This document shows positions 1 through 64,000 of a stretch of 64,000 bases of DNA, in pieces. Source of the stretch: Protonemura montana (Eukaryota; Arthropoda; Insecta; Plecoptera; Nemouridae); NCBI GenBank assembly GCA_947568835.1, contig OX387606.1, positions 12,648,001-12,712,000 of the forward strand, given 5' to 3'. Made by a program: the position numbers and the translations under genes. Positions within the stretch are counted from its first letter, which is position 1; each line of letters opens with the position of its first letter. A model generated the notes under the pieces. It was not told where the DNA came from. It did not search any database and saw only the letters and a program-made list of their open reading frames with translations.

Positions 1-138
1 TGAGTTTGTCTTAGCATTTCAACTGTCAATTACTAAGAATTAACTGAATCGAATGCATCTATGTGCAAAGAAATAGTTTCGTAATTGGTTTGTTCCAAGA
101 GAATAAAGCCGTTCTAGTGGCGGTTCTACCTTGAAATG

Positions 139-162
139 CCCCCCCCCCCCCCCCCCCCCCCC
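139..162. repeat. Poly-C homopolymer, 24 nt
   Basis: An uninterrupted run of 24 C. Read on the minus strand it gives a meaningless poly-glycine stretch in an open frame. Runs this long are error-prone in assemblies, so the exact length is uncertain. Confidence 0.9.
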
Positions 163-2647
163 AACCCTCATCGTGCCAGTAAATTTGCTGTGATATTCTG
201 TGTACTACTAACCATTCCCTACGCTCATTTATATTTTGAAAAAAAAAATGGTACGCATTCAAAATAGCCCATGGGACTTGCAGGCGCTCAAATGTCATGC
301 TATCCGTCGCACGTATTTGCATATACAACAATTTATATTTTATTAATATATCGCTTCCGTTAGTGGCTTGTAACACAGGTAAACCGGCAGCCCTGAATCT
401 CGCTACTTCACTGGTTTCGAACAACAATGAATAATGCAACGTTTGCTCGTGTAATTGTTTCATAATAATTGGCTATTATATGTAAAACAATCCCGGAGTC
501 AAATAAACTCTTTTCCAAATTGATAAATAGATCCATGGATGTTATAAAACTACTGTGACACTTACACATACCTCTGTCCCGAGCTAAGTATATGTAAAAA
601 AAACAAAAAAAAACAGGAAAACAGAAGACAACGGGTCCTGCATTCACAACGAGATAGTGATCTTTGATTTGAATAAGGGTAGCTTATAAAGCCATAAGTT
701 ATCCATTCTGAAATCAGGCCAAGCAGCGATAGGCATGGGTTCTTATAGGTATGCCAGCTAGCCAATGATTTATTTTGCCTCCGCCCTCTGCGTCGATAGA
801 TCCTCGTTAACCACGAAACTCTCATTGGGATTTAACATTTTACTCAACCCTCTACAGCATCACGTCTTTCAGTGGCGTCGTCACCCCTTGGCCAACCGCG
901 TGGGGTCGTGGGGGGTGGCAGGCAGCGGGGTGGTTGGTAGGAGCATGGCAAGGGTTGGAGGCATTAGAAAAACTTTGCCATGGGACGTCCTATATATTCT
1001 CTGTGTGCTACCAAGCTTAGCACTTTCCAACCTCCACAACGGGAACGTATATACCGTCTATCGGCCGTGCTCGCCCCGCTACGCCGTGCCAAACCGCATG
1101 TACACCTTTCCTTTTTGGTATAAAACCTTTCCCCGAGCCGGTGGTCCTGCTCCAACGAATGTGTACGCGACTCCCAGTGAAGCTATTCCGCAGAGAAATT
1201 AAATCATAATGGAATTATCTCATCTGAAATGAATTTAGCGAAAATGACCGCTCGGACTTTAATTCGGATTCATGAAAGATGGTAAAAAAAAAAAAAAAAA
1301 ATGTGCGCTAGTAAAAAGTGGACCCGCAGCAATGCTAATCCTGTAATTAATTTATGTGAAAATTCCGTTCGCTCTTTTATTGAAATTAAAAAAAAAATGC
1401 ACATAGAAAACAACGACGAAATCGAATAAAATAATGCATCATGTATGTATCTTCACTCGGGGGTCATTGATGATAATGATAAGACAATCAATGCTACCGA
1501 AATGACGTCCAGACACCAATGAGTGCGTAGCTCAGCTCGGTTCTGATATAAAACAGAACATGCACTTATTCTCCGGCTTTTATTTTCAAAAAGAAAAAAA
1601 TTGCGGCGGCGCATCTACAAGATAGAGTTTCATTCCACACACAATTAGATCGACAGTCTTGTGTTTCAAATGGCCAGCCCATGCAAGTCGATATTCTCCT
1701 CCGTCCAAGACGCTAACGGTGGTACCCATAATTGCAACAGATAATTAGCTTTCTCGAGATAATACGACGCGATCTTTCCATCAGGAGTGAGGAGCAGACA
1801 GGTTAATGCACACAGACTGCCGCCGTGACCCATGGGAGACGACGATGCACAGAGCGCACGATGGCTAGAAGGAGAGCAAGCTACACAGCCTCCAGCAGGA
1901 AAGCTGTCTTGTGCATCCAGGCTGACTTATTAGGATCGGTCGGAGCCCCAGGAAGCGACTAGCAAGAAGGAGCAGCGAGGAGCAATCTTGCGGCATCGGG
2001 AATCTCCCTCGGGAGTCGTCAGCTTGTGTGCGCGGCCTCCCGACAAACACATCGTATTCGTATCCTGGTTACGACGGTTCCTTAGGTATAAGACTAGCTA
2101 GACCAGAAACGGTGTAGAGTTTTGCCCGGTGTATATATGCCTAGACGTCTTCCCTAAGGAGACGTCCTGGCGAGAAATGAGGGGAGGGCGAATGTTTAGA
2201 GGAGTTAAGCATAAAATATTGGGTATTATGTGAGTTTTTATATTGGGGATATACAAATGAGGATGTAGGTTTCACCGTTCAGCCCTATATTACCACCATA
2301 GCCTGGTGTGGTACTTTAATGTGAGAGTTGGAGGAGGAAAAGTTCAATTTAAAAATATGCTGGAAACGTCATTTTTATGTTTCAACCATGGTACTCTCAA
2401 AACGCACAATGAAAACGTATTAAATATCTTCCCATGATGAAACAAAGGGCAAGTCAACTCATAAAACGTGAGATTATGAAAACTGCTGTCACGTAGTTTT
2501 AAATCCTGGAACGTCCGCCGAAGGAAGTTCATTGGCAGTTTCCAAATTGTCGATTCTTCAAAGTTCATCTAAAATGGCGCAAAATTCTACGTGCACCAAT
2601 TTGAACGAATCTTCTTCAATATCTTTAAAAATGAATTTCTTGTCTCC

Positions 2648-2649
<2 letters not shown>

Positions 2650-2680
<31 letters not shown>
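2650..2680. repeat. (CT)n microsatellite
   Basis: About fifteen uninterrupted CT units, visible directly. On the minus strand it encodes an artificial Arg-Glu repeat, which explains an apparent open frame across it. Confidence 0.95.
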
Positions 2681-2684
<4 letters not shown>

Positions 2685-3426
2685 GCGAAAGACGAACGTC
2701 TTTGAATAGTAAACAGCTCACGTATTTTCATTTGACGTCTCACGCGAACGCGCGACGGTAGAAGTATTTTTCACGCGCTTTTCCTGCGGTATACGTCACA
2801 GGTATGAATCCTCTTATAAAAAATATATAGAGTCTACGTGATGCCAGCGCCGCCTTATTTTATGGAGTGGTGAATACAGTATTTAGTCGCGTGGCAAAGT
2901 GGGAAAGTTTAGAGCGTGGAAATGGCCTGGGGATTTGCGAATATCGGAGCGCCAGCTCCCCTGTGCACGGCGGGTGGCTGCCCCGGCAGGCGGCGTGTGC
3001 ATTCGAAAATGTAGCCCAACAGAGATCACACCCAGAGACAAGATCTCCCAAGCAAAAGCACCCCAGCACATACACTTACTTAACCTAGAACAGTGTATAG
3101 AGTCTAACTCGAGGTGCCAGACTAAATGATGTAATATGGAACGCTGCCAAAAGAATCAACGCGAGTTGAAAGAAAATAAAGATGACGCCAAATAGATGCA
3201 CGCGGGATATTTTCAAAATTGGCGTTCCGAAATAGGCACAAAAGAAAAGTGACAACCGCTCGCCGAGAAAACGCAAGCTCACGTCGGTAAAATAACTCGT
3301 GCTCAAACAAATTTTGCCGATATTGACAGTTTTGCTTTCTATTGTGTGCTGTTTGGTGACATTGTGCAAATTGTAAAACGCCGCTCATGGATGTGTGTGC
3401 GTGTGATTTTAGGCTTACCCTGTGTC

Positions 3427-3442
3427 TGCCCCCCCCCCCCCC
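3427..3442. repeat. Poly-C homopolymer, 16 nt
   Basis: Sixteen consecutive C residues flanked by mixed sequence. A shorter run of ten C lies at 9210-9219. Confidence 0.9.
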
Positions 3443-6120
3443 GGGCAACCCACCGCCACCCTGAGCGCATACTTCAATACAGCTTTCTTGGCTTTACACC
3501 ACCCCTCAGTGGGACTAAATCAATAAGCTGCTGGGAACAGAAACTTGGGGACTTGGGGGCATGTGGCATGGGGATATCTACACTTTGCAGTATTGCGAAC
3601 AATAGCTGACAATGGTATTTGTAAACTACTTACAAAAATAAATTAGTTATATCTTTTTAAAAACTAATAAACATCACGTCAGGTAAAACAATAAATGAGT
3701 CTGGGCTGCGATATGTATATTAAAAAAAAAAAAAAATTAACGCAGTTTTGGCATTGAATCCCATGTGTTTGCATGTCACGCCATGCGGCCTAAAACAGCA
3801 TGGGGTTGAAATCTGTTTAAATTAACTAGCATGCTCATTACAGAGTTGATTTAACCTCAATAGCAATTAACAGGAATAGGAAATATCATCAGGTCGCACC
3901 GTGAACAGTGCAGCAATTATCATTGTGGACATGAACCCGTAAATGGTTTACTCGCATCCCCTATTAGCACTGATAATCAAATGGATCAGCTTTGCTAAAA
4001 TGCATTATATATATAGATATAGATTGTAGCGATAAAGGTACGAATATACATTTTGGTGGAAATCCAAAAACCCACGCATTTTTAGATTTTTTTTTTTTCT
4101 TAATGAGAATTTGAAAATTATGTAAATACCTTTTTAGTGTCTTACCACAATGTGTGTCTGGTCACACTTATTTATGAGATCGTTTTTATTTATAGAAGGA
4201 TGCTTCACGAATGCGAGTTACCCTTTATTTTTGGCAGAAGAAATTAATAAGCAAGCAATATAAGATGGAATCTAAAAGGCGTCAACGCGAAGCAGAAACA
4301 AGTCAACGATACACAACTTGAGAAAAATTGCAAGCAGATATATGTAAAGATATATTACCTGTAAAAACATACAATTTAAATTACACATTCAAAGCGAATG
4401 GCGTAAATAGTCGCGAATGAATCGCGATCACGATGGTGTCGGTACGTGTTAGTGTACATCTTCGGCGATCGCAAATCACGACAGATCAAATATGAAAACG
4501 GAATCAATTAGATGGGCGTGCGATGTAAAGATGTACCATGAGGTGTTTCTTGTTTCTCATACCAAAGAATAATAGGCCATAGTTGCCTGCACTTGAACCA
4601 TTACATAGGTGTACGAGCAATTTTCTCCACATTTCTGCACACGCTTCTAGAGTGTTATAGATATCGCCATTTAACCGGCTGTTTCTTGCAAAAAGGTATC
4701 CTCTTCGATACGTTTCATCTGTGGTAACCAACAGAACCATGGCAACACACACCCGTGTTGAATAACTAGTTTTTCTCTCGATCTCGCTGGCTCATATGTT
4801 TGTGCACACGATTAGAGAGAGAAAGAGTAGAAATTACAAGATGTTAATACATAGCTAATGGTACGATTACACTGGATGGGTTTTGCTGGACACGCGTATC
4901 GAGGTGTTTGAACGTAAGGTGTAAGGGTTTCAATCCTAAAATGCAGATTTTTTAACCAATTACATATAAGTGTTGCTTGTTATTGTGGTCTGTGTTGGTT
5001 CAATTAACTTCGAATCAAACTATTGCAGAAATGGATTGATAGATATTGATTTATCTGTACCTTCATGTTCCTAATCGTGCTCTCGAAACCGCTAATGAGG
5101 CCTATCGATTCTGTCAGTTATGCAGCAAACACATTTCAAATGTGGAATGAACTTTTAAAATTTGCCACAACTCCTCAAACAGTTAGTAAAAGTGGTATAT
5201 GGAATTTTACGAAATTCCGTTGAAAATTTTCAAACGAACTCGCTGGCCTGGTCCACACGTACCAACAATGAGGTATGTAAATCAGAAAACTGGCATAGTG
5301 GGGGGCACGGGCAAGTGCATGCACACACAAACTTTATACTCATAACTCAAGTAATGTGTGAAGTATAGCCACCTCCATACGCCCAAGCAAAAAAAAAAAA
5401 CTATACTACATTACGTCACGACAATATAAATTACAAATACATAAAATATTAAAATGAAACACGAGTAACTTTTTTTTAGGGAAAACGCTTTATAATTAAT
5501 TTGTGCAAACAAACAAAACATTTTTTTTTCAAAACCTGGGCTCGCATGGGGATGAAAAATCTCGGTACTGACACACTGATTTAATTAGAGGAAAATATGC
5601 GACTGCGTATAGTTTTAATGAGACAAAGCAAGCCTTCAAAGTCGACTCTATACTCTCCCTCATTACTATCGTATAGCACAAAACTAGAGTAAAAAAAAAA
5701 AGAAGAAAAACATTCCATGAAACTTTTAGATGCTTTCTACTCACAACGCGAGAAACTTGCAAAGGTATTCAATGTACCATCTGCACTCGTTTTGTTTGAA
5801 AAATGGCGTATAGGTAATTATTTTTTGTATTACTTGAAGTAATACCATAAAATATAGTACACTGCAACGTTCGCAATAAATGCAGTACTCACGGAAAGTA
5901 TTTACCTCGAGTTCACTACGGGGATCTGCTACATTTTGCCATTTCATGAAGGGTAATATCGTCTTTTAGTGCACGTTACGTACAGGATATTGCAGAATAT
6001 TACGAAACTGTAATATCCATTCATCCGTAGGAGAGAGGCTGTTGTCAAAATGTCATTCGCACACCCATCTATTGACACTGGCAGCGTACTTTGGTCGAAC
6101 AAACGGAACTTACTGGACAG

Positions 6121-6180
6121 CAACTGGAAGCAACTGGCAGCAATGAGCAGCGATGGGCAGCAATGGGCAGCAATAGGTGG
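6121..6180. repeat. 10-bp minisatellite, six units
   Basis: Six consecutive 10-bp units, each a variant of CAATGGGCAG. The middle units are the most alike and the outer ones more diverged. The exact 10-bp period means the frame shifts at every unit, so an open frame spanning it on the minus strand is unlikely to be coding. Confidence 0.85.
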
Positions 6181-8393
6181 TTGCGGCAGTCGCATAGATT
6201 GCGAGGCCAACACTGTCTAGTTCCATAATGAAGACAGCTACAGTAGTCATGTAATTGGCATGAAATGTGGTCAAATTGTGGTGGGGCGATAGTGCGACGA
6301 AGTAGCCATGGTGTGAGTGGTACCGATAGGAGTGGAAATTATTTCGAGGCTAGTTCAGAATACAAGCCGATGAGGGTTAAATTACAGGGTTTAACTTCGT
6401 GGGGAATGACACCTGGTGGTGAATTCAGCGCGAGTGAATTGTGGCTTACTTTATTGGGTTAAGAAAATCTAGGATTAGCCAGCCTGTAAACCAGAATATG
6501 AACCCATTTAGAGCAGCAGAGTCAAAAAGGATACTTTTTATAGACGTTTTTTTTCACTTTTATATTACAACCGATTCATTACTTTACAATGCTACAATTT
6601 TCATCAAGTTCCAATTTTGAAATGAAATCCGTGACTGGCTCAATTACAATTTTGAAAAACTCCCCGCGTCGTATCTAGAAAAAAAAGCACGCAAGTGTTC
6701 ACCGCTGCAGCCAAACGTGCATGGCAACCGCTAAATAGCCGTCAACACCCATCACTAACATGAAACTAGGTGCTAGAAGAGTCTCGGACAAAATTCTTTA
6801 TGGTGTTTTAGTAACGCCAGATTATGCAGCTAACATCTTCTGGCAGGCACCTCGCGCGATAAAGCCGGCTCACTACCAATAAAACTTGGGAAATAATTAA
6901 GCAGGTTCGTATCAAGGTGTCCGCTGATTGGTTGCTAGGTGGGCGTTCGAAAATGGTGTTGTCCAAACGAGCCAAGATGGTAAAAGGAGCCAATAACGCG
7001 CTTTATCTTACACGGCCACGTGGAAAGCGTGGCGTAGTCTCATTATGAAGTGGCTCGGACTTTCTTATCTAAGGAAGAATCGTGTTTTCCATCAGATTTG
7101 CTGTATGAGGATTAAATAGAGGAGCGTATTTTTTTTTTCTAAATTAATTATAAAGAAGATTAATTTGACAACAAATAAATTTGCTTCAGCGAGTGGGTGG
7201 GACAGTTTTTTTTCTATCGGTTGGAGAGTCGATTGGTTTTTGCCTTTTACCTAGCGCAACACCGGTATATTTTCCTTGCTAGAAAGAGCCATTGGTTGCT
7301 GCCAGCGCTGTATCAGGACATGTCCCTCTCATTCACAACATTTAGAAACTATAGGTGCCCCGCATCGAATTTACATTCCCATTTCCCACTAATGACGAGC
7401 ATAATGATAACCCAGTCGCTGAAGACAAAGAATAGGAATCTGACCTATATCGCTAATGCAATGGATGTCTGCTTCTTTATAGGTCTATTCTTCTATATGC
7501 TAGAGCACTCAAGTAGTACTGGCAATACCACAGAAATGCCATGGCCGTGGTATTTTCCTTGGGGTTGGACTGCAGGCCATTCCTCTAAAAGCACATTTAG
7601 TTCGTTCATTTCTTGGTCCAAAATCAACTGAATGCGTATTGAATGATTTCATTAAATTGTGTTCCGGTTCCGGCTAAAGTGGCTGCGTAGGAATAAAGGA
7701 TGAAAGCCATAGCTTTGAAATTACTTGAAAAAGTATAGAGGAATGGCGCTCACAAAGGAATTTGACTCAATTTCTGCCCGATTGTACCTTCGGCACACAT
7801 GCGTAACCAGCGAGGCTACCGCACGAATTGCAACAACATTTCTCGTAAAAAACACATGGTCTTGCGTTTGCAGCTTCTTCAATAACAGATATCAAATGAT
7901 CTTCATCGTGATTATTTCAATGTAAAATTGTTCAGAAGTTTTCTCTGGAAATCGCCGTTTAAAAACAATCCCGTCCATTGGATTCAATAAACGAATCCGC
8001 AAACTTTCCACTGGCGTTTCTTCACTAAAGCAAGGAAAACTTTTCGTCCAAGTTTAAGCAAAAAAGAAGAAAGAAAAAAAGAAAGAAAAAAATCAGTAAA
8101 GTAAAGTCACGATCCGGACAAAGTTTTATCGCGCAACCGTTTAGAACTTGATTCGCAAAGCGGCCGAAAAACGCGGTAATCGGTCCGCGCCACCCCGAAA
8201 CACAGCGAAACCGAATTTCATCGAGCATAAAGACATCATAACATCATTGCCCGTTCCGTTCCATGCCGTGCAGACAGCGCTGCTGCTGTGTTGTTTGCCG
8301 AGATTCGAGAGTGGTAAAACAATCCATTAATTTCGGATTAATACAGCACAATATCGTGCGATCGTGTCCAACATTTGGCACGGTTTGTGGAGT

Positions 8394-8424
8394 TATGGTA
8401 TGGTATGGTATGGTATGGATGGTA
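8394..8424. repeat. (ATGGT)n microsatellite
   Basis: About five to six pentanucleotide ATGGT units, the last one interrupted. Visible directly. Confidence 0.85.
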
Positions 8425-10687
8425 CATGCACACCAGCATTGCGCCTCCTAGCCTAGCATGCCATTACATGACTTACGCTTTTCAGCCCAACCACCGTGTT
8501 CTCGTGCACGCTAACTGCTCATTACGGAAAACTTAAACATCAAAAGACCCTTAAATACGATTAGATATTTATGATATCGCTTTTAAGCATTAATATTTAA
8601 CAAATTTCGGTGCGCTCCACTTGGATCTGAGTTGAACTCTGCACCTTTGCGAAACTTTTTGATAAGTTTCAAATGTCTCATTAGGACATTAAATAGGTGC
8701 ACTAGTGCACAGTAATGCATATGATGTACGTAGGTACCTACATCTCGTCATAATTACCGTGGCAGCTCGAGAATCTCATTAGCAACCAAGAAACTAAGAA
8801 AATTGTCAGCCCGCAGAATTTGTTTTGAATGCCTCCAGTGTAGCTTGATACAAATTGCCGTCATCATAATACGTGAAACCTAACCTCTCCATGAACTAAG
8901 TTTGTAAATTGCAAATGACATTAACCTCGCGCTTAGACTATTATTTCATCAAAATAGAACAGAATAAGAGATTCGACTCTCTAAGAGAGCCGAGGCATCG
9001 CTATAGCAATTATTATTTCTCTCCTTTCGACATTAACGCAGCCGCGTGATAATACTATTTTGCGTACAGGACTCCGGGTACACTGTGTGTATTCCTTGCA
9101 GGAACTTTGGGCAAAACTTGCTTATAGTTTACATCGTTCGTTAGTAGCTGATGCTGAAGGTATCAGCAAAATAATTCCAACTAATGCATGATGCCGTTAG
9201 AGATGTTCGCCCCCCCCCCTTAGAACTAGCAGCGTCGCGGTCCAGGTGCATTTGTCGAAATGTGCCCCATGCTCACCGCCTCGGCTATAGTACGCACTTA
9301 GCGACTGCAATTAGTTCAGATAGTGCGTACGCCAGATACACGGCAAGCATGGAAATTAACGCCAGACACTAATTGCGAAATAGTCCATTAGCTTGTGAGG
9401 TTTATACAGCTTTAAATCCCGTGCGCGGATTAATATTAAAACTCGCGTTTCGTTTCATTTTGGCAAAGAAATAAAATGGGAATAACTGCCGTATAATCAA
9501 GTGTGGACGTGGGAGTTTACCATTAAAAATCCAAAGAGAATGCCTAAATATAAAATAAAAAAATCAATAGGAACGAACGTAAATGATGTATTTCTGTGAT
9601 TAAAAACTAATTAGATTTGGTAACAAAATACCTATTTAAAAATTATTTAATACGTGGAACGAGAAACCAATCACTTTTTTTTAAATCAGTTGTGGATGCG
9701 CCATGTACTATACGTTCCAGATTTGAAATGACTCGTGGGACTGCCTTATAGCCGGGTCGCTATTGTACGTTGAGAAGGTAAGATCCTTGGGCGGACGAAT
9801 GTTCGAGAGATCCACCTCTTATTTGGATTGTCGTCTCTTTGACTCCAAGCCGTTTGATTAGAAGGATTCGACGCCGAAACTTCTCGGAATTATTACCAGC
9901 ACGACGTACCAGTTATTATCTAGAATCTAATTAACTACACCGTCAGTGGGTACCGAATTTTGAATGAGCCCCAACTAGAAATTAATCATCATTGTCGTTT
10001 AAAAATAGATCTCGTTTGTTGGTTACACAAAAAAAAAATCGCTCCACCACTGCCCGCTAGTTACTGACGATTACAGACACCGAAATATGATTCTGTGACG
10101 ACAAATCTGCTAACTTTGACAGTTGGGTAACACGTGTCATGTCACCAGCACCTCGATGGTGAAACGTGGCCAGGCACTGGACAGGCAGAGATTGGAGGAC
10201 CTGAAACCGCTTCTCCGAAAGCGCACGAGAGAAATGGGTGCCGGTTGGGGGTCCGACGCGCGGCCGCAACGATAACAGGAGGCCGTGTTCGGATCGCAAA
10301 GTTTTGTAACAGGCTTGTTCGCGTTTCATCCGCGTGCTATTTGAATTGCAAATCGTGAAAAGTGTTGAGTGTGTGAATATGTAGTGAACGTGTAGCGAAA
10401 TATAACAAAATTGGGCGAGTATGTTTCGCAAAAAAAAAGTATTATTAGCAAACGCGAAACCTCTTCACACACAAAAAGAACCTTGTAGTGATCCCGATTT
10501 TGTAAAGAAAATATCCTCAATCTGAATGAATGCTGCATCCACTTCACTTGAAGTGCAGTTCCTATAGAGCTGAACACAAATTGGCATCATCTAATTTATT
10601 ACATAAAATAGTTAGATGCCAATTTACAACTTATACAAAAGTTCTCTCAAAAAGTTGCGTTGAATAGATATACCACGGTACCGAGAG

Positions 10688-10711
10688 TGAGGAAGAGAGA
10701 GAGAGAGAAGG
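10688..10711. repeat. (GA)n-rich purine tract
   Basis: A short GA-dinucleotide tract with interruptions, in a longer purine-rich stretch. It lies just upstream of the CpG-rich patch at about 10810-10870. Confidence 0.7.
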
Positions 10712-11734
10712 GAGAGCGAACGCAGCTTTATAGAAATTCAAATGCAGATGTCTACTGGATGGAAAGTCAAACAACGTACCACCCGTCGGGTGCATGAATA
10801 AAATAAATCGCACAGCAGCGCGCGCGGCGGCTGGGCGCGAAGAGTTTTGTGCCCCGGCCGCCGTAAAGTGGTGTTTTCCGCATCAAATTCCGACTTCTCG
10901 ACTCGGATAGCAGAGTGCCGGGCGAGGTGGAGGTGGCCTCACAGCCTCAGGGCGTTTGCCTGCCACGGGAGAATGGATGGATGAGGGCAGAGGGATGGAA
11001 ACGGGGCCCACGCAATCATTTGCCGCCGCCTCTTGTTTTTACTTTTTAACGTCGAGCTACGGCCATGGTTTACTTGGAGCTAATTAGCGAGACTCTGGCA
11101 CAACGATTCAGTATCCCTGGATTCCTGGATTCGGTGAGGACGGGATAAATGAAGAATGCATGCTGCCTTCAACCTACCTGGGCAGGTTGGATTACTGCGT
11201 GCGTCAACGAGTAGAACTAGGATACACCTGTCTTAGACGAGGTTTAAAAAGGAAATTGCGTTCTTGTCTACGAAAATATAGAAGAGAGCATTTCTTCCGG
11301 AACAGTGAGCAACAAATGAGGATCTAATTTCTGTTTCAGACCCATTTTTGGATGAGCCTTTTCATGAGAGAGTACGCGCGAGTCAAAAGAGTTTCATATT
11401 GTTACCGGCATCTTTTGTTAAAGGATTTTAGATTAGTGAGCCTTAGCAATGAAGCAGAAATGTAGCCCACACGACAATACTTTGTCTGCAGTAAAAGTCG
11501 TGAGATCGATAGGGAAATCAATTAATCCTATGCATTCAATTTTATGAGACTCACACACCAGTAATGATTGCGACCAACGACATTCGCCGTGCAAATTTGC
11601 AAAAGTTCTGAGATTTTCCGGTAGATTTCAGCGATTGTCGCCGTGCCATCAACCCTTACATGCATAAAACGGTGTCACGCTCTTATCTCTAGAGGATCCC
11701 TCTCGAGTTTGCGGATCCCCTGAATTTACACTCC

Positions 11735-11825
11735 TATATATAAAAGCGGGACCTACCGACCTTTCGCCTCGCACCAGAATTGATTATATTTTAATTTAGG
11801 ACTCAAGTCAGGATCCCTATAAAAA
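11735..11825 (+). promoter_or_regulatory. Two tandem TATA-like motifs
   Basis: A strong TATA-like element at 11735-11746 (TATATATAAAAG) is followed by GCGGG. A second at 11818-11825 (TATAAAAA) is followed by GCGGT. The two cores start about 83 bp apart, and each has a GGATCCC motif upstream. This resembles a duplicated core promoter, but no transcript or coding exon could be attached downstream. The motif match is seen; promoter activity is inference. Confidence 0.3.
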
Positions 11826-13161
11826 GCGGTGGGCACGATTTCCCTTGGTGGTTGCGCTGATCAACCCCTCATATATCCAATTTTTTAAGAATCCTACCAC
11901 GACCGTAGAATTTACGCTGAACAACAATTCTTATGCAAACTTTCAGCGTTCTGGTTTTTCATCCAGTGGCTGGAACGCTAAATCCCCGGCTGAGCTAGCG
12001 CAAGCTTAGCCAGTGCATTAGTTACTCTAACAATGATTGAAACTCGGCTTAGCACTTTCGGCCACCTTTTCCTTTTCACGTTTCTATGGCTGAGCCAGCT
12101 TGTGAACTACCACTTTCATAGCTAGCTATACAAAATTCGCGGTCAAAAATCAGAACGGGGAGTTTTTACTTATAGTGCTATGAGTAGAATCGTATTTTAT
12201 GTATTTTTGTAAGCACCGTTTCCATTTCTCGCCGAAATAAGTTTTGAGAGGAAAATGCTTAATTTCTTCCAACCAACAACATTCTTTGCTTAGGAAATCT
12301 CCAAATGTACGATCTGGCCGATTCCGGATAACCAAAATACAGCCGGAAATAATCGACGAAATCACATAGGAGCATGTAACACAAAAGTTTACAAAAGCAT
12401 GTTAATCATATCACGATTGGAACACGTAACGCTCCCCAGGAATTGAAGCATTAATTGTTTTCACACTTCCTACAAAATAAAAACGCGCAAAACCGCCCAC
12501 ACAAAAGTAGAAGTAGGCACTCAATCCACTTCATCGCCCATTCGTTACACTTACATTTTCAGATCTATTATGCAAGTTTTACGCCAAGTATCATAAAGTT
12601 GACGAGCACACATATACACTATATACATAGTGCCTGTCATTCTCCATTCTACCAACCCTTCCACATAATACGCGAGTCCGTACTCGAAATGACACTTCAT
12701 GACTAGCATATTCATCGGCAATATATAGCAGACTCCACCAAAAAGCATATATCAAGCGTTGTAGCAACACATAATCGCGCAAAAAGAAGAGTTGGGCATC
12801 CACCATAACACAACCATACGGTAGGACGAGCGGAATAAAATACGTTTACAACTTCGTCATCCATATTAAAATATTTTCCACACCCTGTCAGCGGAGTAAA
12901 GTGCCGTCCCATAACGTAACTCATAGCGATCTGTGGAGGTATCATTCCGGGACGTATCATCGGGATTATGACTTTTGTAATCAACCCTAATCCCCCGTGC
13001 TACGCGTGGCGATGGCAATTCCAGGTGAGATTATGACCCTGTACTCGAGAGCATAGATCCGAATAGATCGGATTAATATCGAAATCTGCGTGCTACATCC
13101 CGACAAGCATATTTTGTAGTTGCTATTGCAATCCGTCAAACTATCTTAATCCTGTAGGATC

Positions 13162-13195
13162 ATGGGGATTCGTGGGATTCGTGGGGATTCGTGGA
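13162..13195. repeat. Short GGGATTCGTG tandem repeat
   Basis: Three near-identical GGGATTCGTG units of 10-11 bp, the third with an extra G. Visible directly. Confidence 0.8.
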
Positions 13196-16100
13196 GATAA
13201 ATTATAGGGGATGGAGTGTGGACAGGGTATACAGTATTTGTATTTATATTTTTAACAAGGATCAAAAGTCACGTCCTATAACTTTGTGAATGTTGGCCAG
13301 GAAAATTGTATGGGGATAAAACAGCTCACAAATAACTAATAATCAGTGAAAATTGTATCTAAACGTGTTTTTTTGGATCCTGCGAATAGTAACAACTCTT
13401 CTTGATGAAGGCAAATTGTATAACACGTCCGACACACGCAAAATCAATGCATTGATTTGAATATTCGCTAAATGTGAGGCAATCATAAAATCCTTAATGA
13501 AAATAAAGCACAATTGATTGTCACGGCGTCCCGAAATCCCCAGACTAAACTGTACGAATACATAAACGTATTTGCGGCATGTAAATGTACGTACAGCATG
13601 CATATGTATGGCAATTGTTGCTGCAATTGCTGGGCACATAAACTAATAAAATACAAAGTAATGAATTTTGATTCGAAACAACGTAAAAATGTGTGTTATT
13701 TTTTGGGATAAAATAGCAAAAATATAAAAAAACCGACTACGAATTGGTGGTACGTAAACACTTAGTTAAGCAATAACTAAAATTAATCGCATTTCGTACA
13801 AAATCCAGAGGCAAGCCGCTTAGTATAATTATCGACGAATATAGGCGAATATTGGCTGGCAGTTTTGTTTTTGCGGTCCTCATGGTTGGACGCGAGTGAT
13901 GGATGTTGCTGCCTCGCCAGAACACTCAGTGCATCTCAGTGTAATGATATTGCAAATCATCCCTGTACTGATTACTCTCGACTACCCCACCCTCAACCAG
14001 GGAGAAACAATTGCTAAATTCCAATAACTTGGCGTCGTACATGAAGGGAGGATTGATGATGGTACAAATCGAAAATGTCTGCATATTTTCAGGAAAAATC
14101 GCACCGAAATTTGTGTACGTCTTTTACTGTAGTCCGTACCAGGCATATCAATTAGTAAAACACATTTTGTTATATTATTGAAATAAATCTATTAAAACTA
14201 AAATTAGCGTATTTTTATCAGGAAGCGTTCGAGCACCATTGAAACTACCACACACCGATAGTTGATATTTACAATTCTAGTACCTTGGTTGTTACGTGAG
14301 TCATATAGAATGCTATTCAATACATAGGGGATAGCGCAAAACAATTGGGAGGCTGTATGCAGAATTGCTCTATGTAATTTACGAATGTTGTAGAGCAGCA
14401 GCCAAATCCGCCAGCTGCCAGATAAACGGCTACTGAATTAATGGAACCAAAGCGTCTGGCAAAATCTAAAACCCTCTCCACATTGAATTTTGCCATGGCT
14501 ACGATTTGGGTCATATGCATAGCACACACACTCATCATGGATACGACTTTGATGTTGTGGACCATAGTAGTTGCAACTAAAATACCAGAGTGTAATAACA
14601 ATACTGGTCAGACCGTGCATCTATTTGAGTTGTCTAGCTCTTCTACGAGTGCATGCGAGTGTGAAACGCGATTTGTACGTCCTCGTGAATCGTTCATTTA
14701 GTTCAATTAAAATTCACGCTGTTATGGGTAAATTGATAGTTATTCCCATTATTAACGAGGAATTACAAAAGTATAGTGTCCTTCTTATTTGTGCATCGCG
14801 CAAGCTGGCAAAATGGCAATTTAAAACTGAAAAGTGCTGGTATTGCCATATGCACGAGGACGAGTGAGGCATGCCCAGCACTAGATGGGATTTGGCACCC
14901 CCTCATAACTAAAAGCGAGGGTGAGTATTCTAACAAAGCGGGCGCCTGTGAAGCATGAAAATAATTTCGGCTAGGACCGAGAGGCGTAGCATTGCAGAAT
15001 TAGCAGTTTTCTTTTTTTCTATCAGAGCTGTAGCTACATTGTCCAAATAAAAATTAATGGGCAAACAAGTGCGAAAATCTTTATTAAATGTTTGAGAATC
15101 CGAAGGATAACATGGAAGAAAGAAAGATGTGGCTAAATATAGTACGAATCTTTCGCCCGTCCTATTAATAAGTCCTCTGAACTAGGGGACTATTTTTGGT
15201 GCTCAGTCTAAGCTACGCCCTTCTGAAACTGTGGGCTCTGCCAGGAAAATAATGAAAATGTGCACCTAATGGAGTAACGTAGAAAAGTGATCAGTCATAA
15301 TGCAGCCAACGCTCCGTAGCCAACAAGTGCAGGTGGCTTGTACTGCAGCTGCCACGAGGGGTCGCAGATCTCCCTTCAGTCATCTCGAATGCCACCAAAC
15401 TATAAGATCCTCAAACGCATGGAATAATATTTTATATTTCTCAAGAGGATGGAATAAAAATAAAAATGCTTCGATTGTAGCCTCGAGGAACGATATAAAT
15501 AGATCGAATACGTTTTTAAAACAAGATATAATATTGGCGATTTCATATTTGGTTGATTCCCTAACGTGGTTATTTACTGTAGTTAATGTTTTAGTTCCTG
15601 ATCAATTCGAAATTCAATTACTACATTATTTAAAATACTCTGTCCTCAAACAGAAGTTGTCAAATTACTTCAATGCAGCGTCATTAATTGTCTCGACACT
15701 TTCCATCACCCAGAAAATGATGAATTAAAAGTTTGACACACAAGCGTAAAGAATCGATTGCCGACAAAGGCAACGCACTCCAAACGTAACCACAGGCATT
15801 TGAAATTTTATTTCCATCCTAGACAACTCAGACAGCAACAAGAACTTACCTTCAATGTCGGCGTGCTCAAGCAAATGTCACGAATATCTTCAAAAGATAA
15901 AATACTAATCAACCAGCAGTATAAGTATAGAATTAAACTAATAATTGAATTCAAATCAGAACACACACAATCACACACACTATTGATATGTAAATAACAG
16001 TGAAAATAATAACTGTTTGTAGTAAACACGAAATGCGTGAGAGTTTAGTGAGAAGAGCGACAGCACGAACGTCCTGTCATGGCGCTAGCACAACACTGCA

Positions 16101-16469
16101 GAGTCGGACGGGATAGAACGCAGGCTTGCCGATCTGAGAGCATGAAGCGCTCTGCAACGGCGCTCTCGGAAGGTCGACTGCGCGGTACCAACACCACAGA
16201 AAACACACCAAATTCAAAAAACATCGCTCACGACTCTGCTGCCGCCCGCGCTAACTGGATGGTGGCACGGGGAAATCAACGCTGTTTAATGAATTAGAGT
16301 GAAAAGGAAAACTAAATGTTATAAATACTGTTATGAATACACACTTATTTTGCCTTTAAGTTTCGGCTTCCAAAAAACACGTTCTAAGCAATTCACATCC
16401 GTAATTATAATCAAAATATCATTACAATGCTGCAATGAAAGGTTAAGAAACAGTTCAGAAAATTATTGA

Positions 16470-16570
16470 TTATAAAATATTAAGTATAAAGTATAGATTA
16501 TAGATTAAGTATAGATTATAAATAATAAATTACAAAATAAATAATAATAATAAATTAAAATAAATTAAAG
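16470..16570. repeat. AT-rich tandem low-complexity block
   Basis: Overlapping imperfect repeats of a TATAGATTAAG-like unit grade into AATAAT repeats. There is no coding potential. Confidence 0.7.
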
Positions 16571-18183
16571 CTTTAGTTACAGAAATATGCTTGAATTCAA
16601 AATTAAACATCCTGTCATCCTGTCCTTTCGACTGACTTTCGACTGATTTTGGTGATTTGAATCCTCCACTCCCGCTTGCAATTAGATTGGCTTGTTCTGG
16701 AGACCCAGTTTGGAAAATCCTAGTCTACCTCTTCAAATTTAATTGCACAACTTATTTATATTCTCTGCAATTGTGAATTTAGAGTTTCAACCAAGCAAAT
16801 ACTATTTATAAAAAATTGACAATTTTCGGCTTGGTTGATGAAAGAAAACAGAACCAATAAGAATAACGCACACATTTCTGTCTGTCATTTCTGGGTGGTC
16901 ACAGGCACCTAGTAAATTGGACAGTTTAAAAAATGAATTCATACAAATCTTATCTCTCAGTATCACATTCGCTTATTGTAATGCAAGGGTCCAACGACAA
17001 AAAAAAAATTATAAGTTATTTTCCTGTTTTGAGCATGTTCCCATGGTATTTTCAGGTCGATGAAGGTGCCGTACTCTCCGACGAACAATTCTACACACAC
17101 TTTCCAACACGGGGTTATAATTTCTTTGTGCATCTTTGTGCATCCACACAAAAAAATGAAGGGAAAAAACCTCTGTACAAGCTCATCAGTTGCTCTCATT
17201 TGTGCAAACAAAATTGGATGGCAAAAATAGTCTAAAGTCTACTAAATATTTATCAAATTGATCTTGATTTAATCAGTGATCACTCAAAAACTTGAGTGTG
17301 ACCTGGGAAATGTTTCAATTTCCCTACGCTTACTCCAGCGATCGTCTTTATAGACCACATTAGTAGATACCTACTTCGGTGCCTACCTACATAAGTACTT
17401 AGTATCACCTTAGAGAGTATTGCCTATAGGTACTTGGGTATCTACATATTTGAAAAAATATTAACTTTAAAACAGCAAATAATAATAGTGCTGCTGTCTT
17501 CTTATCTCCGAACTCAATATTCGATTCAGATTTACTTTAGTCAAAAAACGAATGCAAGACAATTCGCAATCCGCAAATCTCCCAGAATATTGCATTTCTG
17601 CAAGGAAGATGAGAGCATATGTGCCTGTGGAATGAAGAAGATATCTGCAAACAGTCCCCAGAGTTAAAGCAGGAAAGCGCTGTTGTAATACATGACAATT
17701 TACAATTGTTGGATTCAAATCCTATTTTGAACGCGAGGGAAATGCATCAAGAACTCAATTGCATTTTATTTGCTCCGACCTATTTTATACTCTCTTCAAA
17801 TATAATTTGTAAAACTAGAAGTTGCCCGATGCTGGGTCATTGAGAATTGCCATTTTTATTCTTTAAATCCAGTTATCTTCTTTTTTTTATTTGGCGCCTT
17901 AGTTGCTGTGGGTCACTGCATTGTGGAAACAGCGTGAATTCCAATGTCAAGATCTTTGGGCAAGATAATGCATTCGATAACAACGACGGTAGCTGTCAAT
18001 AGATTGTCTTCCAAGATTTCTAATAATCTTTCTTAGAATGCAAAACATATTAAATACGTGTTAAAAATCCACAAAATCTTACGAAAAACATATTAAACAG
18101 CCGACAAAAGACTTTACATTAACAAATAGTAACTTTCTACGATGATTTAGTTGTTTGATATCGTTTGGAAACTGTCAAAATCA

Positions 18184-18262
18184 GTATTCTTAGGAACACT
18201 ACTCTCAAAAATTGATGCCCAAAAGGGGAATCGAACCCCGATCTCCACCTGACGTGTGTGTT
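18184..18262 (-). mobile_element. tRNA-derived SINE fragment (inverted partner)
   Basis: Read on the minus strand this contains a tRNA-like box B (GGGGTTCGATTCCCC), then the family's linker TCAATTTTTGAGAG and the start of its tail. The tRNA head is cut off before box A. It faces the next SINE copy on the plus strand. Confidence 0.7.
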
Positions 18263-18380
18263 TACAATAAAATCATCTCGATAGTTAGTATGTGTCCAAG
18301 TAGCTAAATTGGTTAGAGCAACACCCGCGTCATGTGGAGATCGGGGTTCGATTACCCGTTTGGGCATCAAGTTTTGAGAG
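18202..18380. repeat. Inverted repeat made by two SINEs
   Basis: Arms of about 53 nt at 18202-18254 and 18328-18380 are near-perfect reverse complements. I count three mismatches in the central 41 positions. About 73 nt of spacer separates them. Transcribed in either direction it would fold into a long hairpin. Confidence 0.8.
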
Positions 18381-18440
18381 GTTAATAAATACCCCGCGCA
18401 TTACAAGCGTTTGCAATTTAAATCAGATTTCACATATAAA
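18290..18440 (+). mobile_element. tRNA-derived SINE
   Basis: This is the most complete copy. The head at about 18292-18368 has a box A-like segment (GGTTAGAGC in the D-arm), a box B (GGGGTTCGATTACCC), and ends that can pair as a seven-bp acceptor stem including wobbles. After it come a TCAAGTTTTGAGAG linker and a tail containing GCATTACAAGCGTTTGCAA. The same tail occurs in the copies at 22.1 kb and 43.4 kb. I call it a SINE rather than a tRNA gene because the D-stem is broken, a shared non-tRNA tail follows, and diverged copies exist. Confidence 0.75.
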
Positions 18441-19560
18441 ATCTTTCCTTGGCCAGTTTTAGATCATATTAATTATTGAAACCCCATCAAATCTCCGTAC
18501 AATGTCACGTTTGGTCATAATCACAAATAGCGCACAAAATAAAACCATTTCCAGCAGATTTCTCTGCAATCTTTGTACAGGGGGTAAATTTGCAAGTGAA
18601 TCCTGCTTTACACACATAGCCACTACCTCCGTTACATAAAAATGATGTCATCAGATTTACGGCTTTTATTTAAGGTCAAAAAAAAGGGGAAAATAACTCG
18701 TACCATTTGAAATTCCATGATTCTCCGAGTACGCGGTACCAGTAGCGATGAGTCTTCACTTGCAGATGTAAAAAGAAACGCGCTAATTGTAATTATGTAC
18801 TACAGTTCTATGTTGACAAAGCAGTGTACTATCTCTGTTTTCATTATGTCTGCAGTGACGCTCAGTGCCTGATAAAGGTAATATATCAATGTGGGGAAAA
18901 TGAAGTGATTACGTTTGTTGCCTACACCTCAGCCAGTACAGTGGTGTACTTCGTGTGGGGAAGTCGCATAGATACACGGGCACGGGTTAAACCTTGTAAG
19001 AGAATTTGCAATCCAGATAGGTTTCGAGAAAAGCACATGTGTCCAATGAATTCCACTGTAATCTTTGATATTGACAGTGCGAGATAAAGGTATGCTATGA
19101 GTTGGCACCATTACTGGTATCATCGGAAATGTGAGCTGATTTTCGAATGAGAAGATTTGTTTGTGAGGTATCCAGCGAAATGGGTGAGTAAAATTTACGT
19201 TTTAGGAAAATTTTAGACACAGTTTGCGATCAGTCGTAAGAGGTCCATGCTCATATGCCAGTGCAAGAAGATACCGAATTTTCGAAATAAAAAACGAGAA
19301 TAATCCATATGTAGAATAAGCACGTGACTTGTGAAAATTGAGCTAAAGACTGTTTCATATTTTGTAAAGTTGGTTGATGTGTCACAATTAGTGAGTACAA
19401 GGGGAATAAATGCTTCTTGATGAAGCTCTAAAATACAGATAATTCTAAAAATTCCACTGACGAGTATTTTACCTCCTCTTTACTTGGAACGCAGATTTTC
19501 TTTTTTTTCCTTTTTGTCAGATTTACGACCAGATACAAAGTTTGCACAACAGCAAACAGA

Positions 19561-19610
19561 CTATAAATGCTACGTGCAAATAAAAAAATAAAACCAAAGT
19601 AATTTTCACT
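19561..19610 (+). promoter_or_regulatory. Candidate TATA promoter of the GT92 gene
   Basis: A CTATAAATG element at about 19561 lies about 120 bp upstream of the start codon of the intronless glycosyltransferase. A TTCACTG initiator-like sequence lies near 19605. Position and motif fit a TATA core promoter, but the spacing to the initiator is long, so the start site is uncertain. Confidence 0.35.
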
Positions 19611-19684
19611 GCGCTAATAGCTACCAACCAACCTTGATAATAAGACAACACCTCTGCTAGCAATCTACACGAAATCGATAAGAA

Positions 19685-21361
19685 ATGTCAATAGCTCCGG
19701 ATCTTCTTACAGGGCTGTACGCGTGTCTGCTGAAGATGCGCAAAGCGAAACAGTTTCTTCTCTGCATTTCCTTCATCGCCATTTTCATGTTCACAATATA
19801 CACGGGCATTCTGTCGAGAGACAAATCTCAACACGTCAACATCATCAGGATCACAGAAAGACACATTCAAACCACCGAGAGACCGGCGCCGACACCTTCA
19901 CCACCACACCTGTCGACAACCCCCCTTGAAAAACCGTCTGAGAAAAAGACGATTCCGCTAGAGCCTGTGGTCGACAAGGAACTGACACTTGCTGAACTAG
20001 ATTCGAAGCTTCAAAATGAAATACCAAACCTTGCAATCGACTACATGCGGAAAAACAAACTGAAGAGAATGTATTACCAGAACAAAACGTGTGCCAAACT
20101 ACCTCCTCTGTTAAATATCGAGATAAGTAACATTTATTGGCAAAGCTTTGTCGCTCCAGATCGAATTTTTCAACTTTTAAACGCATATTACGACAACCGA
20201 ACTTTAAATCCGTTTGCACCTTCGGTTAGGATCATTGGAATGACCACGAAATTGGACCCCACCGGTAATTTCTGTCACCTATGGTTCGAAGGTACCACAG
20301 AGCCATTTATCACACAAGTAAAAGAGTACCGATACATTTGGCATAAGCTTTGGGGTACCGGCAAGGACGGTAGCTATCAACCTTACCTAATAACGTGTCA
20401 AATGCCAACTAGTCAAAGAAAAGTCCCAATCGCCGTGTCACTTGTCTCCAATCGCTGTGATAACGCTACTAATTTACTGAAAGTAGTGCACAACAAACCT
20501 GTGGAGAAACGCGATTTTGCCGTATGTGTCAAGGGCTTGGACTTTGCGCATACTGACATATCAGTCAGGTTAATTGAATGGGTGGAATTGTTGACACTGC
20601 TGGGCGCGAATGTCATTTATATCTACAAACTTCAAGCACATCCAAACCTAGTCAAGTTGCTCGACTACTACGAGAGCTTAGGGATTGTTCATGTCGTCCC
20701 GTTGACTCTCCCGGGGTTTCAACCGAATCACCCGATCCTCCAGCACATGTACCTAAAGGAAAACGTGATGAAGAAAAGACACAATGAGATAATCACGTAC
20801 AACGACTGCTTCTACAAGAGCATCAACGCCTACAAATATGTCGTTGTGCTTGACATAGACGAAGTAATTATGCCAAAAGGAGAAATACAAAACTGGAAAG
20901 AGCTCATTACTGTTGTAGAAGACGAAATAAGTAAAACTGGTAAAGATTATTCCGCTTATTACACGAGGAATGTCTACTTTCTGGAGAATCATATGCATAA
21001 TCATGACTGGTTTGACGAAATTCCCAAACATATGCATATGTTGCAGCATGTGTATAGAGCGAAGAACTTTACGCGACCAAAGGACTATGTGAAGACGTTT
21101 TTCAACACGGAGAAAAGTCTACTTTTGCACAACCATTTGCCCATTGCCTGTTTTGTTAAAAGTTGCTCCTACCCAATCTCAACCGATCATGCACAATTGC
21201 AGCATTACAGAAGTGGTTGCGAACGCAGTGTGAAAAAGGCGATATGTGAGGATTTTAAGAACAATTCAATTACAGATATTTCGATATGGAAATTTAAAGA
21301 CGAACTTATTTCGAGGACAAATACCACATTGAAACTGATGGGTTATTACGAAGAGACGTGA
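19685..21361 (+). CDS. Glycosyltransferase family 92 protein, type II membrane
   Basis: A single uninterrupted 558-codon reading frame. Residues 1-23 are a short basic cytoplasmic tail, 24-41 a hydrophobic signal anchor, followed by a Thr/Pro-rich stem (about 55-85) and a lumenal catalytic region. The GT92 (formerly DUF23) domain is recognised from about residue 275: FAVCVKGLD, a segment ending in LLTLLGANVIYIYKLQAHP, and a metal-binding DxD at 390-392 in VVVLDIDEVIMP. Several N-x-S/T sequons and paired cysteines fit a secretory-pathway enzyme. Known family members are galactosyltransferases acting on N- or O-glycans in nematodes and on glycans in other animals; the substrate here cannot be read. 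Met18 (MRKAKQF) is an alternative start giving a tail more typical of the family. No intron interrupts the frame, which is unlike the five genes at 42-62 kb. Confidence 0.85.
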   Translation: MSIAPDLLTGLYACLLKMRKAKQFLLCISFIAIFMFTIYTGILSRDKSQHVNIIRITERHIQTTERPAPTPSPPHLSTTPLEKPSEKKTIPLEPVVDKELTLAELDSKLQNEIPNLAIDYMRKNKLKRMYYQNKTCAKLPPLLNIEISNIYWQSFVAPDRIFQLLNAYYDNRTLNPFAPSVRIIGMTTKLDPTGNFCHLWFEGTTEPFITQVKEYRYIWHKLWGTGKDGSYQPYLITCQMPTSQRKVPIAVSLVSNRCDNATNLLKVVHNKPVEKRDFAVCVKGLDFAHTDISVRLIEWVELLTLLGANVIYIYKLQAHPNLVKLLDYYESLGIVHVVPLTLPGFQPNHPILQHMYLKENVMKKRHNEIITYNDCFYKSINAYKYVVVLDIDEVIMPKGEIQNWKELITVVEDEISKTGKDYSAYYTRNVYFLENHMHNHDWFDEIPKHMHMLQHVYRAKNFTRPKDYVKTFFNTEKSLLLHNHLPIACFVKSCSYPISTDHAQLQHYRSGCERSVKKAICEDFKNNSITDISIWKFKDELISRTNTTLKLMGYYEET

Positions 21362-21574
21362 AGGTAAAGATTAACTGTCTTAACTCGGATTTTCTTTTAC
21401 AAATTGCACCACTGCAATAATATTTTATTACGTCTTTTATCAAATCCGTAAGTGGTTTAAAATCCATCGACGATTGTATTCACAAAAAGTACTAATCAAG
21501 CGTCAATAATGTGGTAAAAAAATTGATTTATTGTTAGGATAGATAACAACTGATAGTACAGTTCAAGATGTGTA

Positions 21575-21580
21575 AATAAA
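21575..21580 (+). terminator. Polyadenylation signal AATAAA after GT92
   Basis: An AATAAA hexamer about 215 bp past the stop codon of the glycosyltransferase. It is the first canonical signal I see downstream. Confidence 0.5.
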
Positions 21581-22080
21581 CCACCTCGCGGTAAGCGGGG
21601 CCGTAAACCTTGATTTCACCACTGGCTAGTAAGGGAATGTCACCGATAAACAAATTAAAAATATTTTATGATTAAACGCATTAAATGCGTAAGGGTGTAC
21701 ATCGCACCTTGATAAGCAAATTTTCAGACTAACCATTCTGCCCAACCGAATGGACCTACCGGCCCTAATCGAGTATATCGTAGATATTTGGGACACACAG
21801 AAAAGTTTTTTTTCCAATTTGACTTACCAGTGATGCGCATAGCTCATAGCTTGGTTCAAAATACAAATTTTCGTTGAATGTCGGTAAGTCGAGATAAAAA
21901 TCGATAAGGGGCTCAGTTCCCTTTTTCCACGATATTACTAGAATATTTTTGGTTTTAATTAAACGGTATACAGTTATGGTTTGTCTGCAAAAATTAACCT
22001 GTTTGTCACAACTGTAAAATACAACAAATTATTTGATTTAAAATCCATCAGTGGCCTAAAGATTGAAGCTCGACGATTCT

Positions 22081-22198
22081 GTGAAATCTGATTTAAATTG
22101 CAAACGCTTGCAATGCGTAGGGTATTTTATTATTAGGAACACTACTTACCCTCTTAAAAATTGACGTCCAAGCGAGGACTCGGACCACGGTCTCCATA
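22081..22198 (-). mobile_element. tRNA-derived SINE, 5' truncated and diverged
   Basis: It has the same tail as the copy at 18290-18440 (TTGCAAACGCTTGCAA core, then TATTTTATTATTAGGAACACTA on the plus strand), the TTAAAAATTGA linker and a decayed box B (CCGAGTCCTCG on the minus strand). Box A is missing. It appears to be an older copy. Confidence 0.65.
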
Positions 22199-23919
22199 GT
22201 AAAAGAAATTCCGAGCCAATCGTACGTTTTAAAGTTAATTTGTGATCGTAAAATGTTAGACATACATGGTAAAAATGCATAGGATGGTAGATATACCAAT
22301 ATAGGTAGGTAAAGGTAATGAGAAAATGTTTTTTCAATTTTTCTGCATTACTGTCCCATTCTATAGTTATCTTACAGTTAAAGTAGTTCTTTGCAGCAAT
22401 ATACAAACAAAATGTAAAAACACACGCGCAAGCCCCGTCAAGTGAAATCCAGAACAGTAAATGATCGATACTAGCAATAAATTTCTTGTGCTCCGAGTAA
22501 AGTTATCAGGCTACGTGAATATGTCAGTTTAGGTGCCTTTTCTCTGTTAAGTGAGGTAACCAACTCGGCAGGACACATTGAAGGTGGCGTGCCGAAGGAA
22601 TATTGTATTTCCTTTTTTTGAGACTAGCCAATACGTGAGGAGAGCAGTGGAATTCCCGGAGTGGCCAACTCGACGCAAGAACGCCATGTTTGCCACACAA
22701 CCCGAGTCAATTTTACATATGAGATTTGCAGGGGGAGAAAAGGTAGTTTCATTTATTGGGCTGATTTTTCAACGATATTTTGGTAACCATTTACACAGAT
22801 ATTACTACAGTAGCGACTCACCTCTCTTCATTATTACCCTCTTGCCAGAAAGCGAACTCATCTATAAAAATAAAATAAAATAATATGAAAAATGTATCTT
22901 TAACTATACCACAGTAAATATATCTATATGGCGATGATCAAACATGGCGTTCACCTTAGCTCCAAGTTGACTATTCTATCGGGTGCCAAAGCTCTCTTAC
23001 TTTATCACGCACGACGTCGCCGCCGTCGCGCGGAAAACGATAGAAGTGTCGTCGCGGGGGGGCCATCGCGTGAGCTTTTACTCGATTATTAACTTTACGA
23101 ACAACTCATTTAATATAACATTCCCACACTGGACTGGTATCCTCGATCAACAGGATGCTGCTCCCTCTGAAATATAATCGCCAAAGTTTCGAAAAAACGG
23201 ACTCTGTTTTTTCACGGTGGAATATTTCTTCCTTGTGGAAACTTGTTTGCCTAAGATCGATGGTCTCTGTGTTCCATCGTACTGAAGTAGTTTATTAATT
23301 ATTTTAAGTTGTTATTCTCATCGAGTCGACAGATCTGAACTATTTTGTCGGTGTTCGACGTAGGTATTATTAGTACATTAACACCACATGTGAATTGTCT
23401 TGTCGTTATTTTTTTATTGATGGAATTTTTGTAGTGTTAAATTATCATTGTATTAATTTTCAAGGTATATGAAGGCCTCTATTACGAAATTAATATTGAT
23501 TGATCTGGAGTTTTTAGCGAAAAGTAACGAGATATTCTAAAACGTAACTAAAAGGTTTAAAGATGCCAGGTACCCTGTCTTGGTGCAAAGTAGCGGGCGA
23601 CTGCTGGTTAATCTTAAAGGTCATCGTGAATATATTTTCTAATTAAAAAGCGTGTCAATTGTCATCATCCTACAGTTTATTTTGTAAATCCATTGGAGAT
23701 TTGAAGTCAAATTTACTGTACTTTATTGATATTCACTGTATAATTTGTATAATTATGTCCCGCCCAAAGAGTCCTTACAGCGTAAACCAAAAATAAATCG
23801 ACACTTACTAAAAAAACTACGTATCTTTCATTTCAACATCTCCTAACATCACCTTGTCCCAGGAAGATAACCTGCAAATTTCACAATAAAGTTATTAGAC
23901 GATTTTGACGCCATCGTGT

Positions 23920-24186
23920 TTAAGTCTTCGCTAGACTTTTGATCGAACACGCCTTGTGGACCAGCACCTTGTTTCTTGCACCTTCGATGCCTGGGAGCAC
24001 CAAACGAAACAGGGAATGGGGTGTACCATCATCATCAGCCCACATACCAATTTCGGACAGTTGGCCAGTAATCACTAGTCCAACACATAAATCAGCGCCA
24101 TTAAACGTGCCGTGGCGAGATGCTGTGCAAGAACCGGTCATGACGGTGACTAAAAATCTCATCGATATATAAATAGTAAATCCCAA
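23920..24186 (-). CDS. Possible exon or relic coding fragment, unknown
   Basis: An 88-codon open stretch on the minus strand with balanced composition and codon use more like the confirmed exons than the flanking AT-rich DNA. It includes GADLCVGLVITGQL and FRLVLPGIEGARNKVLVHKA. A TTTTTAG acceptor-like site lies just upstream of the codon-like part, so it could be a terminal exon. The opposite strand is also open for 77 codons. I do not recognise a family, and neither an upstream exon nor a polyadenylation signal could be attached. It may be a real exon, a decayed transposon gene, or chance. Confidence 0.25.
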   Translation of the reverse strand: MGFTIYISMRFLVTVMTGSCTASRHGTFNGADLCVGLVITGQLSEIGMWADDDGTPHSLFRLVLPGIEGARNKVLVHKACSIKSLAKT

Positions 24187-24590
24187 AAACTCGGGCGCAT
24201 CGAATTATAACAATGGGCATTCGATTTGGCGGAGGTTTTCAGAGCTTTTGGCGAACGATATTATGTGTTTTGCGAAATTCTTCTGCACTTGTCCACGCAT
24301 TTGTATATATATAGTCAATATTTACCACTCAAACATTTCATTTATCAGAGTTAATTGAAAAGACTTCGATTTCGAATGTTTCTCGCACTGAGGGTAACCC
24401 CATTGCGTGTGGGTTTTACTTTTTGCTAATATCACTGGTTTACCTGTCGGGAAGCGATGGTGGCAGGTAAGTGAGTTGTCAACACAGCTTAGATACGAGT
24501 TAAAATGCTGACGCTTGAGAAAATTAACACGAATCAAACAAAGGCCCTTCTAATTGCCGCTTGACAATTTTAAAACGCAATGCACCTGTG

Positions 24591-24611
24591 TTTTTTTTTT
24601 TTTTTTTTTTT
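24591..24611. repeat. Poly-T homopolymer, 21 nt
   Basis: Twenty-one consecutive T residues, possibly the A-tail of an inserted element on the minus strand, but no element body was recognised next to it. Confidence 0.8.
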
Positions 24612-27600
24612 GATACACCATATCTAAACGTATATGACTTCATAATCTTCGTTTGATTATCCTGTCAAAGACCACGGCATCGAAGAACGAAAAGAAAAAA
24701 AATCGTGACCAACACGCATTCATATCGACGATTTGATAAAACGTTGTTGATAAAATAGCACAGAGAATGGCAGCCTGGTTTATAAAACACGAGGTAATAA
24801 CACAGGGTAATTTATGTTTGATACTAAAACGAGTTTCATCTTACAAATATTTTTTTTACCTGTTGTGTCGACGCTTTATCGTTAATCTCGATAACGTACT
24901 TATTAATTATTAATTTAGTATTTACGTCTCTACTAAGTGTCAATTGCATTTCACATCTGATTTCTGCAGTTGTTATTTCTGCATATCATAATTTCCGATC
25001 TGGCGAGGAATAAATTTCCCCTTCCCCGTTCGCTTCGGCTCAATCTTCAAAGTCTCGTGCACCTTTTTCCAACAGACTCGTGCTGTTGTTTCAGACAGGA
25101 TTCGCCCGGAGGCTGAGATTTGTAATGTCTTTATCATCGCAAGCCACGATGCATTTAATACCTAACAACAAATTCCGTTGCTCTGACGCCTTGTTAGTAA
25201 TGCTTTTCACAAATTGTTCGGTCTTTTTTTTTAAATGAAAGTGTTTCTTTCGATTTCTTGCTCGCTCATAAAGATTTCCCATTTGAATATTTAATCCGGA
25301 TTACTTAAAAGCATTGCGTCTTTTGATGTAAAGAATATTTGACTTTTGGCTAAATTGTAAAAGTGGGTTTTTTTTACTGAGCAATCCATTTGAGCCAACG
25401 GCAGTATGCAGCGATTCACTCAGATTTTGAAACTCATATTTCCAATTCGTCTCAGCAGTATTGCACTGAAAAGCAAGTAAGACCCTTGCAGCAACCAATA
25501 AATTTCAACTTCTCGTCAAAGTAAGACCGAAAGGGTCAAAAGTATATGTATGCTTGCTTAGAGAGAGAAAGACAGAGGGATAAGTTCAGTGAAAGTGAGC
25601 GAGGAAGAGACATCCTTTGCACTTATTTCCCATTTGCGTCTTTGAAAGAACTCAATGATCAAAAGAAGCGAATTTTTTCATAGACTCGTCTTCAGAGAAG
25701 TGATTAAATTATAAAGTTTGCAATCAGACTTTTAAAATGCGATCGGAACTTGAAAGCTCTAACCGTTAAATGCAGAATCGATCAAATTGCGCTCATCGCA
25801 TGAATACTAACGATTCCTTTTTTACGGCTGTTGTCACTTTGAAACCTTTTTTTTTGTTGCATAGGTTTAACTGTCAGATTAATTTCGAGACAGCTTACCT
25901 TACGATTAGTGAAACACCAAAAAGACTCTAGAGAACTACAATTACAAATTATGTCGTCATAATCCTCAGGTTGTCATATGTAGAGGGTTGAAATATGAGG
26001 ATTAAATTAGAGTCAAGTCTTGGTGCTAGGTCTAAAGGTGGGGCTGGCTGATGCATCTGGCATCCCCCATCATGATAGGTAACTGATGGGATGCATCCAG
26101 GACAGGGTAACGAGTGGAAGGGTGGAAACTGGTGCTAGCGACTAGCGAGCAGAACAATCCATCATGGTCGGACACGAACAGGAAATTCTTCAGAAGGAAC
26201 AACGTCAGCCACGACAAACATATTATAAAATGATTAAAATTGAAGCAGCTAATTAATCGTTTGTTAGCTATATATATACTAGCGCGTGCTATGGTTGAGG
26301 TTTGCGGGTTATCTTTGTTGAAGAGGGTTCGCATGAACGTAAAGGGTTAACTGGTGCTGAAAAGAATTTTCCATGCAATAGCCTTGGGGTCTAGATTGTA
26401 TCAATAAACGCGTCCTGGAAAATAATTTCGGAATTCAGTAATACGAATATGTGAATAGGTGCCGGTGGTTTGAAATTCTTGGATGAAGCCGCTTCGAAAA
26501 CGGAAATTGCATGTATTAAGCTATTTGTGATAACAATTCTTGGTATACGCCGTATCGCATGTATGGTGTACTAATATGGTACGTCCCTAAAACTTAGGTG
26601 CATTTATCGTCAAGTTTTACAGTGGTAATTAGGCGGGTATTTGAGCGATTCGTGTTTATCGTGTTCGGTGACAACATTTCAACCATTCTCGACTTGACCG
26701 TCTAAGCTGTTTAGCCAAATCGCATACTCCTTCTCACCTTTTGCAATGCAATGCATTCGACAACTAAGCCCAATCAATCAATTCTGACATATAACATGTT
26801 TCAGATGAAAACATTGACTCCTAAAATTGCGTACACAAAGACTCATTGTTAAAAATCAATGCACCTGAGTTTTTGGAACACATTATACACCAGCTGAATA
26901 TTTTTTTTGTCTAAAAATCGATTATCGGGTGGAAGCTCATTGTAAAACGTCATGCACGGGACACCATTATTAAGTTCATGGCATCGTAAAAATTCACGAC
27001 GTCACACATATCTGGATTAAAAAAAAGGTTTTGTAATTTCGCACATCTCCACACATTCCAAAGCGTGGATCGATGGAAATTTGAAAAATACCTCTGGCAC
27101 ATGGAGTGGCTCATCGCGCGAAACAACATGAAGCGGTATAGATGCTTTCAAATTTCAATGCACCGCAGCGGCGAGTGCGATTGTTAATTGCGATTTGCGT
27201 GTGCACAGGAGAGAATGCAACGGCGAGTTTACACCATGAACAAAAGTCTCATACCACTCGAAAACGTATTATCCTTTTGTGATGTTACCGAACGATGTAC
27301 ACACAACACAGGCTGCAGAAATCCATCACAGGGGTGTGTGTATAAACTGTAAGTACTTAATGGGATTGTTCATTATTGTGTTGCGAATCTCGTCGACTAG
27401 ATTGATCGCCGCACAGTGACAGAGAGAGTATATGGGTTTGTGTATAGGTACTAAGCCATTGGAAATTTCCTGCGGTTTTACAAACAAACTGATTGCAGTC
27501 ATTATGCATGTTTCCAATTATTGGGGCAACTTAGCCTAGCTTCAATCGATTTTAGCCTAGCTTCCTTTTGAATAATCTAAACTAGACCAATAAGTTTGTT

Positions 27601-28879
27601 ATTTTCACCTTTTTAGTCAGAAACTAGAGTAGATACAAAAGAGAACATGCAATAGCTTGTAACTTGTATAATTGCAACATTGTGCAGTTTAAAACGAAAA
27701 AGCAATGCAGTCGAAAAGAGAAAAGCATAAACAGAGCTTATAATTAACATTTAAAATAACTAGCGCTGTTAAAATGTGTTAAAAGCTTTAAACCAACCCC
27801 CATCAAAGCTTTTATGCAGACAGGGCCGTTGTTTATTTGTATACAGAAGCGTAGGACATGTATTTTCTGTAATCCGTATTCAACATTAACAAGACATAAA
27901 AGTCATCTAAAATCATTCACAAATTGACAGGACAAACAAAAAGCAATCTCCGGTGTGAAAATGTGTAACAAAGCAGAGTTTTTGATTGAGTTTGTGCGTG
28001 CTGACTGGTGAACATCATCCTATAGTAGATTTCTCAACCCCTTGCTCAAACAGTGCTTCGACATGGTCGACGATCGCGGATAAAGTAACACGCCCTTCTA
28101 CATTTTCATCTCCTCATACTCACATGCTCACACCCACACCGAATATATTTTCACACCTAATCAAAGCGTTCGTAGCTAGGAAATCGTTTTCTCTCATCTC
28201 AAGTAAAAATTGTAACGAGTGTGGATAAGATACTTGAAAGTTTTTGAAGCGCCTGTTAGTCGATAAAAAAAATGTTTACATAAAATTCCCCTGGAGCGCT
28301 TTTCTGTACTTGTGTGTATCGCAATTGGTGAAGGTATTCTTTTCTCGTCTGCGTCGAGTATCCTGATCCTGCCCATGAGACGTGTAAAAATACGTGGACC
28401 CCATGGGCGTGAACCTAGTGCCCAAGTTGGGGCTTGGAGCAAATATCTGTGGAGTGGCTAGGGGCTGTATACATGTGTCTGCTCGTGAACCCTCTCAATC
28501 TCAACAGATTGCAGGGGTGAAAATTACTAGCGCACTTTGTTGCTTGAAATGCTTGGCTGGAAAATCGATGAAAATCATGTTAGATTTCCTCACTTAACGG
28601 TGTTTTGTGCAGAGGAAAATAGGATTATCGTTCTACGATCCACTTTCAACAAATCTTCTGTCCGACTTGTCGTCTTAAGGTGTTTCAAATCTGAATAGAA
28701 TTGGTGAAAACGTTACAAATAATGAAATGAGAATCGCAGTCGGCTTCTTGAGACGATCAAATCAAAAGTCAAGCTGCACCAGCAGCCTTCATTATGTTCC
28801 CATGTTAAGTTTTTCATGCTTATTCTCAACAAAGAGGAAGATTAAATTTTGCTACGTATCTTTCTCTCTCGCCAGGGCT

Positions 28880-28884
28880 CCCTC

Positions 28885-28918
<34 letters not shown>
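28880..28918. repeat. (CT)n microsatellite
   Basis: A pure CT tract interrupted once by an A near 28890. Visible directly. Confidence 0.95.
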
Positions 28919-28922
<4 letters not shown>

Positions 28923-31900
28923 AACTTGAGATTAGATCGTCGGAATGTAATTATACGATATTATATTGCATTTTACTGAGTGTAGAACGTAAACCAGTTT
29001 CCATCTTATTACAGTGTCCTGGGTCTTGCATCCTCAACCTGAGCAGAAAGAGTTGGTGGTAAAGATCTCCAAGAATGAACCACAAGTTGCCAGAATATAT
29101 TTCCAATTTTTGATTCTAATGAAATTCTCATTGTACTTTTCAAGGCATCGTTTGAAAAACCAAAACAAGTTAAAATAGATGCCGCACATTTTTGTTATAC
29201 CTAGCCGAATTCATATTTTAGTTTGCCAACCGGTTCGAAAAATTCGATGCCATATCTCCTCGTGGTTTATTTCTCGCCCAAAGCTAAGCTGGGTCCTACT
29301 ACTTATTTGTATTCAAAAGAATAAAGGGAGAACATGTTTCACGCTTTGGCCGATTAAAATATCATGTTATGAAATAGAGAAGACAAGTGATGCACGCAGA
29401 GGAGGCAGCCATGTCTGTCACAGTCATGACAGTGCTTGGTGGGCATGCCATAGAGAGAAGAAAATAAAAGTATCGGACATGCTATGTATCCTTTGATTGA
29501 TTAAAAATGCAGTAAAAGTTAAAGACCTAAAATATTTATAATGATACTGGCTCATTCAACGAAGTGTATGCACAAAAAATAAATAAAACGCGCAAATGAT
29601 ATTGCAAGCATAAATGTCAGACAATTTTATAATTTTTGTCCAGTTATAAGTACGATGACACAAATCGCAAAATTGCAGTGACTTCGATGGATAGGAGGGA
29701 CGATTCTGGACTTGTAAGACTTGTCAAAAGTCACATTTCTGTGTGCATAAATGTTCGAAAAAATAAGACCAGGGCCGGGTGTCACGTGGAAATTTACCTA
29801 TGCCTAAAAAAACGGTAAAAAAATAAAGAACAGTAAACTGAATATAATTTGTTTTATCTTATGCTGAACCTCCACCCTTCCTAGACACACAAATGATCTT
29901 CTTTGCACATGATTTGCTTCTAGCTTCGCTTTTTAATCAAATAGACAAATTCAGTTTTTGGAGTAGAGTTCGATAAAAAGACAATCGATGGAATTGTGTA
30001 GCTCGTACTCTAAGATTAAATCTTCTCTAGTCCCATAATCTTATCTATCTTCCGAAAATTATTTGTTTAAATCCTGCAACTCTACAGTTGCATCTAAGAG
30101 CCAATTTGTGACAGCGAAAAGACACTGAAGAGGATAGTTTCTACTTTGTTTTTGTCCGTATTGTCTGAAAATTGGTGCTCACAGACGTATTCGAGGAGCG
30201 AGGACATAGGGAAGGCGACTGACTCCACTGTGAATGTTCAGTACAATTCTACCCGAACAAAGCGGACAAATGGTAGCAATTTAATTCATTGTATGCTAAA
30301 GAAAACTCAAGACAAATTTATTTGAGGATAAGAAAAATCATTTCAAAACGTTTTCATAAATCCGCTGCTTTCATCCGGAAAATACGTCGAGTTGTTTCGC
30401 TTTCAAAGAGAATTTTCTCTTTCGATAACAAAGTTAGTGAGCATTTTAGAAAGAGAAACGTCAACTTTTAAACACAAAGTTTTTCCAATTTTAAACATTT
30501 ATCATCAGTTTTCTTATCGCATTAACATTAAAATTGAACAGCATGTGCATATAACATCGTTCTCGCCTCAGTAGATAATCTCCCTTACAAGATTAACCTT
30601 CTCGATTTTACAACACAGGACAAAGATCCATCTGCAGAGAGCCGTGGTCCAGCATCGAGGCATCGCAGCACTGCTATTACTGCATACTTGTGTTGTTCAA
30701 TTCTTCACGTGTCATGTACCTTATAATTACAGATATTGTAAAGCGTCCTGCGAGGTTGGACGATTGGACGATGGGCACCTATAGAAGACTTGCCGCCGGT
30801 TCACCTACAGGTACACCCGTTGCAATCAGAAACGTATTCAATTAGATCGGGAAGAGGCGGCGGAGGAATTCAAATATTGTGCTGATCAGTGACCAAAGGA
30901 AATCATACCCATTGTCAGGGCGATGCATGAATACTGATACGACATAATATACGCTTCGGCAATCATGCTACAGTACTGCCCTTTGTGAAAGTAACAAGTG
31001 ATAATCAGTAATTAAAATTTTACCAGCGTCATAAAATCGTATTCGTCGAAAGGACCAATACAACCGAATAAGGACTACGCAATGCGTGTACATTTCAAAC
31101 ACTTCGAAGTGTGCAATGCCGATTGGCATTTTAAATTTGTAATTCCGTTCATGTGAGTTTCATTTATAACTGTATGTTATCACCTGTTTACAAAAAATAT
31201 ATACGCTCATCGATTTATATCAAGCTGCAAAATATTATTACACTGTCTACCCTTAAAAAAAAACTGTAGAAAAACAAAAATAACACCGGTGATAAATAGA
31301 CATATCCGTTGCTGTAAGCCTGCAGGAAACGCTGTTTACTAAAAGATCTCCAGGCTATCAATAGATACAAATTACCAGCATGATTTATTATCATTTGATA
31401 ATCGCCATTATAATTATTAAAAACTGCTCCTGGGTTTTTGATAGGTCGAGTCTAAAGCATGTGTTTAGGCTTTCGAAGCTCAGGTGCCATTTGCTCGGAC
31501 ATCGGGTGAATTTCTCAAAGCATCTAGGCCCACAGCACCAATAGCTCATGGAGAATATCAGCTACCCATTCTTCTCTTCTGTTACATTTTGTAAGGAAGA
31601 TGTCTCGTCATCGTCCCGCGTGGTTTTGTTATGAAGCTTTTGTACTGTTAACAGAAAATCTTTGGCGAGGTATGCATTAGATTCACAGCAGTAGTTATAT
31701 AATAGTATGGCTATACTTTACAACAATAAACCCTTTGAAAAGTGAGAAAAAGTGTTGCTGCAAGCTACACAGTGGAGCTGCTATACCTAGCTGAATGGTT
31801 ACACAACTCAGGACTGTCAGCTAATGCTTGGCCGTTTCGGTACACAATGGTCGCTTCCTAAATCCAATCGAGCGAAACATGGATGTTAGGGTAGTTTTTT

Positions 31901-34531
31901 TAAATAACACGAGATTGGAATAGATAGCTCAATCATAGAATCGAATTGCTGCAGCTTCAATTGAGTGGATCTTATTGAGATTTTGAGACAATATATAAGA
32001 AATTCAGCAGTGCACAGACAATTTGCTGCTTTGTTGTGTTTGTTGTTTTCTTCATTTCGTCGCTTTGCTACTTGCGAGGACAATTTTTGCTGTAATCTCT
32101 AAGCATCGTTATTTTATTAGCAAAGAAAATAACAAGTATATGTATCGTATTTTCAAACCAAGCGAATGAATCAGGTCAGCACAATCGAGAAAAGTCAATT
32201 GCCGTAATAAAGCGAATTACTTGAATTCCTAATTGCTTTGCAGATCTCACATTCTATGTTCATTTTTCCAGACCTTTAGAGTTCGCCCTCAATTTGCTAC
32301 ATCTTTCTTCCATCCCCGGACTTTACTTATTTGCCCCACTTCAAAAATTATCCTAAACAAAGACACGGGTAGGCGATATCCAAATATCGACTAAAACGCT
32401 TTAACAGAATCAAGCTAAACCCTAATCTCACCGTTGTGCATCCGGCACGGGAGAATTAATACACCATGTCCATGAGCAAAACGCCACACGCTATTTTTTA
32501 TCTACGATAACCAAATTAAGTCAAACTTTGTGGAAGGGCTCGCTTTCACTATTAAAAAAAAACAAACACATTTGAATTTGAGCGGTGTCTGAATCCACTA
32601 ACAGACTAAAACTTTGGTTGTAACTTGACCACGGGCTATCACAGTTCCACTATCATTATCCGAGTGCGAGACAATAGGCCAGTTGACGCAAACATAGTCC
32701 GCTATATCTATGCGCTCTCTAAACACCTTGTATGCTGGAAATCCAACCCCGTGCACAAAACAAACATTATTTATGCATCCATTGTTAAAGATGGCTACCC
32801 ATGGTATGTGTACGATATATGTTTTGCAATGCAAGCTACAGTTTCTTTATTACACTTGCAATAAACATTTACCTACGAAGTTTTGTGTTCTACCGTGTTA
32901 ATGTTTCACAGGTATTTTGATGATGCTTCTCTTCATCTCTAGAAATACCTTTGATACGTCATGAAGTCAGTACTACTATATTGTAAAATTTTGTTCTTTT
33001 GTCACAATATTTTTTTTCAGGATTCGCGGCAACTAGTAAGTTATGATCCATAATTGTATCGTCATACACCGAGTGTATTTACCACACTGTGAAAATTCGC
33101 GTGATATGTTTTCCACTTGTATGATACAATTTCACAATATTCAGCGTTCACCGCGAGTTTGCAATGGGATTGTAGTTCAGGATGACAAAATACCAGTGAC
33201 TCTTTAGAAGTCATGACAATTTACTGCGTTTACATCCAGATAAAATACAGTGCCATTGTACGCCGCTCTAACGTGTAACATGCACCCGACTCGATTGATT
33301 CCGATAAGCTAACCAATGGACATGGCTGACGGTGATTGCTGACTCTCCAATTGCCTCAGGATGAAACCGTGTACACCTTGTAGTCTAGCTGCCACTTGAA
33401 AGGATTGTGAATTTAAAGGGACGTATTGATTCCATTCTGATTCTAACGAAACACACTCGAGATGGTTGATAGCGTCCATGCCAAAACGCCAGAGGAATTT
33501 TCACATGAACGTAAAATAAGTGCATTCTAATAGATATACTTTTGTTGATTGGCTTAATTAATATTTTTCATTTGTATAAAAAAACCAGACACATATTGCT
33601 ACCTATACTACCGTACTATAATATAATATACCGTAACTGTCTTCACGGAAAAAAAACCGCCAAAAGACTACTTTACCAAAATAAATAGAGGATTCTTCTA
33701 GGTGGAGTCACCGTCATTTCGAGTGTGAAGAAATTGCATTTTTATTACCCACAGATTTCTAGTTTGAGAGTGATTTACGTTCAATTAATCTTTATTGATG
33801 CTAACTTCTCATATTGATATGCCTGTATCGATATTGTAAATACTAATTATTTAATTGTAGAGCTTTGTTATGGCCGCAAGCGCCATCGGGTGGCACCTAC
33901 CATTACCACATGTTGCCGGCTCGTTTGCTCAAGAGAAACTAAAACCTTTAAACTTAATGCTATTATCTTTACAAACTTCCTATCGCTTGAGGAGGATTGG
34001 CGTTTTCTGCCATTTTGGACCTACACTGGACCGAACTGAACCCTAATCTGAACTGAAATGAAATGGACAGCTCAAACGAAAACACCTTGTCTACCTGTAT
34101 ATTAGGTGTGTTTTTTACAAGTCCCGTGAAAAGTTTTCTTTGCGTGTTGTTGCATATTTCTGCATAACTCCAAAACATCAAATCATGAATGGAAATCGTA
34201 CCAACCAAACCAATAATTCAAAAGGGCGTTTAAAGAAGGCACAACTTTACAACTAGGTCGGCCTACGCAAACTCAAATATTTTAACGGCTTCATTATTAA
34301 TTGATAACGCGATTTATGAGTGTCGTAAATTGGTTTTAATTGTGCTCGTTGGTTGTCAAATTACGAACCCTCTGGGCTTAGTCGGGTAAATCGCGTCCAC
34401 GTTATACGTTTGAAAGTCGGAACACGGGGGCTCACACAGCCATTTGCAGTGGCGGACTTGGGGATCCAAAACAGCCCGCGCTTTCTGTTGGGAGTAGGGT
34501 GTCGCACGTCATGTTCAAGTTTAAATGTTGT

Positions 34532-34552
34532 GGGGGGGGGGGGGGGGGGGGG
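34532..34552. repeat. Poly-G homopolymer, 21 nt
   Basis: Twenty-one consecutive G. A second run of sixteen G lies 437 bp downstream. Both are candidates for G-quadruplex formation and for assembly error. Confidence 0.9.
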
Positions 34553-34989
34553 TGAAGCGTTGCATGGCTTCCTAAGAAGCTAAAATGGTGCATCCCTCCA
34601 GTGCTCCAGTTAATCAACTAATTTAACAATAATTAATAAAATAACAAAATATCGATTTATCCTCTCACATTTTGCTAGAAAGTTATAAATTTCTGTCTCC
34701 TGATTCCCTGGTTTCCCGAATGCTTGATTTTCACCTCGTGTCCTGCACACCCATGCGTAACATGAATCATGCGTTACATGACCACGTTGAACGAGTTAGC
34801 CACGTGGTGTGTGTTGGAAAAGTCGCTTTTTCGACCAAGTCTGTCCACGGTCCAGTCCAGCTCATGTTCCGTTCATCTGATTTCTCAGACCTCTCAACTT
34901 TTCTCAACTTTGCCTCTCAACTTTGCCAAGAAAGAACTGACCGAAAAACGAATAGGGTGCGATTGAAACAAACAGTTTAGAATTGTGTA

Positions 34990-35005
34990 GGGGGGGGGGG
35001 GGGGG
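34990..35005. repeat. Poly-G homopolymer, 16 nt
   Basis: Sixteen consecutive G. The flanks differ from those of the 34532 run, so this is not a duplicated segment. Confidence 0.9.
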
Positions 35006-38000
35006 AGATGGCTGGAAAGGACGCATGTGAAAGGGGTTCCTTTGCGTTTGGGCGCATACGATGGAGCCACTAGAAGATGGTTTCACAGAAGGGAACCCAG
35101 CGACGACCTATGCGTCCATGATGGGGACTCTGGGTCTACGCCATGCAGCCAGTAAAAGATTCCACCACTAAAATACCATTTCGAACAAATACCGCTATTA
35201 TTAAATACCTTCACTAGGAGAAACCACCACTATCAGATACTATCACTCAGCACGTACCGCCACTATACAAGACGGCACCTCGAGAAGGTACACAAACTGC
35301 CCACGCGGGTCTGATGGTCACAAGTCGCTGTGGATCGCGATAATTAAGTCTCGGTCACCTACACTGAACCCAGGGCAACACGCCCAAGCGTGAGCCCACG
35401 CCTCACCAGGCACCGTCGCCGCTGCCACAGTCGCGCCTGCAGACGAGGTATCGGTAAATAATTGATTCGAACAATCACTTGGATAATCAATATGGATGGG
35501 TGGGTTCTGGAATGTGGAATCAGTGTCCGTTGCCGACGCCGCTGAAGAGGCAGGGAAATGAGGACGCACTTCAATTAGAGCTGAAAGGGTTTATGATTCA
35601 GGGGGCTGGAGGTTTGAGGAATAGCTTTTGTTGACGAAGGAAATTGGTCAGAAAGGAAGCTCGTGATGCAGAGGAGGAACGGATTGGTTATGTCTCGCTT
35701 GTTATGTGAAAATTTATAATCCATATTGAATGAAGATTCTGAAAAAGACTATTTTTGAGCAAATTTTCTGATAACTGTACAGGTATGGCCAGATACAATC
35801 TCCATAATCTGCTTAGTCCTGGGTAATTATTATAGCGTCTTGGGGCTCATTTTTCCTATCGTGAAGATGAAAAACCCAATGAAACTTTTCTCAGTTAATG
35901 CAATTGATTTGTGGTGTTTGGCGTCGGACAATGAGTATGTAATGCTAATATAGGCCCCAGCAAAGTGTTACTTCAGTTATGTTACGAGAACTGGACGTGT
36001 TAGCCAACTAGTCCGATTGGCTGCAAAGAAATTAACCGACCATTTATTCCAAAACTACAAGAGAAATTTGGGACGGCACCATTATACTCCGTTCAGCGAG
36101 AGAACATACTTTTCTGGCAGAGGCGTCACTGGTCGTTGCGAGATGTCACGCGGGCCAACTGTAATGAAAAAAACGCTAAAAATAATTTTCCTTTTGCTCT
36201 GAATCTTTTGTCGTGCCAAGAAAATTTGTTTTCTACCATTCGTAACTATCGTAATAATTATTTTGGATATATAACAAGTATTTTGAAATCCAGGCATTGA
36301 TTTAAAAGCCAGTCATATTTCAGTCAGTTTCATAGAGGGAAATCCTTGCGCTGGTATTTTCTCTCAGGGGCTAGACTGTTCTTATGTTTACGTCCACACG
36401 GTAACTGGTTTGTAAGAGTAATTCTGTTTAACCTTAAGTTGCTGCACATTATCGCGATATCAGCTCCATTTCGTTGTATTCCTACAACCCTTTACGATTG
36501 CCTGCCATTCGATACCAAAATTTTCAATTAAATTCCTAAATAACCTTTTTAATCCATTACAAGCACAGAGAATAGTGTTTGCCCCAGAAATACAGAAGCA
36601 ATAACAAATTAGAGAGGCGTAACTCTCAAACTTCCAATAGTTATTGCAGCGATAGATTGTCGCTACTTGCATGTGGACTTCACTTGTAGGGTAATAAAAA
36701 TGCAAGTAAAACATCAGTTCATAAAAAAAATATGGACCACAATCCTATGGTCAAACGCCGGTTAGCGGTTGACACCAATGCACTGGTCTGAATTTTCCTG
36801 TCTCTATTTATTATGAAGCCATTTTGTGTTCACGTCGGCCAGTGCATAATTTATACAGTGATGAGTATGAGCGTGGTGGAGGCTGACACCGAGAACACAA
36901 CACAACCATGTGTTGCCAATCACGAGCTGGACAGTTCGGTTCGCTCTGCCTGCTGTATTTACAATAGTATATTATACACAAATGAGCAAAATCGGCTGCC
37001 AAGCCTAACCGCATGTACGATAAATTTAGTGCGATATCATAATCCATTGATACTGTCTCATTAGCAGAGGATAACTAAAACTTCCACAAAGTATTATTTT
37101 CTGTGGCATACTAACTAACTCACAGTTATGTCACCCATTATAGCAATTTATTGAATTCGGTTTATTTGAAAATGTCCTAGTGTAGAAGGCGTCGTATCGT
37201 ATACCTTTTGTGCATACAATGTACATGGGTCAAGTCGACGAGGTGTTATCACTTCCATCCAATTTACAATACCAGAAGTGGTAATTGAGGATTGGTTATT
37301 CCTGAGCATTGATTTACTGAGTGCATGCAGACACATACTCCTGCATTTCCCAGTAATAAAGTTATCATGATTGAAAATAACAAACTCATTGTGGTTTGTG
37401 CACGACATTGAGTGGAAAATGTATTGCCAGAGTGTGCCATCTAGCGACAAATGTTTGACCTTCTGGATTCACGCTGCTCTGTTCTGACAGCAATTCATAA
37501 ACTTCGACACGACTGATATCAGTTTCTTTACGAAATCGTGGCTTTTTTTTTGTGGAAATTCGATGCTAATTTGCTAGTTTTGCATGTGCATTTCTTTTGT
37601 AGTAACGTTAGGAGATGAAATCGCTACGCAACTTTGAGGACGGTTGTGCGTATAGGATGCTGATTGTTTTCTGGAATACCATTTCGCCCTTTGGGAGTGA
37701 AACCTGTCATAAGGTGACTGCCTGCTGCATGACTGTTAACCATGATGAGTACATGATCCACCTACCACCTACCTAACTGTCTGAGTTCCAACGTCAAACC
37801 TCTCAATCACCCCGCAAGGCAGCGCCAGAGAACGAAACAACTCGCTGTAATTATTTGTACAAACTACAAAGAAATAACAAGCAACGCTAACAATCAATCA
37901 TTGCAACTGAAATTATCTAGCGATGCAAATGAACATATTATACTTGCGCTGATTATGTTGAAGTTTTTGCAGATTAGGTTCTGTAACTTATGTACATACC

Positions 38001-38235
38001 AAAGAAATATAAATGACAGCCAGCTTTGACCCAAAGTTACACGTGATGTTACTAAAACAAATACAACGCTTTTATTGTTTCGACCTACATGCAAGCATTT
38101 TACAAATCGTTTTACATAATAGGAAAACCGGGAGGTGAATCAATGTAATGATCAATCCACGCTTTCTTGTGTTAATTCGCGGCTGAGCAGTTCGCGAGTT
38201 CGAATCGTGATCAGGCGGAGCATGATCACCGATAA

Positions 38236-38445
38236 TCACGTGATCTCGTGGTCATGCCAGCCAGAGTTCGAGCCGTCAGATCCATCTAATGTCTTAATCT
38301 CGTCGGACCGAGACGGAGGCCGGCACAGCCTCCGGAGCCTGCACTCTACAATCTCGTCCAAGGAACCTTGCAGAGATGGGATAATTCGTTTCTTGTGGCG
38401 ACGACGGCCTTCTCGCCTGCGCTTCAAAAGTATATAGCTAGCCAA
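38236..38445 (-). CDS. Uncertain GC-rich open stretch, strand unresolved
   Basis: On the minus strand a 69-codon frame runs from a very basic part (RRREGRRRHKKR) to an acidic/serine tail (SDEIKTLDGSDGSNSG). Codon third positions are GC-rich compared with the surroundings. A possible acceptor (GAAGCGCAG) lies inside it near 38420, so it may be a terminal exon. A TTTATT on the plus strand at 38071-38076 would be a polyadenylation signal about 160 bp past its stop. The plus strand is also open here for 100 codons (38135-38437), so the coding strand is not settled. No family recognised. Confidence 0.25.
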   Translation of the reverse strand: MASYILLKRRREGRRRHKKRIIPSLQGSLDEIVECRLRRLCRPPSRSDEIKTLDGSDGSNSGWHDHEIT

Positions 38446-38751
38446 GTATCACAACGCCGAAACCGCTGCCATGGAGGTGGAACGTCGAATGATGAATCGG
38501 TTTGATTGCTCTTCTTTGAACTGAAATCTCGCAGTATCTACAGCAAAGTTCGTACTAAAGTTGACGATTCGAATGACTCAGATAATTCACGGTACTTATC
38601 AGTAATCGAGTAATCAATCGCCTCGTGCGCCGAATCGATATCCGTGAATAGCGTCACTGTACACCAGTCAGCTGTTAAAAACGTATAAAATGTCACTGTC
38701 GTTAGGCTGAGAACGCAGAATGGCCTGTTCACATGAAACACATGACCTGTG

Positions 38752-39051
38752 TCAGTCACTTTTCGTGTCCTCGTCCTCATCTCCCTCGTCAATGTCCATC
38801 AGCAACGTGGTCATCTCATCTCCCCTGTGCTGACCTTTACCGACCACGACTCTCTGCACCGATTCGATCACTGCACTCTGCACATTCCTATTTCGAGGCG
38901 TTCGACGACAGTAATTGCTTCTGATGACTTTCACTGCAATCAACGCGATAACTAAAAGTGACGTAGCAAATATTATCCACATTCTACTTTGTACGTAGCA
39001 CTCGTATTTTTCATCTGCCTCTGCTGATGATAGATTTTCGTCATCGGTCAT
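38752..39051 (-). CDS. Putative small single-pass membrane protein
   Basis: A 99-codon frame with coding-like codon use and a sensible layout. Residues 1-22 are acidic (MTDDENLSSAEADEKYE), 24-43 form one hydrophobic helix (MWIIFATSLLVIALIAVKVI), then comes a basic stretch with RRTPRNR at about 50-56, and residues 86-99 are an acidic tail (DIDEGDEDEDTKSD). Positive charge right after the helix and an acidic start suggest N-outside/C-inside or a tail-type topology; orientation is inference. There is no signal-peptide cleavage signature. I do not recognise the family. A TTTACAG acceptor-like site lies about 70 bp upstream, so a 5' UTR intron is possible. The gene could also be part of a longer spliced gene. 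Confidence 0.45.
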   Translation of the reverse strand: MTDDENLSSAEADEKYECYVQSRMWIIFATSLLVIALIAVKVIRSNYCRRTPRNRNVQSAVIESVQRVVVGKGQHRGDEMTTLLMDIDEGDEDEDTKSD

Positions 39052-39099
39052 TTTGGTACATAAGTATACCTTATTGTTGTAACAGTTGGTTAGTTAGTT

Positions 39100-42000
39100 C
39101 CCATATGCCATGAGCTGTAAATTAATGCCGACGCGACGTAATGTAGCGGTGTTTCGAGCGTAAATCTTTTTAATGACTGATAATACACGAGAATCCATGC
39201 CAACTGAGCAATCGCAACTGTTACACCTGCCATAAGCGGAGATAAGGTGACTGCTTAGCTGATTGGGTTAGATGCAGTGTGTTGTAGAACTAAGATACAA
39301 TCCACAAAAAATGATGTCAGTAAATAAATAGTAACAATATACAGCGACTTGCATTGCAGTTTCTTCCAAAAGAATGAGATTCGCCAAAGCACTCTTCTCG
39401 CTGGAGCTTGCCTGCCCAAATTGAGAGAGATATGTTATTATTACGAACCTAGGGGCCGCCTGAAAACGTGCTAAGGACTGATAAAAGGTCGAATAAAAGT
39501 TACACCAGTCATTTTTAATATATCTTCAGTACGATGTTCATAAATCAGAGACATTCAAGATAATACGTGCTATAATAAATCGGGATAACTATATAAGATG
39601 GCAGTCATTTGTTGGACTTAAACAAAGCGATGAACTTTGGCAATTTCCTCGTAGAATATATAGGTATAACGAGCGATATAATAAAAATGCAAACTGATTC
39701 GCCAGTCTCTATGTATATAAGGTATCTTAAAATCATGAAGAGGATCATATCTCTTGTTATAGTAGGACAATAGAGGTTATCTATTATTCAGTTCGATTGG
39801 GTTTTTCCGTAACCAGGGATGGCAGTCCCATTTTCCCATTATCCTCGTGCCCTCTAATCTTCTTCCCTCCTCTACCACGAACTCTGGGAGACGAATCACC
39901 CCGCGTCGCTCTCCACTACCTATAAAATCAACTCGCCGAGAAGAAGAACAGTTACATAATTTATAAAACTCGTTAACAAACCTTCTTCGCACGGAGCAAA
40001 TGGAACCCGAACCGCACTCATCAGTAAAAGTAGGGTGCTTTTTGGTGTTCCCCACACCACATACTTTTTCCCACTTTCCCCGTTGAAATTTTTCCTGGGG
40101 AAAATGCAATTGCGTGTACCCAGAGGAAGTATACCTATATATGTTTTTAATATGGTCCCTTTCCTTGTAAAACATCCAAAAGATGAATTTTTTTGCGTTT
40201 TTTCCTCATTTATGGTGAGATCACTCAAAAACTCGTACTGAAAGTAAAATTAAAGGGATTTGAAGACCGTGATTTCACCAGCTTCCAGGATTGTCAGAAC
40301 ATAGCTCATTCCTTCCCAAACGTGTGCCTACCAAGAGCATGCTCTTAACTAACACAAGTCAAAAGTAAAATCCAGGTATATTGTAGACAATGCCAGGCTA
40401 AATAAGAACAAGTCTTAAGTTTTCTTACCAACTGTAGAAAATATAATTAGTAGAATCAACTATTCCAACTAATTTCAATTAAATCTCCTGACGCCTAGAA
40501 AGTTTTATTTGCAGAACATGGCTCGGGAGTTATAACTCGTAAGGGAGCTTGAATGAGAATTGTTACACCAATCAGTAATTCCCTTAAGACAGTTTCATCA
40601 TTCTACCCTCCTCTACTCGGCGCTTAAATAAGGTAGAAGCGAATTGCGCGAAATAGTGGCAAGCATAGCGCCCTCTGCGAGGTACCCTTGTAATTAAAAA
40701 TGCACTTAAATCTGCAGGGACTAGACCCTATATTGCCTTGCCACGTACAAACCCTTGAATTCAGAGGTGTGCCGATGGGAACTTCTTCCCTTTATTTATG
40801 TGGATTTTCCACTGTACTTTCGTTTTAAGTATTTCTTCCTTCTTTCCACTTGTGTACTTTAGAGAGCACTGTGCTGTTTTGTAATTTATTTCCCAATTAT
40901 CTTGATATTTGATTTAACATTTTGATACTCGAATTACTCCAATAATCATCTTGGCTCTAATGCGTTAGCGATTGTGTCATGCCCAGCATGACACAATCGC
41001 TTCTAGTACATTTATAAAGAAAATTCATCTTCATCGTTCATGACGATAGTGATACAGAAAATACAATATCGCATTCAGGAAAATCGCTAATGGAAGTGGA
41101 ATTCAGCTCTGCGGCATTGAAAATATATTTCTAGAGATGGAAAATGCACCCTCTTATATTTTCTCGAAGAATTCACCGTATCTCACGGGGTTTCTTATGA
41201 TGAAGACTTATCATCTTTTGCAAAATGATGTGAGTTTCCAGACATGACGCGAAATAATCTACCTCAGCTAAATAAGACCTGTCGAATGCCTGCACCCCTC
41301 GAAAAACTCTCCCGAGTATTACCCTCGCTGGTTTATTACAACTCCCCTACCCAAACAGGCGCAACATTTGGCTAGTACGAAATTATTATTGATTCTCGAT
41401 AATGTCATACTGATACGAGTCAACAGAATAATCTGTTCAGATTCAAAGGGGAAGACGTGCTTTTATTTGAAGAGAGATGTTTGTTTTGAAGAGTTGGTGG
41501 TTATTGGTTTGATGCGTAAGCAAAGGATCAACATTAATCTACGTAGAAGTGAAAGAAAACGTGCCCACAAAGGAACAATGATCGAGAAGTTTTCATGAAC
41601 TTGATTAACTCTTTTGTTTTGAAGTGATGAAAAAACAACCCCTTTGTCGCTTAAACTAGTTTTCTGAGACGGCAGATGGGGTGTCACCCCACTCCAAATT
41701 TACTTCAATTGTTGTCTTCACCTACCAATGTAGAAACTTTTGAACTTACTTTGACAAAATAAAACTTCTTTGGTGAAGTGTAGATAAATGATTCCCTGGC
41801 TGAAATTGAAGTCGCAAGGCAGCGAAATGTGTACATGGGGGAATTTTACTCAAAAGAGAGGACCTAACAAAATGATCATCAGTCTTAGCCATGGATGGGT
41901 ATTCACGAAGCCAGTGAGAATCACATTCCGGTTTTTCGTTTTTTTTTAGAGCTGCATCATTGCAAATTTAAATAAAAATAATACAAGTTCTTTACGATTG

Positions 42001-42330
42001 GAGATAATTTTTTAATTGAATTTTATAAGCAATTCAATCACAACGCTGAGTGTCGGTTTTACTCTTATTATACTTTTAATTAACCTCCGGAGCTTAAAGA
42101 TGATCAGCGCATGTAAAATAAACAGATTTTCGGCGGTTGTTACCATGGTGATTTCATTTCACGCCCAAATTAATGGGGTTAACCAAGTCCCAGGGATTTT
42201 AGCAAATAACATTTTTGCTTCCAATATTCAGCCCAAAGATGCAATTTTTTACTGCAGACAACAGAGTTGGTAGCTGCTACATCCTCCTTTTCCAAAGTAT
42301 GAAGAGTTCTTAATTAACATTTTAAGCATT
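39100..42330. other. No gene seen
   Basis: Mostly AT-rich DNA with short open frames lacking recognisable domains. It contains one perfect palindrome (40967-41001). The right edge is the downstream flank of COPE. Confidence 0.55.
40967..41001. repeat. 16-bp perfect inverted repeat, 3-nt loop
   Basis: AGCGATTGTGTCATGC is followed by CCA and then its exact reverse complement. No coding frame or T-run accompanies it. It is too short for a microRNA precursor and is not next to a gene end. Confidence 0.85.
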
Positions 42331-42336
42331 TATTTC
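42331..42336 (-). terminator. Candidate polyadenylation signal of COPE
   Basis: A TTTATT on the plus strand near 42331 reads as AATAAA on the minus strand, about 170 bp after the COPE stop codon. Other AT-rich variants lie closer, so the choice is tentative. Confidence 0.35.
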
Positions 42337-42503
42337 TTTGTTTCAGAACATATAATTGTTGCACAGCTTAGTAATATTAATTATAGCATTACTTAAAATC
42401 GTAACGGAAATTTTATAATTTTTCTTATGGTGATACATACATCTTGGAATTCTATTATTATTTAAACAAATATTCGTGCCATCAACCACTGAAAATCAAC
42501 CAA

Positions 42504-44243
42504 TCAGGCGACAGGTGCATACTGTTTGCAAAGCTGCCCGAAATCGTTTTCTTTCTGCAAATACTCCTTCACGAACGGGTGGTCAGCGTATGAATCTTTC
42601 AGCTGGCTGAGGAATCGATTGGACACTTCGGGAGCTTTGCCCAAATGCTGGGAGAGTACGATCATGTTGATCAACGAATCGGGATTGTTGCTGTCTTTGT
42701 CAAGAGATTCTTGCAGAACAGATTCTGCTTCGTCGTATTTGGCCTGGCCAAGCAAGCACGCAGCCTGGCCGTTGAGTAGAACTGCTGTGCTGCCGTATTT
42801 GTCGTTCATCTCTTGGAAGATGTAGAACGCATCTTGAAGCCGGTCGCCTCCCTAGGAAAGAACCATCAGGGTAAGTGTGATAAATTCATCAACCTTTGTC
42901 ATGTAAGAGGTAACAATTCCTTGCCATTGCTATGTTGACCCAAGCTTGAGCCAATTGAGTTAGTGTGGCATCATCGTCTTTTTCTTGCATTACTTTTAGC
43001 TCTTTCAAAGCCAAATCGACACGATTTATTTTCAGATAAATCTGCAGGGTCAAGGCAGAACTGGAAAAAAATTAACAGAAAATTATCAAAATTCATTTTT
43101 AGAGTGAAATCATATGTTCTATGGTAGCTCTAGGGTATGACTGTAAAAGAAAGCTATTTTACATGAATTAGTACAAGCTATGGTTATTGTTTGATTTTAT
43201 TTGATGATTATATGATTACACAATTAACCAAAAAGGACACATTTTTATTATTATGAACACTACTACTGTCTCAAAAATTGATGCTCATAAGGGGACTCGA
43301 ACCCCGATCTCCACCCATCGTGGGTGTTGCTCTAACCCAATCACAACCATTCAATCTCGAGTAACTCCAATTTGACGTTGGATGCGTTATATTTATTTGA
43401 AATCTTATTTTAATTGCAGACTTGCAATGCTTGGGGTATTTTATTATGAACACTACTACGGTCTCAAAAATTGATGCCTTTTTGTTTTTTAAAGCTCATC
43501 ATGAAATAAAAAATTTCTCTACATATTTTTTATTTGATTGCTGTTTATTAATAATGAATTTAAGAAAATGCAAAATAGTGGAAATTTAAACCAGTAGATA
43601 CCATTCTAGTTGCTCAGCTTGATTGAGAATTCTGAGAGCAGAATCGTAGTTTTGTTCGTTTACATAGACTGTGGCAGCGACTATGATGAATGTGCGGCTG
43701 CTAACGTCTACGTTCCCAGCAGCTTGCTCATCCAACTTTGATACTAGAACATCTCTTTTAGGAGGATTCGCAAAGTATTCGGCCAAAAGTTTAATTGGTT
43801 GGAGTTCAGCTGGCGACGCACCGTGAATTTCATCAATGACAACACGATATTTCTTCTGAGCAATGTAGGCACGATAAAGAAATATGTCTCTTTCCACTTG
43901 TAGCCCAGGATTACTTGGCTGGAAAAAAGTGTTAACTTGAGTTAAGTACATGTTTAGGCTAACATTTTTGTAACTTTTGAATGAAGAGTTTACACAGCTA
44001 TTCAAGAGCTTATGATCTATCGTTACGAACGTCGATTGGATGGCATGGTCGCCATGGGGTTCGGCGAAATTATTACCATTGACCGATGGTTCTGTATGAT
44101 TTTAATTGGGTCTAACAGTATGTAACAAAACAAACGGTTACCTTCAATTTCTGAGCTTCATTTATACATTGCTGATAATTGCCCACATAAAATGAATTTT
44201 TTACGTCGAATAACTCGTCCACCTCACCCTGCTGACGTGCCAT
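42504..44243 (-). CDS. COPE: Coatomer subunit epsilon (COPI coat)
   Basis: Four coding exons on the minus strand: 44243-44142, 43918-43602, 43060-42925 and 42851-42504, which join in frame to 300 residues (family about 300-310). The start [23 protein letters not shown] matches the family N terminus; later anchors are [39 protein letters not shown] and the C terminus [16 protein letters not shown]. The protein is an alpha-solenoid of TPR-like repeats that binds alpha-COP in the COPI coat, which carries Golgi-to-ER and intra-Golgi vesicles. Intron 3 (42924-42852, 73 nt) has a GC donor (ATG|GCAAGG) and TAG acceptor; only this junction keeps the frame. Intron 2 holds SINE sequence in the sense orientation. 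It lies head to head with SCAMP, with start codons 257 bp apart. Confidence 0.95.
43242..43348 (-). mobile_element. tRNA-derived SINE in COPE intron 2
   Basis: On the minus strand: box A-like GGTTAGAGCAACACCC, box B GGGGTTCGAGTCCCC, the linker TCAATTTTTGAGACAG, and tail TAGTAGTGTTCATAATAATA. It lies in the sense orientation of COPE, between exons 2 and 3, away from the splice sites. Confidence 0.75.
43399..43478 (-). mobile_element. tRNA-derived SINE fragment in COPE intron 2
   Basis: A second copy of the same family 50 bp upstream (in gene direction) of the first. Only the linker and tail are present: GGCATCAATTTTTGAGAC, then TAATAAAATACCCCAAGCAT and TTGCAAGTCTGCAATTAAAA. The tRNA-like head is missing. 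It resembles a 5'-truncated insertion or a partial duplication of its neighbour. Confidence 0.65.
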
Positions 44244-44500
44244 TTTGACAGATAGCTAATTCGCTGCAAACTGTCACTTTTTGTTGTTGGCACTCCTGAA
44301 AATGAGACGAATTTCATTGGTCGGGCGTAGGAATGACATCATCTTGAAGAAAGAATATGGTGGCTGACTTTACGTCCGATTGCTTTCGGTGGACTGAGAA
44401 ATGAAATAAGATAAGATAACGGTGACAGATAATACGCCAGTAGTCAATCGTCGAGCCAAATATCCAAACGTATAGCGCTGCTTGTCAAATTATCGTGAAA
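44244..44500. promoter_or_regulatory. Shared promoter region of COPE and SCAMP
   Basis: Only 257 bp separate the divergent start codons, so the 5' UTRs and promoters of both genes must fit here. Visible motifs are an ATTGG (inverted CCAAT) near 44318, a CRE/ATF-like ATGACATCAT near 44333, and overlapping GATA sites (AGATAAGATAA) near 44410. No clear TATA box is present, as expected for housekeeping genes. Confidence 0.6.
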
Positions 44501-46941
44501 ATGTCAGGTTTTGACGAAAATCCGTTTGGGGAGCCAACAGTTGACAACCCCTTTGCGGTAAGGTTTTTGACATAAACTTGATTATGCCTCTTCGTAGAAA
44601 TCATTGAGTGAAAATGGTACTTTAGCGTATTATTACAGCTCCGTTGTTGCACAAAAATAACATTCCTAGAAGTAATCAATAATCCTATATCAATCTCACA
44701 TGACGTTTCACAATGAATGAGCAGTCTGGCATATTGTAAAGATTGACAATCTTTCGTTTCTGTCTTTGTCAACTAATTAGCATTATTATATTGCTTACGG
44801 ACATAGGACCCTGCAATTCAACAAGTGACTACGAATACTAGCAATGCTCAAAAAGGGCTTGAAGATTATAACCCATTTGCTGACCAGGGAGATCAGAGGC
44901 CTTCCACAGTAAGAAATATTTCCGGTTACAATATGTTCCAGCAAAGTCGGTATTTGCAAACGCTAACTTAACTCCCCTTTTAGGTCCGTGGAGCTGCAAA
45001 TCCTCCTCAATACCAAACCATGCCGACGCAGCCTGCAATAATGCAGCCTACACTTGAAACACCACCTCCTCCTTATACAAAGAGTGGTCAACAACAGCAA
45101 CAGCCTCAATTCACTTCAGCCGAATTTCAGGTAGTTAAACATTTTATGAATGGCAGACCATAATTCTTTACTTTTACCCTTTTACTAGCATCAAAACATG
45201 CCTCCTTATCTGTTATCATTTCTGTTTTTTTGCTTGCATTTTCATAGGAACTCAAGGTAAGTCAACAATATATATTTGAGATCTATCTTAGTTGGTTGTG
45301 ATTTTTGTTAGAAGTATTATTCATTTTTGAATCTTCTCTCAAAAGATTAAGGAAATTTTCTGCATTTCATAGTGTCTGGGTGGTGAATACACGTGGTGCA
45401 ACCAGGTTGTTAATACTTTTTTTTTGGAATGTGTTTCAGCGTCGACAAGATGAACTCGAGAGGAAAGCAGCTGATCTAGCCCGACGAGAAGAAGAATTGA
45501 AAAACACGCCTTACAATGCTAGACGTAATAACTGGCCGCCTTTGCCAGAGGCTTTCTGTGTTCAGCCATGTTTCTATCAGGACATCAACGTTGATATTCC
45601 CCTCGAGTTTCAAAGGATTGTTCGATACTTGTACTACCTCTGGATGTGTAAGTCTTGCATCATTCTAATTTCCTTGTTGAAAGGCACCTGTGAAACTTGG
45701 TTTTTGTTGTATGAGCTCGGAAAGAGTTATTCAGCTTGACGGTAATCTTTTCAGTCCATGCGTGCACTATGTTGCTGAACGTTCTTGGCGGAATGGCGCT
45801 GATGTTTCAAGCAGGTGACTTCACTACCTTCGGGCTGGCCATTCTTTACGTTCTTCTATTTACACCATTCTCGTTCCTCTGCTGGTACAGACCAGCTTAC
45901 AAGGCATTCAGGTAGGCATGAGAATTAACCATTATGCAGGAATGCAAAAATTTTTTGCTTACATGTACTCATAATGTTTGTTTACATTCTGTTTCAGGAG
46001 CGACAGTTCATTCAACTTCATGGTATTCTTCTTTGTATTCTTTTTCCAAATGATAGTCACAATTATGCAAGCAATTGGACTGCCAAATTCAGGAACTTGG
46101 TAAGTTCAATAACTATCTACTTAGACCCAGTTTCTACGGGAACTACTTAATAGTTGCTTCAAATTTCAATTCCAATGAATGACCTGGCATTTAAATATGA
46201 GTTTCCATATTCTCAACTAAAAATTATTCTTTTTTTACTCACAGTGGCTTCATAACGGCTATCAAGACTTTCAACGGCACAGCCGCAGGCATCACGGTTG
46301 GAATTATCGTACTTATGATTGCCCTTTGCTTTGGAGCATGTGGCTTAATGGACATTCTGCTGCTGTCCAGGGTAAGGATTACTCTTTCTTTGTAGGAGGC
46401 TGGGTATGTTCTTATAATAGTTGTCAGCATGGTTAATTAAAAAAAAAAAATCTGTCAGATGAATCCCATACCTAGGTAGCGTAAGCTACCTAGGTAGCTA
46501 ACAACTTCAGCTAGGCTTATTTCATATAAAAGTGTGTCAGTACAATGATCTAGAAACGGGGAAATGCATCTTCTACCTTTCAAATGAACTAAGCTGCCTG
46601 ACTACCTGATTAAGAAAGTTACGAGGAAGAAACGTATTATTAAGGTGAGCTATGTTTGACTGTAGGTGTCAGCTGTTTTCCTCGATTCAACCTATATAAA
46701 TGGGAAATTCTGTTTAATAATCAGAATCAATAAATTTGTTTTCAATAACTTTTGACCCAACAATTTCACATGTCCACAGATCCACAGCATCTATCGAAGC
46801 TCAGGAGCCAGCTTTGCCAAGGCCCAGCAGGAGTTCACCTCCGAGTTCATGAGCAACGAACACGTTCGTGGGGCTGCTTCGAATGCTGCATCTGCAGCAG
46901 TGCGCTCGCAAATGTCGGCGTCGACTGGTGGTCGCTTCTAA
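44501..46941 (+). CDS. SCAMP: Secretory carrier-associated membrane protein
   Basis: Nine coding exons: 44501-44557, 44807-44908, 44984-45130, 45248-45256, 45440-45647, 45755-45911, 45998-46099, 46245-46371 and 46780-46941; joined, 356 residues. The cytosolic N terminus has three NPF motifs (residues 7, 16, 41) that bind EH-domain endocytic proteins, a proline/glutamine-rich part, and a short coiled coil (about 103-125, [20 protein letters not shown]). Four membrane spans follow, with the conserved E-peptide between spans two and three ([11 protein letters not shown], 217-227) and a cytosolic C terminus. SCAMPs act in post-Golgi recycling and exocytosis. The fourth exon is only 9 nt (Glu-Leu-Lys) and is required to match the family. 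All introns are GT-AG. Intron 8 carries a perfect 12-bp palindrome. Confidence 0.95.
45248..45256 (+). other. 9-nt microexon of SCAMP
   Basis: The sequence TCATAG|GAACTCAAG|GTAAGT gives a three-codon exon with both splice sites intact. It supplies Glu-Leu-Lys between AEFQ (previous exon) and [10 protein letters not shown] (next exon), matching the length and register of the family before its coiled coil. Skipping it would keep the frame. Confidence 0.8.
46469..46496. repeat. 12-bp perfect palindrome in SCAMP intron 8
   Basis: TACCTAGGTAGC, a GTAA loop, then the exact reverse complement. A third partial copy (TAGGTAGCTA) continues to 46500. Confidence 0.85.
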
Positions 46942-48789
46942 TCAAACGAGCACGGTAGCAAGGGGAAAAAGTCTACTATTTGGATGCCGACAGTGAACGC
47001 TGCTGGTATGCACATTGGTTTATTTTTTATTAGATGATTTTTTTTATTTCCTTGCGTCGGTAATGTGTTGCCGAAATTGTTGTCAATTTAAATAACTTAC
47101 ATGACGTCCATATTGTTATTTAGTTAACGAAAATACTACCTATGTTTTGTTTGGAGCTTCATTGTTGAAATCTGACCTCTTTGGAAGTTATAGGTACAAC
47201 TGTTGACTTCCCAGGTCTTGCTATGTTGGACAAGTGGGGTATATGTTAATTCGGAAAGCCAGGTTGACTTCGCAATTAACTATCAAGTTGAGATAAAAAT
47301 TTATCACAGAATGCTTATTATAACATTTCTAACTACAATGAACTTGTATGAATCAGCCACATAATATAGTGAATGATAAAAGCTTATTTACATTTCAATG
47401 CCAGTTGACTGATCCAAATTAGACGTGAAGTAGCAAATATTATGTTAAACTAGTATGTACACGTAATAAATGTTGCACTTTGTAATAATTCTTCGACCAT
47501 TCTCCTCAATTATAACTAAACTAAGTATTGATAAAGTATAAATATGAAATTATGGTTACTTTATTATTTATTGGGGTATTATTTTGAATACTACTGTAAT
47601 TATATTTATAATGTCAATCAAACTGTATTAGTCATGTTTTTTTGAATAAATATAATATGAATTTCAAGTGCATGGCATTTAGTGTAGTATTTTATGTTGA
47701 AAAACTGAATTTAGCTAGTTATAAGAGATAGTTAAAAAAACAGTTGTTTTAAAAGGGAAGAGGAACCAGGAAACGTGTGACGACTTACGTTGTTTCCTTC
47801 ATCCACTTCTCAGAACCCTTAGAACGCAATATCATTGGGCCAGAGTTCAAAGTACCAATCCCTGTTTGGAACACTGCATTAAGATCCTAAATGCCTGGTT
47901 CAGTGAAAATTGAAGCAAGGAACGAAAGTGATGCCTTGTTACCGAGCTTCCAGAGCAGTGCTACCTCCAACAGGGTTGGAGTTGTCAGGTGGGCAATGCG
48001 GGGAAAACATTGATCACCGCTCCACAATCAACAGCAATTAAATGATGTCAGAACATGGGGCTACAGCTGACCTTCTGCATAGGCTTAGTAAACCAAGCAT
48101 TAGGTTCGATTGTGAAGATATCGAAGTTGCATCCAAATCAAGGCAAAAATTCGATAGAGGAATTATCTTTCCCATCTCTTTAAACTGGCTAGGTCTTTGT
48201 TTCATAAAAGGTATGAATTGAAAGCCCTAACAATGCCAACATCCTATCCAAAGACTCTGTAACTTGCATCCTTATATCCAATTGTGAACCGCATGGGTAC
48301 TTTCAGGCAGGGAGTCTAACTGGAATCGGAGCCGAAAGATCCCAGAAAAAATAAAATATTAGCCCTTCCCAAATAGATGTGAATCGATTACCCTTCATAA
48401 CTCTGCCAGAATAACTGGATTGGAGCGAAGTATAACAATGGAGCCATTTTACCTTGTAACCATTACGCGAATTTCGGTCAAAGAGAAGGCAGATTTTGGG
48501 GCAAAACTGCATGGGAGACGTTCATTTGATGTAAGTTTGAGTGATAAATCTAGAACTTTCTATCTTCATTAAAACTATTATTGTTACAGAAATTTTGATT
48601 GCAGATCCAAAACCTTTTAACGTTTATTTTAAGAGCTTGCAACCAGAACCATTATTTATTTGGTTTCAGGTAACTGCTTTCAGGATATCTCAAAAAGGCT
48701 CACCAAAAAGTATTCACAACTCGCTTCATGTATAAGAAGTAGGGTGCAAGCCAATGTAATAAAACAATAGTAGAATTTAGTGGACCTCA
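46942..48789. other. SCAMP/RpS6 convergent intergenic region
   Basis: Holds the SCAMP 3' UTR, with AATAAA signals at 47465-47470 and 47645-47650, then about 1.1 kb in which I see no gene. The part at about 47750-48300 is less AT-rich but has stops in all frames and no recognisable RNA fold that I could confirm. RpS6 ends at the right side. Confidence 0.55.
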
Positions 48790-48795
48790 TTTATT
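48790..48795 (-). terminator. Polyadenylation signal of RpS6
   Basis: TTTATT on the plus strand is AATAAA on the minus strand, 33 bp after the stop codon. A short 3' UTR is usual for ribosomal protein genes. Confidence 0.7.
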
Positions 48796-48828
48796 TTCCA
48801 AATTTTTTTTACACGCTCCATATTCGAA

Positions 48829-51800
48829 CTACTTTGTTGACGGGGCAGCCGAAGACTTGGAATCGCGCATAGAGGCGGAGCGACGACGCTTCTGCTCCTC
48901 CTTGCGCTTCACCTTGGCCTCCTTGTGGCGCTGAGCCAGCAACTTGGCATAGCTGCTAGCCTCCTCCTTGCTCTTGAGGATACGCTTCCTCTTCACCGCC
49001 AAGCGGTGACGTTTGCGCTGTGAACAAAATACGACGCTCAAGCTGGAGGAACTTGCACAGAAAGTCATTTTGGGACAGCATTACATGGAACTTAAGTGTC
49101 ACCCTGATCTGATGAGCATAGCCAAGACTCAATTTGACTACCCAGAAAAGACTACATTTGCTTTTTATTATTATCAAGTCTCAAAAAATGATGCCCAAAT
49201 GGGGCCTCAAACCCCGATCTTCACCTATCGCGGGTGTTGCTCTAACCCATTGAGCTAAAAAGCAAAATTTGATTTACATTTTTTAAAAATTAAAAAACTT
49301 CGATTTGCTTGGTTTATTTCAGAATGCATGACTAGCCGACTTGGATCAGGTTTGCAGGACTCTTACAAATCTTTAAAATTAGATCTGCTACTTGCTACTT
49401 GGAAACAATTGACAGAATTTTTTAATGCTTTGAGATACACTACAATGCACTTCATGCAATTTCTGCCATACACAACAGGAAATCAATTCATACAGGTAGG
49501 TTTGTGTTCACCGTAATCTTCAAAAGAGACCAGAATATCCCTCTCAGAAGCACTCATTCTTTACGCACATGCTCACACACAGCGTTTACCAACCTTGAAA
49601 ACTTGTATTCCAATGCTAACGAGCCATTGCAAAGTACATGGCTCATTTTAACAAACGGAAATTTTATTTTCCACAAACAATAAACATCCCCAAGCTAGGT
49701 ATGCACTTGGGCACTGCCTGAGTGTGGCCTAATGTTAAAATTAACTTTCTTACCACAGCTTTTTATTTACTGCTAACCATATATTTATGATGTTCCCAAG
49801 CCCTAGCATGCAGATATCTGAAGACAAGCTGCACTTTCTAGTTGTTGGATTTAATTTTCCACAAACAATAAACATCCCCAAGTTTGATGTACACTTGGGC
49901 ACTGCCTGAGTGTGGCCCATTTAAATTGTTTACTAAACTATGGGCTAAATTGACCGATTGGAAGCTCTTTAAAATATGTTCCCAGTCCTTAGAGCACACA
50001 CCTCTCTAGTGAGAATGTGCAACTTCTAGAGACTGAAATTAATTTGCCACAAACATTAAAAATCCCCAAGTTTGGTATGCACTTGGGCACTGCCTGTGAG
50101 TGGCCAGCAATAATCCTTCTCCACGGAGTTCTCTGAGCAATGACATTCATGCTGCAACCTAGCCTATCTCTAATGAAAGTCTGCTCAAAACCAGCTCAGC
50201 TGTACAGCTCAAAAATTAAAAGTTCAGCCCAGAAAGACAGCAAACAAAGTCACAGAAATAGAAACATTTTTTGCAAGATCAATCAAAACTGTCTTTTTTT
50301 GCTCATTAACTTCCTTTGTATCATTCCATGCTCACAAGTGAAAGAAAGAAATAACAATATTATGGCAAAATAGTCGAGTCTTACATCCTGGTGACACAAA
50401 ACTTGAACACTATCTGAACTCAACAGACTAAAATCTCAACAGCGACTGGACCTTCGGGCATCTAGTACCACCACTGGAGTCTGGCTAGCCGTAACAGACT
50501 GCCATTACCAAGATGAGCTCAGACCACAGCACCAGAGAACTTGTGAATACATGATTGAAACAAACCTGCAGCGTTTGTGGGGTGATCAGACGCTGAATCT
50601 TAGGTGCTTTGCAGCGAATCTTCTTCTGCCCCTCCTTGGCAGGAAGAGGACGCTTGATGACATACGACCTCACATCATCTTCCTTGGTCAAGTTGAACAG
50701 CTTGCGGATCTTTGACGCTCGCTTGGGTCCCAGACGCCGGGGGACAGAGCTGTCGGTCAGGCCAGGAATTTCCTAAAACAGAAGGTAAAAGCTATTATAA
50801 AATATACCATAACAAGGTAGGGCTTTTTTAAGTCTGGTGGTTTAAGGTAAAATAAAATACATTTTGTACTTGTTGGTGCATATAATAACATGGTAATTTG
50901 TTCCAATATCCCATGTGGTAAGAAGCATCCTTCAATCTATGCAGAGACAGTACACATTCTGATATATTTACCAGAACGAATATGATCTGCATAATGGAGC
51001 AGGTTTGTTTAACCTCATAAATGTGTAGGTACACACAGAATACACACAGAATATACACAGAACACAGATTATAGGTACGCCATACATACCAGAATCCAAA
51101 GCCACTCTCATGTGCTAACCCAGAACTAAATTAAGCTGGCAAATTTGGAAATAAGTTATTACTTATAACGTTTCAACACTAGCTTTGAAGGGAAGTGAAC
51201 TGCACATTACCAAATGCAGGATTTAATGATAAATAACAAAAACCACTGTAACATTGTTGGTGCATAGAATAACGCAGCATATATGACCTCACATGCCATG
51301 TGGTAAGCAGCACCCTTTTGTCTCCACAGAATCAAATGCCACTCTGACACGAGATCAACCAGAACGAAATTGAACTGTGGATGATGAAATGTTTTCTAGG
51401 TTGAGTTGCCGAAAAAAATTAGTAAGTGTGATAGCAGTCTTTAGTAAATGTAAGATAGGTTAAGATTGGTGCCATACTACAAAAAGCCATGAACCTCTAT
51501 CTTTAACAGCACATTATGTTGTTTTAGAATACCATTTCAGGATATCAAGTCTGCTGATAATGTTGTATATTTTTACAGTTGGGTAATCAAGGCAGATGTA
51601 GGCACTAATTCTTTCACTTCTCACCTGCTCTCCTTTCTTGATGATGACCAAGGCCAGAACGCTGAGATTGGAATCAACAATACATCCACGGACTGACTTG
51701 CGCTTCCTCTCACCAGACCGTCGGGGTCGGTAGCAAGAGTGTCCTTTGGACAGCAACAAACGTACTCGAGCTGAAGAGGAAATATGGCGTTAAAAGCGGT

Positions 51801-52346
51801 TGGCAGTATGTAAATGGAAGCAGCAGTCGCAGCAGCTTGATAGAAACGTACTGTTTGTCAAGACTCCTTGCTTCATGGGGAATCCTTGCTTGTCGTTGCC
51901 ACCAGAAACTCGCACGACATATCCCTTCCATTCGTCACCGAGTAAATCAGCTTCAACTTCGGCTCCCATACGCTTGTCATAGAAAATTCTGAGCTTGTGC
52001 TCATCCACAACCTCAAAAAGTTTCTGACATCCCGTCGCCGGGAAGGACACGTTAAGCTGAAACAAACAATTATACGAAATGTAATAATAAGCATCATAGA
52101 GTTTGCCTAATAGTGTCAGATTATAACGTAAACAATTCGAAAATCATGGCCAGCAAAGCATGCCACTGAAGCCGAGCGAGGTGTGGAAGGAGATATTTAT
52201 CCGTCTATTTCTAACGCATCCCGATCTTTTCATTATATGGTTTTACATTTTAAGACTCTAAATAAATTGCCCAACAATATTTAACCCTAACCGATTTTCT
52301 AACCCGTGCCCACCTATGATAATTAAATGTATAAACGTACCTTCAT
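48829..52346 (-). CDS. RpS6: 40S ribosomal protein S6
   Basis: Five coding exons on the minus strand: 52346-52341 (only Met-Lys), 52056-51852, 51770-51625, 50772-50566 and 49017-48829, joining to 250 residues (fly protein about 248). Anchors are [70 protein letters not shown] and the C-terminal tail with [14 protein letters not shown]. Serines 235, 237, 241, 243 and 244 occupy the region phosphorylated by S6 kinase under TOR signalling. eS6 is part of the small subunit and an early 90S processome component. The tiny first coding exon is typical of the family. Introns 3 and 4 host five H/ACA snoRNA candidates on the same strand; intron 4 also holds a SINE. It is divergent from AP-3 beta. Confidence 0.97.
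49160..49262 (-). mobile_element. tRNA-derived SINE in RpS6 intron 4
   Basis: On the minus strand: TAGCTCAATGGGTTAGAGC (box A, with the GCTC/GAGC D-stem intact), GGGGTTTGAGGCCCC (box B with one change), then TCATTTTTTGAGAC and TAATAATAAAAAG. The tail is shorter than in other copies. It is sense to RpS6, between exon 5 and the snoRNA cluster. Confidence 0.75.
49601..49731 (-). ncRNA. H/ACA snoRNA candidate, triplet member 1
   Basis: Read on the RpS6 strand. The 5' hairpin has a lower stem CCACA/UGUGG, an internal pocket and a perfect upper stem CCCAAG/CUUGGG. A hinge with an H-box-like AAAAUA follows. The 3' hairpin has upper stem GAGCCA/UGGCUC and a short UUCC/GGAA lower stem. An ACA box lies at 49606-49604, 14 nt from the upper stem and 3 nt from the proposed end. 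About 131 nt in all, typical of the class. H/ACA RNAs bind dyskerin and direct uridine isomerisation. The 5' hairpin is nearly identical in the two other intron-4 copies; the 3' hairpin differs from them. Confidence 0.75.
49788..49919 (-). ncRNA. H/ACA snoRNA candidate, triplet member 2
   Basis: On the RpS6 strand the 5' hairpin has CCACA/UGUGG and CCCAAG/CUUGGG as in member 1, then an H-box match AAAUUA. The 3' hairpin has upper stem UGCAG/CUGCA and lower stem CCAA/UUGG. The ACA box (49793-49791, in GGGAACA) is 15 nt from the upper stem and 3 nt from the end. Its 3' pocket arms (CUAGAAA and GCUAGGG) resemble those of member 3 more than member 1. Confidence 0.75.
49974..50107 (-). ncRNA. H/ACA snoRNA candidate, triplet member 3
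   Basis: On the RpS6 strand the 5' hairpin has GCCAC/GUGGC and CCCAAG/CUUGGG, followed by an AAAUUA H box. The 3' hairpin has lower stem CAGUC/GACUG and upper stem GCACA/UGUGC. The ACA box (49979-49977) is 14 nt from the upper stem and 3 nt from the end. The 3' pocket reads UCUAAG on its right arm and CUAGAA on its left arm; these pair with the two sides of a conserved 18S rRNA segment (see findings). It lies closest to exon 4. Confidence 0.78.
50868..50995 (-). ncRNA. H/ACA snoRNA candidate in RpS6 intron 3, copy A
   Basis: On the RpS6 strand the 5' hairpin has a perfect eight-bp lower stem UAUGCAGA/UCUGCAUA and upper stem CGUUCUG/CAGAAUG. The hinge departs from the H-box consensus. The 3' hairpin has upper stem CAUGG/CCAUG and a lower stem GG(A)UGC/GCACC with one bulge. 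The ACA box (50873-50871) is 15 nt from the upper stem and 3 nt from the end. It is paralogous to copy B: the 3' pocket arms CUUACCA and UUAUU-UAU are shared. Confidence 0.72.
51252..51382 (-). ncRNA. H/ACA snoRNA candidate in RpS6 intron 3, copy B
   Basis: On the RpS6 strand the 5' hairpin has lower stem CCACAG/CUGUGG and upper stem CGUUCUG/CAGAGUG, 16 nt before an H box AGACAA (exact ANANNA). The 3' hairpin has a perfect lower stem GGUGC/GCACC and a long upper stem with one mismatch. The ACA box (51257-51255) is 15 nt from it and 3 nt from the end. Stem changes relative to copy A are compensated (for example UAUGCAGA/UCUGCAUA versus CCACAG/CUGUGG), which supports a functional fold. Confidence 0.78.
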
Positions 52347-53153
52347 CGTGCTATTATTGTCCAATAGTGTGTGCCATTTGCAAAGATCAGACACGAATCC
52401 CACAAGCACCGTTGCAGCGTTGCAAGATGGTAGCAGTTTGAACCCCGAATTACTACAAAATAGTTTCTTCACTTTACATTTTTTCAAAAATAAAATTTTA
52501 CATTCATTTTCAAATGATATGTGCTAAGATTTTGCGTTTTTTGTTATTTTTAATTATTAAAAGCGTAGATCAAACAATATTATTTCCCAGTCACAGCGTT
52601 GCCGGAATTTTACTACCCGCCAAATTTTTGTAATTGATCGGTGGTTCATTCTTCTGTGTGTATGATTTCAAGTGATTGAAAATAAGTCACACCAGAGCAT
52701 TAATAAGATCTTTGGTTTGAAGGCTTAAGTTTCTTTCGGATTGCACAATTAATGGGTGTTAGTTTTCCATGCAAATGTTACAGAGTTGGTAGCACCGAAC
52801 TCACCGGAAGGGGGTTCGTTCATCTTCGCCAGTTCGCCAGCCAGCCTGCTGTCATCTACCCAACATGACTTTCTGTCACACTGTTATTTTTGTAAAATTT
52901 TAACAAATTACTCTATCAAATCACGTATCAATTCAATGACATACTGAGTAAAGTTATTCGGATAAAAAATTAAATCAGGTAATAGCGGAGTTAAACATAA
53001 CCAATTTCTGCTCGTATGTCTTCTTATTAAACATTTCATTTTCCTTATTAAATAATCAATGGTCTATTCACTCTTTTATTAAGATTTAAGTTATATTGAT
53101 ATCAATGTTAAATATTTTTACTTGCAGGTTTTATAAGAATTAAAGATCTGAAA
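52347..53153. promoter_or_regulatory. Divergent promoter region RpS6 / AP-3 beta
   Basis: 807 bp lie between the two start codons. On the AP-3 side a 5' UTR intron is likely: a donor CAG|GTAATA at 52979 and an acceptor CTTGCAG ending at 53126 bracket a 148-bp intron just before the start codon. On the RpS6 side only about 50-100 bp of 5' leader is expected; I could not fix the pyrimidine-tract start typical of ribosomal protein mRNAs. The less AT-rich patch 52785-52860 may be the AP-3 first exon. Confidence 0.5.
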
Positions 53154-56100
53154 ATGGCCAACAATGGTTCGTACAGTAATGATAGATCATCCTCGCTTGG
53201 AGATGTACCAGAACTGGCGGCAGATCCTGCGTCTGGAGGATTTTTTCATTCGGACTATAAAAAGTAAGTATACTGCATAAATTTCCCAAAGAAAACTTGT
53301 TTTCTATTTCCTAACATACAAAATAAAAATTGTTAGTCCCACAAAATGAATGTTGACACCTGTTTGATTTCATTGATTTTCTTGTAAAAGTTGTGGAGGT
53401 TCTTAACCACAAATTATTATTTTTTTGTTATATAGACATGAAGATTTAAAGCAGATGCTGGATAGTAACAAGGATGGACTAAAGCTTGAGGCTATGAAAA
53501 GGATAATCGGGGTATGTTAATCAATGCCAAGAACTGCTGAGTCTCTGAACGATGAAGACTATATTTTCAGAGTTCTATCCTTCTTCTATGCTTTTACTAA
53601 ACCTGTTTTTTTTTTATTTTCTTTTAGATGGTAGCAAAAGGTAGAGATGCTTCAGACCTTTTCCCAGCAGTTGTAAAAAATGTAGTGTCAAAATCTATTG
53701 AAGTGAAAAAGTTAGTCTATGTATATCTTGTGAGATATGCAGAAGAGCAACAAGATCTTGCATTGCTATCAATCTCTACATTCCAACGGGCACTCAAAGA
53801 CCCTAATCAACTAATTAGAGCCAGTGCATTAAGAGTTCTCTCAAGCATTCGCGTGCCGATGATAGTTCCAATAGTTATGCTGGCAATCAAAGACTCTGCT
53901 TCTGACATGTCGCCGTACGTAAGAAAAACGGCAGCCCATGCAATTCCTAAACTATACAGCCTAGATCAAGAGCAGAAAGAAGATCTGGTTCATGTCATTG
54001 AAAAGCTGCTGTCTGATAAAACCACGCTTGTGGTAGGCTCTGCAGTAATGTCGTTCGAGGAAGTGTGTCCGGAGCGAATTGACTTGATTCATAAAAACTA
54101 CCGAAAACTTTGTAACCTTTTAGTGGATGTTGATGAGTGGGGTCAAGTCATCATCATAAACATGTTGACACGTTATGCACGAACGCAGTTTCCCGATCCA
54201 AATATTGATGTGAGTTTATAGTCTCTAGGTCTATAAAATGACTTCAAGGTCTAATCGCATTTGCCAATTTTCTGAAATCTGTTCTTTACTTGTTAGGACT
54301 TGGGAGAAGAAGAAGAAGATAAACCATTTTATGAAGACAGCAATGAGGAAGAAGAAAACAATGAAAAGCAAATTAAAACCAAGAAAAAAACAATGCTTAA
54401 CCATGATCATCGCTTGCTCCTTAAGAACACGAAGCCCTTACTACAAAGCAGAAATGCCTCAGTCGTGATGGGTGTAGCTCAGCTTTATCACCACTTGGCC
54501 CCTAGACCCGAAGTTATTCTTGTAGCGAGAGCTCTGATTCGTCTGCTAAGATCGCACAGAGAAGTGCAGTCAGTTGTCCTCAACTGCATCGCTTCTATAT
54601 CAACACTGAGGAAAGGAATGTTCCAGCCGTTCCTTAAGAGTTTTTTTGTGAGGACCAGTGACCCAACACACATTAAGCTGCTGAAACTAGAGATTCTTAC
54701 CAATTTGGCAACTGAGTCTAGTATCTCTGTGATTTTAAGAGAATTCCAGGCGTACATTTCGAGCCATGACAAGGAGTTTGTAGCTGCTGCGATTCAGGCA
54801 ATTGGAAGGTAGGACCATAAGTCGATCTAAAAATATACTGTGAGGTCCTTCAGAGAATTGTGAATTTTATTGTGTCCAGCATCGTAGTAATTCCAGCGGA
54901 TAAACTTTCATATGATTTACAGGTGCGCTTCAAATATAAAAGAAGTGACTGATACATGTCTCAACGGTCTTGTGGCTCTTCTATCCAACAGAGATGGTAT
55001 GTTGATCTTCAAAACTTTTGGAAATTTAATGTGTTAAAGAAATAAGACGTATTTTCTGTATTTAAACTGTTAATATGTTTCTTTCAGAGGCTGTAGTTGC
55101 AGAGAGTGTGGTAGTAATAAAAAAGCTGCTTCAGACTCAGCCTAACGAACACAAGGAAATCATAATCCACATGGCAAAAATTCTAGACACCATCAGTGTT
55201 CCACAGGCTCGTGCATCGATACTCTGGCTGCTGGGAGAATATTCGGACAGGGTGCCAAAAATAGCACCGGACGTACTGCGCAAAATGGCGAAGTCTTTTG
55301 TCAATGAAGAAGACATTGTCAAGCTGCAGATAATGAATCTCGCTGTCAAGCTGTTCTTGACAAATCCAAAGCAGACAAAACTGCTCTGTCAATACGTTTT
55401 CAGTTTGGCACGTTATGACCAAAACTATGACATCCGTGATAGGGCTAGGTTTTTGAGACAATTTATTTTCCCGTCTGGTGGAATTGAAAATTCGATGCTG
55501 TCAAAGCATGCAAAGAGAATATTCCTTGCGACTAAACCCGCGCCCGTTATCGAGTCAAAGTTTAAAGGTAATTAATAATAAGTCAGTTTCATGTTTAAAA
55601 CCACTGGCAGACTTTAGACATAAATGGTTGTCTTAACTTTTGTAAGTAATTTGACTGATTCATTTCAACCTCATCTAATCTAAGCATTTAAACTGTTAAA
55701 CTAAACTGCTACGGAAATAGTCCAATGCTGAATGTTTGAGAACCCAAGAGGAGGTTTTTCATAATGCTTGCAAATGAATGATATAATTTTGCATCAATTA
55801 TTAAACTTACATTATTGCAGACCGAGAGCAGTTCCAGCTGGGTTCACTGTCACACTACATTAACTCGCGTGCCATTGGCTACCACGACTTGCCAACATTC
55901 CCAACGGAAGCGCCAGACACCAGCGTCCGCGACGTCGCCGATCCGATTGTCAGCAGCACGGAGGTGAGCGCAGAAACCAACCAGAATACCAGCGAGTGAA
56001 TGTATTGCATATTATGCTTTGAAGTTTAAATTCAGCTTGAATTGTCTAAACAACATAAATATCATAACTGCCTTTGATTGTTTACTATGTTTTGACGATG

Positions 56101-59100
56101 ATGCAGTGGAAAAAAGAAAATAATCTTTACTAATACCTGTGCCTCAGGCATGAAAGTATTGTGAAGTTTGAGATTTATGAAACATTTGAACATTTGTCTC
56201 TTCAGCTGGGGGTCATATCTCCGTTGCAGAATTGTAAATAGGGGAGGTCATGTATACTTTTTGCCTTGTGTTTGCGTGTGCAGGTACGGCCGAGCAAGAA
56301 GCAGAGCAAGCCAGCTTCGGGCAAGAAGCACTCGTTTTACTCCGAGTCAGAGCAGAGTTCCCCTGCCGACTCGGACGAAGAGGGAGAGGGGGAGGACGAG
56401 GAGGAGGAGGAGGACAGCTCCGAAGACAGCTCTGAGGAGGACAGCTCTGAGGAGGACTCGGATGAAGAAGATAATATTGTCATCAATGATGTGAGTCATA
56501 CCAAGTCGGTCAAACTTGTAAAAAAAAAAATTTTTTTAATTGGGTATTGAATGCTCTGTTTTCCTGGTATTTTTTACGATTACATTTATCTTTACATTTA
56601 CTATCTATTTGATCAGAGGTAAATTTTTTTTTACCTAATGTTTAGTTTTACCTGCGATAATGAAGCAGTATTGAGAGGCTGTACCAGGCTATGTCAGCAT
56701 TTCTATGGCTACCAAAAGTTGAATTTAAACTGATATTGTTATCTCATTGTTTATATATGTAGTCTCATAATGCTGTGGTATATTTTGTTTTCAAAGTTCG
56801 GAACAAAAAGGCTATTGTAAGAAGTTTTCTGTACCTACATGTCACAAACATTTTTAGTCAGTTTTGTGTGTGTGAAATGGTTACAGGCATCCTATTGGGT
56901 TACAAAATGTTCCTTCTCAATATTTTCATTTGCTTCTTTCAGTTCAACTCAAAATCAAAGAAAGTCCCTGAGAAAAAAGTGATCAAACTGTCGGAGGAAG
57001 ACGAGGAAGAAGAAGATAGTTCCGAGGAGGAGGAAGATTCTTCTGATGAAGACGAAAGCGATTCCTCTGACTCACCGGTGGAAGTTAAGAAAATTCCGCC
57101 AGCAAAGACAACGTCAAAGACACCTGCTCCGTCAACTCCAAAACCAAAAAGCAATCTCGATCTGCTGCTGGAGCTTGATGATTCAGGTTTGATTTCAAAA
57201 TTATCATAAATATTGGTCTAATCAAAACACATTTATACATTCTAGTTAATTCTCTCTAATAAGACCTACTAATGTAATGTCCAATAAATATACTTTTTAG
57301 TGTAGATCACTTTTAAAAATGGTATTTTCATAGTATCACTTGCCCACTAATAAGTGTTTCTATCTAGAAAATTAATTTTTAACATTAATTCCTATACTCA
57401 ACACAAAGTGCACCATGTGATATCTTTTCTACATCCCTGGTAAGCTGCATCTCTCACAAGCAGTATTGCCTTATTCCGTTTCGATATACTCTTACTGCAA
57501 ACAAGTAAACTTGCATATATTGAGTGCAGTCCATAATTTTGTGATTTTAAGTTGAATCCAATAAATAATAATGTGTCTTACTATCACTGTGCAAAATCTC
57601 ATGATTTTAACAATTTTGGTAAAAATAAAATTGCTTTACTGGGAGTGCAACTTTTATTCCAGATGCTTTGTAATCTCAAGTACTATTCTTCGAAGAGACT
57701 TCAATTTGTCAATTTTCATCCTAAATAATTGCAAATTTTGGGTAGAGGCCATGAAATCAATGGGTAAAGATTTCAGAGATAGACTCTAGATTTTCTTTAT
57801 AACAAACTTTACCACTCTCACAACTCCAATTCACCAGCTGTTTTGATTTTTCTGCAGCGCCCCTGGGCATGACCCCGGTGATGACCCCATCGCTAGGAGG
57901 GTTCCTCTCACCACTATCAGCACCCGTCATGCCAATGGTTTCCGGTGGGATCCAACTCACCGCTGCCAGCTTTATTCCGATGAAGACAACAGAAATCCTG
58001 AACAAGATCAGCGGCGGCGGCCTCAGTATCGTCTCGCGATTCACGCGTTCCCCACATCTTTTTTCCACTGCGATGGTCTCTATAGAGCTGGTCTTCTCCA
58101 ACCAGGGCATGGACGAGATCACGGACATACGCGTGGAGCAAAAGGTAAGGAGTGGTCTGCGTGATGACTTAGTTGTTTAGGAGGGCTTAGGGGAAGGGCA
58201 GGGTGGATTGGATTAAAACTTACATGTTAGGTCACGAGAATTATTATTATTAAAAGCTCGTTGACTTGTTTCTCCTTGTCCAGTTGCTGTCTGCTGGAAT
58301 GTCGATGCATGACTTTGCTCCTGTGGCGGTGTTGCCCGTCAATGCCACACTGCCTGGCACCATTGGCGTCGACTTCAACGACTCGACGCAGCCGGTTGCC
58401 TTCGAAATCATCGCCAACGGTCGAAGCTGCCGGATCAACTTCAAGGCACCCGTCGGAGAGCTCATCCGATCTGTTTCCATGCCTGACTCACTGTTCGTAG
58501 CTGAGCAAAGTAAGATTATCTTGCACAATGAATTGTTCCGCACATTTTTGTGGCGGCCAGCTCTGCAAATTAAAAGGATTGATTCCTGCCATAAGATAAA
58601 CCAAAAATAAACTATGAAACTTCATAACAAAGGAGAGTGTCTGTTCACCGTTATGCCCAGTCTTAAACTGATTTCTGTATTGTGTTCTAGTAATTTGGTA
58701 ATTTCGATGCAGATAACGAATGAATAATTCCACGCGTTATAAACATTCTCCTCCGAAATCCTAAAAAGCGTTAAAAGGAACTGCAATTGTTGACATCTTT
58801 TTCAGACAAATTGAAAGGAATGAACGAGCATAGCACCAAGTTTCCGCTGCCTGCCGTTTATGCTGATCCGAAAACCATTTCGCAGAGAGTTTTCGAAGCT
58901 GCCAACGTTGCATGCATTCCGAGCATTGAGCCATCTGTTATGAGGTGTGTTATTTATTTTTGCAATTTGATTTTAATATGGTTAAAGGGCTCATGCAGTT
59001 CATCATGCTTGTCCACACAGCATTTCGAAAGTGTGAGCCTCTTATGTTGTAAAATAAAGTGGTTATTTGCAACCTTAATGTTTAAGGAAGTAAACTTCTC

Positions 59101-59693
59101 ATATTGTTGTCGTATATATTGGTTACATCTACTGTTTACATATAATCTATTAAAATGAATATATGCATGATTCAATATTTTATGGTAAAAAGTAAAAACC
59201 TTGTTAGATGTACTGAGGAAGGGGAAAAAAGGAAATGCAACTTACAAAAGTTGAAGTAAAAATTTTGAGTTACAGAGAGTTATATCGTTTTGGGAAAAAA
59301 AAGCAGCTGAAGTGAACTTCAATCCCAAACAATTTCATCTTCAAAAAGCTGTGCTTCCTAATTCTCTTTTAGTTTCCCTATTATTTTTGTGACTTGATAG
59401 CATAACCAAAATTGATATGAAGGTCTCACAGAAACCTGTTCATAGAAAAGCAGAGCTGTTTTCTCAAATAAATAAATAATAAATAAATAATAAATATATT
59501 TAAATGCAAAGGGTTCTAATCTGATTGTATTATCAATTGCAGGTTTGCTGGCCAGACACTAACCTCCAAATCTCTTGTCTTGGTAACAGTCAGGGTTCTG
59601 CCAGAAAACGAAATAGCATTGTCCGTCAACTGTGAGAAAATGGTCGTCGGTTCAATGTTGTTAAACGAGATCAAAAGCAGCTTAAGAAGCTAA
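53154..59693 (+). CDS. AP3B1: AP-3 complex subunit beta
   Basis: Thirteen coding exons: 53154-53263, 53436-53511, 53628-54209, 54297-54808, 54923-54996, 55088-55567, 55821-55963, 56284-56490, 56943-57186, 57858-58144, 58284-58509, 58806-58944, 59543-59693. They join in frame to 1076 residues (human AP3B1 about 1094). Residues about 40-640 are the adaptin alpha-solenoid trunk ([56 protein letters not shown]); about 660-810 are a hinge rich in Ser, Asp and Glu; about 810-1076 are the C-terminal ear ([21 protein letters not shown]). AP-3 sorts cargo from endosomes to lysosomes and pigment granules; the fly orthologue is ruby. A 5' UTR intron is likely. All introns are GT-AG. Confidence 0.96.
56326..57075 (+). 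other. AP-3 beta hinge: Ser/Asp/Glu low-complexity coding
   Basis: Most of exons 8 and 9 encodes short repeats of Asp-Ser-Ser-Glu-Glu type written with GAGGAG and AGCTCT units. The acidic serine-rich hinge is a normal feature of AP-3 beta and a likely casein kinase substrate. The DNA repeats make this segment prone to length change. Confidence 0.8.
59460..59505. repeat. (AAATAAAT)n low-complexity tract in AP-3 beta intron
   Basis: Overlapping AAAT/AAT repeats just upstream of the last coding exon of AP-3 beta. Visible directly. Confidence 0.85.
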
Positions 59694-60275
59694 ATCAACG
59701 GTTGGGTCGCTTGGCAAATACGGTGGCTTTTAGGGTGAGGATTAGATGGATAATAAGTTGGTCAGGATTTTAAGATAAGGTCCTGTTGTTTGTGAAGGTT
59801 ACGAATAGTTGGGTTAACTCAATATTAACACAATTTTTATTCATTTGCATTTTCAAACATTGGATACTCCTAATGTACCTACATACATAAGAATATTTTA
59901 AACGATAGCAAGGGATCTGCAGGACAGTTCTGTAACTTTTTAAAGACATGGTTAAATGATTAAAGAATCTATTTCATCCATAACAATCTGCTGAGGTCAT
60001 TATTCTTTAAATACTTTAATCTGTCATTAAAAAGTAACTTAATCAACCTGCTGTAGTATGCTGAAGATATAATTCTAAAGGGGAGGTACACTGCCCTATC
60101 CTATCAAAATATTATTCCAATTCTTTGGGCACATCTACAAGCTGTTATATGAATGTATTGATATTTAACATTACCAACAAATGATGCGTGATATATTATT
60201 TAAAGCTTCAGAACAATATAAAAGGGTATGTATTGTCTTGTCATTGATAAGACACTCGTGGTTTGTTTTCATTTT
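59694..60275. other. Convergent AP-3 beta / FAM169-like 3' region
   Basis: 582 bp between two stop codons on opposite strands. No canonical AATAAA for AP-3 beta was seen nearby. For the minus-strand gene an AATAAA at 60275-60280 overlaps the stop codon itself and is probably too early to be the only signal used. Nothing else was recognised. Confidence 0.5.
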
Positions 60276-61944
60276 TTATTCTTGGCTGCGATTAAACGTG
60301 TACCAGAGAATTTTTTGGTTGCCTTCCCCGCCAGTTCCAGTCAATTCCCAAAATCTGTTGCGATAGTTTGTATTTTCAGTCAAAAACTTCTTCATAACTG
60401 GAACACAAACAAAGAGTTTTTGTTCTATTCTGTCGGAACTACAAACATCCGACTCTGGCAACGTTCTTTATTGCCAAAGAGTTATACCTCTGAGCATTGG
60501 CTTCGAGACAGGTGTGCTAAACCCTATGTCCTCATTAGGAAATGTCTCGACTAGGTCGGCAAGAATCCCTATACCGAGGCCGAGGCGGCGGTGTTTGATT
60601 CTTATGTAAGCTGTATCCAATGTGTGCATCTTGTAACAGTCCATTGCTTCTTCTACTAAGGCTCCTGCAAAGAAAATGTATTATATTGGTGTTAAGGACT
60701 TTCTTTAAGGCATATTTCCATAATATTAAGTAGTTACCTTTAAGTTTCATTGTGTAGAATCCTACCGCAGCTCCATCGATCCACAGGATTTTCATTAAGT
60801 CTTTGGGATCTGGCATATCAAATAGAGCTTCCAACTGGTCAGAGTTTGGCGTTTCGAGTTCTCGGTAAAGTATTTGGCTTAGAATATAGTGGATTTTAGT
60901 ATCTGTTTCACTAAACACTTCTACCCACCCATTCTTCATGACATCATCTTTAATTTTCAATGCTTCCTCAAGGGGAAGCCATTCCCTTGATAAATTTACC
61001 CCAACACCTGTGAATCAATCATGTTAGGGAGACTGGTTATACAGTACAGTACTCGGTTGAACCAAAAGAAAATTACACTCACACAAATTACATGACAAGC
61101 AATTAACTCTTGCAATTGCTTTCTCAAGTGACTCTGAGTATTTTCCGTTGTCTAGTTGTATGATACTTACAGCCCATTTGTTTGCGTTGGGACATCTGCA
61201 ACAGGTATTCAGTTGTGAAAAACTGTTAATGTAAAAAAAAGTTGTGATGAAAATATTTTTACTAACCTTGTGCATGGAAGATTATTTGGAAGTGAGCTGA
61301 ATTCCAGCTGCTGTAGTATTAATGGCGACTGGGCTATAAAAGTGTGGGTCAATTAAATATAAAAATATCATAATGCATTTTGTTACTTTCATTTTATTAG
61401 AAATTTTCAATCAAACCCGTGAAGAAACGATAAATAGAAAAACTTCAATTAATACGATTTGAAAGGCGGGAATTTTGGGCGCGTAACACTCCGGAAAAGG
61501 ATGCCCTGAGAATTTACTAGCAAAATGGCCGAAATCATATTGAAGGTGTGACGTATATTCTGCTGGAGTCTGTTTGTGTTTATGAACGTAAATAGTTTAG
61601 TGTTTTTTAGGGAAATGTGTCAATTTACCAGCTTTTAGTGAATTATGAAATAAATCTTCTGAACTCTTTTGCTGGCCTTTGATTATTCGGAAACGATATT
61701 TACGGTAAGGCTACTGTGCAAGTTATTGCTGTCATTGGTTGGCCTAAATGGCCTAGCTATAATTTCTCATCTCGCATCCCACTTTGCCATTATAATTGGT
61801 TAGCTTTTGCATAAATAGAATTTGTTGTGGTAAACACTTTGCCCATCTAATCTGCGGAATGGTGAGTGACTCACAAGTTTTTTGTTGACATTGCATTGGC
61901 AGGCAATTGACGTCTACGTCGCACTCCGTTTTCACTGTTGCCAT
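60276..61944 (-). CDS. FAM169 (SLAP75)-like GNAT-fold protein
   Basis: Six coding exons on the minus strand: 61944-61875, 61333-61267, 61195-61083, 61007-60738, 60664-60488 and 60397-60276; joined, 272 residues. Exons 2-6 are fixed by phase and family similarity; the first exon is chosen because its GTGAGT donor has the required phase 1. Similarity is to vertebrate FAM169A/SLAP75 and FAM169B, the former a lamin-associated nuclear protein: MKILWIDGAAVGFYTMKLKG, then LDTAYIRIKHRR and a C-terminal segment ending FWELTGTGG. The N-terminal part carries Cys pairs (CPNANKW, CLSCNLC), possibly metal-binding. R-R-L-G-L-G at 199-204 fits the acetyl-CoA-binding motif A of GNAT enzymes. The long C-terminal tail of human SLAP75 is absent. 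Function unknown. Convergent with AP-3 beta. Confidence 0.82.
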
Positions 61945-64000
61945 TCCCCTTTTCTCCGCTGTCTCCTAGTTCGCATTGTTTTCGATCAAAACATCTCACG
62001 TGCGCAGTAAAACTTTTTTGATAACGTGTGAGAGTCATCGATATTGCGAAACATCGTCCTTGATTCAAGGGTGAGTAAGGGGCGTGGTATTCTGTTGAAG
62101 CGAGTGTGGTAGTGGAATTTGGACGGGATGAAAGGGAAGGGTGAACATCAGCACCCTGTTCCCGAGTCGCGACCCAGCCAGTGAGCCAGCCAGCCGTCTG
62201 GGCCTGCGACACAGTCCACAGCGTCCACAGATCGGCATTGCGCATTACTTAAAACTCGTTAACAAATTCAACCTAGACCTTGAGAGAAATTGAGCCTCAT
62301 TTAACATCTTACAATGATCTTACTCTGCAAAATTCGTTGATTATTCTATGACCAGTTGCAGCATAGAAATATTGCCGTGAGATAAGAGCAGAGGTGAGCA
62401 TTGATATTTTATCAGAAGGATAGCAAATATAGAATGTATCATCTCTCTGTGTCTCCAAATGTCAATTGGCATGGCAGCTACGCCACAGGATGTAATCTAT
62501 GTTTAGATAGGATGGTCCATCTAAGTTTAGATAACTCGTGTTGTTCTCTTTAACCTGCATGTGAATTAATGAACCTATCTGAGCAGTGAGCACCATAAAA
62601 ATGAAAGATTCACGCTTGTAATTTTGCAACAACCAAGTACCCAATGAAGGCGTAAACCAATTATGTAGGGAATAACGAATTATGATATCAAAAACGAAAT
62701 TTAATTTAAGCATATTCTACCAATATTTTGCATGCGCCTTCGAACTTCAATTTCTGAATGTATCGTATGGAACGGATACAGAATAACTTGTAGTGAGTGG
62801 GCATACACCGACCACCGGACTTTCCGTTTAACACAAGTCCATCCTGCGCTGTGCTGTGAGCTGTGATAAAAACACAGTTTTCTCATTATCATTGACGTAA
62901 CCTCGTTTGGATTATTCGCATGCTAGCAAGTCAGACTTCAGTGCACTGGCTAGAGTGGTTCCGTCGAGAGCTGTTGCGTTTCCTTCCTCGACAGAGTGCT
63001 GATGTCGGCGAATAAAGCACGTGCATTAGTGTTCAAAACCACTCCACTGCTTTCCTCTCCTTGTTCTTTTGTCGAGTGTGAAGTGCCCAGGAAAGTAGCA
63101 TTTGTAGCCAAAGTGAGGGGTTTCTATGCTTTGTTTGACAGTGAAGACGTCTTGTTGTGAAGTTTTAACGTGTTCAGTGATTTTTTAAGCCAGTCCAGTC
63201 TCTTTGGAGCTAAGTTATTTGAGAATATCAGTCTCAAAACAATACTGTCATGATAACAAAATGTGTCGCCGTGTTTTATGTAAACAAGTAAGATTTCCTT
63301 TTCTTATTTCTCGTGTCGATATTTTGTCTTCCCTTTAGGTCAGTAGGTCTCGGCGATACAAAATTTTGCTATCAAACCTGTAAAGTAGGACTTTGCTTGA
63401 GTGAGTTGACCACGCTTTATTTACCACCTGTATTGCACGTACGTATCTACCTGTTTGATTGGTAGGTACCTACTGTCTACTTTCCTCGGGACAGTTATCT
63501 TCGGATTCTGGCTGTTGTCCAGGAAAACTTAACTGACGTAAGAGTCATGTCTCTGGTTGACGCTGACATTCATTTCGTAGCCTAGCTGCATTCGACTGGG
63601 AGACTTGGCACATTTCATTCTGGTTTCAGAAATTAATGAATGACCAATAATGAGACCTTATTGTCGTGAGATAGTTCTTTTTTATTTTCCCAAGAGTAAT
63701 TCTGTATTGTTATGTTTGTGGCAAATAGAAGGAAAAAAGGAATTAGTTTAGGTTGTGTTATTATCTGACGCTATTGTCTCTCAATTTGTGTACATTCTCA
63801 CGATGAAATAAGTATAATTAAGTCCGACCTCATCTTCTTACAACAATTTAAATATTCACATTGATAAGAATCTATTTCCGGAATACGAACTATCCTATTG
63901 CATAATTCAATTACCAGGGTATGTTACGCGTTTTTTCAAATCAATCCCCAGAAAAAAAGTCACCGGGTGTTTATTATCACCGATGCCTATTTGAGGCAAG
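61945..64000. other. No established gene; possible promoter sequence
   Basis: The first few hundred bases are the upstream flank of the FAM169-like gene. Beyond that I see no supported coding exon. A short plus-strand start (63261, ATG TGT CGC CGT) ends at a GTAAGA donor after nine codons and could be a first exon of a gene lying to the right, but nothing in the window tests this. Confidence 0.45.

Follow-up and report, generated by a model that had tools for sequence, protein, structure and literature searches.

The RpS6 gene of the plecopteran Protonemura montana carries, in two of its introns, repeated units resembling box H/ACA snoRNAs, and the question is whether these are intron-encoded guide RNA genes, how they are related to each other, and whether another kind of intronic sequence could account for them. 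Box H/ACA RNAs have two hairpins, a hinge, an ACA box and a spacing of 14-16 nt, and bind dyskerin, Nhp2, Nop10 and Gar1; the intron-encoded members are freed from spliced introns and guide pseudouridylation. The window analysed is a stretch of 64,000 nt from contig OX387606.1 (positions 12,648,001 to 12,712,000, forward strand), and all positions below are counted from its first nucleotide.

The host gene, RpS6 (eS6), occupies 48829..52346 on the minus strand, with five exons (52346-52341, 52056-51852, 51770-51625, 50772-50566 and 49017-48829). Joining these with a script gives an intact ORF of 250 aa, the product of which is a Pfam Ribosomal_S6e protein (E 3.5e-56) and matches the eS6 chains of solved ribosomes. 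The best of these matches is chain 4v6w_AG, which we take to be from Drosophila. Neighbouring genes in the window include one that is adaptin-like and one for coatomer epsilon. The units lie in intron 3 (51624-50773, minus strand) and intron 4 (50565-49018, minus strand), and a simple scan of all four RpS6 introns printed no box C/D candidates.

Five units of about 130 nt on the sense strand of introns 3 and 4 had been proposed in an initial annotation, and all five are located here, with lengths of 129-137 nt when the 3' edge is set at 3 nt past the ACA box. Group A is found in intron 4 and consists of A1 (49974..50110, minus strand; hinge AAATTAA, ACA at 49979-49977), A2 (49788..49920, minus strand; hinge AAATTAA, ACA at 49793-49791) and A3 (49601..49732, minus strand; hinge AAATAAAA, ACA at 49606-49604). 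Group B is found in intron 3 and consists of B1 (51252..51383, minus strand; hinge AGACAAA, ACA at 51257-51255) and its H/ACA-like paralog B2 (50868..50996, minus strand; hinge AGATTGA, ACA at 50873-50871). The units resemble the box H/ACA class in their two hairpins, hinge, ACA and 14-16 nt spacing. As previously proposed, four of the five hinges fit ANANNA (AAATTA in A1 and A2, AAATAA in A3, AGACAA in B1), but the H box consensus is not matched by AGATTG of B2. The distance from upper stem to ACA had been put at 14-15 nt, which holds for A2 (15 nt), for A3 (14 nt) and, in the B1/B2 consensus structure, for both B units (14 nt); in A1 it is 16 nt, or 14 nt with an alternative pairing. Additional to these five is B0 (51090..51138, minus strand), a half copy of the group B 5' hairpin lying between B1 and B2, which matches B1 by BLAST with 76% identity over 51 columns (E 1.9e-5). 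No 3' half of B0 is found by BLAST against B1 and B2, and the fold of the region (51143-51019) has a z score of 0.02. On its sequence, B0 is filed as a presumed relic.

Two hairpins per unit had also been claimed, and the minimum-energy sense-strand fold consists of two stem-loops in all five cases. Hinge and ACA tail are unpaired in each of A1, A2, A3 and B1, while the minimum-energy fold of B2 ties three bases of the hinge to the CAA of the ACA region, positions that are open in the B1/B2 consensus. The sense strand folds with lower energy than the antisense strand in all five units, and the z scores of the whole sense units against shuffles are -3.83 (A1), -1.71 (A2), -3.51 (A3), -0.77 (B1) and -3.24 (B2). 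Thus the fold of B1 as a whole is no better than that of shuffled sequence (42/200 shuffles as good), and A2 is middling (10/200). The antisense strand of A3 also folds well (z -3.48, beating all 200 shuffles), so energy alone does not select the strand at A3.

The two groups of paralogs are recovered by BLAST within the window, with E values of 3e-22 (A1-A2), 2e-17 (A1-A3), 3e-19 (A2-A3) and 9e-13 (B1-B2), in agreement with the grouping first suggested. No further copy is found elsewhere in the window at a comparable level (best E 0.14). In a direct-repeat search, the A copies stand in an exact 188-bp register and the B pair is found as two pieces. BLAST similarity stops at position 135 of 137 for A1-A2 and at 130 of 132 for B1-B2, close to the 3' end predicted at 3 nt past the ACA. 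In the self-comparison of the whole window, the A repeat is aligned through the spacer and the B match is prolonged by about 30 bases beyond the 3' end, which fits tandem or segmental duplication within the introns. The flanks of the units are mostly dissimilar: 5' flanks are at the level of shuffled sequence in all four comparisons, as are the 3' flanks of A1-A2 and A2-A3, and the 3' flanks of A1-A3 and B1-B2 are weakly similar (5/500 shuffles each).

Similarity is unevenly distributed between the halves of the units. The 5' hairpins of group A are 83% (A1-A2), 85% (A1-A3) and 89% (A2-A3) identical, with z scores of 12.5 to 13.5, and the similarity z scores of the 3' hairpins are 5.4 (A1-A2), 2.6 (A1-A3) and 1.0 (A2-A3). 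For the last pair 101 of 500 shuffles are as good, and thus its likeness is at the shuffled level. Despite this divergence, the A2 and A3 3' hairpins still fold and end in ACA. In group B it is the 3' hairpin that is kept better (74%, z 9.5, against 63%, z 4.7, for the 5' hairpin). Some of the changed halves fold strongly (A3 3' hairpin, z -4.8; A1 3' hairpin, -3.4; B2 5' hairpin, -5.3) and others are unremarkable (A2 3' hairpin, -1.99; B1 5' hairpin, -1.87). Low fold scores are also seen in the kept hairpins (-1.6 to -2.0 for the A 5' hairpins, -0.31 for the B1 3' hairpin and -1.39 for the B2 3' hairpin).

Covariation was compared between the paralogs within this gene. In the B1/B2 alignment, each of the 33 pairs is formed in B1 as well as in B2, and six are changed on both sides, in a structure that is derived from the same two sequences and so favours this outcome. 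When the partner strand is slid by 1 to 3 columns as a control, at most 56% of cells are paired, with at most one two-sided change; when the 3' letters are shuffled, the observed values are reached in 6 of 500 cases. In the A alignment, two-sided change is seen in 4 of 34 pairs, a break or gap affects 12 of the 34 in one or more copies, and the RNAalifold covariation term is unfavourable (+0.67). When the A1-A3 3' hairpins are matched by role, the lower and upper helices (named by eye) differ in their letters and are all fully paired.

Three fold-based scans differ in how far they single the units out. A minimum-energy scanner requiring an open pocket finds none of the five, and its six hits all come from shuffled sequence. 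A scanner with an explicit pocket, run without shuffles, gives 21 hits in the window, among them a single unit (A3, rank 8). A looser third test, tried after these two stricter ones, demands no more than two stem-loops without branches, a hinge and an ACA tail left unpaired, and is passed by 60 of 2515 ACA sites (both strands, with the first 135 nt of each excluded). Ranked by energy among these 60, without a shuffled control, A1, A3 and A2 take places 1 to 3 and B1 place 5. B2 fails the test at its own ACA and passes by way of a neighbouring ACA at 50867 (rank 10). ANANNA was flagged by this test in A1, A3 and B1, and not in A2 and B2. With 50867 counted as B2, no other place in the RpS6 introns passes among the matches listed (16 of the 33 minus-strand passes). 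As the stricter scanners fail and the ranking is made without shuffles, the evidence rests jointly on paralogy, on conservation of pairs and on the ranking in the third test. Outside the gene, other ACA sites with two stem-loops in the upstream 136-138 nt are seen at 36446 (plus strand), 38146 (minus strand) and 33858 (minus strand), most likely by chance.

The two-hairpin architecture, the hinge and ACA with their spacing, the sense orientation in a ribosomal protein gene and the pair-preserving changes between B1 and B2 together fit H/ACA snoRNAs. Judged from the sequence, A1, A2, A3 and B1 are very probably intron-encoded box H/ACA snoRNAs and B2 a close paralog with a variant hinge, all arising by duplication within the gene. 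By analogy with the class, the RpS6 pre-mRNA would be spliced, dyskerin (Cbf5) and its partners would shield each two-hairpin RNA in the excised intron, and exonucleases would trim the intron down to the particle. The pockets would then pair with rRNA, and the uridine in the pocket would be converted to pseudouridine. The layout of the repeats suggests that a roughly 188-bp unit in intron 4 was duplicated in tandem to give group A, and that group B comes from a duplication in intron 3. Group A would then have held its 5' hairpin near constant while the letters of the 3' hairpin changed, with hairpin and ACA box retained; in group B, the 3' hairpin would be the better-kept half.

Candidate rRNA targets were searched with all ten hairpins as guides, freely and then with limited geometry and 60 shuffles, and for five hairpins with 400 shuffles. 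The rRNAs are yeast and fly sequences, not those of this organism, and sites and scores refer to them. The 5' hairpins of A2 and A3 have a common best site at yeast 25S U819 (score 36), a score reached by shuffled guides in 34/400 cases for A2 and 7/60 for A3; U819 is not among the best four sites listed for the A1 5' hairpin. The 3' hairpins of B1 and B2 share as their best site the fly 28S equivalent of yeast U1890 (U1888 by spacing), with scores of 38 and 33 that are reached by shuffled guides in 11/400 and 45/400 cases, respectively. Reversing the rRNA lowers the best score of all five hairpins tested (to 30 for A2, 31 for B1 and 29 for B2), which favours the sites. Comparison of the B site with a list of fly pseudouridines is not supportive, as the best offset (4/13 matches) lands on no listed position; at a poorer offset (3/13), U1888 and U1890 fall on two listed positions. 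None of these scores stands convincingly above those of shuffled guides, and the 28S uridines corresponding to yeast 25S U819 (A2 and A3 5' hairpins) and to U1890 or U1888 (B 3' hairpins) are offered as tentative predicted targets.

Two further matches were set aside. The highest score of all, 39, belongs to the A1 5' hairpin at yeast U558 (6/400 shuffles), and is given no weight because U558 lies in a variable place of the rRNA. The B2 5' hairpin scores 33 (3/60 and 36/400 shuffles) and has U819 among its best sites, which is taken as chance. No convincing rRNA site is found for the 3' hairpins of A1 (50/60 shuffles), A2 (27/60) and A3 (28/60), or for the B1 5' hairpin (49/60).

An Rfam search of the window at gathering level finds no snoRNA family, its single match being a tRNA, and a search of 48700-52700 up to E 5 gives four matches, with no H/ACA family among them. 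The tRNA match (18294-18366, plus strand) is a member of a family of tRNA-like repeats, found at 49139-49257, 43225-43339, 43393-43477, 22077-22196 and 18185-18434, with 72-84% identity in most matching pairs and 97% in one short pair. The copies at 18202-18380 form an inverted pair, and intron 4 of RpS6 holds one copy of the family. No tRNA is reported by ARAGORN under the bacterial code, and the family is probably a SINE.

In searches of other collections, the core sequences of groups A and B have no match in viral contigs, and the RpS6 region has none in phages. The 18S motif is absent from the viral contigs, and the rRNA motifs are absent in two scans of genome collections. The 28S motif is found in two viral contigs with a short 28S-like end, at the start of the reverse strand of L001 and at the start of L002. 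The first 100-120 nt or so of each is presumably eukaryotic 28S rRNA-like and is followed by unrelated sequence, a layout that resembles that of chimeric assemblies; neither contig has an Rfam match at gathering level.

Three other explanations bear on this reading. The H/ACA ancestry could be real with just one gene per group still working (such as B1 in one and A2 or A3 in the other), the remainder being copies in decay. B0, being only a half copy, is what such decay would leave, as are the lack of ANANNA in B2 and the partial engagement of its ACA in the fold; the best target of A2 and A3 is not common to A1, and the A2 and A3 3' hairpins appear to be without sequence constraint (z 1.0). 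However, free decay is expected to break stems, and all 33 pairs are intact in B2, while the diverged 3' hairpins of A3 and A1 and the 5' hairpin of B2 fold well, with the z scores given above. Decay of all but one copy per group is thus considered unlikely, though it deserves to be weighed.

More radically, the units could be a tandem repeat or a small transposable element that folds by chance and yields no RNA product. The exact 188-bp spacing of group A, the SINE-like repeat in the same intron (intron 4) and the lack of discrimination by two of the three fold scanners are compatible with this. It is nevertheless very improbable, given that the window holds no comparable further copy, that similarity varies by half unit with 5' flanks at the shuffled level, that six B pairs are changed on both sides, and that the ACA is in place in all five units. 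Intron-mediated autoregulation is known for some ribosomal protein genes, and a location in the introns of such a gene would also suit structures acting in cis to tune RpS6 splicing or autoregulation without being released as free RNAs. A cis element would have no need of five copies ending in ACA, however, and a self-contained unit that recurs with its hinge, its ACA and a spacing of 14-16 nt is in keeping with H/ACA RNAs, so that this last explanation seems hardly credible. Intron-encoded H/ACA snoRNAs duplicated within the gene remain the preferred reading.

Multiple intronic clusters of box H/ACA snoRNAs were reportedly described in Drosophila melanogaster by Huang et al. in 2004. The RpS6 units are like these in being H/ACA units in introns, but unlike them in matching no Rfam H/ACA family. 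According to the part of PMC2246290 covered, the introns of 27 Drosophila cytoplasmic ribosomal protein genes host snoRNAs; RpS6 may be one of them, as that text leaves the genes unnamed. In Drosophila S2 cells, ribosomal protein genes are hosts for 30% (73/239) of expressed snoRNAs, according to the portion covered of a 2026 preprint (PMC13228274), the main text of which, to that extent, does not mention RpS6. In chicken, most snoRNA paralogs are reported, in the part of PMC2653536 covered, to stem from duplications within a single gene, and their guide functions to have been recombined or separated. The RpS6 units share with these chicken cis-duplicated paralogs a probable origin by intragenic duplication, and the chicken guide functions have been regrouped between snoRNAs. 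In contrast to the chicken paralogs as presented in that part of PMC2653536, RpS6 has several units per intron and one better-kept hairpin per group. Five H/ACA units of two families in one RpS6 gene had been suggested to be undescribed, a hint of novelty that is weaker than first made, as clusters of paralogs in host genes are already in print (PMC2653536, in the part covered). RpS6 is not named as a snoRNA host in the literature covered, which is no proof of absence. As H/ACA clusters are in print, the RpS6 cluster adds to a known arrangement, and is a good new example of it.

It is also possible, although doubtful at present, that the RpS6 introns serve as a local nursery for guide RNAs, in which one hairpin keeps an old rRNA site and its partner, freed in sequence but not in structure, gains new sites. 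If so, the variable hairpins of A1, A2, A3, B1 and B2 would guide different lineage-specific uridines, or targets other than rRNA. The locus adds an H/ACA cluster without a match to an Rfam H/ACA family, in a ribosomal protein gene that is unnamed as a snoRNA host in the portion of the literature covered. With a kept and a changed hairpin side by side in one RNA, it forms a small natural series on the origin of new pseudouridine guides.
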